The notes under the pieces: generated by a model
The model's database searches: none
The model's input: the letters and a program-made list of their open reading frames with translations, nothing else
What the model was told of the DNA's origin: nothing
Made by a program: the position numbers and the translations under genes
Assembly: GCA_010094025.1 (NCBI GenBank)
Contig: ML991865.1
Location: 1 to 64,000 of the forward strand
Direction: 5' to 3'
Length of the DNA stretch: 64,000 nucleotides
DNA from: Viridothelium virens
Taxonomy: Eukaryota > Ascomycota > Dothideomycetes > Trypetheliales > Trypetheliaceae
Shown here: piece after piece, positions 1 to 64,000 of the stretch
Layout of the letters: each line of letters opens with the position of its first letter
How positions within the stretch are numbered: position 1 is the first letter of the stretch

Positions 1-265
1 AAAGTGAAGAATCAACTATTGTCTGATTCACGCTTATGCATGCTTATGCAGCTTTATTCATTTTTATTCAATTCATTAATGCTTACGAGCGCTGCAAGCG
101 AGATAGGCACCGGAGTGCATTTACGATCCCAGCTCTCGAAAATGATTCAGCCATTAGAACTCAGATCCAGCAAAGCCTGTCCTCGGCTATCTCCCTACGC
201 AAGTACTCGTCGCTGCATGCTCTCAACCTCGCGACTGCCTCGGCGACGGTGTTCGTTATCCAGGT

Positions 266-303
266 CCACTCTTCATGTCCCACTCTTCATGTCCCACTCT
301 TCC
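266..303. repeat. 14-bp tandem repeat at the 3' end of the F-box gene
   Basis: The unit CACTCTTCATGTCC occurs at 267-280 and 281-294, followed by a partial third copy. The unit length is not a multiple of three, and the stop codon of the minus-strand F-box gene (273-275) lies inside the first copy, so the number of copies decides the last residues of that protein. Confidence 0.85.
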
Positions 304-1571
304 AAGGACACTTCGTTCAGCCGCATGAACTCTTCACTCATTCCCAACAACCCCAACCCCTGCCGAACACGTATCTCATTAATCCTTCGCTGAAACTCTC
401 CCAGCGCCACAAAGTCTCTCCAATGCATACTCCGCACATCCAGAAACTCGCCCATGATATCCATGAGTTCTCCACGGGGTATGAAGTACCGACCGTTACA
501 TTTCGCATATCCGTTGGCCTCGCACACAAAACGCGTGAGAACTTCGACACCAAGCATGCGCTCAAATACCCAATCCCAGCCAGCTCTCGAAAGTTTGACA
601 TGTTGAAGGTTGAGATACTCAAGGGTAGTTGAGTTTTGTTTCATAAGCCGGACAAGGTGTTGTGCCGGTGAGAAAATATGCTGGATCGAGAGGTGTCTCA
701 ATTGATTGAGATGAGTGATGTCCAGTTGGCTGAGCTCGATGATCTCTGGATCCGAGGCAGCGTCAATTTTAAGCTTGGTGAGGTGGCGTGTCATTTCGAT
801 TGTATTGAAGAAAGCTGTATAAGGTAATGTCGTGATTTCATCGGTCCTCCACGGGTTGACAAGCTTGATGCGAAGATGATGGAGCTGTCTCATAGTTGAT
901 TCCAGATTCGTCGCCTCATACTCATCGCCATAAACGAAGGTGGCAAACTCTTCATGGCGAGAAAGTGTTACGCTGAGAGTTGTGAGACTTGGGAAAGAAC
1001 TGAGTCTCAATGCCCTTGTAAACGATGCGACAAGATTGCAGTGCAACCCAATCCCTGTGAACCGAATAGCTCGCAGATTAGGGAATAAGCCCAGTCGTGT
1101 TGGAAGATCAGACGCGAGAGCGTCGATATACCAACCCAATTTTTCTCCCTGGTTGGTTGCTCGGAATTCATAACGAGATCCTTGACGGTGTCCAATGACC
1201 AGGTTACGGACGTAGATTGCATTATCACTGGACGAGAGCATCAAATATCGCTGGATCTTGTGTTCCTCATCCTGAAGCAATGGATCTGTGGCACGATCGC
1301 AACCGAAGTCTAAGAGGATGTCCCGAAAGAAAAGCGGGGAGACAACTTGGTTGACGTTTTTGCTCAGAAGTCGCATGGAGCCCAGGTCTCTCAGAGCTGA
1401 AAGGTGTTCTGTTGGGCACATGATGAACGATGAGTGCATTCTGATCGAGCCATCGCTCGGATTTCGTACGAATCTCGCCATCTGGAATATTGAGTAAATA
1501 ATGTGCGTTTAAAAATTGGACGATGTCGATGCACTTACTAACAAGAGAATCTCTGGAGGCAGTCGCTCCAT
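273..1571 (-). CDS. F-box domain protein with degenerate leucine-rich repeats
   Basis: Predicted 413-aa protein in two exons (1571-1539 and 1481-273) with a 57-bp GTAAGT..CAG intron at 1482-1538. The 11-residue first exon, MERLPPEILLL, supplies the start of the F-box. The second exon continues it with LSALRDLGSMRLLSKNVNQ and VSPLFFRDILLDF, the usual L-P-x-E-I...L..LRL..K....SPLFF pattern of fungal F-box proteins. The remaining ~320 residues hold irregular leucine-rich segments (for example LEYLNLQHVKLS), consistent with substrate recognition in an SCF ubiquitin ligase; the substrate cannot be told. Such genes are numerous and variable in filamentous fungi. The F-box assignment rests on the joined exons; reading only the long second exon would miss it. 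The C-terminal residues are set by the 14-bp repeat. Confidence 0.75.
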
Positions 1572-2109
1572 TCTGGAGTTGACGAGTAAATGGAAATAGG
1601 TTTCGAGAAGCCATTGAGTGAATGAAATAGGTATATAATGAATGCCAAGACAAATGGTGCAAGGACTTATCCTACACACAATGTGATCGACACTTGTGGG
1701 AACACACACGGAATCACCACCGAGGGACTCGGGCATCGGTTCGCCAGTGAACGACTCGTGACGTCTTTCCGGGTCCTATAGGGCTGGAATTACTTCAAAC
1801 CAATGCTGTTGGAGTGTCTAGGGCTCTGGGAGTTAACGGATCTCTACATTTGTTCAACAATGGGCTCACCAGGCTTGGATTCGAGACGAAACATAGCGCC
1901 TCTACACCTGATCTCTTGCTGAAGGTACTAAGTCAAATCCAGTCTTCGACCACGCCCCAGGCCGATCCCATGCAAACTGAAATCAGGCCCACCATTCTAT
2001 GGTACATGAAGAGGTCTATTTTAACCCAGGCTTGACTTCGCCCCCCAACTGTGGCACCAAAAACCGAACAACGCCCATAAGCCAAGAACTTCCCTGTAGA
2101 TCCTCATGC
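1572..2109. other. Intergenic, no gene seen
   Basis: This spacer lies between the F-box gene start and the 3' end of the DUF3684 gene. It should hold the F-box promoter and the terminator of the large gene. A 73-codon plus-strand reading frame at 1814-2035 has no recognisable features and I do not call it. Confidence 0.6.
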
Positions 2110-5100
2110 TTACCGCGCGGCAACGGAAGGGCCTTCCTGAACGTGATATTGCGCCATCTTACTGACCATTTTTGAGAAATACTGCATCACAAAACTCTCC
2201 CTGACCCAAAGTTAGCAACAGGCAAGGGGGGCCTTCCTTCGAAGAAAATCACCAGGATACTCACGTATAGTAACTGTGGTCAGCACTATGGCTTTCTACC
2301 AGGTTATGTGCCAGCTCGTGGCACAACACCACCCACCAATAGATCAACGCTTCCCTCCTCCCCTCCGTCCGTCCCTCAACCCAGCTCCGCCAGTGTAATT
2401 GCCCGAAGAACCGATAATTGCAGAATAGGCTTCCTTGCCGATTGAATGCAATAGTGCCCCCCTTTTCGTCGTAGAAGACATGCAAACCCCCTGGCCGAAT
2501 TCCAAATATGCTTCCACAGTCCAGCAAGAGCACCGCAAACGCATTAAGCCCCTCTACGTTTGCGGCCGCAAATTCGGATTTGTCGGCGATGGCGTTCGAC
2601 ATGAAGATCTTGATCCCGGGAGCCGAAGACCCGTAGTACGAAATATCTTGTCCTGGGGAGGTGTCACAGTAGGACGCCTGTTCCTTGATGACATTGGTCG
2701 CTGGGGATGAGAAGACAGAGGTGCTGTCGTGCGAGCGCGAAGCGTCAATGGCATTGAGAAGGTTCTGATATGTTGCATGCGGGGCGGTTACGGTTTCAGG
2801 GTTGCCAATGGAGCTCTTAATGGCTTTGGTGGGTTTACGATGAGAGGTGTCGTTCTGGGTATTGGGTGGCGGTGTGTCTTCGGATTCGCGTGACGTTTGA
2901 TCTTCCGTGGCGGTGGATTGGGATTGGCTCCCGAAAATGTTTTGGAGTTGCCTGGAGGTGCGGTCGTCGTCGAGACCGAGGGTGCGAGTGAGATTCGAGA
3001 AGAAGCCTTTGTTTCTTGCGGGGGCCAGAGGAGCTGGCACGGATGGCGGGTGTCCATCTGGCGTATCCGAACCGAACGCTCCCGGCATGGCCTCAGCAGG
3101 ATTAATAGACTTGCGACTCTTTCCGGTATCCTTTTCTGAATGCACCTCTGTCCAAGCCTGCTCCTGTTCTCTGAGGCGCTCCTGCTCTTGGTCGATTTGC
3201 TTCTGCCGTTCTTCTTCCGCAATGCGTGCTTCAATGGCTTTCTGGCGTAAAATGCGATCCGTATTGAAGCCCTTGGCTTTGAGCTTACGAAGATCTGTAG
3301 TCAAGATCATCTCCAGCGCCATATAATCGTTTTGACGAGGCTTCCTAAGAATGAGCGGTAGCAATTCCCGACTAACGTCGAACAAGTCGTATTTTGGGGT
3401 CACATGTAACACCCAGCCTCTCCGTGACTCCTTCTCAAGAGCGGCTGTCTTCTTCATTGAAACTTTAAGATTGTACCCACGTAGACTCCTTTCGACCGAA
3501 AGAGACTGAACTGCTTCAACTAAGAGATTCTTCTCCAGCCACCTGGAAGTGTGGAGAACCACTTCAGAGCTCTGTTCATGCAGAAGCAGCCTTGTTCTCT
3601 CCAGAACAAGGCTACATAACCTGACTGCAGAATCTTGATCTCGGGAGCGACTACCGGTCCGAAGATAACTCTCAACCAGAGAGCTTAGGTATGGCGTGCC
3701 CAGTGCGGAATAGAAGCGCTCTATCACGTCCTCTTGTGGGGCAGCTCGCAACTTGTCGTAAAAGTGTCTGTAGATGAGAATTTCGTCAACAATGACAATG
3801 TCGCTCGCGCTCGCAAGACCGAACTCTCGAATAGACTCCTCATCCTCGGGATCATCGTAGTCATCATCTAACTCCTCGTCAACGCCTTTGCCCGACTTCT
3901 TGACCCGAGGAACTTGCTTGTATGACAAAAGACATGCCGAGCGACGTAAATCTTTCCAGAGCTGTTTGTCAGCCTTCAGTGTAGTAACGTTATCAGCCAG
4001 TCTGCGGAGCATCTCCAAGTATCTCTCGTGACTATCGAAAATTCCCAGCAGGCGCGCAGGCTCTCGTGCAACCAGAGCTGCAATTTCGACGCTGGTAGGC
4101 TCCTGTTTTGAACCGACTTTCAGCAAGAAAGCATTTGCTTCTGGTCCTAAATCGACAAAATCGAAGATATCGCCATAAGTGACACCGTCCCCGAGAAAAA
4201 CAGACTTGGGGGTGGCATGTCTTAGAGCGGAAGGATTCGGCTTAGTGGATTCATTTTTAGGGGCTTTGGTGATGGGAACTATTGCACACTCCCCGAGTTG
4301 TCCGGCTAATGTACCCTGAATCTCGTTAAGTCTTCCAGCCATATAGCCAAACACGCCTCGGGCTTCCGCCCGTGTTTGTGGCGGATTTTGGGCTACCTGC
4401 CTTGCAGCATCGTTAATGTGGGGATCGGGAGCAACGCCAAGCTTCTGTCCATGAGGGTGAAGATCCTGCCGCAGGATCGAGTATCCAAGTAGTGCGGCAT
4501 TGGTGTTGGTAAAGCAAGAGCTGGGACTGACCAGTTTCGACAATTTGCCATCCGAAAGGGGCAGGAAAGGTACGTCTATGCTCGACAGATTGATTTTGAA
4601 ATAGTTATTATTGGAATGATTGATGATGAAATAGTTCAGGCTATGCTCGTAGCGCTTAACATCACCACGTTTGGCGGCTTTGACCATTATGTCAATGAGC
4701 TCGGGCACAGATGGATATGGTTTTAATCCGAGGAAGGACATGAATTTGCCTTCTGTAGTGGACGAGTGATACAGACCAGGCCATTGCAGGATAGGTAGGT
4801 CCAGGGCACGTAGGTCATTCTTCGGTTCAAAGAGTTCAGAAAGTTTGAACAAACGATCCGGTGGTGGTTGCTCGTTGGAGCCTTCCGCGGGGCAGATCGC
4901 AGCGTTGCGAAGCCTATCTATGTCTTGCTTGGGAATGTCGTCGCGCACAGAGACCAGATACCTAATGAGGTCGACGTGACTCCATTTGCCTTGTGTTGCC
5001 TTGTCAGAAGATGACTGTGCCATAAGTCGGTCAAAAACCACATTGAGCTCAACCGTCTTGCGAACACCAAGCGCAAGCAGAAACTTTTCCTTCGTACCAT

Positions 5101-7483
5101 GTAAGCCATGAATCGTAGGCAAGTCATCGAATAGCTTAACAGATGCAAAGTACGATTCAGGAGGTTTACGTAAGCCTTGCTTCGTGGGTATTACAGTTTG
5201 TGACCGAAGCAGCCCTACAACTGTCTCTTTAGACGATTGGCTCAAGGCATCCCAGGCCTTTGAGAGAACGGGCAGTATTTGTGCGGCAAAGGATGTAGAT
5301 GTTGTGATATTTTGTTCTGGGTCAATTGCTCCTGCACTCGTAACAATGAACTTCAGCCAAGGTACAACCTGAAGTTCTTCCCAACCAAAAGCCTCCAATG
5401 TACTTCGAGCAATACCTTTGGAGAAACGCAACGGGATGGTATCCTGGGGTATAGGGAGCTCTGCTGGTATCTTCGAAGGGATTTGGAATGCAACGATTTC
5501 GCCAAGTACCAATACATTCCCCTTACTGGAGCTACCCTGTGTACCGTTCAGAGTTGCAACAACGACGCTCATGAGCGTCTTTATGGATGGTGGATCTAGT
5601 TGGCCGGTTGAAATTTTAGTTCCTGCCCATTTCAAAAATTCTACGAGCTGAGCTTCGTTCAAAGCACGTGCTTCGAGCTCATTTTTGATGTCCGTATGAG
5701 TTATTTCGGTTAACAGGCCGAAATCCCGCAATTTAGCAACGAAGCCTTTCGCCCCTTCAGCTAGTGCTTGGGGGATCACGGGAACGCCATCAACGAAACT
5801 GAGATCTTCTGTCGCGATACGTACCCGATGGCTGGGCAATACACCCCGCGTTGACAAGATATCGACGGTAGCGTTTGTATTACATGTCCAGAACGCCTCT
5901 TCAATAATCTCGCCAACTTTGGAGGAGGGTGTGGATTCCTGGCAAGTATATTGCTTTAGTGTATGTATCGCAGTCGGCAGCAGCTCAGCAATTTCCGCCT
6001 TTTCGATGCCGCTTTTGGATCGAGCGACGTCTGCGTGGCGTTGTTCAAGCCTGGTCTTCAGATCTGCCAACTCGCCTCCGTATGCTATTCGGCATGCTAT
6101 GCCAGCCACTCGAAGCATCTCAATGTTCCACGTTCGGACGTACCGCGCATTAAGGTCAATACTTTCACGCTCTACGGTTGGTATGACTGAAGGGGCGGAA
6201 ATATGCGCGAGCAGTCCTGTTGTTTGCGCAGTAGGAAATCCGATGAAAATCCTTCCATTTCGCGTAGGAAGCACGGAGGCAAAGATTTCGCCTGCTTTTT
6301 TTGTGCCTGAATTGCCCATCGTGGACATGGATGCTACCGTTTCGTCATGGGGCGAAGTTAGGATGGCAATCCTGGTATGCTTTGGAGGTGGTTTTTTCGT
6401 TGCACGTTCCAATTCTTGTGCCAGAGCCTTGGGGACATAGGTCTGAATATTAACAGTACTTACCCGAAGGAAAACTGTGGCCTGACATTCGCCTGCGAGA
6501 TCTTCGGCAATCGCACGCTGCGTAGCTTCTTCCTCTCTTACGGCCTGCTTCTTGGCAGCATTTGCGCTCGAAGAGCTGACGTTCAGTCGTGAGAAAAAGC
6601 TCCGCAGCGAAGGGGTAGCATCGCTTGCGTTGTCCGATTGGCTTAGATCTGTCGACTTCACCAGAGACCAACCGACAATATTAAGCCATCTAGCATCGAT
6701 CTGAGCGCTCTGATGTTCGACACCAACAATCTTCATCAGACCTTCTTGGGTTTTGAGATTAACTTCTCGTGGGAGTTGAACGTCCGCTCCAGGAGCAGTC
6801 TTCTTTGTGAGCAGAAGGAGCCTCCACTGGTCCAGATAGAGTTCGATGCATTCCAGACCAACAAATGTGAGACTAGTACTGAGGAATTGACATATTGACA
6901 TGAGATTTGGTACAGGCGAGCTTTGATTTCGGTAGTCAAGGACGAACGCGGTTTCAGGGGAGACCTGCTGGGTCGGTACTTTTCCCATTCTCGTGAACAA
7001 GCTGTTGCCCTTCCAATAAAACGCCATGGTCTGCTGGCCTGAACTGACGAAAGGTGTCTCACATTCCGAAAAAACGCTGTAGAAGCCCACACCAAAAGCA
7101 CCAATCTTTGTTTCATCCGGATTTCCTTCTGCAATACGCTTGAGTCTTGCCCAATCCGTTGACGCAAATGCTTCGCCGTTATTTTTGACTGTCAAACGCT
7201 GTAATGTATGATTTAGTAACGTATGCTTGAGGAGGACTGATGGCTCGGTTGCTTGAGGGACGGGAATATTCCGAGAAGGTAAGGTTTCGAACTTGATGAT
7301 GACTTTGGTTGCTTGGGCGTCGGCGGCGTTTTGTATTAGCTCACGAAGTGTCGTCCATTCTCCGGAGTAACGAGCAAGCACTTTATCGATCAGAGCCCGT
7401 GTATTTACAGTGACAGCCTCCTCCTCGCCACCAGCGCCCATGGTCTGTTCGCGAAGGCGGGCATAGTCAATACCGTCTGCCAT
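2110..7483 (-). CDS. Giant GHKL-ATPase (sacsin/DUF3684-like) protein with C-terminal HExxH
   Basis: Predicted 1769-aa protein in two exons, 7483-2265 and 2200-2110, with a 64-bp GTGAGT..CAG intron at 2201-2264. The N-terminus is a Hsp90/sacsin-type ATP-binding domain: the N-box RELIQNAADAQ lies near residues 47-57 and the glycine box KIGAFGVGFYSVFS near residue 130. The long middle matches the fungal DUF3684 family as I remember it and contains an acidic linker and a charged coiled coil (EEERQKQIDQEQERLREQEQ). The C-terminus has HELAH at about 1722-1726, then His1732 and His1736; the small last exon adds a Glu right after the junction (YYT-ESF). This resembles a gluzincin zinc site. Family members are described as Hsp90-like chaperone-type proteins of unknown role; protease activity is inference. 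The gene shares a 671-bp divergent promoter region with hypA. Confidence 0.85.
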
Positions 7484-8154
7484 ATTTGGACGCGATGGAG
7501 GCTGGGTCGGAAAGATGGAGGAGTCCGAGCGGACAAGATGACAGGCCGATGTACAGCAACTTTGTTCCGTCTAGCGTCTAGATTTCACGAACAGAGCGAG
7601 GAGTGACTGCAAGTGAGCGAGGCAGTTTTCTAAGTCTAGGTGAGAGGCATGGGTACGCCACTGACGGATACTGGTGTAGCAAATACGCCGAGAAATGCTA
7701 GCATAAAACCCACAAAACACCAAGGCGAAAGAAAGGAAGGAGGTTCAAGGATGTAGAAGACGTTTACGGTACTGAGGGTTCCGTGTTTGTAGTGTTCTTT
7801 CAAGTGCTAAGGTCTCCAAGACGATGTCATCACCGGAGATCCGTGCATGCAGCGTACCTCTCACACCTCTGTACGGTAGCCCAGCCCTCCGTACAGCAGA
7901 GTACTAGCTAAGGGCTTAGCTCGCGCCAACCAGCGGAACAGAAGCATCACACGGTACGGAGTACGGAATACATGCAACATTCATCCATTCGCCGCGGTGA
8001 CGGTTACTTTTTCCAAGAAGCTTCTACTGGCTTTTGCTGCTGCGCCGCGAACCCTCAAGGCGCAATGCGCACATTGATCGTGACCATCTTCACAAACATA
8101 TAGCACCATCCTTTCATTCCTCGGCCCACTCATCATTACCTTCCAAATGTCGCT
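7484..8154. promoter_or_regulatory. Divergent promoter region of the DUF3684 gene and trs120/hypA
   Basis: This 671-bp interval lies between two divergently transcribed starts. It is rich in GTAC/CGTAC words around 7870-7970, including TACGGAGTAC at 7955-7964 (about 190 bp before the hypA start), a decamer that recurs elsewhere in the window. A short upstream ATG at about 8145 opens an out-of-frame reading frame that overlaps the hypA start. No TATA box is obvious. Confidence 0.5.
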
Positions 8155-11100
8155 ATGCCGCTCGATCCACTTTCACCCATCGCGCCGGCGCGCGTACGGG
8201 TACTGCTATTACCTGTGGGGAGAATCAAGAGGTCGAGATTTCAGACCTTTGTTGCTCGAGTTGAGCCTCACTTTCTTGTGCGTCTGGGAGATATCAGTCC
8301 GGATATAAGATCGGACAGAAGTATGGTCTCCCTTTATTTCTCTCCAGATATTTGGTGCCTTTCCAGCAACTAATCATTGGTCAAGACATGTTCTCCCCTG
8401 CTGCGTTTCCCAATGGCATGGTCATCTACGGCTTTTCTACTCATCTACCAGCTCCGTCTCATCTTGTTCTCTCGCCATTCGAGCTCTTTCGAGAACCTCT
8501 CATGATACTGGGCCTTGCGGACGGGACCGAATACGCATCTATAGATCCAACAGAGTCTGGACATGAAGTAATGAAAGGAGATAGATACATGGGCCAGGAC
8601 GGCTCCTTTTCAATGGATAATCTATTCCAAGAGATGGATCTTCTGCGCGAGCGATATCCAAAAGTCCTTGCTCATAAGCTTCTAATATTTGATAAGACAC
8701 CAGTCTCTTCAATTCCACCACTCATGCCTGATGATGTCATGTTCGTTCCCCCGATAGAACAGCTGAAGACGACTACAATGAAGACTATCGTGTGCGACAT
8801 CACGGCCACGTTTCTTGCAGAACTTACGGCGTACGCACGATCGATACAAGCGCTTTCAACGATCGATTCCCCTTCCGTTGCCGAAGCGTCTCCACCGGCT
8901 TGGTCAAATCGATCAAACAATAATATTGGTCTCGACAACGCTAGAGCTGGTACCGTCTCACGAACTTCCTCTGGCACATTTGAGAAGAGGATGAGTCTGC
9001 CTGCACAGCTGCCGTCTTCGACATCAGACCGACCGGCTGATGGAAAAAGCTCACGACCTGGTACGCCCCAGGATAGTGCCCACGGAAGGTTAGCCTCCGA
9101 CCACGAGACAGGCACTGCTTACGGACGGCCGAATGGCGAGATCGGTCTTTCAGGTGCTGCAGCTCGGTCGAGCGCAGCAGTCGAAGCTCGGGACGCTAGT
9201 CGTGAGAGAATTGCTCTGCAAGGGTTTGGATCAGGAAGTATAAGTGAACGCAACCGAAATAGAGGAAAAGGAAGAATCGGTATTGTCATTGGGACATTCT
9301 ATCTTCTCGCTGGTAGGTGGAACGATGCCCTCAGAGAACTCGTTGAAAGTACAAACCGAGTCCGTGCTTTCAGCGACCACATTTGGTACGCAAAAGGCGT
9401 GGAGAACATACTAGTGTGCTTGCTCCTCTGCGCATGGAAGGGTATAGATTTTGAAGTAAGTTTGGTACACAGTGCAGCTGTTGTCTCCTGGATATCACCA
9501 TCTCTGCGAGGAAACTCTAAGAGCTAAATGACATCTCTATCTAGATATCCTCCGTTGTATCACCATATGCAGAGAAAGCACCCCCCCCAAAGCCCACACC
9601 ACATATTACCACAACAAGCACGCCTAAAGCTCCTACATCCCACGATCCATCGGTCGATACTGCTCGCTCTGCTTTAGTAAAGTTATCAGAGTTACTTCCC
9701 GATTCATTGAACATGATCATGAGCATCTACGATCGCGCTACACCTGATGTCTCGGAAGCCTTGCCCGAGAATGCCTTCTCAGAAGTTAACATCAGAATAT
9801 CAAAGTTATTTGCGACTCTGCATATCTTTGGTGGAGTTCTGACTCACGATGCAATAGATGCACTCATTTGCTGTAAACCACTTGAGAGCTTCGCCCCTAA
9901 TCCAAGCTCCCGTCTCTTCATCCGTCCTCTACGACAGGATATCGCTGAGATGGTGTTTAAGGCTCTTCCTCCTCGACATACGGCGATGGCTACAGGCGAT
10001 CGCATCACCGCGCTTGCTGGTATCGCCTCTGTCTTATCAATGTTAGGTCTGCAGAGAAAGAAGGCTCTCGTGATCAAGGAATTTCTCGCTATTTTTTCTC
10101 CTTTGCTTATTGACGCACGAAAAGCTGGCGCTGCGGAGCTCGGGATACATCCGGCTGCCGGTCTTTCGGCACTGAGCATGATCAATTCTGTCAGCCCGCA
10201 AGGTCAAAAGTCGGCTGCTCCATCAGAACATGGCTTTAAGGAATTGCTAGTCGCTGTTGGAGAAATATATGGCGTACGACTACGCCACCTATTCCAAGTC
10301 GCGGGAAACAGATGTGACGACCTTGCAGTCGATGACGTGCATGAAACCGATGGTGCCAGTAGACTCGGACAAGACATGAAGAGTAAATCATCAGCCGGAC
10401 TTGCTGAGAAAGCCTATACTCGGTCATTTGGTAGCTTACAGTTGAAGTATGACATACTTCGAACTGGACTTAATTTTTGCGAAGCGCTACCGGATTTTGA
10501 CGGCGTCCTACAACTTAGCGCAACAATGCTCAGAGTTGCTGGTCCTGCTGGCGTTCCAAGCGCTAACTCATCGAACAATACGGTCTTGTTAGCAAAGGAG
10601 GAACAGGTGCGCCTGGTAACTAATATACCTAGGACGCTCGGCGCTGCTAAGACGTTGGGACTCTGCGGTCTGGAGGTAAATTACTGGGATGAATTTCTTG
10701 TCAGAGATATCCAGTTTATCGAGGCACCGATCCCCTTGCAAACCATAAGTCATCCGAAATCCGACCTTGACATTGGGGTGAAGAAGCAGGCGACCAAACC
10801 AGTCGGACCTTTTATCTATGACCCGTCCTCGAAATCCACCCTAGCCAATGTCGCCGAAACGGTCCTAGTTGCTCGTGACCAGTCTCGCTTTGCGGTGATT
10901 CTACGAAACCCATTCGAGTTCGAGGTGGATATCGAATCGTTGAAGTTGGCTGGCGATGGGGTTGAACTAACTTCATTCGGGGAGCAGCTCACTCTAGGAC
11001 CTTTCCGTACACAGTCGGCAATCCTGACTATCGTTGCTCTGCAGCCTGGCGCACTGAAAATCACTGGCTGTACTATTAAGGTCCGAGGATGTTGCGAGAA

Positions 11101-12907
11101 AACTTTTGCCATCTTCAACAGACCTTGGGTTCCAGATCCCGATGTTAAGGTTAAGAGCACGGGTCTTCTTGCAGCCATATCTAGTAGCGAGCACCCTGCA
11201 TTGCAGGGATCGTCTCCAGAAGATAGAAAGTCATTGGACCTACCTGGTCCTGAGCCGTCAATTCTTTCATTGACTGTCATACCGGAGCAGCCACTTCTGA
11301 AGATCGCATCAGTCTCATTGGTCCAATCATCCATCATGGTATTGGAAGGTGAACGTCAAGTATTTACAGTGACTCTTGAGAATGTTGGGGCGCGGACCAG
11401 TGTTGATCTGCTCTTGGTTTCGTTCCAAGATTCGACCATTGCCCCTATACAATCTGCGATGAAGAATAAAGATCTACCTCGTCAGGAGCTTTACGAGCTC
11501 GAGTTACAACATTCACGCAATCAAGCTTTTCGGCTACAGCAACCCGAGCGACTGGAGAAGATCGCGATCGAGCCTGGCCAATCTGTCAGCTTCGAGTTTG
11601 AGGTTCTTGGCAAACCAGGACTCAGCGACGGCGTCATCCAGTTCGACTACGCTCACCTTGGAATATCCCACTCGGAAGTCAAAGATGGCTTCTTTACCCG
11701 GAAGATCTCGTTACCCCTTTCAATCACCGTCAATGCCAGCGTGATGTTCCAACGTCTCGACCTTGTTCCTTTTTCCAGCGAATTTGCCTGGTCAAACCAC
11801 CAGCGACTCGAAGCCAACGCTCTGGAGACATCTAGCATTCAAGAACGACATCCAAAAATCCACCCAAATCGTTTCTCCGCATTGCTTGATCGTGTGGGCC
11901 GAGATGGGACTGCCTCCGACCATTGTCTTGCTCTACTCGATCTTCGCAATGCCTGGCCTAGCCCCATCACTGTCTCTATTGACGTACTTGGACTTTCATC
12001 ATTTCCATCTCATACTGCTTCCCCTGCCCTTTCACCCACCGAATGGACCCGCTCCTATACCATCCACGAATATTTGTACCCCGGCCATACAACCCGCCTC
12101 TTAATGCTGCTGCCTCGCATCTACCTTCCCAACCCTTTCGCCTCAATCCCCATCCTCGATGAGAAGAATAAGCGCCAGTTTGTCCGAAGCCAGGGTCAAC
12201 TTAATCCTGAGGCTGAGAGGGACACGCGAGAGAGATTTTGGTATAGAGAGGAGCTCCTCAAGTATATCCGCGCTCGATGGAAAGAGGAACCCGGCACCGG
12301 TGGTCGAGGTCGCGAGGGCGATTCTGATCTTCGCGGGGCGAGACTCTCAAGGGCGATGCTAGAAGTGCTTAAATTAGGCGACGTGGACATTTCGATTTCT
12401 GTCGTACCCGAAGACGGTGCCACCGATGATGCGAATACGGGAGAGGTGACGAAGCGCCTTGGGCGCAGTAGCTTCGCTCTCCGCGTCCAGGAGTTCGTTG
12501 TCGTGAGAACTAGGCTGCGGAACTGCTCCAACGCCCCAATTCAGCCCATCCTACGGCTCTTGCCTACATTGGCTGGTCAGTCACCCGGCACGGCACTCGA
12601 TCTTGATCGCAAGCTTGTATGGACAGGACCTCTCCAGCGAATCCTACCAACTCTGTCTGCTGGCACAGCAATAGAAGTCGAGTTGGGTTTATGTGCGCTG
12701 TGCGCTGGTGAGTACGAGATCACGGCTTCAGTGGAAGAAACGCAGGTTGGAAAGGAACCATCACTAGCAGAAGGCGGGGCCCACCAGGGGCATGGCAGAA
12801 GACGATCAGAGATGGAGGTAATGGGTGAGGACTTAATGAAGCAGCGGGGGAGAAGGACCTGGTTTGCAGCGGAACCATGTAGGATTTTTGCTAGGGAGGC
12901 CTTGTGA
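8155..12907 (+). CDS. hypA: TRAPPII complex subunit Trs120 / HypA (TRAPPC9 homologue)
   Basis: Predicted 1532-aa protein in three exons: 8155-8320, 8386-9455 and 9545-12907 (introns of 65 and 89 bp). The N-terminus MPLDPLSPIAPARVRVLLLP and the joined stretch RLGDISPDIRSDRNMFSP match HypA/Trs120 of filamentous fungi as I know it. The middle of exon 2 is a Ser/Gly-rich low-complexity linker, followed by a helical repeat region; the C-terminal half holds beta-rich segments. In known systems Trs120 is a specific subunit of TRAPPII, the Rab11/Ypt31 exchange factor acting at the late Golgi; Aspergillus hypA mutants have wide hyphae and poor polarity. The first junction is well supported because it restores the conserved Asn before MFSP. 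Length is close to the Aspergillus protein (~1470 aa). Confidence 0.92.
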
Positions 12908-14581
12908 GATCTAACGGATGATACCCAAAATACGAATCGATTGGTGTTGTTGTTTTGTTGATCGTTCATTGGCTAGTCGCTGCTTACATTTATCGAAATA
13001 TTACCACAAGTACTTCAAGACACTCTGGATTTTGTGTGACAGGGTAAAGTAGTGTGACGCCATCTACGTAAGAAGGCTGCTCCCACTTTGGTAGCTTGCA
13101 GTGGTCTGGAAACGCTTGGTGAGCAAGTCGCTTCTCACCTCACGTGCAGAGAATAGCTCATACCTTCCATAGGATGGTTCATTGCGTCTTTGGTTGACGA
13201 ATGATTGATTCCAGAATTGCGCACGCTAAAGGCCCTACCGATGTGTCAACCGGCAAATACCTTAAGGTATTCAAGCTTGCCGGAAAATGACGCAATTAGG
13301 CAAGATCCAACGTTCGGATATTAGGGGGAGACGCCGGGAGAGTCCGAGTAAAACCTGGAAGCAGCGCGATGCTAGATCTCCAGGCCGAGACGTACTTTCA
13401 CCAAGTCGAACCTGCGAATTGCTCAGCGCTGTTGTAGATCATTGGATGTGAGACAGGTACCTTGCGCATGCCAATGCAAGCCCGACGATCCTCCCCGAAA
13501 AACCACGCGTGAATTGGCATTCACGTTTCGCGTCATCCACAATGGACTTGTTCAGGAGAATGCAGTTTTGTCGATCTATGCAAGCTCGCTTGTAGCTGAA
13601 AACCTATGGAGTAAAAGATTGACACGGATTACTGAATAAGGAAGATCTCTCGTCTCGCTGCAAAGAGCTGACTTCAAGACGAGGGATGAAGTCAGCAGCT
13701 CTCATTAATGTCCAACAAGCCGACACAAAGTATCGTATGGTTGTAACAATGGAAAACTTCTTCAAGCATCAAGATCCCGTTTCCTGAATCTCTCGGCCAG
13801 GTTGCCATAGTGTGAGAACCTCCTAAATACGATAACATGGAGTGTGCCGGAGGTGCGCGTAGGCTATGTACAAGACGTGACTAGAGATGGCAAAACTTTG
13901 GTTGCAACACTACTCTACCTATCCAACGCACGTGAAGTTCTCGAAACGAAGATCAATAGAGACTGACAGAAGCCTCGAAGACGCTGCTCCATACTCTAGT
14001 ACCACGAGATAGCCGGGCTCTGCAAACTACAGCGCGGCAATTGCTTTCCAGTCTCCTAGTGAGCCATTCGTCATCTTTTTTGCACTCCGCTCGCTTAAAG
14101 CTTACGGCTGACCGTCAGCCACCAACACCTTCGATAGACGTTCAACCTTTTGTGTCCCAAATGAGACATATTGAGAGTTGGCTAGACGCACGAATTGCCT
14201 CTCAACATCCTTGAATCTCCCAGCCCTCATGCAGCAGCCCTCCATACTAGCGGGGCTAGACTGTCTTATCCAATAGAAGACCTGGGCCGTCGCTTCTTAC
14301 ACTACCGTGCGTGACGCAATTCAAGACTTGACCTTACCTAATCTGGCGAACAAACAACTGCGTACGGCTATACTGCACATAAGATATCATGGGTTCATTC
14401 GCCTTCCAACCCATTTTCGAGGGTTCGTGTTGAGCGAATGTTAAAACTAATCTAGTATTTCTCCACACGACATCCAACTTTCAAGTCTTTCCAGCGTCCT
14501 CTAGATGCTGAACTCCATCCATTTTGTCATCTTTCCATACCGGATCGTCCTTCATAGAACTGCCACCTCTGCTTGAAGAAA
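12908..14581. other. 1.7-kb intergenic interval without a recognisable gene
   Basis: No reading frame here resembles a known family. It contains the overlapping inverted repeats at 13645-13702, listed separately, and presumably the promoter of the 7TM protein gene. I see no terminal repeats or transposase remnants. Confidence 0.55.
13645..13702. repeat. Two overlapping, mutually exclusive inverted repeats
   Basis: Stem A pairs 13645-13655 (ATCTCTCGTCT) with 13677-13687 (AGACGAGGGAT), 11 pairs with one G-U. Stem B pairs 13664-13676 (AGAGCTGACTTCA) with 13687-13702 (TGAAGTCAG-C-AGCTCT), about 12-13 pairs with a small bulge. The arms interleave in the order A-B-A'-B', and the spacing between A' and B' is zero, so both stems cannot form fully together. 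Function unknown. Confidence 0.7.
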
Positions 14582-16009
14582 ATGGCCAATCCGACATTCA
14601 CGCAGCCTCGATTCAGCTCAACGGAGTTCCTGGTATGTTGCACGTACTCGAAATGCTCGGTGTCAATTGACAGTGTCTTGCCTAGGGACTCGCTTGGGGA
14701 GGAACAGCGATCTCGCTTGGATTTGTCATTTTTCGGGCCTTCGTTCGAGTGGTGACTTTCAGAAGGCTCTTTGCAGATGACTTTTTAGTCTTTGCAGCGT
14801 GGCTCATGCTTCTGGCAAGCACGATCATCTGGCAAACCCAATATCCGGCAATGTATACACAGTACGAACTTTCGAAAGCTACTATCGAGCCCACTCCGCA
14901 AGTCTTGGCAGCCGAGAAAACCTTGCTACGAGCAGAGGTTGCCGTGTTCTGGCTTTTCTATAGCTGCTTATGGTCCGTTAAACTCTCCTTCCTGCTTTTC
15001 TTCCGAAGATTGGGGGAGAATGTCAGACGCATCGGAGTATGGTGGTGGTGTGTCCTAGGGTTTACTGTGGTCACTTGGATTACCTGTGTTGGCGACATCC
15101 CGTACTGGTGTTTACTTGGGTCGGTTGAATATACTTTTAGTAAGCAGCATCACCTTGATTAAAATATGTGAACTTACATGATGTAGCACAATGCCCGACT
15201 CTCCACCAGGTCTCCTATCAGTGGACAACGTTACACTACAATTGTGCGGTGGATATACTCTCAGATGCGTCAAGTAAGTATTTTGAATTTTGCAACACTC
15301 ATAACTAATCGTGTGGCAGTAATATCGATTGCAGTCGTTTTACTTTGGAACGTCCGAATTTCTATGAGAAAGAAACTTGCTCTCTTAGGCATCTTCTCGC
15401 TCACAATTATCGACATCATAATATCGATCGTCCGCGTTACCGAAATCATTTCTAAGAGAACTCAGGTAGATCTAGCTGGACTTCAAATGTGGGGCGAGAT
15501 CGAGATGACTGTTGGTATGTCTCCTTCATTCTATCGCTGATTTTCAATGTATTGATACAGTGCCCCTCAAAGCCGTGATAGTTGCATGCCTTGGTTCTTT
15601 CCGCCAGCTCTTCGTACGATCAAGCCAGTCTGGCTACCTGAAACAAAGTGAGAGATCCTCGACTATGCACCGTTATAAGATTGCCCATATATTTGAGTGG
15701 CCACGGAGAAAAGCATCGCGGCTAAGTCAAAGCCTTTCTTTCTGGAGGGCCGGTTCTCGAAAAAGTGAAGAAAGCCTTCGTTCTTCCCGTCAGGCGACCG
15801 ATCAGGAGGAACCAAGGAACACTATCCAGACTTATGACCAATTCGAAGCGAAGGTGACGGCGCTAAGAGAACCAAAGCAAACTTCGGCAGCACATATCGA
15901 TACGAGTGATACCTCAACAGTGCCTCGCTCGAATGACTCACTGAGACCTTGGCCGGAAGTCAAGGAAATTGATGATGAATTGCCTCTGCATCACATGGGG
16001 CAAGTATAG
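14582..16009 (+). CDS. Fungal rhodopsin-domain (PTH11-like) seven-transmembrane protein
   Basis: Predicted 394-aa membrane protein in five exons: 14582-14632, 14686-15139, 15187-15273, 15320-15514 and 15561-16009; all phases agree. Seven hydrophobic segments are visible: GLAWGGTAISLGFVIF (TM1), FLVFAAWLMLLASTIIW (TM2), VFWLFYSCLWSVKLSFLLFF (TM3), WWWCVLGFTVVTWITCV (TM4), IISIAVVLLW (TM5), LALLGIFSLTIIDIIIS (TM6) and VPLKAVIVACLGSFRQLF (TM7). The basic loop RKKLALLGIFSL and the TM7 stretch ending in FRQLF are typical of the fungal rhodopsin/DUF-type integral membrane family related to PTH11. A ~130-residue polar cytoplasmic tail follows. Such proteins are candidate receptors of Pezizomycotina, often expanded, with ligands mostly unknown. 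It sits alone in an accessory region. Confidence 0.8.
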
Positions 16010-17665
16010 ACAAACACTGTGTGCCTAATGTGTTGGTTTTGGTGTTATACCTGTCGCTGATAGACCGTAGGGTCCATTTGGCGGGCCGGAGCGGAGCCCG
16101 ATATCTTTATTTTCAATCTAGATGCAAGATACAGCCTATATCCGGACACGTTGGGGAGCTTATTGAGTACTGGTTACAAGGTGTCCCACTTGCAGATGAA
16201 CCGCATCCATTGATCCAAGCTTCGAATTGAGAAGTTTTGTGGGAAGATCTTATCAAAAGTGTCAGAGCGAGGAAGTCGATGGAATACCCAGAAACAATCG
16301 TTTCTTGCCTGCAATGTCTTTACACTTACTAGCTTCCATAAATCATCCAAGATCAAATCTTTTGCTGAGCGCAACATACACGATGCTCGAACTACATACG
16401 AATCGCTGGCTATGACTGTTGTCTATACATTATCGTATTAATGAGGCGGATGCCGCTCAAGCTACTGATCAAGCTACTACTCAAGCCTCAAGCTGCCATT
16501 CACGCCATCTTCCCCAAGGAAGTGGAGACAACCAATCAAGCCACGGTTCTAAGACAAAGCTGGACTAACGCATATCGAAGTTATTTCAAGAGAAGTGCAC
16601 CTAGGCTCCTGGAGGCTGAGGTTTTAGGTGCTTGGAATTTCATGACTGTCCTCGTGAAGGCCTTGGAAGATTGGTACGATATCAAAAGAACGCACAAGAT
16701 TTCGCTGACCGCGAAAGAAGGCTGACTGTCGGTAAGATCATTGGTAACATCTCTTACTAGTTTTACACAGCAAAAACCAAGTACGAATCACTCTGCCTTC
16801 ATCATGGTATGATAATCTTGCTTGCAGCTTATCTGGAGACGCAATAACGGGCACAGAAGGAGTTTGACGAGGTTGTTAGATTCGAATGGAAAGCCTTGGA
16901 GCTACTAAGAGGGGTTTCTCCCATCTCAAACAATGTCGAGCGGCTCTACTGCGTGTCGTTCTCGTTCTTCGCGATCCCGTCTTCAGTGCGCACCTTAATT
17001 GAGCGCGCGCACAAGGACAAGTCTCTCCGCCTGACTCTGCCAACCGTAGCATCTGTATGCTCAATCGCTCGGAAGAGCTAGACCTTCAAAGTGGGCAAGG
17101 GGGATGTCCTGATCGATAATTGCGTATCCACATGTAGTCATTGAGGTGACCTTGCAGTACAGGGCCATCCAAGGTACTGTATCGCCCCGTACAGGCACGG
17201 GTTCCTCATGTATGAACCTTAAGAATACGAGTGCGCGTTTGCTGCATGTATTGTCAAATGTTATGCACTGCTTGAACTTGAGAATACCGAACGCAGAACT
17301 TGGTTATCGATACGTAAGCTTGATTAATAGCCTTCACAAGTACTTGGTGACTTTTCTGGATAGGTTGGAAACTTGAAGAAAACCACAACCACTGCCCTAT
17401 ATGTTATCATGGACCGCTCTGCAAACATGATACCCATGATCTGCCAAGTTTACCTGTGGTTGATTTTCATACTTCACAGTAATCTTATCCCAAATCTTGG
17501 GAAATGAAGAAAATGCATAACGTAGCTGTTTTCCGTTATGAATCATTAAACTACCTACTGATACCAACTTTAAGCTTCCGGCATCACGTAGTTCCCTTTT
17601 TCCGTCTTTCTCATATACAATTGTGAGTGGCAAAGACTTTCCTCACGCTTTTAGGCCTTAAGATT
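16010..17665. other. 1.7-kb interval with a decayed-looking coding patch
   Basis: A 94-codon open stretch (16441-16725), followed after frame changes by FYTAKTKYESLCLHHG near 16755 and by a plus frame around 16896-17081 reading MELLRGVSPISNNVERLYC, looks more protein-like than random sequence. I do not recognise a family and could not build a clean spliced model, so it may be a pseudogene or a diverged gene. The rest up to the TSC2 3' end appears empty. Confidence 0.35.
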
Positions 17666-20600
17666 CTACCCCGTACCCCACTCCCTCTCTGCTCCTTCCC
17701 CTGGCCTGCCGAAAGCGCCGCTAACAGAGCTCCGCCAGTTTCCTCCACCTTCTACCACACTCCTCCTTCTCTCGGTAACGACTTCTTCTCGCTCCCCTAT
17801 GACTCGCTCCCTCAGCTGTTTGATTACTCGCAGCCGTGCACGCCATGATGACACATACGTATCAGTATTATTTCCCGAGGGATCGCGGGTGGTCCAGACG
17901 CTCGAGAGTACACTCGCATTCAGGGCGAGGAGACGAATAAATGAAGGAAGGGCGGCACCAGAGACAATCTTGGTTTCAGTCGCCGGAGAAGTAGCTGGGA
18001 AGCCAGATTTGGTAAGCACCTGCACCTTGTAGGAGAGGCTTACGCTGATGTCGGGGTCGAGGTGGTCGGCATTGGAAAAGTGTACTGAGTGGCGAAATGA
18101 CGTATGCGCTTCTGGGGTAATGACAATGTACACTGTTGTGAGCTGGGAAGGAATAGTGGATTCGGGATGGAAGCGACGACCTGAAGCGTTCCAGATAATG
18201 TTAACGAAATCATTCCCGACATGCATTTTTTTCTGGTAGTGCCGTGGGTCATCCAGGGGATAGTTGGGCATGAGGGTAGTGACATGGTATATAATTTCGG
18301 TGACGCGATCGCGCCAGCAGTAAGTGTAAATACCATCTGTGTCAGTACTACGATCTAAGCCGTGCATATTCAGTGTGCTGCCGCGAAGACGAGTAAGGGT
18401 GCCTAGGCCATTGAGGAATGCGTTGTAGTCAGCTGCGCCGCCGGTGTTTGCAAGAATATCTCTCTCTGCAGTTTGACCTACGTCCATATATATAACGCCA
18501 ATCTTGTGGCTGTCGAGAGCAGGAATGCGATCGAATGTGCTGAGCGCACGGTTGATGTATTCTTCGTCCTGCAGTAGAATCGGCTGCCCGGCGGTGGATC
18601 CATGGGATAGCATACTTATTGGTGCGTAGAACTCCTGCATGACATCTTCAGGATAGATGCCGACAAAATCCGAAGTGTGGTAGATCTCCGCTCTTACGCC
18701 AAGTGCGAGTGGAACTTGATGCTGTGGAGGATCGATAAGGTGGGGCTTATACAACGAATATCTTGTGTACGAAGGACGACGGCGAGTGATCTGTGACAAG
18801 CCCGATCTACCGGCAGTATCGATCGTGAGCAGACTATTGCCAATGAGCCAGGTCCGCTTTGAGATTTGCCCGTCGCTTTCTTTAGCGAAGCCCAGGTCTG
18901 GAGCAGTTTCGTCACGGTCGGAATATGCTACTCGCTCAATCATATCCATTGTGACTTCCCCTTGTTCCTCCACTGTAGTTTTTCCCCATTGGTTAGTATA
19001 CGACAGATTCGCCATGATATATGGTACATGCTTCGGTCGATCTTGGATTTTCATGGACATGAACCAAAAGGTGATCACGTGAAATGCCAATGCATGGACG
19101 TATTGAGGAAGGTCATCGGACGAATTTTTGTGATGGTCGTCATGCTCAGAAATGGTAGCGAAGTCTCTGGAAGCTCCACTGTGACGGAGGGTAGACACTT
19201 GACTCACCCTGACGGGCGTCTGTGGTGTTGTAGTTCTTTCTCGCTGATCGCGTACTGACTGCAAATACCGAAAACATATGCCTAAAACCATCTTGTAATC
19301 CTCGTCACGGAAGTTTCTGAAGAGATCTGGTAGACGGGCTACGGCAGCAAGAAACTCCAAGACATGTACCGCAATATTGGATTGAGTAATGATCTGCGTC
19401 ATCTTGTGAAGTATTTGGTCCATGGATTTGACAACGGATCCTGGCATCTCGTGGCAGCAAACAGACAATGCATGGATGCAGTCTCTTGCCGTACGCTCAC
19501 GCGCCCCGATGCCAAGTATGAACATCTTGACGATTTCGTCTTGCTCGTTCTTGCTAAAGTTGTCATGATAGCTGATTAACATGGTCAGTATATGGAAAAT
19601 ACAGATTGCTACATCAGATTTCTTTAGTCCGGTGTAGCTAGGTGGTTCGTGGAAAGTCTGATTGCGTACTTGTTCGCAGATGACATTGCGTAGATGCTTA
19701 ATTTGTGGTAAAGTCTCTCGGAATAGCGGTCGATTGGTAAGTTGAGCGCCGACATGGACAATAACGTAACTGTAGACCTCCCAATCGGCGCCTTGCTGCA
19801 AGGTCGAGATGACAAGTTCCATTAGGCGCCCAATTTCCAGAACTTCGCAGTAATCTGCATCGAACCCATTTTCCCGACTAAGACTTGAGAAAAGGATCGG
19901 GCTTGGTTCTGCAGGTGGCTCTTGAGGTAGACCTTCGGGGCCGAGATACGTCCACGCAGGTCTCAATGCATGAACGGCTGATGCGACTGAAGATCGTCTC
20001 GCAAGTTTTGACTTTGAGGAGGTCCCAATGCCAGATGCTCTTCTGGGCATAGCTGCATGACCAATTTCTTCAAGAATCTGCGATGCTCTCTGTGTTGCTT
20101 CTTCATCCGAGGACTTCAGGGTGGCTACTGTGTCAACAGTACGACAAAGCGAGACAGCGAGGTGTTCACTTTCAGCAGAAGTATTGACGACAATGTGGTG
20201 ACTTGCATCGCTTCTGATTCGAAACAACAACTTCAAGGCTGCTAAACGAGCATCTGGCTCACAGTCTGCATGCCTGGCGATCCTGAGGAGGAGCGCATAC
20301 AGACCCTTAGCTCGTCCAGCCAAGCGATTCAGATGCAGTAGAAACATTCGCACCACACATTCAGTATTGGTTTTACCAAGAGGGTTCGGAAATTGGGGTC
20401 CGCTTGTAAAGGCCGGCGACCCTGGCAGAGGCGGGATATAGGATGAAGATCGTTGCGGAATAATCGACGCTTCCAAGATCTGAAGTATGGTCTGGAAGAT
20501 GACGTCGGTCGCACGCTCGGCAACTGATATCGTAATGTCGAGTAGTGCTTCCTGTACAACAAGGTCTGACTCTTCGATGATATTCTCGATGACCAGCCTT

Positions 20601-22486
20601 GCAAATTGACTGGTTGTTTCAGAAGCAGCAACGGCCTCGATAGTGCTATATGCCTTGCCCAAAGTCCGGACTGTACGAAGTCGAACATCATTTGGCACGC
20701 TCCGGTCTTTGAGGATGATTTCAACGAGTTTCTTAGTATCATTAAACCAATTCTCGCGAGAAGGGGAGAGTAGGGTCTCGTCCGAAAAGTAATCTGCAAT
20801 GAATCTGGAAGCTTCTGCACTGAAGTGCGCGCAATCTGAACGGAGAAACACGTCGACGATATTGCTCTCTATTGGCGCATCCACATGAGCCGAGAGCATA
20901 AGCAGAGAAGCAACGGCTCGTTCGTAAGGATTTGAGGTACCCGATAGGGGATCATCGAGTTTTCCAAGGTCTGCGGTCACTGAGCTGTGGGGAGAGGAGT
21001 AGCGTTCAGAAGATGCTGTTCCCCTGGTCTTGGCACGTAGTCTAGAGCTATGGTTACTAAGACAGGCTTCGACGACCGAGAGCAGATCATTGAGGTCCTG
21101 CTCTTCGACAAGGACATCTAGAATGGTGGGATGATTGATAAGGTCGATGGCGAAAGTCAGTACGTCGGCTTCAAGACGATCAACTTTGCTGCTTTTTTGA
21201 AAGGCTAGGCAGGACCTAAGCGAACGAAGGACCGAAGCAAGTGGGACCGCCGGAAACGCAGATTCGCTCTCGGAGAGTATAGCTCTATGTAGCACGAAGA
21301 TGGCACCCCGAAGGGAGGTGATCCCAACATTTGATTGGGGACTTTGCTGAATGAGTGCAAGAAGAGCCGCTGTCACTGCATGGCCGAGATGTGACCGAAG
21401 TACGCTTCTGATCACGCTGTATGCGGCATCACGGAGTTCTGCGAGCTGATGTATGATATCGCATAGCACCTCTAAGCAACTGCTCAAGACTGGAATTGAG
21501 ACGTAAAAGCGAGTCATCAAGACAGTCATGAGCTCGAGGGAATGAGTAATGTCGGTCTTGGTTCGAGTTCGTTTGCAAATATTCAGTAAAGTCGTTAGGA
21601 GCGCACTGACATCGTCGTCCAGGAAACTCTTGGCATTGTATTTTGTAATCTCCATGACGTATCTCACCAGCGAGTAAAGGGTCTTTTCCTCGATAAGTGG
21701 TACTTGCGTGATCGGGGCACGTTTGCCGTCTTTGAGCGCCTGAGACTTCTTGGATAGCTTCCGTTCTTCACGCTCAGCCAACGACTTTTCGAAAGAGGAC
21801 TTTAGCATCAATGCCAGCTGAGATGGAAGCAAATTTTCTACTCCTTCAATATTCCTACCCTGCTCGGTCAAAGACTCGAGAATGTGAAGGCAACGATCCA
21901 GGTTTGCTGCAGTCAGCGGCGTTGATATTGAACTGTAAAAGTGCCATCTCTCGTAACCCGTCAAGTCAGACCTGTTGAGACAGGCTTCGAGAAGGTCGTA
22001 TCCAGCTTGGGATTCTTTCCCTGATTTTCCTTCTTCAATGAGATCCTTCCCACTATCCCATATGCTCAGAACGTTTTGAATAGGGTATTCTCGCAAGATG
22101 AGGGTAATTTCCTTGGCAGATCCAACACGAGTCTGTTCGGGCTGATCAGGACCGAGATGGTGTAAAAGCCTGTGCAATCTTGGGGGCCCTCCTAGCACCT
22201 TGCCGATAGAAATGTCGATATCTTCGGCGAGATTAGTGCTCTCTTCCTCTTGTCTGGAGTGCGCCTCGTTTGCATCGCTTGTTTGACTTTGCCTTTTCTT
22301 TGGTCTTAGGTTTTCTATGCTCGACATCTCACCTGGAGAGTGTGCCAAGGTTGCAACGGATGATGCCGACGTTGGGCTTGCATTTTGCAGCCGGCTGCTT
22401 GTGAGAGTTCTGAAGGCATCGAGAAGAGCGGACGAAGAGGATTTACGCTCGGGAGTTTGGGTAGCATCGCTGTCGGATCGAGACAT
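17666..22486 (-). CDS. tsc2: Tuberin (TSC2) homologue, Rheb GTPase-activating protein
   Basis: One uninterrupted 1606-codon reading frame starting at the ATG at 22486. The N-terminal two-thirds is an alpha-helical tuberin-type repeat region (for example ERWHFYSSISTPLTAANLDR). The Rap/Ran-GAP domain lies at about residues 1330-1465: KIGVIYMDVGQTAERDILAN, then HVGNDFVNIIW near 1422-1432, where Asn1425 corresponds to the catalytic asparagine thumb. The tail is Arg-rich and of low complexity. By family knowledge it acts with Tsc1 as GAP for Rheb upstream of TORC1; S. cerevisiae lacks it but many filamentous fungi keep it. Absence of introns over 4.8 kb is notable beside intron-rich neighbours. 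It is divergent from CSE1. Confidence 0.92.
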   Translation of the reverse strand: MSRSDSDATQTPERKSSSSALLDAFRTLTSSRLQNASPTSASSVATLAHSPGEMSSIENLRPKKRQSQTSDANEAHSRQEEESTNLAEDIDISIGKVLGGPPRLHRLLHHLGPDQPEQTRVGSAKEITLILREYPIQNVLSIWDSGKDLIEEGKSGKESQAGYDLLEACLNRSDLTGYERWHFYSSISTPLTAANLDRCLHILESLTEQGRNIEGVENLLPSQLALMLKSSFEKSLAEREERKLSKKSQALKDGKRAPITQVPLIEEKTLYSLVRYVMEITKYNAKSFLDDDVSALLTTLLNICKRTRTKTDITHSLELMTVLMTRFYVSIPVLSSCLEVLCDIIHQLAELRDAAYSVIRSVLRSHLGHAVTAALLALIQQSPQSNVGITSLRGAIFVLHRAILSESESAFPAVPLASVLRSLRSCLAFQKSSKVDRLEADVLTFAIDLINHPTILDVLVEEQDLNDLLSVVEACLSNHSSRLRAKTRGTASSERYSSPHSSVTADLGKLDDPLSGTSNPYERAVASLLMLSAHVDAPIESNIVDVFLRSDCAHFSAEASRFIADYFSDETLLSPSRENWFNDTKKLVEIILKDRSVPNDVRLRTVRTLGKAYSTIEAVAASETTSQFARLVIENIIEESDLVVQEALLDITISVAERATDVIFQTILQILEASIIPQRSSSYIPPLPGSPAFTSGPQFPNPLGKTNTECVVRMFLLHLNRLAGRAKGLYALLLRIARHADCEPDARLAALKLLFRIRSDASHHIVVNTSAESEHLAVSLCRTVDTVATLKSSDEEATQRASQILEEIGHAAMPRRASGIGTSSKSKLARRSSVASAVHALRPAWTYLGPEGLPQEPPAEPSPILFSSLSRENGFDADYCEVLEIGRLMELVISTLQQGADWEVYSYVIVHVGAQLTNRPLFRETLPQIKHLRNVICEQVRNQTFHEPPSYTGLKKSDVAICIFHILTMLISYHDNFSKNEQDEIVKMFILGIGARERTARDCIHALSVCCHEMPGSVVKSMDQILHKMTQIITQSNIAVHVLEFLAAVARLPDLFRNFRDEDYKMVLGICFRYLQSVRDQRERTTTPQTPVRVSQVSTLRHSGASRDFATISEHDDHHKNSSDDLPQYVHALAFHVITFWFMSMKIQDRPKHVPYIMANLSYTNQWGKTTVEEQGEVTMDMIERVAYSDRDETAPDLGFAKESDGQISKRTWLIGNSLLTIDTAGRSGLSQITRRRPSYTRYSLYKPHLIDPPQHQVPLALGVRAEIYHTSDFVGIYPEDVMQEFYAPISMLSHGSTAGQPILLQDEEYINRALSTFDRIPALDSHKIGVIYMDVGQTAERDILANTGGAADYNAFLNGLGTLTRLRGSTLNMHGLDRSTDTDGIYTYCWRDRVTEIIYHVTTLMPNYPLDDPRHYQKKMHVGNDFVNIIWNASGRRFHPESTIPSQLTTVYIVITPEAHTSFRHSVHFSNADHLDPDISVSLSYKVQVLTKSGFPATSPATETKIVSGAALPSFIRLLALNASVLSSVWTTRDPSGNNTDTYVSSWRARLRVIKQLRERVIGEREEVVTERRRSVVEGGGNWRSSVSGAFGRPGEGAEREWGTG

Positions 22487-23614
22487 GCGTCATAAAGGAA
22501 GTCATTCGATCGAGACGCTGGTGTTCTATAGGCTTTTGGCATGAGCAAAGTACGAGTAAGACTTTTCGAGGCAGTTGGCTTTCAGTCTATTACTATCACT
22601 ACCTGTCATGGTGGTGTATAGAAGGTAAACACAACAACACGGTCAAGCGACTATGACAATACGATGGGGAGGGAGAAATAGACAGCACCGACAGCAAGTC
22701 GGATCTTGGAAGCGTACCTGTCTCTCTAAACCCACAGGTGCCCATCTAATGACAGGGCCGTCACCCGAGGGCGCGGTTCAAGTCAGCCCAGCGGTCCTGG
22801 ACGCGAATTCCGTCCCGAACCAGAGTCGTCATCTGATGGGAAGTACTACCATGGAAGGGGTCCCAAGGGTTGGATGACACGTTCACACGACTCTATGACC
22901 TGACGACTTGGCTACAGGACGAGGTCGATCCCTAATGGATGGCAATGAGATGGTTGACGGAAAGGGGGGTTTCGAGCCGAGCGAGCAGATAGAAGCAAGA
23001 GAGTAAACGATTGAGCGTGCCCCTTTGATGCTTTGTCGAGTTGCGTCGGCACCCGTCACCACGGAGGACTCGGAGCACTAGAGCAAGCTCATGGATGAGC
23101 TTGGTAAGATCTTCATGGAGAGGAGACAGTGCCCACGGTGCCCGTGTCCTAAGAGTGCGAGGTGTGGCGAAAAAGACCCCCTGCTAGCGCTGCCGCCAAA
23201 CGTGGGGTAAGTGTTCCGTAACTATTTAGTACGCACCTACGGTAGAGCTAGTCATTCCACCGCACTTACTAGGCACGGAGTACACCAAGTAACTTAGCTA
23301 CCGTACTGAGTAAATCGAATCCTTAGTACGCCGTATCGCACATACGTAGGTACTGGTACCTAATTACCTAAAGCACCCAAGCGTGCTCGGCGTGCTAAGG
23401 CACCTACTACCTTAGTTGCTGCAGTCACAGCACGTCGCTGCATCCTTTCAAGCTCCCAAATTTTTATTGTGTCATTACGTACCTCAGTTTGTTCCACCTT
23501 CTTGACGCGCTGTCGGCTTGGTGATTGGACGAGCTCGCCGACTCGCGACATCGTCATCCACCCTTCTCAGATTCCCTTCCGCTCCGCGCCTCGCCTACAG
23601 TGCTTGCGCCGGTC
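22487..23614. promoter_or_regulatory. Divergent promoter region of TSC2 and CSE1
   Basis: This 1.1-kb spacer lies between two divergent starts. Its part nearest CSE1 (about 23215-23375) is dense in TAC/GTA words (CACGGAGTAC at 23274-23283, GGTACTGGTACC near 23350, TACCTAATTACCTA). Nothing coding is seen. A B-box-like GGTTCAAGTC near 22776 has no tRNA around it. Confidence 0.45.
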
Positions 23615-26600
23615 ATGACTGCCGATATACAGCAGGTAGCCCAGCTTCTGCAAGCCAGCCTTGACCCGCGGCAGAGCAGAGATGGTAAACAAACCCGTCA
23701 GTTCAGCCATGTGTTCCTATCGCTAATGAACGTAACGCAGCCGAAGTTGCTCTGAGGCAAGCAGAAAGGCAGCCCAAATTTAGCATTACCCTCCTTCAAG
23801 TCGTCGCCTCCGATTCCCACCCTCAGACCACCCGCTTAGCCAGTGCTCTATTCTTCAAAAATTTCGTCAGACGTAACTGGACCGTGAGCCACCTAGCTCC
23901 TTCGTGCGCAGCTGCACACTCACAAAACATTTCACAGGACGCCGAAGGAGCGCATAAGCTACCCCAAGATGAAGTCGGCTTAATCAAGCAACAGCTTGTT
24001 GGGCTTATGATAACCGTACCCCCAACAATACAAGCGCAACTCGGCGACGCTGTGAGCGTCATTGCAGACAGCGACTTTTGGGAGCGCTGGGACACGCTAG
24101 TTGATGTGTGTATATCGCATGAATCTCATCGTGGTTATCGGGCTGACTGCTCAACTAGGACCTGGTATCACGACTAAGTCAAGATGATCCGATAGTGAAC
24201 AATGGCGTGCTTCAAGTTGCACATTCGATATTTCGGAGATGGCGCCCATTGTTCAGGTCCGATGCGCTCTTTACAGAGATCAACCACGTGCTATCGAAAT
24301 TCAGCAAGCCGTTCCTGATCCTGCTTCAGGTAAGTCGAGGCTGTACAGAGTACTTGATATCCCGCTGACGAAGAAGAACATTGATACAGCAATTTCTGAT
24401 AAGCAACACGATGCGACAAGCCTTAAGCAGTGGACGAGAACCCTTGGCCTTTCCATGCAACTCTTCTACGACCTTTCATGCCAAGACCTTCCACCCGACT
24501 TTGAAGAAAACCTCTCAGCGATAACTGGACTGCTACAAAAATACATAATCTATGATAATCCAATTCTGCACACTGATGACGATGCGGAGTCTGGACCCTT
24601 GGAGTCCCTCAAAGCGGACATTTTCGAAGCTCTAGTCCTCTACGTTCAGAAATACGGTGATGCCTTCGATCCATTACTGCAACCGTTCATCAGTAGTTCG
24701 TGGAATCTTTTGACGACTATTGGCGCTGAGACAAGATATGACCTCCTCGTTAGCCGCGCTTTGCAGTTCTTGACCTCTGTCGCATCAAATCGGCAGCACG
24801 CGGAGAGCTTCAACAATGAAGCTGTCTTGGGAGACGTGGTCGAGAAAGTCATCATTCCAAATCTCACCCTTCGCGATGCTGACGTTGAACTTTTCGAGGA
24901 CGATCCTATTGAATTCATTCGACGCGATCTCGAAGGAGCCGATAGCGATACCAGACGCCGAGCAACTACTGACTTTCTGAGAACCCTCATGCAACATTTT
25001 GAACCACTCATAACAACAGTTGTGTCCCGATACATTAATCACTTCCTGGCAGAGTACGCAAAAGATGGGAAGAGCAACTGGAAAGCCAAGGACACGGCTG
25101 TCTATCTCTTCACTGCTATTGCAGCAAAAGGTGCTGCTACCTCTTCTCAGGGTGTGACCAACACAAATTCGTATGTACATATGCTTGGATTTGGCAGAAT
25201 TGAGTAGGGCACTGACGTCGCACCAGATTTGTCAATATCGTAGAGTTCTTTCAGAGCAATGAGGCTGCCGACTTGACTTCCGACGAAATCGAGCCACTGC
25301 TCAAGGTGGACGCAATAAAATTTCTGTACATATTCCGGAGCCAAATGTCCAGACCTATCTGGCAGTCAGCTTTCCCGCTTCTTGTTAAGCACCTCGGTGC
25401 TTCGAATCACGTCGTCTATACATACGCAGCTATCGCTATCGAGCGCATCCTTTCGCTGACAAATGCCGCAGGCCAGACGATGATCGCGCAGGAAGACGTG
25501 GTTCCCCTGGCCAAGGAACTTTTGCAGCAGCTTTTCAAGCTCATCACCAGGGATTCTGCTCCAGAAAAAATCCAGGAAAATGAGTTCCTTATGCGCTGTG
25601 TAATGAGGGTCCTCCTGACCATTCGCGATAAGGTACGGGTAATTTCGGACATGGTCTTGAAGAACTTTGTGGCCATTACCATGGTCATTCGCCATAATCC
25701 AAGCAATCCACGCTTCTACTACTATCATTTTGAAGGAATCGGTGCGCTTATTCGATTCGCTGCTCCTGCAGATCCCGAGACATTTGAAAGTGTACTCTAC
25801 AATCCCTTTGGCGACATTCTTCGCTCTGGCGTGGAAGAGTTTATGCCTTATGTCTTCCAACTGTTTGCTGCTCTGCTAGAAGCCAACCCTTCTGGCGCAT
25901 TGCCAGACACTTACAAGGGGCTACTCGGACCGCTTCTAACGCCCACGTTGTGGGAACAACGTGGAAATATTCCTGCGCTCGTCCGTCTTTTGTCATCGAT
26001 TGTACCTCGCGGCACAGACGAGATTCTGAAAAATAATCAAATTGAACCGATCCTTGGAATCTTTCAGCTTCTAATTGCGTCGAAGGTTAATGATGTACAT
26101 GGCTTCGACTTACTCGAGATCATTCTGTCCTCATTTCAGACTTCGGCATTACAAAATTACTATACCCAGATCGTATCCCTCATGTTGACCCGCCTTTCCA
26201 ATTCCAAAACCGAGTCCTTTACCCTCCGCTTCATACGCTTCTACTATTTCGTCGCTGCCCATGACAAAAAAGGCCTTGGCGCGGATTTCTTTATCAACAT
26301 TACTGACCAAGTCCAACAAAAGTAAGCCCTCCATGTCTCCTAGATGACGCGACAATTATCACACTAATCCGCAAACTTCACTAGTGTCTTCACCCCCATT
26401 TATACACAAATCATCATCCCAGACACCCAAAAACTCACCCGCCCCGTCGATCGTAAGACTGCTGTCATTGCTCTGACCAAGACGCTCTCTGACTCAAACT
26501 CCTTTGTCGATCGCTATGGCAAACGCGGCTGGGCTCTGACTTGTGAGGCGCTTCTCAAATTGCTCGTTAATCCGCCCCTGCCGTCTCAGACCTCGGATGA

Positions 26601-26829
26601 CGTTATTCCCGACGCAGACGTGGAGGATATTGGCTTTGGGGTGGGATATACGCCGCTGTCAACATGTCGAAGGCCTGTCCGGGATCCATTTCCAGAAGTG
26701 CAGGATGTGAAGGGGTGGGTAGGGAGTTATTTGAAGGGGGCAGATGAGAGGCATGCAGGACGAGTCGGGCGGTTTGTGCAGGATAGGTTGACACCAGAGG
26801 GGAAGGAGGCGTTGATGGCGGTTATGTAA
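23615..26829 (+). CDS. cse1: Importin-alpha re-exporter Cse1 (CAS/exportin-2)
   Basis: Predicted 961-aa protein in seven exons: 23615-23684, 23741-23883, 23938-24105, 24159-24329, 24377-25170, 25227-26321 and 26385-26829. The N-terminal importin-beta-like region includes SALFFKNFVRRNWT and ISVIADSDFWERW-type sequence (here VSVIADSDFWERWDTLVD); the Cse1 core has LFYDLSCQDLPPDFEENL, and the C-terminal HEAT repeats include SNSFVDRYGKRGWALTCEAL. Family role: with RanGTP it carries importin-alpha back from nucleus to cytoplasm. Length matches (~960 aa). Exon 5 most likely uses an AAG acceptor at 24374-24376, because the better-looking CAG at 24387-24389 would break the frame; this gives LLQ-NIDTAIS. 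An upstream in-frame ATG at 23525 exists, but the 23615 start fits the family better. Confidence 0.93.
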
Positions 26830-27609
26830 AGATAAAGTCTCAAGGTGATGGCACGCTTTGGCATGTCGAGGATGACCCCAGGTAGAGAAGGCCTGGGTCA
26901 GGCGTTGTTGCTTAAACAGCATCTGACATTCAGCCTTAGGCAATAACTAGGTAGTGATATAAGTCCGTAGTCAGCATCAACCCGTAGATAGAATAATGAA
27001 CAGACCCATCGCAAACAGTAGCTTTCGGACTCCTACGTTTGCTCTGTCTCCCTCATGCTAATGTAGACATCCTTCTCACTTCAAAGTGGGCGTCACTGAG
27101 AGAAAGAGAGATGATATTTTACGGTATTATCCACAACATTGTCTTATGTAAGGTCAGAAGTTTCTTCAGGTATGAATTTTTCCTTTGGCCATTTCATGCG
27201 TTACTATTCAAGTGGATCTCTCGTAGATCAGATTCAACACAATTTTGACGATGATCGTGGACTGGAATTGCGGCAAGACGTCAGCCTTGACCGATCTCGC
27301 TTCTCTTCTGTCTACAACTTCTCGGCGCGCTGACCTCTGTATCATCATTCTCTGAATTAAGCCGGAATTTCTAGAACTAGAACGAAATGCTTTGCCTTGA
27401 TGCGCAAGGTCTTTGGATTCCTAGAAATAGATTACGACATCATTCTATGTTTCTGGGCAACTGTCGATGGGAGAATGTCTTTCGCAGAGGTCTGTCGAAC
27501 CCACCAGATCGATGTCTAGGTAGGTAGTGTTCCTCCCATGCGCTCCCCAACGCCGCCTGTATGCAAACAACAATATCCCACGAGCTCCGAATACCGGTCC
27601 ATAGAAATT
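26830..27609. other. Convergent intergenic spacer, CSE1 and FES1 3' ends
   Basis: This 780-bp interval lies between converging genes. Only short reading frames occur, none recognisable. It should hold the two polyadenylation regions. Confidence 0.6.
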
Positions 27610-28263
27610 TCATTCGCTTCTTTGCGTTCTCTCGAGTAGCTTCTCAATAAGTTCATCTACAGCCTGCATGTCTCCGGCATCTACCTTTCGCTCTTCCATA
27701 CCTTCTACCCTCAGTCCCTCCAGGAAAGCGTCCAAACCGACCTGAAAATTCCTTATTTCCGCACTAAGCGCTCTCACTGCTCTTTTTCTTACTCCTACAT
27801 CTTGATCTCTCAACGCGATGCCTATTAATATCGGCACAGCTCCCATCTCCAACGCTTTCTCCTGAGTGGGAAGATTGTTCTGCACAGCCGTCCTCACGCA
27901 TGCGATCGCCATATTCCTCACCTCAGCATCTTCGCTGTTTAGCTGCTGCAATAGGGGCACCCACAGACCAAGGACAGACATGTTGTTTGCGTTATCGAGG
28001 TTCTCGATGAGCTGCTCGAAGTTGTCAAAAGCGGTGCGTCTGGCCGGCACGGGTGTGGAAGGCGACGTTATGACGACCATGGAGGATTTCATCAGCTCAG
28101 CATCGGAGGGGCCACCGAGGAGGGAGGCGAGAGCGGAAGGGTCAGGTCCACGGTTGGGGGTGTAGGTAGCTGCAGTGGAGGTGTTCTTGGTAGACGAGTC
28201 AGACTGGTTCGAGGAATTTTCGATGGACCATTTAAGGAGACTGTTGAGACCTGGGTCGTTCAT
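27610..28263 (-). CDS. fes1: Hsp70 nucleotide exchange factor Fes1
   Basis: Single-exon 217-aa protein. It begins with the Fes1 N-terminal motif NSLLKWSIENS (residues 7-17), followed by a Ser/Thr-rich linker and PDPSALASLLGGPSDAELMK, then Armadillo-like helices (FEQLIENLDNANNM, LWVPLLQQLNSEDAEVRNMA, AVPILIGIALRDQDVGVRKR). In yeast and animals (HspBP1) this family releases ADP from cytosolic Hsp70 and helps send misfolded proteins to degradation. Length and domain order agree with fungal Fes1 (200-290 aa). It is divergent from the actin gene, with 1.2 kb between starts. Confidence 0.93.
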   Translation of the reverse strand: MNDPGLNSLLKWSIENSSNQSDSSTKNTSTAATYTPNRGPDPSALASLLGGPSDAELMKSSMVVITSPSTPVPARRTAFDNFEQLIENLDNANNMSVLGLWVPLLQQLNSEDAEVRNMAIACVRTAVQNNLPTQEKALEMGAVPILIGIALRDQDVGVRKRAVRALSAEIRNFQVGLDAFLEGLRVEGMEERKVDAGDMQAVDELIEKLLERTQRSE

Positions 28264-29461
28264 CTTGGAAATATGAGTTGAAAGGAGCTAGTTATAGTGG
28301 GAGATGGTTGGGCGGCTTTGCGAGAAGGCGATGGGACGGGAGGCGTGGAATATATGGTGGAAAGATGAGGCGTGGTAGACCTCCCTTTGAGAAGAATGCG
28401 ATTAAAGAAGCAATATGATACGACGGATATTGTTGCGGCGATGGATGAGTTGAAGGCAGGAATTACAGGCCAAAACAACCCTTAAGTAGCAGTGTCCAAG
28501 CAAAAGCTTCTGGACTGTTCTTCGTGGTTCTGGGAGGTTCTTAAGCAAGCACTCTGGTGATGCCTCACATTAGGAGCGCAGTCTGACTTTGAATTCTATG
28601 CGGAAGGCAACGGGACTTTAGGTATCTCACGGAAATGGATCATGCAAGTTCTACATATGTACCTTGTTGAAGTAATGCATGAGGGATGGAGGGACGAGTT
28701 GTGAAGTGAGGGAATGTTGTCTGTAGCTAGCGGCGTAGATTTCCATCCGCCCCGCCCCGCCACCCGAAGGCGCCACCAGATGCCCCGCAGGATCGCTCTC
28801 AAACCTTTTGTTGAGCGCAGGGGCCTCCAATCTTCACACCGCAAAAAGGAACATCTTGACTTTCGGTGTCGGCGGTGAGAATTTGGTATGGACTTGAGCA
28901 ATCCATCCGTGCGCAGGAACATGCGTTCCGCTCTGCCGGTCTCGAGTGGTCATCGATAGTCGTGTAGCCGTTATTCAGAAGGGAAAAGGTTTGCCTGCTT
29001 GGCATACCCAATGTCTACGTAAACATAGCCTGTGGTACGCGTAAACAATTCGACATGATCGGTATCAGCTAGTAGACAGCCAGGTGTTACCCCCAGTGTT
29101 TAGGCGACAGCCATTCAAGAAAGGAATAGGCACGACTAAGCTTCTGTCTTGGTGGTGAGGGCTGAGCTTCCGGATAGTCGTGTCCGTGTCGGCGCAGCTA
29201 TTCTGCAAGTCTAGTCCTAGTGTCTCGCTTTCTCATTTGGGCAAGCGCCGCGCGCACTGTTGGAACATCTTTCTCCCCACGTCTCGCGAGCAACATCTTC
29301 TCCAGCCATTCGACCTCCGAACCCTCTTTACTCTCCCTTCTCGCTCGTCCTCTCTGTACCGAGACTCCTCGCCGTAACTTCCTGCTACATCTATCGTCGT
29401 CCTCACCTCTCAATAGAATCTCAGTACCCTCCATCTTTTCTTTCTCCAACAAGTTGTCGCT
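28264..29461. promoter_or_regulatory. Divergent promoter region of FES1 and actin, with pyrimidine-rich actin leader
   Basis: This is a gene-free 1.2-kb interval. The last ~170 bp before the actin ATG (about 29290-29461) is strongly C/T-rich on the plus strand (for example TTTTCTTTCTCC), as is common just upstream of highly expressed fungal genes. Nothing coding is recognised in the rest. Confidence 0.5.
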
Positions 29462-30981
<1,520 letters not shown>

Positions 30982-31610
30982 AGTACACTTTCCGACACTT
31001 CAGGCAAATCGCAGACATCCGACTCATTGCTTGCGAGCGTTGAATTCCTCACTATCGCCTTCATGGACGCCACGATTATAAGCAAAAAAGGGCGTGATGG
31101 AGGGGTGGGTTTGGAGGTTCTTTGCGACGCCTTTCCTTCCGCAGCCTTTCCATGAAACTTTCCAAAAAATGACCGTGTGTAAGGTGGACAGTGAGATTGG
31201 GTGGGCTTCTTTTGCAGCTGTGAGAGGAGTAGAAGCTGGGGTTTTCGATGCGGAGTTTAGTCAAGTTCGTCCAATCATCTTACGGAAGCTTGTAGCTTAG
31301 AATCTGCCTATCAAGTCAATTTTTCAAATGGAAAAGTAGCTACAATAATTCTACTTGCCCAACTTAAGGAGATCGGTATCCAATCCAGGGGTATCCAGAG
31401 TTCAGCTTTCATGCCCGAGCTGTGCCGCAAGGAGATCTCGGCCTCAGGGACACGCATTGCGGACAGCACTCGCGCCTCTCCTACAAAAGGGATCTACTGA
31501 GCAACAAGACGTTCTTCAGCATCTTGGCGCATCGCACATTTGTCCACCCTTGAGCTTCTCCTCACTATGATAAGTGGCGGAAAGAATGATCCACCTTGTC
31601 GTCATCCAAG
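30982..31610. other. Intergenic, actin 3' region and promoter of the SWIM gene
   Basis: No recognisable gene lies in these 629 bp. They hold the actin terminator and the upstream region of the SWIM-domain gene. Confidence 0.6.
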
Positions 31611-32459
31611 ATGTCGCAAGCATCCTCCACCGCTGCCCTCCCAGAAGCCTCCACATTTCTAACTTCCCTCATTGACGAACTAGCTACGTTGCCTTGCCAA
31701 CGTGCGTCTGCTGTGCATCGTGAGGATGACGCGAGTCGCGCTGCTGTACCTGAAAACCCTCTGCTTGGCCTTTCGGTAAAAGGAACAAGATTGCTCCTCA
31801 CACTTCACGTCCTTTTCCCTCACGAATTGCTCCCGGCGCTCGACCTCCTTGAACGCGGCTGTGTCTTGCGGACTGTTGTCAAACCCAGAGCTGCCATTCT
31901 TCCGAATCAGAATTTGGGGCCGGATACGTTGTCGTTACTGATCCAATCTGAACAGAATGACAAGCAAATCACAGCGTACTATGTCCAGTCGGCCTCTTCC
32001 ACTGCTCACCATAAATTCAACAGCTCAAGGTATGCTAGGGAGGAGGGCAAGAGACATTATGAAGTTCGACTTCATGCATGGCACTGTAGCTGTCCTGCTT
32101 TCGCGTTTGCAGCTTTCCCTGCGAGTGTACAAGACCACAACAAGGCTGGGCTCGGAGCTGGAGTTGAGCAGCAGGGACAGCAGAGGCGCGCTGTCGAAGC
32201 TGGGAGTGGAGAAAGGGACAGGCCTGGAGTCGAGGAGATGTGGCTGAATGTAGAGGGACCGATGGATGACGCAAGAAAAGCAGAGGCAACGAAAGCCTGG
32301 AGGTTCGGAGGACTGGGAGTTCGTGGGCAGGTGCCGGTGTGTAAGCATTTGCTTGCGTGTCTACTGGGCCAACAGTGCTTGTTACTCCAAGATTTCGTGC
32401 GAGAGAAGGAATTGAGCGTGGAGGAAGCTGCGGGATGGGCGGCTGGACTTGGGGCGTAG
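31611..32459 (+). CDS. SWIM zinc-finger protein, likely Shu2/Sws1-type recombination factor
   Basis: Single-exon 282-aa protein from the first ATG (31611) of the frame; the frame is open a few codons further up without an ATG. The SWIM signature C-x-C...C-x-H is visible as HCSCPAF (Cys159, Cys161) and VCKHLLACLL (Cys244, His246), separated by a long polar insert rich in Gly/Gln/Arg. The N-terminal half is helical (LLTLHVLFPHELLPALDLLE). Small proteins with one SWIM motif ending in KHLLA.LL are typical of Shu2/Sws1, partners of Rad51 paralogues in homologous recombination; I infer this by architecture and length, and another SWIM family remains possible. Its 3' end converges on RPN8. Confidence 0.7.
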   Translation: MSQASSTAALPEASTFLTSLIDELATLPCQRASAVHREDDASRAAVPENPLLGLSVKGTRLLLTLHVLFPHELLPALDLLERGCVLRTVVKPRAAILPNQNLGPDTLSLLIQSEQNDKQITAYYVQSASSTAHHKFNSSRYAREEGKRHYEVRLHAWHCSCPAFAFAAFPASVQDHNKAGLGAGVEQQGQQRRAVEAGSGERDRPGVEEMWLNVEGPMDDARKAEATKAWRFGGLGVRGQVPVCKHLLACLLGQQCLLLQDFVREKELSVEEAAGWAAGLGA

Positions 32460-32671
32460 TGAGAGATTTCGAGGCTACGATTCAATGCGATTCTTTTGCT
32501 AATGGAGATATGAGACGTGGATGTTGATGGCATACGGTCTATGAAACCCAAGACTAAATGATATACTCTGGGTAAGGTAGGCAGTGCAGCCAGCACGGCG
32601 CTGTTGATTTCTCTAAAAATGCCAGAGAACCTATATATTACACGTAATCTCTCCTGCAACACACTCCTTTC

Positions 32672-33983
32672 TCACCCCTTCTTCCTTTCCCCATCCTTTT
32701 CTTTCCCTTTCTCTTTGCCTTTCTCCCCACCTTCACCCTCCTTCCTTCCTCCGTTCATCCCATCCTTTTCTTTCCCCTCTCCAGTTGCACCATTCAGCAT
32801 CTTCTCCCCTTCTGTCTTTTTCCCTGCTCCCTCTTCCCTCTCCTTCTCATCCTCAAGTCTCTTCGCCTCTTTCTCTTCCTGCGCTTGCCGGTTCTGGATC
32901 TTGTTTTCGATGAGATCGTGGAAGGCCGTAATGGCACGGATCAGTGAGCTCAGATAGATGGACATGAGCTGGTCATTTGTCTTGATGCTCATTGCTCTCG
33001 CCAATTCCGAGTTACCATCATTGCCTAGACCAACTCCAGCAGAAACGTACCCGTTTACCCCATTCGTCGTCCCATTCGTATGCGACGCCTGGTGCATGGG
33101 AGGTCTCGGTGTCGACAGGTTCGGTAAGAGATTGAAAACGTCTTGCAAATTCCCCAAAATGGCATGATTGACAGGAAGGTCGCCGTCAAGGACTTTCTGG
33201 AGATAGGTACCAATGTCACGGAGGCGCAGATGTAGACCTTGCAGTGACTGTAGCTGCGAGGTTATACGTGTGGAAAGGGTGCCGACGGCAACGTCACGGA
33301 TGTCGCGGAGGAGGTGTTCGACGCCGATCTCTTCGGCTTCTTCCGCCTCGATAGTAGAAGGGGTGTGAACGAACGTTTTGCTTGTTGTAGTTCCGTCCTA
33401 TCAAAGGCACGTGGTCAGACAAATACTGTATGATAGTGAGGAATGCTGGATCTTTGGGAGACGCACATCTTTGATTTCCTCGACCGCAAAATATGCATCT
33501 GTAGGAACGCCAACTTCCTTGGGCTGCACATCAATGATGACCAGGAGAGGGTTCGGTGTGTATCTCTTGAACAGTTCGTTGATTTCTAGATCTGATGCTC
33601 GCAGCTTTGGTCCTGAGTGATACCAGCCGATTAACTTTTCGCGTGCGTTGACTTTCTTGAACATGTCGTTCATGGCTTCGATATAATTATGATCTATAAA
33701 CCACACTGACGGATCCTTATCGTCTTCTTCGAAGGGGACTGCAGCACCAATACATCAGCTGTTCTATGGCCGCAAAATCTCTAGAGTGATCGGTCCTACC
33801 GGCAAAGCTGTTTGATACCCGAGCATTCTTGCCGTCATTCTGCCCAAGTAGCACGCCGACTACTCGTCGCCGTGTGCCTTTTGCTGATCGGCCGTAGTGG
33901 TCTGCTACAGAGAGGAGGACAAGTGGCGCGACAGAGACGTTTCGTGTGACAAGGGAAAGGGCTTCTGCAGTTGTAGCGGGCAT
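32672..33983 (-). CDS. rpn8: 26S proteasome regulatory subunit Rpn8 (PSMD7)
   Basis: Predicted 393-aa protein in three exons: 33983-33800, 33738-33467 and 33397-32672 (introns 61 and 69 bp). It is an MPN-domain protein: [46 protein letters not shown] across the first junction, and [20 protein letters not shown]. The JAMM metal site is incomplete, as expected for Rpn8, the non-catalytic partner of Rpn11 in the proteasome lid. The C-terminal half continues with the Rpn8 helices ([20 protein letters not shown]) and ends in an unusually long Lys/Glu/Gly tail of ~70 residues (KEKE-like). The tail corresponds to a C/T-rich plus-strand tract at about 32680-32880. Confidence 0.95.
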
Positions 33984-34515
33984 ATCGAGACGGTTGCAAG
34001 GAGAACTGAGGTAAATCAAGGGAATGGGTGGGATTGGTGATGTCGTCGTTGAGTGAGACTTTCACAAGCTCTGAAAGCTTCGAAGCCAGGGTTAACTGCG
34101 GCTAGACGCGCGCGTAATAGCTAGCCAAACTGAGTGCCTACAGAGTACGGAGTACGCCACGAGCCACTCAAACAATCAAATCTAACATTTTCATTGCAAA
34201 GTACGAATGATGGCACATATTACATTCCTACCTCACTCATTGGTCTCAAACATAGTATTTACACACACCAAAAAAAGGGGTATTCTCAGTAGAAGGAAGA
34301 TCCAAATATTCAAGGGATCTGGGTTGCAACGGTGTACTGTAACTCCTACATTGTCGCTGTGGGGAAATAGTACTCGTCCCAAAGAAATTCATAATCTTCA
34401 ATGATTCCCCCAATCAAATCTAGAAGGGGTTTGCCCTTCAGCGAAGAAGTGATTGAATGAATCCATGCCCTGTTCAAGCATTAATATCGGATTCTCATAT
34501 TTCCGCGATCTTGAC
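33984..34515. promoter_or_regulatory. RPN8 upstream region
   Basis: This 532-bp spacer lies between the RPN8 start and the 3' end of PEX16. It holds TACGGAGTAC at 34146-34155, about 165 bp upstream of the RPN8 ATG. Nothing coding is seen. Confidence 0.5.
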
Positions 34516-35654
34516 CTACTTTGTGATATTCTCATAGAAAGCTCCTCGCATGGCCCACCACCCGATGGACCAGGCCCGCTTCCGGAGCTCATCTCGCTCG
34601 AGGCCGGTGAGACCACGTAGGCCGCCAGCCAATCGCTCCTTGAAATCACGCTTTGCAAGTTGACGAGCGCCGTATTCAATAGCCAATCCTATCAACCATG
34701 GCCTCCAGTTCCTCCGGTCGTTTCTCCACCTTTGCAAGGCAAAGGCATAGAGGACGGGTCGTAATATGAATAATATCTCCCCGATTTCGCCTTTGCCTTT
34801 GACACGATGAAGAAGGGCCTTTGGGGGCTTGATGTCGTCCGCTGTCAAGACTTTTGAAAGGAGATAGCTCGAGATGTCCGAGGAATCTGGAAGGCTCGGC
34901 ATGGACAGTCCTGTCCGAGGCATCGTCCAATCCATATTTTCCGATCGTTCGCTTGGAGGAGTCTCCGCCCCGTCGAAACGAGACATTGGCTCCTCCGCCA
35001 TATTTGGATCAATCTCCCTCTCCGGCAGGGGTGGCGTCAAAAGTGGCCTTCGGTTCGTCAGGCGGAGGAGGAATAGTCGGCAGAGCGCTTTGATTGACTC
35101 GACAAAGACGACAACTCGCCATCGAAATTGTTCACCTCTTCTCTTTGCAGCCATCTCGATCAATAACTCGGTATATTGAACCATTTGTAGTATGACTGCG
35201 ATGCGCCTATAGGTTGGAGATTTCTGGGTCCAGAACTTTGTATAGCGGTTATGAGGACTAGTCTTGTGAAGGCCGGGAAGACGAGCAATGGCTTTGGCGA
35301 GGAGAGAGTCATGGTATAATGAAAGCAGCTGGACACCACTGTGGACTGTATGGAGTGAAGATGAGTAGAAATGGCTAATGGCATGGAGTGGGAGTTTTAC
35401 TTGACTCGGATGCAAGTTCTGATTCTCTAAAACGGCCTAAGGTGATGCATTGGCTTTTATCAAGAACTGAATGGATATAGGATTCTACCTGGTATGATGT
35501 AGGTCAATGATCGCAACCCAGACTCTATCTGCGAAACTGCGCTTGCATTCTTGGTAACGAACTCCTCGTATGTATACGGAGAGTGCAAGATCCACGAAAC
35601 GGTATGCTGAATGTGCGTGACAGACTCATGATATAGGTCCATCGCCCGCGACAT
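34516..35654 (-). CDS. pex16: Peroxisomal membrane protein Pex16
   Basis: Predicted 343-aa protein in three exons: 35654-35489, 35436-35401 (36 nt) and 35345-34516. Joined sequence gives the conserved N-terminal block YEEFVTKNASAVSQIESGLR, then SLTYIIPGRFRESELASES and IHSGVQLLSLYHDSLLAKAI, characteristic of fungal Pex16. Later segments RIAVILQMVQYTELLIEM and ILFILRPVLYAFALQRW also match; the C-terminus is helical. Pex16 is an integral peroxisomal membrane protein needed for peroxisome membrane biogenesis; in filamentous fungi it also affects Woronin bodies. Starting at the ATG just before the long exon would lose the most conserved part. The exact start is uncertain: 35642 or a site further upstream are alternatives to 35654. 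Confidence 0.9.
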
Positions 35655-35882
35655 GACGAGCAACAATCTGCAACTGCGGTTCTGTTGTAGTTGAGGCAGT
35701 CCGATAAAGGGCTGGGGATCGCAATGGCGTTCCAAGCAAGGGGGCAAGGCACGGGCACGTCACTCCGCAGCCTCGGCTCCTGAGTCGTCTGCGACTCTTC
35801 TCAAGGTTCACGGGTGTGTCCCAATTGCCTCTCTTCCATCAACGCCGCATCTATCCTTCGAGACACGCACACGCCCAACGTC
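35655..35882. promoter_or_regulatory. Short divergent promoter between PEX16 and the FAR1-HD fusion gene
   Basis: Only 228 bp separate the two starts, so the two genes probably share regulatory sequence. Confidence 0.45.
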
Positions 35883-37904
35883 ATGTTTCCTTTCAATGGC
35901 GCACCACCTCCTTTTCCAAGTGTCTACGAGACGCAGCCTGCCCATCGAACTGAACCGTTTGGGGCCCCCATTTCTCAGCCCCAATCTTCACCCGGTCTCG
36001 CACTACAGCCAACTTCCATCACATCACCAAGTAATCCTGCTCCCAACTCGGACTCTGTAGTATCTTCCGCCACCAAAAGTGCACCTACTAGACCATCAAA
36101 GACCGGCCATGAGACGGCCGCGAAGCTGCGCGCAGACTGGGAGACAGCCTGGGCAAGCCAGTCCATGGCGGTATGTATATGTTCAGTACTTTGAAACCTC
36201 TGCGCTCTTTTGCCTCAAGATCGTCGAAGTTCCCTCTACATTCTTCATTTGCGTCTTCCTGTGTTTGGTGAATGTCCTAGTATCGAGCTTGTTTTCCCTA
36301 CCCCTGGAGAATGTGGTCAGGCAAATCCAAATAATACTTCCAAACTTGGCGTGATGAAAAAGTAGCCTGCATATTCCATCTTCAAGTCCCTCCTAAATCA
36401 GAGCTTACCTTCACATAGCCCCCTCCACCGGCCATGTACAATTCGCGTGAAGAGATGATCGAATCAGCGAAGCATTTCACCAAACGACACGGATATGATC
36501 TCGTTATTGGGCATTCTACTAAAAAGCACGGCGAATTTGCACGTTGCTGGCTTATGTGTGAATTGGGCGGAGAGTATCGAAATCGCCACCACCTTCAGCC
36601 GGGAGATCGTAAGCGTAAGCGGGAGTCACGGAAGACAAATTGTCCCTTTAAGCTGCTAGGATCCAGAAAACGTCATGAGACGCAGTGGCTTCTTTCTGTC
36701 AAGGATGGCAGACACAATCACGATGTCATCTCGAAACCCGGCGAGGAAGAAATTGTTGACTCTGACTTTCCAGATCTGGAAGATGCCTTATACCGATGGC
36801 ACAGAGAGGCTCTGCTCCAAAACAACGATGCCGCAGTCCATGGCAATACTCTCAAAGCCAAGGCGCTGGAATTCTGGCACACTATGCCACAATATCAGAA
36901 CCTTGAACCCCCCGATTTTGGGGGAGATTGGGTCAAGGCTTATCGCCGACGCCACGGCTTCCCCATCAAAATGGTTACCAAGACTCAACACAAGACGTCC
37001 ACCCCTTCCAATCTCACAATGAGCTCCGTTAATGCCCAACGTCTCATGGACGCTACCCAGACTCCGACTCCGACTCCCGTCGTTGATCCTGCACTTGGGA
37101 ATGACACGAATGCCGGTAGTGACTTTCGCCTTCCCCCTTCTGCTACTCGTCTTATTCACGCCTTGCCTGCCGCTAACCAATCCCTCATTAACTCCATTGC
37201 CTCCCACGTTGCTACCGAAATGCGCTACAACGATGCTTCACACGACTTTCTCCACGTCCTTCGCGTCCTGTCTCTCTCTCTGCATATCCTTGCCTCGGAG
37301 TCGTCACCCCCTTCCTCTACTATCTCTAATTACGATCCCACTTCCATCATTCTTGCCGCCCTTCTCCACGACATCGCCGACCGAAAATATATTCCTCCAT
37401 CCGCGACCGCCTCGGCCGAAAATGTCATCGCTGCGACCCTCCTCGACCACGGGAGTTCCGACGCGCTGGCTCTGAAAGTTCAAATGATTGCCCGTAATGT
37501 TAGCTTCAGCGCCGAACAAGCAAATCCGCGCATGAATCGCGCTGTCGTGGGCCAGCATCCGGAATTGGCGGTCGTGCAGGACGCAGATCGGCTGGAGGCG
37601 ATTGGAGCAGTGGGAATTGGCCGGACTTTTACGTACGGGGGTGCGAAGACGGGAGCAGTGGGTCACGCAGGGCGTGGGCTCCAGGACACTCTCGTGCATT
37701 TTGGAGAGAAGTTAGAACGAGTGGAGGCTCTGATGAAGGTGCGTAGTCCCATTCCTACTATGTCTAGATATCTGAAGCATTGAGATAACGGATGCCGACT
37801 CTCTTTAGACTGATACGGGGAGGCGTCTGGCAAGAGAGCGGACCGAAAGATTGGCTGTATTTAAGCAGTGGTGGCAGGAAGAGACGGCGCTTGCTAGCAC
37901 TTAG
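35883..37904 (+). CDS. FAR1-like zinc / CENPB-type HTH / HD-phosphohydrolase fusion protein
   Basis: Predicted 567-aa protein in three exons: 35883-36170, 36419-37738 and 37809-37904 (introns 248 and 70 bp, phase 0). Residues 1-101 are Pro/Ser-rich. Residues ~105-200 look like a FAR1/WRKY-GCM1 zinc DNA-binding domain: Cys139, Cys143, Cys171, His195 and His197 (RCWLMCELGGEYRNR, TNCPFKLLGSRKR, GRHNHDV). Residues ~214-277 resemble a Tc5/CENPB-type helix-turn-helix (LEDALYRWHREALL, KAKALEFW, WVKAYRRRHGF). From Met297 the frame continues into an HD phosphohydrolase of the YedJ type: HDFLHVLRV (371-379), LLHDIADRKY with HD 413-414, and VQDADRLEAIGAVGIGR with Asp484. The last exon adds the family's usual tail TDTGRRLARERTERL. 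Exon 2 carries all three domains without a stop. A separate HD gene starting at 37019 is the main alternative. Confidence 0.7.
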
Positions 37905-38134
37905 CGCCTCGCCTCGATGTCAACAAGATACTGTACGCCCTGCTCATATTCTCGTAAGTGAGATCTGCTTCTCAAGCTACGTATCGCCATTGACTCATAA
38001 AGTTTGTCAGTCTTAGCCTACACGATAGTTCACATGCATCATTTAGTGAGAGAGATTCATCAGGAAATCAAAAGCCTACACGGCTTCGTCTCACCTCAGT
38101 CGTCCTATACATCCACGAAATTCGCCCGTCATTT
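37905..38134. other. Convergent spacer between the fusion gene and CLPX
   Basis: These 230 bp lie between two 3' ends; no feature is recognised. Confidence 0.6.
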
Positions 38135-40349
38135 TTAAGCAGACCCCGCGACCTTGACTTTCTCTCTGTACTCCTCGAAACTCTGGCTTTCATTTCCTAC
38201 TTCCCCCACTCCGGTCTCTTCTCCGCCATTTCCGCCTCCATCACCTCCCGAACTAAAATCAGGCTTCTCTGGTTTGGGCGCCTCACCCCTTTTCTCAGCT
38301 TCCCAGGCCTCCTCCTCGGCAGCAATTAGGTTATAGAAGCGCTGCTGCTCACCACGGGGGAGGTAGATAGGTGGGCACTCGCGACGGACCACAGAACGGG
38401 TGATCAGGATGTGTTTGATAGGCGAGCCTACAGTAACCATTTGTTAGCAAAGGTGGGTGCAATCCTAGTCTCTATGAGTGCAGGCTGAACAAGTAGCAGT
38501 ATCCTGTGGAAAAGCTCGGGCTGCTGAGTCGAAGGGTGGATCTGTATTGCCAAAAGAGAAAAGAATTCAAGAATGCGAGAGAACGAATAAACGGCTCAAA
38601 CTGACCAGGCACGTCAAACATTCCCTCTCCCACCACCCTCTCCATCACTGTCCGTAGTCCCCTGGCCCCGGTCCCCATCTCCCGCGCCTGCCCGGCCATT
38701 TCCCACAGCGCAGCCCCGGTAAACCGCAGCTCAGCGCCGGATAATGCAAATAACTGTTCGTACTGGCGCAGTAGGCTATTACGTGGCTCGGTGAGGACAC
38801 GTACGAAGGATGCATGGTCGAGGGGTGCAACAGCACACGTAACGGGGATGCGGCCAATGAGTTCAGGGATGAGGCCGTAGCGGTGGAGATCAGTAGGAAT
38901 GACGAGATCGAGGGTGTTGTGGGATTGTTGCAGGTTCGGCAGTGGAGAATTTTGGGGCGAAGGAGCTTGTTGGGGAAGACCCGTGGACGCGGGCGCGCCA
39001 AATGGGGCTTTGGGCTGAGAGGATTGTTCGTTAAATAGTGTATAAAAGGGAAGGTGTTTGCGAAAAAGCTCGTCTTCGCCAGCGAGCATGGTATCATGAG
39101 AATCGGATCCATCTGTGGAGGTTGACCGCACCTGAGCCCCAAAGCCAATGCTGCCTTTGGATATGCGGTCGAGGATCATCTTGTGAAGGCCTATAAAAGC
39201 CCCAGTACAGATGAAGAGAATGTTATCAGTGCGGACGTTAAATACGTCCCCTTTGTTTCCGCTGCCTTGGGCTGGAGTTGTTGGGCCTGCTCCTAAGGGG
39301 CTATTGCTACTAACATTGTTCAACGGTTGACCCATGCCAGAACCTCCCCTTCCACTTCCACTTCCAGGACCTGGCCCGTGGCCGCCTTGGGCATTCCGCT
39401 CTTGCTTCGCGGTAACTTGGACTGTTGTTCCTTCGACAATCTTTAACAGTGCCTGCTGCACACCTTCACCACTTACGTCCTTTCCATGACTCACCCGCGC
39501 CATTGCGATTTTGTCAATCTCGTCTAAGCAAACGATCCCTCTTTCGGCCTTTGTAACATCCCAATTAGCTGCACTTAATAATCGGGATATGCAAACATCG
39601 GCATCTTCTCCGATATAGCCTGCTTGGGTAAATGGGGTACAGTCTGACATGCTAAAGGGTACTTCAAGTACACGAGCGAGGGTCTTTGCCATGAGAGTTT
39701 TCCCCACGCCGGACGGACCGAGCATCAAGATATTGGACTTTTCGATGGTCATAGGGGAGGCGTCGTGGAGAGGTTGAGAGCCGAGTGGTGGATTGGAGGA
39801 TTGATGAGTGTAGGATTGCGGATGGTTTGGCGGATACAGATTGATGGTATGCTGCTGGCCTGGGAACTCATCTGGAGAGAAGGCACTTTAGCAATACATT
39901 CTAGGACAATATCTAGCTTTCAATAGCGAATCTTAAGCACCTTCGACAGGGTGTCTAGAGCTCATCTCTCTTCGCGCCTGGGTAGCCAGCATTTCCTCCT
40001 CTTCTTCTTCGCGCCGCTGTATCTCTTGTATTCTCTGATAATGATTATACACCGCTACGCTCAAGATCTTTTTTGCTCGCTCTTGTCCAACTACGAACTG
40101 ATCCAGATGCGACTTGAGCATTTTCGGTGTTATCCGAGTACTGTAAATCTGGGCGTCACCGAGAGGTCCACTGGTGGGCTGTCCTGGCTCGTAGAAGCCT
40201 GTAAAACCTTGGTTCGCAAAGTCTGAGCGATGATACTGTCCAGAACATCTTGAGGCGCTTGAATGGAAGCTCCGGCCGATTGAGGCAAGTGCGAGATACG
40301 ATAGCCGGGCCTGAGGTGAGACGGGAATGGTCCAAGTAACGGGTTTCAT
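38135..40349 (-). CDS. mcx1: Mitochondrial ClpX-type AAA+ unfoldase (Mcx1)
   Basis: Predicted 655-aa protein in three exons: 40349-39941, 39871-38606 and 38427-38135 (introns 69 and 178 bp). The N-terminus [20 protein letters not shown] is basic and Ser-rich, suiting a mitochondrial presequence; no ClpX zinc-binding domain is present. The AAA+ core shows [20 protein letters not shown], Walker A GPSGVGKT (188-195), Walker [11 protein letters not shown] (Asp253-Glu254) and the IGF loop (378-380, within SIGFGAQV). Compared with bacterial ClpX there are two long low-complexity insertions, one Gly/Ser-rich after the Walker B helix (about residues 298-345) and one Pro/Gln-rich after the IGF loop. 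The C-terminal domain includes [13 protein letters not shown]. Family role: ATP-driven unfolding in the matrix, with ClpP where present. It is divergent from GBE1. Confidence 0.9.
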
Positions 40350-41085
40350 GGTATTCCGGGGAGAAAAAAGAAAGGACACATGCGCGGAGGTGGGAGTAAC
40401 AGTAGTACACGATGGCGGCGTGTGTTTCGGAGGTAGAGGGAATGTGAATGAAGTTTCTTAGACCGTGTTCCTCTCGTCTCCACGACGAAGTAATCTAGTT
40501 CGCATTTACTCCGCAGACGCCGCAGCTATCATTACAGCGGGGCGGATTTGCTACGCTACCTAGTACCCTCCGTGCCCTCTACTCCCTCGTACACATGTAA
40601 GCACACACAGCTCGCTTGATACCCTGATCCTGACACGCCTGGTCCTTGCGTCTCCCGAAATGCGTATCGATAACAGGAGAACCAGAAGTGTTGCCATCTG
40701 TAATGCAGCAGTTCGACAGAGCTCGTCTCAGGCTCCAGCTATCTCTGGAGCATTTCCATTGCCTCGTCTACACTTACATCCCGGAAGCCAGGGATATTCT
40801 GGAAATCAGGGATTGAGATTCGCAGCCTCGCCAAAGGCCCGACAGCTGCAGGATGACGTTCCCAGAGCCGATCCTGGAGGTTTGGGAATCAACAGCAACG
40901 GCTTGCGCTTGTGAAAGTTGACCAACGCGGGGCTGGTGGGGCTATGGGGATATTAATCACTTTGTCGCGCGACTCTGTGTACAACATCCAATATTTGATG
41001 CGTGATTCTCAGCTCAAATTTCTCGACGATAAATCCTATTACTCCCCTTCCATCCACCTCCCTTCTCCCATCGCGCGAAAGCAAC
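40350..41085. promoter_or_regulatory. Divergent promoter region of MCX1 and GBE1
   Basis: This 736-bp spacer lies between divergent starts. An 84-codon plus-strand frame (40660-40914) begins with ATG but shows no conserved features; it could be an upstream ORF of the branching enzyme transcript. Just before the GBE1 ATG the sequence is C/T-rich (41040-41070). Confidence 0.45.
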
Positions 41086-43567
41086 ATGGATCCTCTTAAT
41101 CAGACTTCAGACAACTCAATTCAGGGTGATACGGCAGGTGGCGTACCCAACGATGGCACTGGTACACCTCTGGAGGTCGAATAGCCAAACATCGCTGATT
41201 CTGCCTAGGCGTCATTCAGCTTGACCCGTGGCTTTCTCCTTTCAAGGATGCTCTCAAGAGCCGACATAGCAAGGTACAGCAGTGGATAAGGACAATCAAT
41301 GACACCGAAGGCGGTCTCGGGAAATTCAGCAGAGTATGGAAACCTATACGTATGGTGGACATACACTAAAGGTTGGGCAGGGTTACGAGAAATTCGGCTT
41401 TAACGTACGCGACAATGGTGATATTGTGTACAGAGAGTGGGCTCCTAATGCCATGCGAGCATACCTGATCGGAGACTTCAGTAAGCAGCAAGACTTTCCT
41501 CCGCGAAAAAAACCGGTCTGATGCATATTGCAGATGGTTGGAATCGTGATTCGCATCCAATGACGAAGGACCATTTTGGTGTGTGGGAAATTGTCCTTCC
41601 AGCAGTTGATGGGCACACAGCGATACCGCATGATTCTAAAGTCAAAGTCAGTGACACGTGTCGCAGCCTATCGGAACACTGTTCATCTAACCGCTCTCAG
41701 ATCTCAATGGTTGTACCCAACGATCATGCACGACAAGAACGTGTACCAGCTTGGATCAAACGCGTAACTCAGGACCTCCAATTCTCCCCTACGTACGATG
41801 CAAGGTTCTGGAATCCACCTAGAGACCAGCAGTACGTCTTCAAACATCCGCGGCCGAAGAAACCGGCAAGCGCAAGAATTTACGAGGCACATGTTGGGAT
41901 TTCTTCCCCGGAGCCAAAAGTCGCCTCATATAAGGAATTCACGCACAACGTGCTTCCTCGCATTCGAGATCTTGGGTACAACGTGATCCAATTGATGGCA
42001 GTGATGGAACATGCATATTATGCCAGCTTCGGATATCAGATCAACAGCTTCTTTGCTGCAAGCAGTCGATACGGGTACCCGGATGATTTGAAAGAATTAA
42101 TAGATACAGCGCATGCCATGGGTCTTGTGGTTCTGCTAGATGTAGTTCACAGTCACGCCTCGAAGAATGTGGAAGACGGCCTCAACATGTTCGATAATAC
42201 AGATCATATGTATTTTCACGAAGGTACAAAAGGTCGGCATGAGCTATGGGACAGCAGATTATTCAACTACGGCAGTCACGAGGTTCTTCGGTTTTTACTT
42301 TCCAATCTTCGTTTTTGGATGGAGGAATATCAGTTTGATGGCTTCAGATTTGACGGTGTTACCAGCATTCTCTACACTCATCATGGGATTGGAACGTGAG
42401 TGGTGCCGTTCTGCCTCAAGAATTAGTGCTAAAAGTGACAGTGGGTTCTCTGGAGGTTATCACGAGTACTTTGGCTCCGGCGTCGATGAAGAAGGTGTCG
42501 TCTATTTGATGCTCGCCAACGAGATGCTACACAACATTTACCCGTCCTGTATTACCATTGCTGAAGACGTATCAGGCATGCCTGCTTTATGTCTCGCCTT
42601 ATCACTTGGTGGCATTGGCTTCGACTATCGCCTCGCAATGGCGATACCAGATTTGTACATCAAGTGGTTGAAAGAGAAGCAAGATATAGACTGGGATATG
42701 GGCAATCTTGCCTTTACTCTCACCAACCGCCGCCATGGCGAGAAGACGATTGCCTATGCCGAATCTCATGATCAAGCGTAAGCCCTCCAAGCCCCCTTTT
42801 TCCTAATTCTCACGCGATATATACTCATGGAACTTTGCTAGTCTCGTCGGCGACAAATCACTTCTAATGTGGCTTTGCGATGCGGAGCTCTACACCAACA
42901 TGTCAACTATTTCCCCTCTCACTCCGGTTATCGAGCGTGGCCTTTCCCTGCACAAAATGATCCGGCTCGTGACACATGGCTTAGGTGGCGAGGGCTATCT
43001 GAATTTTGAGGGCAACGAATTCGGACATCCGGAATGGCTCGACTTTCCTCGCGCTGGTAACGCCAATTCTTTCCACTACGCACGTCGGCAATTTAACCTT
43101 GTTGATAATCAGTTACTGCGGTATCGGTTCCTCAATGAATTTGACAAGCGCATGCAGTGGAAGGAGGAAAGATACGGCTGGCTACATGGTCCACAAGCCT
43201 ACATCTCGCTGAAACATGAAGGGGACAAGGTCTTGGTATTTGAGCGGGCAGGTCTACTTTGGGTATTCAATTTCCATCCCAGCTCTAGCTTCTCGGACTA
43301 TAGAGTAGGCGTCGAACAGGAGGGTACATATCAAATTATAATCGATACTGATGCGGCAGAGTTTGGGGGACTGGGCAGAATCCAGCAGGGGACTAGATTC
43401 TTCACGACGGATTTTGCGTGGAATGGGAGAAAGAACTTCTTGCAAGTTTATGTACCTTGCAGAACGGCAATCGTATGTCCTTCCCCTCTAGCTGTATGTG
43501 ACAATGGCCAAGACCCATAATACTCACGACTTTGTAGGTTCTAGCACTGGAGAGTACAATCGAGTGA
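41086..43567 (+). CDS. gbe1: 1,4-alpha-glucan branching enzyme
   Basis: Predicted 701-aa protein in eight exons: 41086-41161, 41209-41333, 41381-41480, 41534-41646, 41701-42395, 42442-42777, 42842-43472 and 43538-43567. It starts MDPLNQTSD, then [20 protein letters not shown] and a CBM48-type region ([23 protein letters not shown]). GH13 regions are intact: LLDVVHSH (Asp285), DGFRFDGV with nucleophile Asp356, IAEDVSG with acid Glu411, and ESHDQA with Asp480. The last 9-codon exon gives the family end VLALESTIE. It makes alpha-1,6 branches in cytosolic glycogen. Length equals other fungal enzymes (~700 aa). The fourth intron (41647-41700) is 54 bp without an in-frame stop, so retention would keep the frame; homologues lack the insert as I remember them. 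Confidence 0.96.
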
Positions 43568-43873
43568 TACAGAACTGACAGCGGACATGGCGACGAGTAA
43601 GTAGATGCAACCCTTTGAAGGAATGAGCTCTTAGCGACAAATTATCCATTTAATATGACGAATCTTTCAACATTCTATTTACGTCAAGTCACATTAGCTT
43701 CCGATTTCATATCGTCATGACTGCTACTCGATTTCGCATCCAGCAAACAGTGCGGGATCCTTGAACCCAACGACTGAGACCACCCAAGTGGTTCTAATAC
43801 ATTGTCTAACGGACAGTTTACTACCTCAAAGTGGGAGCTTCTTACAGAGACTGGCTAGATGAGAAGCCTGCTT
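43568..43873. other. Convergent spacer, GBE1 and secreted protein gene
   Basis: About 300 bp between 3' ends; nothing recognised. Confidence 0.5.
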
Positions 43874-45112
43874 TCACTTTAAAAATGTAACGTAAAATGT
43901 CATTGCAATACCCCCAATAGTGGCAGCTCCTGCGGCGAGATTATCGATTGCCTTCAATGTTGGCCGAATCTTGGGCTCATCAAGCATCCTCATACCTGAT
44001 GAACAATTGGCAGAATATGCTCAGAAAGATACGTACAGGCAACCACGAGAGACATGTTACTGTTTGCGACTGAATAAAAGCCGTCGATTATTGCATGTAC
44101 AAAGTTGCCTTTCAGCGGCTGAAACTGTCGAATCGTCGGTGCACTCCTGAAACTCCATACTCTGCGGTATTTGAGGCTCATCAACTGTCAGAATGTGTTA
44201 TGCACCTACGCCGCTGGGTACCTTGCCTAAGCTGACACCCGGATACTGGTAAATAGGTTGTTGCGTGCTCATGCTAGCTAGTCCACCTCCGTTGCAGTTC
44301 GTCTCAACCCAGATGACTTGGCCTTGCGCCTCCCCGTTGACTGTGAAAGGCGACTGATTGCAGTAGTTACCGGTGCTCGAGAGGTCATCTGTGGAGCATT
44401 GCCAGTCTGCGCCTCCCACAAAGGCTGTGTATTCGTATGCGCTGGTGGTCAAAGTGCCGCAGGAGGACAAATAGTAAGGAACAAAGGTGAAATAACCGCA
44501 GTTGCTGGTGGCATTGTCAGCCCTCGTGTGCGTTTCGGTTACAGTATAAGTGATAGAAGTTGAATAGGTGTAACTGGCACCGAAGTTGAAGGCTCCAGTG
44601 AGCTCGGCAGGAGTGACCTTCCCGCTATTGCCAGTAATGCCCACGTTAATAGACCAAGAGTTGGTCACTGTCGTGCTCTGTGTGCACATTAGCTCTGTTC
44701 TGTTAAGATGCTCGATGATCACGGAGACTCTGTGACTTACGTTGCCAGCTGAAAGTGTACAGCTATCCCCAGCCGTACAAGCACTATTCAGAAACGGTGA
44801 TTCTGGTCCAGGAAACCACAAATTGTTGACCTCACAGTAGGCTGAGCAAGTATCAGTCGTCTTGTCTGTATTCGCTAGACCTTCAGTGCAGTCACCCTTG
44901 GAATTCATCGTGTAGGCATGCGGACATGTCGTTGTGGATGTGTTCCACGGTGTATTCAGAGGATCCGGGCAAGCATTATTGGCGCCGTTTTGTTGTCTTT
45001 CGGCAAGAATCTTGACCAAATCTTCTCCTGCATTAGTAGATAGATCAGCGGGAACCGGTCCGGCCATAGAACCCAAAGCAAATGTGGAAACAGTCGCGAG
45101 AGAGAGCAACAT
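43874..45112 (-). CDS. Cysteine-rich secreted (effector-like) protein, possibly tail-anchored
   Basis: The start MLLSLATVSTFALGSMAG at 45112 is a clear signal peptide; the frame is open upstream, but this start fits secretion. Exon 1 is 45112-44741, followed by a 63-bp stop-free GTAAGT..CAG intron (44678-44740). The mature part has many Cys and Thr/Ser residues and the motif CGYFTFVPYYLSSCGTLTT, which recalls Celp0028-like secreted fungal proteins (from memory, moderate confidence). The simplest model ends at a TAA at 44198 (283 aa). However, the same frame after that stop is protein-like (VDEPQIPQSMEFQECTDD, QLCTCNNRRLL). Removing introns 44185-44238 and 43996-44070 gives a phase-consistent 348-aa protein (exons 44677-44239, 44184-44071, 43995-43874) ending in the hydrophobic tail AAGAATIGGIAMTFYVTFLK. 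Function unknown. Confidence 0.6.
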
Positions 45113-47517
45113 ATTGAGGAGTAATGATGATAGAAATGAGAGAGATTGCCGGTGGATGTGTGAGCGTTCTATGGGAGATACTCGGACTATAGCAAAATGA
45201 GCGCTCACTTACGGCTATTGCCTCTATCTTATATATAGAGATCTTTGATAAATATAGATTCTGCGCGCTCTTCACTTCGAAGCATTGCCTTGAAAATTTC
45301 TGGTTTGGGGTCAAAAGAGGATCTTACCAGGGCGATCCGCTCATCTTCATATGTCTATCCTCCATTAATGTATCTTTGCTCCAGTAAACCAACGAAAGAA
45401 TGCTGAGTATAACTCGGAGCAGTGTCCCAGACGGTAAGTGGTAGCAAGATAAGTTTATGCTCGGTGTTTCACCGCGCGGGCGTGGGCATGATTGACCCAA
45501 GCCTCAGCACGGAGGAAGGGACAGACAGGAGTCTGAGCGCTGCGTAGAGTATGCATCGTCAATCCATAATTGTGTACATTTTTCTTCCCCCTACATCGAC
45601 GCGCACTATTCAAAAGACCGGTGCTCGATTGAGAACAAGTGCTGCAATTCTCCGGTAAAACAGATCGCCCAAGTATCGATCATGGAAAGCACATTCCGAC
45701 TACGCAGCAGTGTAAATGGTGCAAGAAGAAACACCCACACCCTAGCTCGAGATAATTCACTCTGGCTTGAACCTTTGTTGGGTCCTTTCAAGGTGTGGGA
45801 CGTAAAAATGGGATATTAGAGAGACCTTGAACGGATGCTACGATACTAATGGATCCCCAAGACGTGTGGCCGTTACGGATTCGGCCACGACTTAGAACAC
45901 CGACATCTCTTAGCTAGCCTCATGGCGTCACGGACGTTCACGGGAAATGTGGTTCTGGACCTCACACCCGCAATATCACCGGTCTGGAAATTCTAGCAAG
46001 TCAAGCCGTCAATCAGGCACCGACAGGCTACTCCATAGCTTGGTTTGAACTACTTCATTGACGACACATTCCAGCTTTGCCAGTGTATAGAATCGTGGAG
46101 AGATGATCCCTTAGAGTAAATCCAGTTTCTGGAACGTGTCGTATGGACGACGGTGTCTCAACATAGTGCGGTACACCTTCAGACTTACCGGACCGCACAG
46201 CTATCGTGTCGGTGTTGGCCCTGAATGGAATAAGCAAAGAAGTACCCAAAAAGGATCATCGAAGCACTGGCCTTGAGCTGCAAGTCGTAACTACTTGAGG
46301 TGAGTAAGGGTCCTCCTCTACCCTGTTGTCAGAGTTGCCTCTTCGTTAGCGAATTGCGGAAGCGTACCTTGACCAACAAGAAGCACTCGCTGAAAGACCT
46401 GGGCGTGGGCAATGGCAGTCTAGGCCAAGAGAGATGAGTTTGCAGCATTCTTGCAAACGCTGCGGCATCATGAGAGCAGTCTTTCGTCGAATGCTGGGGG
46501 GCTGGAAAATCGAATAATGTGGCTGAAACTCTAGCGTGAGCCTCTGCTGCAGGAACACGTCAAACTATCTTTCTTTTTCTTGATCCTACAGTACGATACG
46601 ACAGTATTTGACACATTTCAATGGACGCCTTGCGGAGTCAATCCAAATCGCGAAGAGCTTCCAACAGACCGTGCAGTTTCTGGTCGACGGAAAATCAGCT
46701 TCAGCTGATAATCTGCAAGGTGCATACCTAAAAATGAAAAGAGACTCCCATCTTGATTGCTTCTTTTTGTAGTTAGCAAGTCAATATACTTCACCGTCTT
46801 ACGATGTGATCCTACCTTACTGGACCGGCTCTTCGTGCGCCAAGGACAAAAAATAAGTACGAACATAGCGTTGGTGGTCCTTGTGTTGCACTTCTAGCAC
46901 TCTATCGTAACATCTTTCCTTACACATCTTCATCTTCTACACCTTTCCTGCAATGCTTTGCTCGCATTTGCATAAGTGCCGAGAAAGTAAGGGAAAGACC
47001 AGCATGTAGGACGCGGTTATGCCAATGATTGTTTGGTAGTGCTAGGACGAATCCAATCCGGTGAGCTGGACGTCGCACGTTCGGTAGACGCTTGAGTTTG
47101 CATAATGCATTTGTATGGATCATTGGCTCACATCATCGAGATAGGGCCATGACGATGATTATTTGGTTAAACCTACCGAGTTCCCCAATCTGGTAGTCTG
47201 GGTGTGCAACGCTACATGAAGCCGTTCAGGCATGCACCATGCAAGCTTGGAGGTTAGAACTGGAGATAAGTGGGAAGCGACTGCTAGACAGGACTGATTT
47301 ACAACGTGGTCACTGCAGACGCGACACGACACGACACTAGACCTGCCCTTCTTATCTCTCTCCATCTCGAGCCTTATTATTACCATTGTTCGAACTCATT
47401 GAAACCATGACATCAGACTTGTATTGGGGTATCACACGAAATCTTAACAAGTATACTGCATCTACACCGCGCATGATCTACCACGCATATTCCAAGGGGA
47501 TGATACTGTAGGGCTGG
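45113..47517. other. 2.4-kb interval without a recognisable gene
   Basis: Only reading frames of 60-82 codons occur, none resembling a known family. I see no terminal repeats, transposase or reverse-transcriptase motifs. The first few hundred bases should carry the promoter of the secreted protein gene. Confidence 0.5.
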
Positions 47518-49664
47518 TCAGACCGCCTCAATGGGGATGAAGTCCCTAAACAGTATCACCAAATCATCTTGCCTGCCTAACTGTGTCAGTAACGTCTCTT
47601 CCACATCCGACCACCGCCTCAGTGCCATCCGTTCATGCTCAGTCAGAAACCTATCCTCCTTACCCTGAACATCCGTCCGCTCCGCCTTATCAAGGACCTC
47701 CTTAATCCTCTCTCTTTCGAATTTGGCCCTCTGGAGCAACCTCGCCATGGCCTGATACGTATCATTGAGAAGCATCGATCGACAGCGATCCTGATCAAAA
47801 AACCATAGAAATATTGTCCTACTCGGCTGTCGAGCATTATCTTTTGGCACCTCCTGCACCTCCAGAAAACCTGCTTCCTGTAGCCGCGTGAGGATGGTCC
47901 GGACGTGCTTTTCACGGAAGAAGCCAAATTTCGAGACCTGTTTCTCATCAAGCTTGCCCTTGCTGTGCAGTACGCGGATCACGCGCGCTGCTTCCCGTCC
48001 AAATCGAGCCGTGACGGTGTTTTCGATCTGGGTTTGGATGAGATATTTAGTAATGGAGTTGAAATCGACAGACCATTCGCCGCCCCCACGAGTACTGAGC
48101 CAGTGAATAAAATGACGGGGATCTTCACGTAAGATACCCATATGTTGGCGGACGAGTCGCTCGCATTCACCTCCGAATACCGTGCTAACGTGGTTCCCAT
48201 TAACACGGGAACTATGACTCTGAGGGACACGGATATCGTCATCATCGTCAAGGTCGGCAATGGGAGAGGTCTGTCGTCGACTTCCATTTTCTATATCATG
48301 CGCATTAGAGACATATCCCAAACCTGCTTTCAGATCGACACTAGGATCCAATGCTGCCTCTACTTCATAGGATGTAACCGATGGAGTCATATGTTCCTCA
48401 TCATCACACTCATCACCCTCTTCTTCAGATAGATCGGCGTCCTGAGCTGCCCCAAATCGGTCATAGCATCGAGGAATATGATTTTCCAGGCAGCGGAGTG
48501 TAGTTCCATAAACTTTGGCAGTGGTTTCTCCAAGATATCTTTCACAGAGGCTGCTTAGCTGCTCATTACGAAACACGACATTGAACTTTTCGTAGTTGAC
48601 ACGGAGAATGGGCCCCTTGTCGTCATCGAGATGGCCTACATAGCCATTTAACTCGTTTTTCCCATTCGTCAAAGTCCCTCCTGGGTTCGGACGTTTGTTT
48701 GGAGAGTCTCTTTCGGATCGCTTCCTCTTAAGACTGTCCAATGTGCTCTCTAGAGACGACGTTCCTCCGTTACCATCTCTCAATTTCTTCTTCTGTCGGA
48801 TTAAAGCACTTGCATATTTTGCCGTTGCTTTTCTACCCTTCACACCATCCGGGAATTCTTTACTCTGTACTTCAACCACTGCTTCGTTGTGAAGATCCGC
48901 ATCCGGTTTGAAATGGTTAGACCCAACTAGAGTAATGAATTCCTTGCTCAAGAGATTCTTCAATTCCTCATGAATATGCGCGACGGACTGGATCTGCCCC
49001 GAGGCTTGATCTCTTTGATCCCCGAGATTGCCGTAACGATGTCCGCGATCGCCATTCGTCCCAGCTGTCCCATTGACAAGATGCACATCTGCATTGACCA
49101 TGCTCGGGTTCTTATTGAACAACCTTTCATAAGCGGATACTAGATCTCCAACTTTGCAGTGGCCCATCTCTAACAGGTTCGAAACTAAGATCCCAGCAGT
49201 TTTTCCGCATCGCTCCTCTACGATCTTGACAATTTTTCCGGATTGGACTAGCGCATAAGCTTGGTACCAGTCCGACTCGTAGTAGGTGTATCCATCCTCG
49301 TCTGTGCACCAAAGACATAGGTGTTGCTGAATAAGTACAGCCAGGGCGTTCCGCAAGTTTCGAAGAGGAAGACGGGTCTCAGTACGCAGGGTAGGTAGAG
49401 AAGCCCTGCCTAGGCGCATGAGTATAGAGAAGACTTGCTGTACTGTATCAGTTTCTAGAGTTCAGGATAGGATAGGGTAAAGGAGGAGCAAAGCCGGATT
49501 TCGAGCTTCAGAATTTGACGGTTGAATAACTTACAGACGTAAGCCCCCCATACAGATCATCGACAAGCGTAGTGCATAATTCATTCAAGTTCTAGTGTCT
49601 TCTCAGCCAAGTTCAGAACCGGGGAAGCCCCGCTATGAAGCTGGGAGGAACTTACCTGTGCCAT
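47518..49664 (-). CDS. rpc82: RNA polymerase III subunit Rpc82 (C82/RPC3)
   Basis: Predicted 661-aa protein in three exons: 49664-49656 (9 nt, MAQ), 49591-49535 and 49437-47518. Joined start reads MAQNLNELCTTLVDDLYGGL, then TSQVFSILMRLGRASLPTL, the first winged helix of this family. Further winged-helix and linker segments follow: LRNALAVLIQQHLCLWCTDE, INYEKFNVVFRNEQL-like sequence (here VNYEKFNVVFRNEQLSSLCE), and SKGKLDEKQVSKFGFFREKH with VRTILTRLQEAGFLEVQEVP. A polar, acidic insert (about residues 330-400) separates domains. Rpc82 is part of the Pol III subcomplex with Rpc34 and Rpc31 that acts in promoter opening at tRNA and 5S genes. It is divergent from QCR2 across 372 bp. Confidence 0.93.
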
Positions 49665-50036
49665 GATCTGTGCAATAGATGTTCGGTACTACCTCGATTC
49701 CGGTGACGATTGGGGCGGCGAGGACATGTTCAATTCTGAGCGCGAATAATAAGAAGAAACCGCAGCTCATGAAGATTGAGTGAAATGCGCAAATGGTTGT
49801 GACAGCCCCACCGCCCACCAGCGGTAAGCATACCCAGCGTGCCAGAGTAACCCTACCACTCCTTGATACTTTTGCTCATTGCCTGAGTCAGTCCTCCGCT
49901 GCCAACCTTTTCGTCCTCTATCTAAGCTGAAAACGCCCAGAACTTGCACCTTGTCGTCCTAGCTGTGAGCTTTTCTACAGTGTGAGACCTTCTTCAATTG
50001 ACCTTCATCCAGCGGCTGTCGTCATTCGCTGTCGCC
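49665..50036. promoter_or_regulatory. Divergent promoter region of RPC82 and QCR2
   Basis: This 372-bp spacer separates two housekeeping genes. Nothing coding is seen; the QCR2-proximal 60 bp is moderately C/T-rich. Confidence 0.45.
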
Positions 50037-51546
50037 ATGCTAACCTCTCCCTCTCTCGGTCGGCACGCCCAGCGGACCTTACGGCACCAAGGCTTGCTCA
50101 ATGTCGCTCAGAGGAGAGGTCTCGCAGCACCAGCCTCTGGCTCCTTCCAATACCAGACGGGTGATAGCAATGGTGTCAAGTTCGCAAGCAGAGACCTTGC
50201 TGGTCCCACAACCACACTCGGGCTTGTCTCAAGAGCTGGCACAAGATATCAACCTTTTCCAGGGCTCACAGAGGGGCTTGAGAGATTTGCTTTCCGAGTT
50301 CGTTCCTGAGGAAATCACTTATCGAGGAAGCTATCATCTTGCTAACTCAAACTGTTAAGACTACAGATAGACGGTCTACCCTCCGTATCACTCGCGAGAT
50401 CGAGCTTCTTGGCGCTGAGCAGTATACGGAGCACACCCGGGAATCCTTAATCATTGGCGCCAAATTCCTCCGCGATGATCTGCCCTACTTTGTCGAACTC
50501 TTCGCCGAAATCGCGACCCAAACCCAATATCCAGGCTACTTGTTTCACGAAGAGATCGAATCCATTATAGAAATGTCGAAAAAGAAGCATCTTGCCGACA
50601 CTGCCGCCATGGCTTTGAATTCTGCACATGCTCTTGCCTTCCATCGCGGATTGGGTGCGCCGCTGACACCGGCTTCGAACGTACCGGTGAACAAGTACTT
50701 GAGCTCAGAATCGATTCATGAATTTTCACGCGACGCATATTCCAAGGCCAATCTCGCTATTGTCGCCAATGGAGCTGAACATGGGGAACTTACCAAATGG
50801 GTCAATGAATTCTTTAGCGATGCAGCGCTGCCACAAGGGACACCTCTCAAGAGTGAGCAAAGCAAGTATCATGGCGGTGAAGAGCGGATTTCCCATGCCA
50901 GCCCAAAGAACTCGGTGGTGCTCGCATTTCCAGGCAGTTCTTCATATACCGGTGGTTTCTACAAGCCGGAAGTTGCGGTGCTCACCACACTTCTGGGTGG
51001 CCAAACCAGCATCAAATGGAGCCCAGGGTTTTCTCTACTCTCCAAAGCTACCGCCAATTTCCCTACCGCGAACGTTCAGACGAAGAGCGCGATCTATTCG
51101 GATGCTGGGTTGTTATACGTCCTGATCACTGGCTCATCGGGAGACGTGGCGGGCGCAGCAAATGAAGCAGTGAAAGCAATCAAGGGCATCGCGGAAGGTG
51201 GTCAGATCGGTCAAGAACTTTTTGCCAAGGCCAAGGCACTGGCTAAATTCAGGGAGTTGGAACATGGGCAAAATATCAAGGCAGGTATCCAATTGACTGG
51301 TGCTGGACTTACGCAGCAAGGAAAGCCGTATCAACTGGACGAAACTGCAAAGGCGATTGATGGCGTTACTGAGGGACAAGTGAAGAAGGTAAGCATCAAT
51401 CACCGTGATGTTGCATCAAGTGTTCTCTGTACATTGCTGAATTTGTTTAGGCTGCAAAAGAGATACTGGACTACAAAGCGTCGGTGTCCGCAGTCGGAGA
51501 CTTACACGTGCTACCATTTGCCGATGAGCTTGGGTTGAAAGTTTAA
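50037..51546 (+). CDS. qcr2: Cytochrome bc1 complex core subunit 2 (Qcr2)
   Basis: Predicted 461-aa protein in three exons: 50037-50297, 50360-51388 and 51451-51546. The Arg-rich N-terminus MLTSPSLGRHAQRTLRHQGL is a mitochondrial presequence. GVKFASRDLAGPTTTLGLVS and SRAGTRYQPFPGLTEGLERF are typical of the M16-fold core proteins; the zinc motif HxxEH is absent, as in Qcr2. Further blocks are RRSTLRITREIELLGAEQYT and FAKAKALAKFRELEHGQNIK. The last exon ends DLHVLPFADELGLKV. It is a matrix-facing structural core of complex III. The first intron (50298-50359) uses a weak GTTCGT donor and an AAG acceptor, chosen because only this joint gives FAFR-TTDRRSTL in frame. Confidence 0.95.
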
Positions 51547-53980
51547 AAAGATCGAGATGCAGCATGGCATGCTCTTGTAAGATTATCATGTGATCGCTGA
51601 TACATATTCCCATATAGATGTTCAGTCCACTTCTAGTACTTTTGTTGAGTATCATGCTCACAGAACTCATTCTACCTCCCAAGTCAGACGTGAGATCAAC
51701 CTTTAATCGCAGTCGAAGAATTCACTATCAGTCCCTGACAATAAGATTGGTACTCTCCGAATGGCAGTATCCCTCGCAGAATAAGATCACCCTTTCGAAA
51801 GGCTTTAGACCTACTGTCCGAGTATATACATAACTTTAGATGCCACACGGCGCTTCTTTCATTCATCTAGCCCATGCCGGGGAAGCGAGGCTTATCTTAC
51901 GTTGTGAAGCCCATCCAAATTCACGATATAATACAGACCCATCTATCCCTGGAAAATTGTTGACCCTGGAAAAGCATAGAAGGCAACCATCAGGTGGTTC
52001 CGTTCCTAATCGAAGCATTGCCCCTGAAAAGGTAAGGCCTCTGCGCTTGCTTGTGTCTAGTGCTCCGGTGCAACGGCGCATTTGGATTTGAAGAAAGAAG
52101 TTTCGAGGTCGATTCATTGCTATAACGGCAAAATCGATGCTGTCTAATAACGGCAGATCATTTACGTGAGTCCGATCATCAGGAGATGTTCTCTTCTAGA
52201 AGAAACTATGCCCTTCATCATGTCAAATTCTAAAGAGCTCCTTGCGCAGTGGAGCCTCACTACATGGCGTTTAGGAGTTGACATAACCGGTAATCGCTAA
52301 GAAGAGAATCTCCTCACTTGCAGTTCCGCATCGAGAGCTGATCTAGAGCGGGTTTTCTCTCCAATATGTGACAAGCGCTGTTAACGTCTTGAATAGATTG
52401 ATCTCGACATTGGCAACACTGAAAGAATTACTAGGACTTCGACAATGGTAAGGGACCTCGGACCAGAGGGATAGAGTCAACGGTGGGTACGCAACTAGCA
52501 TGAAGGCAATCATCTCCGCTGTTCATAAAAATAAGCGGCACAATATGAGCCCTACGAGGAGAGCCTCCAGTCCATATCTTACCGCTGGCAGTCTCATTCC
52601 TCCGTCCAACAAAGACTTACGCTACGTTACGATTGTTAATACACATGCTGCACAGGAATATACGGATGCATTTCAGTCCAGCGAGGACGAGCGCGCGAAC
52701 GTAAGAACGACTGATGCCTAATATTGTCATGCGAAAAAAATGTCCACTCGCTAGTACGGGAAATTTGCTGGGGCTTGCATGGATACTTTTGTCCTAGTAC
52801 TGTATGACGATGATTGCATCAAAGGGTTCATTGGTTTTCTCACGGCGGCTGGAGTCTTGACCACTGTAAGAAAATCTATCACGTCTTCCGCCGATTTCCT
52901 AGTATGTACTCATGTCATTTGGCAGTACTGACTCATTTGATCGGGACAACTAATGTGGTTGATGATCATCCTCAATGTGTCAGCCAGAAGTGGTGATTGC
53001 ATACCTCTCTTCCGAAAATGCAGGATTTGGTTAAGCGCTCTCAGTGATTGTCCATTGCAGGCGGCAGACCAAATAGGATCTGCCAGTGATCTACTCAGCT
53101 TTGCTTGGTGGAGTTCAGGGTCCATACATGAGGAGAGAAGGTTGGGATAGTCTTTGCTGCCGGTCGAGATTTTCCAATTATTTTGTAGTATGGTAGGTCA
53201 CATCTAGCTATTAGCGATTACTGAAAGCGCCGCCGCATCTAAGTCACTCAGGGTAAGTCTTGCGAAATTGTGGGGCTAAGCTATCGAGGTTGTTGCCGGA
53301 AGTCTCACCGATCAACTTCAGCCATTGCGGTCCGAGATCGAAAGTCCATGATGCGCGCCGGTGGAAGATCTCGATCTCGAATACAATCAGCCTCACACCA
53401 ACACGGCATGAGAGTTCTACCTCTTGGCCACAAGTAGTCGTGTGGGCCAAGCAACCTGCCTTGCCTGACTCGGTATTGTTTCCGGGTACTATCGTCCTTT
53501 AGCACCTTTGCGCATTCGGCCTTTTGATGAATGATGAATGACGCGATACGGCACGCAGATGGTAAGCACTAGAGGCTTGATGTAGATCTATCGAAATTTT
53601 GAGCAATCAGGCCAGGCTGGGAGTTCTCTCCGGAAGATAGCCGGCAAGGTCCGGTCTATTAGAGCACATGGTGATTCTGCGATTGACCTCACAATCCAAC
53701 TTTTTGACTTGCGAAAACAACAACCATAGGGATGATACGCGTGATTGAAGAGGTTTTGGTCATCCATCGTAGCAAGCTCTTTACATTAACGCATGGACTA
53801 AGACAGAGTTACAAGTCCAGCACCATTGGAGAAATAAGACACATCTCATCTAACAACGTTTTGCGATTTCCTTTAGCTTGTATGTCAATGTATTATCGCA
53901 CCAGCATAACAGCCATAGGCGATCATAATTACCTCCTTGGTCGACTTGACTTATAAAGCTGTGTTCAGATCAAGCTTGAT
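51547..53980. other. 2.4-kb gene-poor interval
   Basis: Short frames only (for example 73 codons at 52500-52721 and 83 codons at 51840-52091), without recognisable motifs. No transposon hallmarks are seen. It forms one flank of the P450 island. Confidence 0.5.
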
Positions 53981-55591
53981 CTAAATCATTGAGACCTTCA
54001 AATTGATCCCATCTCGGGGCCTCAATACCAATCTCCACATCTTCCAATCCTCTTGGTCTTCAAAAGCAGAGTCGGGCTCGAATTTGTACGTGCTAAGTAA
54101 ACAGCACAAAAAGACCTTCATTTCCATCTCTGCGAACTTTCGGCCAATACAGCTTCGGGGACCATGTAGGAAGGTCATAAAGGAATTTGTGGCATGAGTG
54201 GATGGGAGTTTGTCCCATCGGTCTGGATCAAAGGTATCCGCATCCGGACCCCAATACTCGGGCAGCCGATTAATCGCATTTGCCATAATATAAAGCTTGG
54301 TGCCTTTGGGAATTGGATGATTCGCAAGTGTTGTATCGTGGAGAGCCTCACGAATGGTCAAGGGAATCGGAGGGATGTACCGGAGCGATTCACGGCATAC
54401 GTTACTCAGATATGGCAGCTGATCGACATCAATTTGAGGTAACAATGTGTGAGCTTCCAGGCTATCAACGACGGATGGTAAAGCCTTTTGTATCTCCTGA
54501 CGAAGTCGATCCTGAATATGTTGGTTCTTGGATAGGAGATGAAGAGTCCAGACCACAGCTGCGGCCGTGGTATCATGGCCAGCCCCTAAAAATGTCATGA
54601 CTTGATCCCTGATATTCTCGAAGCTCAAATAACTTTCTCCTTCATCGTCGATATTCTTGTTGGCATGCACAACCAAGGATATGATATCGCGCGCCTCCTT
54701 GTTGTCAGCATGAAGCTTATTGGTGACGATCTCATCGGTTGTCGATCTGATAACACGGCTCGCGCTAGCCATACTACGATTCATCTGCGAGGGAATGATG
54801 CGAAAAATCTGTGACTGCTGAAGAAGGCCTTGAGTGAGTCGAGACCAAAAGTCGAATGCGAAAACAGATGCATACGCCTGACGCAGTGCTGTTGTAGGAT
54901 GTTCCAAAGAGCTCAACTCGTACCCAAAGCCTGCCTCACAAATTACATCCAAGGTCGCGCGATTCATCCAGTCAAGCATCTCGATTGAGGCAATCGTCTG
55001 AGCATGATGGGCAAAGTGCTTTCGACCGAGAAGAGTTGTCATCAAGAGTCCCTTTCGCCAGAAGACAGGAGCGAGTGCACGGATCGAGGATATTGAAAAC
55101 GCTGGTGCCAATGCCTTCCTTTGCTTCATGTGCTCATTGCCGTCAACCAGGAGGACTCCTCTTCCCAGCACACTCGCCATCCACTTCTGAACTCTGACAG
55201 GTTTCGCATAACCGTAACAGTCTCTCACCGTGATTTCCTTGATTGCATCATCGTCGGCGATCGAAAGTCGCTCGCCTCCAAGAGGAAAGAAATACCTGAC
55301 AACAGGTCCATACTTTCGATGCCAATTCCGTTGTGGTACGCCAACTTCAGAATTGATGATTTGGAAAAGATGACCCCACAGTGGGATAGAAGGAACGGTT
55401 GGAATGTGACGCAGAGGAGACTGAAAAAAAGGGTAGATGAATGAGCGATATAGGATCCAGCTTATTAGACCACAAATAAAGCTGATTGCCACGACCCTTG
55501 CGCCTGAAAGAGATCTGAAGCGACACAAGAACAGGGCGATAATTATGCTGGATAACAAGGTGTCTTTCAGTGTGATCTTACGGAGTACCAT
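53981..55591 (-). CDS. Cytochrome P450 monooxygenase
   Basis: Intronless 536-aa protein starting at the ATG at 55591. Two hydrophobic N-terminal segments (TLLSSIIIALFLC and VVAISFICGLISWILY) suggest anchoring in the ER membrane, followed by a proline hinge (HIPTVPSIPLWG). P450 signatures are complete: the I-helix AGHDTT at 337-342, ESLR of the ExxR motif at 401-404, DPDRW, and the heme loop FLHGPRSCIG with ligand Cys481. The C-terminus is intact. The substrate cannot be inferred; the overall pattern (KYGPVVRY, GRGVLLVDGNEHMKQRKALA) is of microsomal P450s of the broad CYP4/CYP52-like type. It stands alone between two gene-poor intervals, with no other biosynthetic genes beside it. Confidence 0.92.
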   Translation of the reverse strand: MVLRKITLKDTLLSSIIIALFLCRFRSLSGARVVAISFICGLISWILYRSFIYPFFQSPLRHIPTVPSIPLWGHLFQIINSEVGVPQRNWHRKYGPVVRYFFPLGGERLSIADDDAIKEITVRDCYGYAKPVRVQKWMASVLGRGVLLVDGNEHMKQRKALAPAFSISSIRALAPVFWRKGLLMTTLLGRKHFAHHAQTIASIEMLDWMNRATLDVICEAGFGYELSSLEHPTTALRQAYASVFAFDFWSRLTQGLLQQSQIFRIIPSQMNRSMASASRVIRSTTDEIVTNKLHADNKEARDIISLVVHANKNIDDEGESYLSFENIRDQVMTFLGAGHDTTAAAVVWTLHLLSKNQHIQDRLRQEIQKALPSVVDSLEAHTLLPQIDVDQLPYLSNVCRESLRYIPPIPLTIREALHDTTLANHPIPKGTKLYIMANAINRLPEYWGPDADTFDPDRWDKLPSTHATNSFMTFLHGPRSCIGRKFAEMEMKVFLCCLLSTYKFEPDSAFEDQEDWKMWRLVLRPRDGINLKVSMI

Positions 55592-57242
55592 CGTCTGGTC
55601 GACAAAGCATCACTGTGAATCCGTAGGAAAGTCTGTAATCCCAGGCAAATAGTGTCCTTGTAGGTGCGACAGACTTTTAGCGACTAGTCAGCAATCGACG
55701 GACACTCGGAAATGCTCGCACCCTCGCGGTACTCGGTGCGCTGATTAAAACGCATCACGCTGATCGGCTAAGGGTTCTGAGGCGTAGCACTATCTCTGAA
55801 CCGCACCTAGCTCCGGCGCAAAGCGAGGTTACCCATCAAAACTCAAAGCAGGACCCATATGTTCCTGCCTGGATCTTTCCCTCAAAGGAGAAGATCTTTC
55901 TCTTGTACACCGTCAAGACGCATCCGATTATTGGAGTAAAATATAGTTTGGATCCCCAAAAAGATTCGCACAAGAACGATGAGAGTTAAACCAATCGTTG
56001 GAAGATCTGTAATCCAGTGTATCGAGGAAATACCTTCACGTCCGGATTTTTCGAATCAATGCTGGTCCAGATGCTCCTGGTAATTCGCGTCAGTCATCGA
56101 ACTCAAAGTGGTGGAGTACTTCACAACCACGTTAGCTCGAATCAAACAATGGTATTGGAAAGCCATGAGCAACAGTAGGAAAGGTAGCTCTGGGGCGTTC
56201 TGGCGCCGTAGAGCACCGGCCTTCACTGAGTTTCGAACAATCGACTCTCTCAATCCAATCGTAGTGAAGAAAAGGCGGACGGCTCTGCACGAATCATGTA
56301 GGAAGGGGTTTCCGTAGCGTGGTTTGCAATGTAGAGGCGCATGAGGATTGTGTTTGAAGATCGGCTGAGGATCGGATTGCAGACGAATGGCGAATTAGAA
56401 ATGACAGATTTGGTGAAACATTTTGCACCAATGGCAAAAGTCCGACAGCGGTATGAAGGCGATCGTGAAGTAGGTGGACTGCCTCGGTACGAGAAGTGGC
56501 TTAAGCCTTCGAACTATTGGTCCCACATACCTTTTTAGCTGTCGGACTTTGTCTCGCTAATATTACTGGTCGGCGAAAAAGACATTATTCCAGGTCAAGG
56601 TGGAAGACACAAAGCTCTGCCACCGAATTGCCCATATCGGTTGTTATTTGAATGAATAAGTAAGAGGTGAAATGCTACTGGACTATGATTGGAACGGATC
56701 AGTGACAAGATGTTATTTCCGAGAAACCAATAAGAAAGGCTTCTTGCAGTCACAAAGAACAGCAAAATGGAATTCACATGGAAAGTGAAATGGAAAAGTT
56801 TCAAGCCCTTTACTCTACCGAAGTCGTTAGATGAAGAAGATTGTAACGGAGAAACCAAACTCGTTAAGGATTCCAGGCCACAGCTTCAATGTCATGCTGT
56901 ATGGTAGTGCAGATGATGCGTGTTGTCTGAAGCATATGGGATGCTGATAACATCAGACCTGAGTGCGATGCACTTGGAGAGGTGAATCGGAAAAAGCTGG
57001 AGCCAGCTTAGCGTGCCTGGACGGTCTGAAGCTGTGTATGGAGTAAGCACAGATTGCTCGCTGGTGATAACTACAAAATGTCATTCTGACTCTTGCCGCC
57101 CAAGTTTTGTCCCGGGCCGGTCCGAAGCTCGAGCAGGAATCTGGATCTCCCTCTCGTTCCTCGACAAGTCAACAATAAGGTAAACCTACACCTCGCTTGT
57201 CTTCCTGCATATTCCATAGCTCCTCGGAACGACTTCTTAACG
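55592..57242. other. 1.65-kb interval upstream of the P450
   Basis: This holds the presumed P450 promoter and the ATP15 promoter. Open frames of 65-87 codons (56108-56317, 56341-56538, 56595-56858) are not recognisable. Confidence 0.5.
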
Positions 57243-57579
57243 ATGGCTTTTGCCTGGAAAGCTGCAGGCATTACGTATGGATCACTGATCTTCGATCAAT
57301 GGCGGGAGCTTATGGAACGCAGATACAACAGATACCTCGCCGTCGCATCCCGCGCCGTCCGCCGTTCACTCAAAGAGGACAAGCGATTGCAAGCAGAGCG
57401 CAGAGGAGAGATGGATCTGAGATTCGCCAAGTGGGAGGTAAGCTTTCACAGTAAAGATGCAATGGAGTGGTGGGGAACTGATGAATCTCCTATAGAGCGG
57501 TCGGCAGGGGGAGAACAAGAGTCTGGCAAGCGCAAACGAAGCGGCAATGGCTGAAGCAGCAAGCGGAGGACAACAATAG
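57243..57579 (+). CDS. atp15: Mitochondrial ATP synthase epsilon subunit (Atp15)
   Basis: Small 76-aa protein in three exons: 57243-57274, 57323-57437 and 57496-57579 (introns 48 and 58 bp). Joined start MAFAWKAAGITYNRYLAVAS, then RAVRRSLKEDKRLQAERRGE and MDLRFAKWESGRQGENKSLA, is the characteristic fungal Atp15 sequence, ending in an Ala-rich tail. It is the small central-stalk subunit of F1 (mitochondrial epsilon) that binds gamma and delta. Because the introns are stop-free in places, a longer continuous frame hides the gene; splicing is needed to recover it. MAK10 follows in the same direction 259 bp downstream. Confidence 0.95.
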
Positions 57580-57838
57580 CGGAAGATGTGAGCACGGATA
57601 TGGGTTGTCAATGTTGAAGCATGGTGGTGGCCGTGGAGGCAACATGTACATTTTCTAGCAAATGATCGAGGCCGGCCTTTTTGCCCGTATTCAAGTGGGC
57701 TTGCCAAGCTCCAACAAGTGCCATCACTTTACATTCTCAGTTCCTCCACTTCCTCAGAAGATAATGGTGAAGCATTCCTGTAATGTCTTATTCGGTTGAT
57801 AGGAATGATTTAGCCGAAGGTCGGTAGATCGGCGCAAC

Positions 57839-60800
57839 ATGCCTTCTCTGACTTGTGAATCACCCAACTTACATTTCTCGGCTCATTCAGCGGCATCGCG
57901 GCTTCGGATAGACAATTCCCAAGAGTCACCAACAGAATACAGTTTTGTGACCCCTGAGGGAACATCTGCCATACCCAAACCTCCCAAATCTGGGCCGAGT
58001 TTTCACGATATCACTACAACATTTCAAGCAGCGTCCATAGGTATGAGCCTGAGATTCTATTCGTTGTCATCTCGAATTTTCTTTCACACGAGCCCACCAC
58101 TGATCGGTTGTTGAGCTTCACCATGAATATCGCAACACGAAGCATCGCTATGATCGATAGACGATAGCTCTTCGGCTTTGCGCTTTCTTTCCTCTGATAC
58201 ATTTCACGTGACGTTTGTTAGACACGTTCTTTGTACGAGCCGGAATTCTTTCCACCTCGATGTGTGGAATTGTGTTTGTGGATACATCACGTCTTCGAAA
58301 GTGCTTTCAAGCTCCTCCAATCATCATCTCATAAAAGAGGAAACACTAAACCTGGAAGAGTACGCTGACTTCTGCTTCAGCTCTAAGACCAGGCCAATTG
58401 GTCAAAGATGAATTCTTCACCTTATTCGAGTCTGTTGGGGCTCTGGAGGTAACGGAGGATTGACATCTTTTTATTAGCTCTACTAAGTCAATTTTCGCCA
58501 GATTATGGACCCAAAAATGGACAGCGGTTGCCTTGAAGCGGGCGAAATGCTAGAAGATGACTATGATGTTCATCGCGAATTATTACCAGAAGAAGTCATT
58601 GCTGTCATGGACCAAATACTCTGTCACGAGGTGAGAACATCCTTTCGTATTGACGGTCACCAGGATATTGATCTTTCAGATGGCTTGGCATCAAGGCTAT
58701 CCGCTCTCCCAAACCGTTCTCTCCTCCGTGTATATCGACCGACTTCTATGGCCGGACCCTAAAATGCTTGAGGATGCGAATTTTGATCGCAAAAGTCAAG
58801 GACTAGCTGCTAAATACCTTCTGGTTGACACTGTGCTTCGAGCGTATTGCATGGGTGTCGTAAAGTGTTGTGACCATGTCCTCCGCAAGATAATCTCCGA
58901 ACATTATTACGAAGAGGAAGACTTTGCAACGCATACACACAACCGCGACCTACTGAACGGCTTCGAAGCGGATGAGATCCTTTTAGTCTTGGAACAAGCA
59001 CGGCATTGGATGAAAGAGCAAAGCACAATCAAGCCTTCGCTGACCAAAGATCTCGTCGCCCGACTCGACTTAAGAACGGAGATGTTGCGCGCATTCTCAA
59101 ACGACCTTCCTGACACAATTATCTTTGATCGCATCCAGAGCCTGGTCAATACCGTCCGAGCGACCGTCGATGTAGGAAAACCAGTAAAGGAAGCTTTCAG
59201 TGAGAAGATTCAGCGCCGCCTGGCAAGCACGACGCCGCCGAAGCCGGTTATCGAAATTGGCACTGAAGAGGCCTTTAAAAAGCTTGAGCGGATTTGTGCT
59301 GATCTTCGAGGAGCTCAAAGGATCTGTAAAATAGACTGGATAGATAGTCCAGCAAATCTGAGAGTAAGTACGGCTATAACTTGAGGGCCTAGGGAGCTTA
59401 GCTCTCAGCGGGGATGAGTGGTCCACGGGGCTTTGAAGAAGAGCTTAAACCTCATTTAATCCACGCATCTTTCTCAAGCTATCTCTACCTTTTAGCTGAC
59501 CATCAATCTCCAGAATTTCTTATGGGCCTTTGCTTCACGAAAACCACGGCCGCTACCATTTCCCCGCGCTTTCCTTCAATCTCTTATCTTCTCAAGAGGC
59601 GATAATGACGGCGATGGAATTATGCGCCGCCTTCTTCTCGCTGATTTAAAAGAACTTACCCTATCCGAAGATCCTCTTCTCGATCCCGCCAACTGGAAGG
59701 TTGAGGTACCCTCGGATTCGCGACATCGCATAGCAGAACGAATAGATTCATTCGCTTTCAGAGCGACGCAGGTAGAACAAAAATTCGATCCTGCTTACAA
59801 ATAGAGTTATTGACTGCTCATAGGACTATTCGGATCTTTTCCGCTCATTGTGCCAGAATCGATGTCGGATACGCCGGACCCTTTGCCACGTTGTGCAAAC
59901 ATTCGAGTACCTTCAAATTGATGCTGAAAACATCGATTCTGATCTACACGCTCTGACTCACCAGGCTCCTATCGTCAATCATGATCTCAGTGATCAGCCT
60001 TTGTACCAATACCCGTTATCTTCTTGGACTTACCATCAGAAATTGCGTCAAATGGAGTGGATAGTACAACTTGGCTTCGAGCAAGATATTTACCTACCGG
60101 ACGAGCTCGCTGGAATGTATAGGTCGGTAATCTCCCTCATTTCATCAATCGCCTTAAGTTGATAAACTGCCAGTTTCCTAGAATCCACAGTGTCAAATCG
60201 TATTAACCACCTAGGCCGGATCAGCACTTTCCTCAAGCGAAACCAAGATCTCGCCTATGAGAGTAGGAATGGTGACCGCATGTCTAATGTCCAAAAGTCC
60301 CTCAGCTGGAATAGCGCTCTTATCGAAGAAGGAGCTGGAATATTCTACCTCTCCACAGCTCTGGGAATGCTCTATGCGGTCTTGAATGCTCTATACCTCA
60401 TTCCTCTACCTCCACGCCCATTCAGCAATGCAGGGTTCCGTTACGAACTTCGTATGAAGCCTTTCCTCGGTCTTTCAATCCCACCAATAATACCATTAGA
60501 AGAGTTCCAGGAGCGGTGCCACGTGGTCCTGAGGAACCCCAAAGATTTTGAGGCCAGACTGCAGTCAATCGATGAGGCGGTGCGAGAGGCGAAGAAGCAA
60601 TTCGCGTCGTTGCAGAAGCGAAGCTCTGAGGATGTCCGAGCGATTGGTGTGGAAGAAAGTTGGAATAAGGGTTGGGTTTCATCGTGCTTGATGGCATGCA
60701 TTGCAACAGGGTTGGCGGTGGCAACGCTCCAGAAAGTGCAGACAGCACATTGTCGGAGCAAGATGGTGGACTTGACGACTTTGGTAGGTGTAGAAATTCC

Positions 60801-60861
60801 GGAGGTAGAGGAGAGGTATCACGAGTGGTGGATCGTTCCGAGGATCACACAAGTCAAATAG
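57839..60861 (+). CDS. mak10: NatC N-acetyltransferase auxiliary subunit Mak10 (Naa35)
   Basis: Predicted 781-aa protein in seven exons: 57839-58040, 58381-58448, 58502-58630, 58680-59363, 59496-59771, 59824-60122 and 60174-60861; phases agree. Signatures: DEFFTLFESVGALEIMDPKM followed by DSGCLEAGEM (the Mak10 hallmark), then WHQGYPLSQTVLSSVYIDRL. Later blocks LDPANWKVEVP, CQNRCRIRRTLCHVV and YPLSSWTYHQKLRQMEWIVQ also fit. Mak10 anchors the NatC complex (with Mak3 and Mak31) to ribosomes for co-translational acetylation of Met-Leu/Ile/Phe starts. Intron 1 is 340 bp, long for this region. The join after residue 361 (59363 to 59496) is the least certain; it was chosen because a pyrimidine tract precedes TTTTAG and the phase fits. 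Exon 7 begins at 60174, giving GMYSFLES. Confidence 0.9.
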
Positions 60862-61042
60862 GGTTGGCATTTCTTCACGTATTTCATATTCGCTAAAATA
60901 TCCATCCAATCTCTGAGTAAGAGACGGATAGGAAGTGCTCACATATCTTGAGAGATTTGGACATGTATACACATAGAGGACATTACGAAAACTACGACAT
61001 ATTATCTTGAGAGAATAGAATGCCCAAAACCTTTCCCGTACA
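60862..61042. other. Convergent spacer, MAK10 and cyclase gene
   Basis: 181 bp between 3' ends; nothing recognised. Confidence 0.6.
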
Positions 61043-62199
61043 TTACAATATCGCAGTCCCATTGACATGCGATGCGACGCCGCCTGGCACATTCGCCGGA
61101 GCACTTGTAAAAAAAAAGAACCACCGCCCTCTCTCCCTACACTTCCTGGCCAACCCCTCTAAATCTAGCATCTCCCCCAAAGGCATGCCCCACAATGCCA
61201 ATATGTACTCGTGCAGCATCCAGCTTTCATGACTTGGCCAGGCTTCGAATGTGGGTGCATCGCTCGCCACAGCTGCAAAGTAGCAATCATGCAACCAGTC
61301 TAGTACACGCTCCTCCTGGCTCAAACCGGCATAACGCTGGCCATCCTCTTTGCCCAGCACATGCTTGCGCAATCCCAGACGGTCACGCTCTTCGGGACTC
61401 TTGGCCCAATATTGCTCTGTCCATCCTGTGCGCACGAGTAGCATGTCTCCGATTTTAATATCTCCTCCTTGACTTTGCGGGCGTATATCGATGCCCTGGT
61501 CCTTGCCGCAGTGATATAACTCCTCATAACTGATAGGGTAATAATCATATGGGTCATATGCGATCCCCTTCTTCGTGGCGTAGCCTCGGTAGTCGAGGAG
61601 GATGCCACGCCCTACAATGCCGTGCTCAGCCCAGTGGTGAATGCTGCATTTAGCATTGGCTTTAGGACCTAGGATGTCGGCACCCTTGGTATTGTTGTAG
61701 AAGGACTGAGTGGACATGTGGGCAAAGTGACGAAAACCATCCCACTGGGTGCCGGACTGCGTGTTCATGTGGTAAATGTCGTCGTACGCTATGTTTTCTG
61801 CAAGAGGCTTGATTTCATGTTGGAAGGATTCTCGATTGAAAGCTGGTTGATTGGGATGAGTTAGAGGCAGACTGAGGAGTGTTTTCGTATAAGTACATGG
61901 CATTAAAATATATGATGGTGTTGAGAATACTTTACGGGAACAATCTCTCCAGTGCGAACTTCTTTCGCGGCTGCTGCCACACGCGATGGAGTAAGGAGAT
62001 TGAGGCGTCCAATATAATCGTCATCGCCCCAAACCCAAGCAGCTCCATCCGGAGCGCCAGGGATTTGTGGTAACTCCTTACGATTGGGAAAGCGGGTGCT
62101 ATCAGGATCCCACGGCAGAGTTGTCGCCGTTTTATTCATTGTAAGTAAGTCGCGAATCTGCGTAAGTCTTTGATTTGTAGTGTTTTTTGGATCCGTCAT
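61043..62199 (-). CDS. Cyclase-family (PF04199-type) metal-dependent hydrolase
   Basis: Predicted 365-aa protein in two exons, 62199-61931 and 61871-61043, with a 59-bp GTATTC..CAG intron (61872-61930). The joint reads VRTGEIVPVNLPLTHPNQPA. N-terminal WVWGDDDYIGRLNLLTPSRV is the fungal version of this family's start. The metal-site region reads NTQSGTQWDGFRHFAHM, where bacterial kynurenine-formamidase-type members have HxGTHxDxPxH; the first ligands differ, as in other fungal paralogues I know. Further blocks are GRGILLDYRGYA, GDMLLVRTGWTEQYW and DAPTFEAWPSHESWMLHEYI. No signal peptide is seen, so it is probably cytosolic. The reaction is unknown; the name cyclase is historical. The gene is convergent with MAK10. 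Confidence 0.88.
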
Positions 62200-62947
62200 G
62201 GTTATGTGGGGTTAAAAGTTGTTGGACTCGTCAAGTCTGGCAATAGGTGTTGTTGTAGCACCGATCCACGTTCAAGCCTATACGATACTCATGCTTCGCT
62301 ACTTAGTTGGCACCCCGCATCGAAGAAGGCTTGCAGGGGTAATTTGGTGGAGAGGAACACTGGAGCTACAAGTTATCCGAGGTCGCAGCGCCGCCAGTAG
62401 CAAATGCAAGCCTACCTAGGTACTTTGAAGAACTATAAGAATCCCCCATAGGTCAGGTGAATTTTAGAGGGCGGCGAGTCGAGGGAAGCTCCATGTATGC
62501 TGTCCGATCTCGAATGAGACCTCAATCTGGCAGTGCTGAGGCATGAGTGGCTTCTGTTCAGTAGCCTGATTGGCAAGTGCTTGTATCGATTACCCTGCCA
62601 CCACGAACATGTTGCAGCAATGCAGTGCGAGGAGAAAGTCCCGATGGGACGGAAGTGGAGAGTCAGCTGATCACGGGAATTCGCGCCTTAGCGTGGGATA
62701 CGCGAGACGTTTAGATACCTTCCCGGAGATCCGTTTGACACGATAGCACATAAAGGAAAGTAGAAGGATATTCATATATCTCAAATTGCTTTACTAGTTG
62801 AGTTTGATCTCGAGCAGCAATCCTGTCTTTCTACGCAAAAGCCCCTCATGCGGAACCCAACATTTCTGCTCCATTGATCTGGGTCTCGACTGCTCGATCC
62901 GAAGTTCGGAGACCACAACCCTCATATTTCTGTTTCAAACTCGAGCT
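62200..62947. other. Intergenic, no gene seen
   Basis: This 748-bp spacer holds the cyclase gene promoter and the 3' end of the BTB gene. Only short frames occur. Confidence 0.55.
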
Positions 62948-63918
62948 TCATGACCGTGATCCATCCAAGCTAAGATCTTGAGTCCATGACTCTTTCCCTG
63001 GGTGATCATGGTATACGCATGTGTCGTACTTGGGCAGTAATGGATGAGGCATTGCGAAAAGCCTTTTACCCGCCGCGATGGCGACATCGAATAGGAATGG
63101 AGCTGCATCTGAGACCACTTCCTGGCTAGCACTATCCGAGAAAGACTGGAGCGATTTTGACTGGACGGTGATATCTACGAGCAATCGGCGGAGTTCCGAG
63201 CCATCGGTAGCGCTTGTGTTGTGGTAGACATGTGCGGCAGTCCTGAGATCAGGATAAATTTGCTCATGCCGGCACTTTTCGATGATTGCATTGACTGCGG
63301 CATTCTTCAATAGTCTTATCTGCCATTCCTTTCCGAACAGGTACGTCTCGCATAGAAGCGACAATTCCAGGGTCTTTGTGCGTGTCCCAGCAATTTCGTC
63401 ACAGAAACGCTGGGTGTAAAGCCAATTGCGGAACGTTCGAACAACTTCAATGCTGGAGTCAAGCTCCAGCGAAGTAGTTGCGCTCTGCATATCTGCGGAT
63501 TGGCGAGAGAGGCGTATCGAAAAAGCATATGAAAAGTGGTTAAGCAAGCTTCGATGGACGGTGAATCGAGTGTTGTCAGCTACAAGTTGGACCGCTTCGT
63601 CATACAGGTTGCTGTTATACTTTCAGCTTCACGCCTTTGATTGAATGTGAATAATCTATCGGCGACTTACCCCGATAAGGATTTCAGTATATGCTCATCC
63701 TTCGAACAAGTATAACCATCGAAAAGCCCCCCAGTAGCACATTGTTCAACGGTACGTAGAGTGGCGTCGGACGCGCCTTTTGCTCCGCGTTTCATACTAG
63801 CTGCTGCTATACTGTCATTGCGAGGAACTTTGGGCGAAGTCTGGGAGTAGGCAAAGGAGACCTCGGATGCAGTGGTTCGTGCTTTAGTCGCTGATTCCAT
63901 GGATGCTATACTAGGCAT
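62948..63918 (-). CDS. BTB/POZ-domain protein, start close to the window edge
   Basis: Predicted 303-aa protein in two exons, 63918-63671 and 63611-62948, with a 59-bp GTAAGT..CAG intron (63612-63670). Joined sequence YDEAVQLVADNTRFTVHRSL, then LNHFSYAFSIRLS, is the beta-strand plus helix core of a BTB fold, although the usual SDLxI start is degenerate. It continues with VRTFRNWLYTQRF and LSLLCETYLFGKEWQIRLL, matching fungal BTB proteins (residence-in-place helices before the C-terminus). The N-terminal ~65 residues are Ser/Ala-rich. The frame stays open from the ATG at 63918 to the window end at 64000, so the protein may start further upstream. Such single-domain BTB proteins are abundant in Pezizomycotina, with unknown partners. 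Confidence 0.72.
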
Positions 63919-64000
63919 GGCTTGTGACTTGGGTACATGCTTTTCAGTCTTGATTTCTCCTTGTTTCGGTAGAGTTGAAATGTTACCTTCAACCGGGGTG

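Follow-up and report, generated by a model that had tools for sequence, protein, structure and literature searches.

The window (the whole stretch of DNA analysed, 64,000 nucleotides of contig ML991865.1) originates from Viridothelium virens, a lichen-forming member of the order Trypetheliales, class Dothideomycetes. It is located on contig C95 of the genome used for the own-genome searches (30.7 Mb; 175 contigs), and an Rfam search of the window returned no match. Three exons on the forward strand (Table 1) can be spliced into a gene encoding a protein of 567 amino acids. The public V. virens protein EV356DRAFT_510953 is contained letter for letter within this prediction, with the public model (P0001; 466 aa) sharing its 3' splice and C-terminus, starting at position 36434 and lacking exon 1. 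The additional exon is backed by P0002, P0004, P0008, P0009, P0011 and P0012, where a [L/Q]RAxWE...PPPPP stretch precedes the zinc module. The neighbours on either side, both on the minus strand, are PEX16 (314.6 bits) and an AAA ATPase frame (AAA_2; 94.1 bits), the latter presumably ClpX-like.

Table 1. Features of the V. virens fusion gene, with positions counted along the window
Feature	Position	Strand	Basis and remarks
Exon 1	35883..36170	+	aa 1-96; Pro/Ser-rich N-terminus without a Pfam domain; splicing and relatives' stretch before PPPPP
Intron 1, GT...AG	36171..36418	+	Sequence
Exon 2, no stop	36419..37738	+	Zinc module, helix-turn-helix, linker and the larger part of HD
FAR1/AFT-like (WRKY-GCM1 type) zinc module	36473..36727	+	Ligands Cys143, Cys171, His195, His197; Pfam, model, weak Foldseek match
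Basic cluster RKRKRESRK	36608..36634	+	P0001 R59, R61, S65, R66 and K67 near-invariant
Tc5/CENP-B-type helix-turn-helix	36767..36961	+	HMM 45.6-47.4 bits; match to PDB 1iuf (Abp1)
Low-confidence, probably flexible linker	36974..37111	+	P0001 181-226; pLDDT <50 at 181-197 and 199-226; internal ATG 37019
YpgQ/YedJ-type HD domain	37169..37904	+	P0001 246-466; split by intron 2; HMM, structure, active-site residues
Intron 2, GT...AG	37739..37808	+	Matches public protein P0001
Exon 3	37809..37904	+	C-terminal HD helix, followed by the TAG stop codon

Exon 2 had been predicted to read without a stop through a zinc module, a helix-turn-helix and an HD domain. This was confirmed, with its frame staying open in 0/2000 first-order Markov simulations of equal length, and the three domain identities were upheld by HMM searches (with FAR1 and YedJ falling below their cut-offs) and by the predicted structure. 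The zinc module scores about 23.5-23.6 bits against the FAR1 profile (PF03101), below the Pfam cut-off of 28.1, and 17.2 bits against the AFT profile, likewise below the cut-off, while in the relative P0113 FAR1 is matched at 31.1 bits, over the cut-off. An alignment of 24 rows (A1; P0001-P0020, P0123, P0111, P0112 and P0114, with P0021, P0113 and P0115 left out) comprises members matched at E<=0.01 by FAR1 (21/24), Tc5 (24/24) and HD (19/24) profiles. Four of the five originally proposed zinc ligands, namely Cys143 and Cys171 (each 22/22 readable A1 rows) and His195 and His197 (each 24/24), are invariant, while the fifth, Cys139, is a cysteine in just 8/22 readable rows and is therefore not considered a ligand. 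Passages of PMC6000157 place the FAR1 domain in the WRKY-GCM1 group as a C2H2-type member; the module displays the Cys, Cys and His-x-His ligands of this type together with a predicted beta-sheet fold (strands at 23-31, 34-42, 73-78 and 85-91). The basic cluster RKRKRESRK is a possible nuclear localisation signal. The HTH_Tnp_Tc5 profile (PF03221) is matched at 45.6 bits, above the Pfam cut-off of 22.2, in agreement with the Tc5/CENPB-like helix-turn-helix of the original prediction. The description of the modules as transposase-like is firm for this helix-turn-helix, whereas the best Foldseek match of the zinc module, albeit a weak one, is the fungal transcription factor Aft2 on DNA (E 8.6e-3; probability 1.00; target TM 0.50; rmsd 13.7). 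Pfam reveals neither a MULE transposase nor a SWIM part in the window protein, and no DDE catalytic-domain remnant in exon 2 or the exon 1 open frame, the DNA-binding part alone being present.

The HD domain scores 23.0 bits against the Pfam HD cut-off of 22 and 37.6 bits against the NCBIfam YedJ equivalog cut-off of 286, and on these profile scores is a relative of YedJ, not a YedJ equivalog. The predicted structure matches the YpgQ-type fold of solved bacterial chains across the whole domain. Passages of PMC8177086 give H29, H58, D59 and D124 as the metal residues of YpgQ, with H25, R136, F140 and H158 nearby. These were mapped via a HMMER alignment using a fixed offset of six, chosen because seven of them then fall on the identical amino acid, with F140 aligned to Tyr. 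The metal residues correspond to His375, His413, Asp414 and Asp486 (23/23, 21/21, 20/21 and 21/21 readable A1 rows, respectively), so the predicted H/HD/D set is intact, and the remaining four to His371, Arg498, Tyr502 and His523. All eight positions are invariant in the readable A1 rows save Asp414, which is Gly in P0005, and Tyr502, which is either Tyr or Phe, with Phe in many relatives. Since these positions are kept, the HD domain probably retains activity and belongs to the YpgQ type. The VIA-align rows span the HD part alone (217-466), with no bearing on the zinc module or the helix-turn-helix.

The two halves of the protein are joined by a linker, and the structural model (pTM 0.52) does not fix the relative placement of the domains. 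The internal ATG at 37019 has an A at -3, and a minor HD-only product or isoform could thus possibly arise from it. The locus might even consist of two adjacent genes, a DNA-binding gene ending before 37019 and an HD gene beginning there, with the fusion as an annotation or read-through artefact. The context of this ATG, the presence of the internal Met in 5/7 of the closest rows (P0001-P0007) and the abundance of stand-alone HD proteins in other fungi would all accord with such an arrangement, as would the openness of the linker, which constitutes weak evidence for a single frame given that the linker alone is open by chance in 95/2000 Markov simulations. It is nevertheless highly improbable, as all seven closest rows (7/7) read through the linker, P0003 has Leu and P0004 Ile in place of the internal Met (with a gap in the other A1 rows), and the fused form was met in at least three orders. 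A whole-protein search yielded 110 proteins, with P0001-P0021 containing precomputed Tc5 and/or FAR1 modules as well as the HD part. The fused forms named belong to the Trypetheliales (Viridothelium, Bogoriella and, presumably, Bathelium), Acrospermales (Pseudovirgaria), Dothideales (Aureobasidium) and unplaced Dothideomycetes such as Cryomyces. When the N-terminal half was searched among proteins of about 163-518 aa, 10/11 matches extended into the HD domain, with P0113 stopping before it. Six of the eleven are known fused forms, while the other five comprise P0113 and four proteins ending at the same point within the HD domain, consistent with the gene caller having stopped at an intron. Consistently separate genes for the two halves in relatives had been named in the original prediction as evidence against a fusion, and the relatives were instead found to be fused. 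A merger of gene models is rejected because the relatives are fused as well and some of them lack the internal Met. The fused three-domain architecture is almost certainly genuine.

In the best-supported reading, to which we would give slightly less than an even chance, the product is a DNA-tethered nucleotide pyrophosphohydrolase. The gene would encode a single nuclear protein that starts with a bipartite DNA-binding region, made up of a zinc-binding WRKY-GCM1-type module and a CENP-B/Tc5 helix-turn-helix, and continues through a flexible linker into an active HD enzyme of the YpgQ type. With a Mn ion, the enzyme would convert (d)NTPs or a related nucleotide to monophosphate and pyrophosphate, while the N-terminal half would anchor it at particular DNA or chromatin sites, such that nucleotides are removed locally and local nucleotide control would be its purpose. 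The reading builds on the fused frame and its conservation, the zinc ligands and the active-site residues, all directly observed, and on modelled folds; the replacement of the HD-motif Asp by Gly in one relative, P0005, the sub-cut-off FAR1 score and weak Aft2 match of the zinc module, the loosely modelled domain placement and the possible HD-only isoform count against it. The main rival, which we regard as rather unlikely, is a transcription factor in which the DNA-binding half does the work and the HD domain would serve as a nucleotide sensor, with a ligand or slow turnover altering DNA binding, by analogy with bacterial one-component regulators. The N-terminal half is better conserved than the HD half (83-92 % identity of P0002-P0007 in filled columns over P0001 1-100, against 65-72 % over 241-433), its best Foldseek match is a transcription factor bound to DNA, and the 1iuf match is to a centromere protein, all of which would suit a regulator. 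The retention of catalytic residues in nearly all readable rows, however, would be unnecessary for a mere sensor.

The history of the fusion was followed in a tree of 86 HD segments from 228 proteins (the fused P0013, P0018, P0020 and P0111-P0115 being left out), where rows group roughly by class and 34/83 inner branches are open. Rows of Aspergillus, Diaporthe and Acarospora fall beside or among the Dothideomycete rows on weak branches. The Mycosphaerellales-type rows listed, which lack the fusion, fall into one supported clade (99 in this tree; 100/99 in a 48-row tree). In the 48-row tree the fused rows require four changes and a single clade is not rejected (p-AU 0.164), and, given the homology of the modules, the FAR1-Tc5 fusion would be most simply explained by a single gain with later losses. 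Some stand-alone Dothideomycete listings may be truncated gene models. Stand-alone short HD forms are found in Aspergillus, several Sordariomycetes, the Mycosphaerellales and several lichen fungi (among the 120 matches listed of 3645 to the HD half, and among tree rows), and count against a DNA-tethered role. A recent transposon insertion is rejected, as the N-terminal half occurs across several orders, shows stronger conservation than the HD half and gave the sole FAR1 match among the best candidates scored in the genome. Among the best candidates scored in the own-genome searches, no normal stand-alone copy was found of which the fusion could be a duplicate; the other matches to P0001 were a Tc5-type frame and a place on contig C72 (E 0.177; HD residues 308-427), which lies in a frame with helicase-like motifs. 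Further frames of related type were observed in this genome. A 389-residue frame (L006 1144-2313; C50:16345) combines HTH_ABP1_N with Tc5, gave no Pfam match to DDE or HD, and is a DNA-binding protein of the CENP-B type that stands alone. On C81, a Homeobox_KN frame (L014 4-672) precedes a Tc5 helix-turn-helix frame (1081-1983) of equal orientation, perhaps one homeobox regulator gene, and a short frame with psq and Tc5 domains (L011 1291-1857; C55:199379) is a likely fragment of a pogo/Tc5-type transposase.

Other DNA-binding modules are found on the same enzyme. A precomputed Clr5 domain is present in 52/110 of the whole-protein matches, named examples being the Leotiomycetes Drepanopeziza, Botrytis, Lachnellula and Cadophora. 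A Pfam rescan of three Clr5 proteins placed both Clr5 and HD over the cut-off in 3/3, and eleven Clr5 rows fall within a supported clade of thirteen (100), the other two (P0023 and P0128) being labelled otherwise. The Clr5-HD model predicts two three-helix units ahead of the HD domain, and all structure matches of the Leotiomycete model at E<=0.001 are to HD. A supported clade of seven (98) comprises P0090-P0092, P0094 and P0097-P0099, with Pseudevernia (Lecanoromycetes) and Teloschistes named; HTH_32 was matched in the five members rescanned, four at E<=0.0011 and P0098 at 0.081, all below the cut-off, and P0092 and P0099 gave no helix-turn-helix match at E<=0.01. The HD domains of the lichen-type P0090, P0091, P0094, P0097 and P0098 differ from other rows in a long Pro-rich insertion between the HD and DADR motifs. 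P0021 encodes a complete Abp1-type pair, HTH_ABP1_N (78.2 bits) and Tc5 (48.4 bits), before the HD domain. C-terminal additions were also seen, with an F-box region following the enzyme in Fusarium P0047 (precomputed Pfam; the end of P0074 is similar by eye) and an F-actin-capping beta domain in Penicillium freii P0100, probably a merged gene model.

Profile comparison of FAR1-Tc5 with Abp1-Tc5 gave a probability of 98.3, the Tc5 part being held in common, whereas FAR1-Tc5 has nothing detectable in common with Clr5 (0.2) or IS630-like modules (0.1). Values for Abp1-Tc5 against these two were 10.2 and 0.3, and that for Clr5 against IS630-like a weak 60.7. A common ancestry of all the fused DNA-binding modules is rejected on the FAR1-Tc5 values, and the lack of a detectable link suggests that such modules probably joined the HD enzyme more than once. 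The occurrence of unrelated modules, or none, on the same enzyme across lineages implies that fungi as a whole do not share one conserved target site. It would fit an alternative we consider unlikely, in which the fusion merely brings a housekeeping enzyme for nucleotide cleaning into the nucleus or aids dimerisation, sequence-specific binding being unimportant; the Dothideomycetes, however, retain both DNA-binding modules and the zinc ligands, beyond what import needs. Clr5 is a silencing factor of fission yeast. Passages of PMC10799480 indicate that fission yeast Abp1, Cbh1 and Cbh2 lead to retrotransposon silencing. The location of both Abp1-type and Clr5-type modules ahead of the HD enzyme is suggestive only of a link to silencing. 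It is conceivable, if distinctly unlikely, that several ascomycete lineages independently placed the same enzyme behind silencing-type (Abp1/CENP-B, Clr5) or transposase-type (IS630/Tc1) modules, forming an as yet undescribed group of nucleotide hydrolases tethered to chromatin. Such enzymes would lower dNTPs or NTPs locally and could, for example, hold back transcription or DNA synthesis at centromeres or mobile elements. In the common picture, enzymes of the nucleotide pool move freely in the nucleoplasm or cytosol; a fusion that is conserved and has evolved repeatedly would imply a gain from site-specific nucleotide hydrolysis, or from nucleotide levels steering a DNA-bound factor, and would mean that an enzyme, instead of a regulatory domain, has repeatedly captured DNA-binding modules.

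Searches among open-licence papers gave no description of an HD domain fused to Clr5, FAR1/Tc5 or CENP-B modules, and the architecture could still appear elsewhere, for example in supplementary tables. PMC10799480, which screens fungi systematically for transposon-host fusions, does not mention it in the passages found by term search, and 'HD domain' does not occur in PMC12062965. The proposal of a new architecture holds in that it is undescribed as far as the literature was searched; many copies are nevertheless present in public databases.

Among known systems, SAMHD1 is not known to carry FAR1, Tc5 or CENP-B modules. It resembles the window protein in combining an HD-domain hydrolase with an extra N-terminal domain, and differs in being, according to passages of PMC8177086, a triphosphohydrolase with a SAM domain and an allosteric tetramer, the dNTP substrate being that of SAMHD1. 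Yeast Aft2 and plant FAR1/FHY3 share the beta-sheet zinc module with Cys, Cys and His-x-His, whereas the window protein is without a MULE transposase or SWIM part by Pfam and has sub-cut-off scores (17.2 for AFT; 23.5 for FAR1). The Tc5-type helix-turn-helix is like that of fission yeast Abp1/CENP-B-type proteins (PDB 1iuf; HTH_ABP1_N and HTH_Tnp_Tc5). While the relative P0021 has the whole Abp1-type pair ahead of the HD domain, the zinc module takes the place of the first helix-turn-helix in the window protein, and the HD enzyme presumably occupies that of the DDE-type domain of CENP-B-type proteins. The HD fold and C-terminal helix are like those of Bacillus subtilis YpgQ (PDB 5dqv/5dqw), a Mn-dependent nucleotide pyrophosphohydrolase whose eight active-site positions are all matched here, with one Phe to Tyr change, and of Escherichia coli YedJ (3gw7). 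The solved YpgQ and YedJ chains, however, comprise about 210-240 residues, whereas the window enzyme is preceded by about 330 residues, consisting mostly of the DNA-binding modules and the exon 1 stretch.
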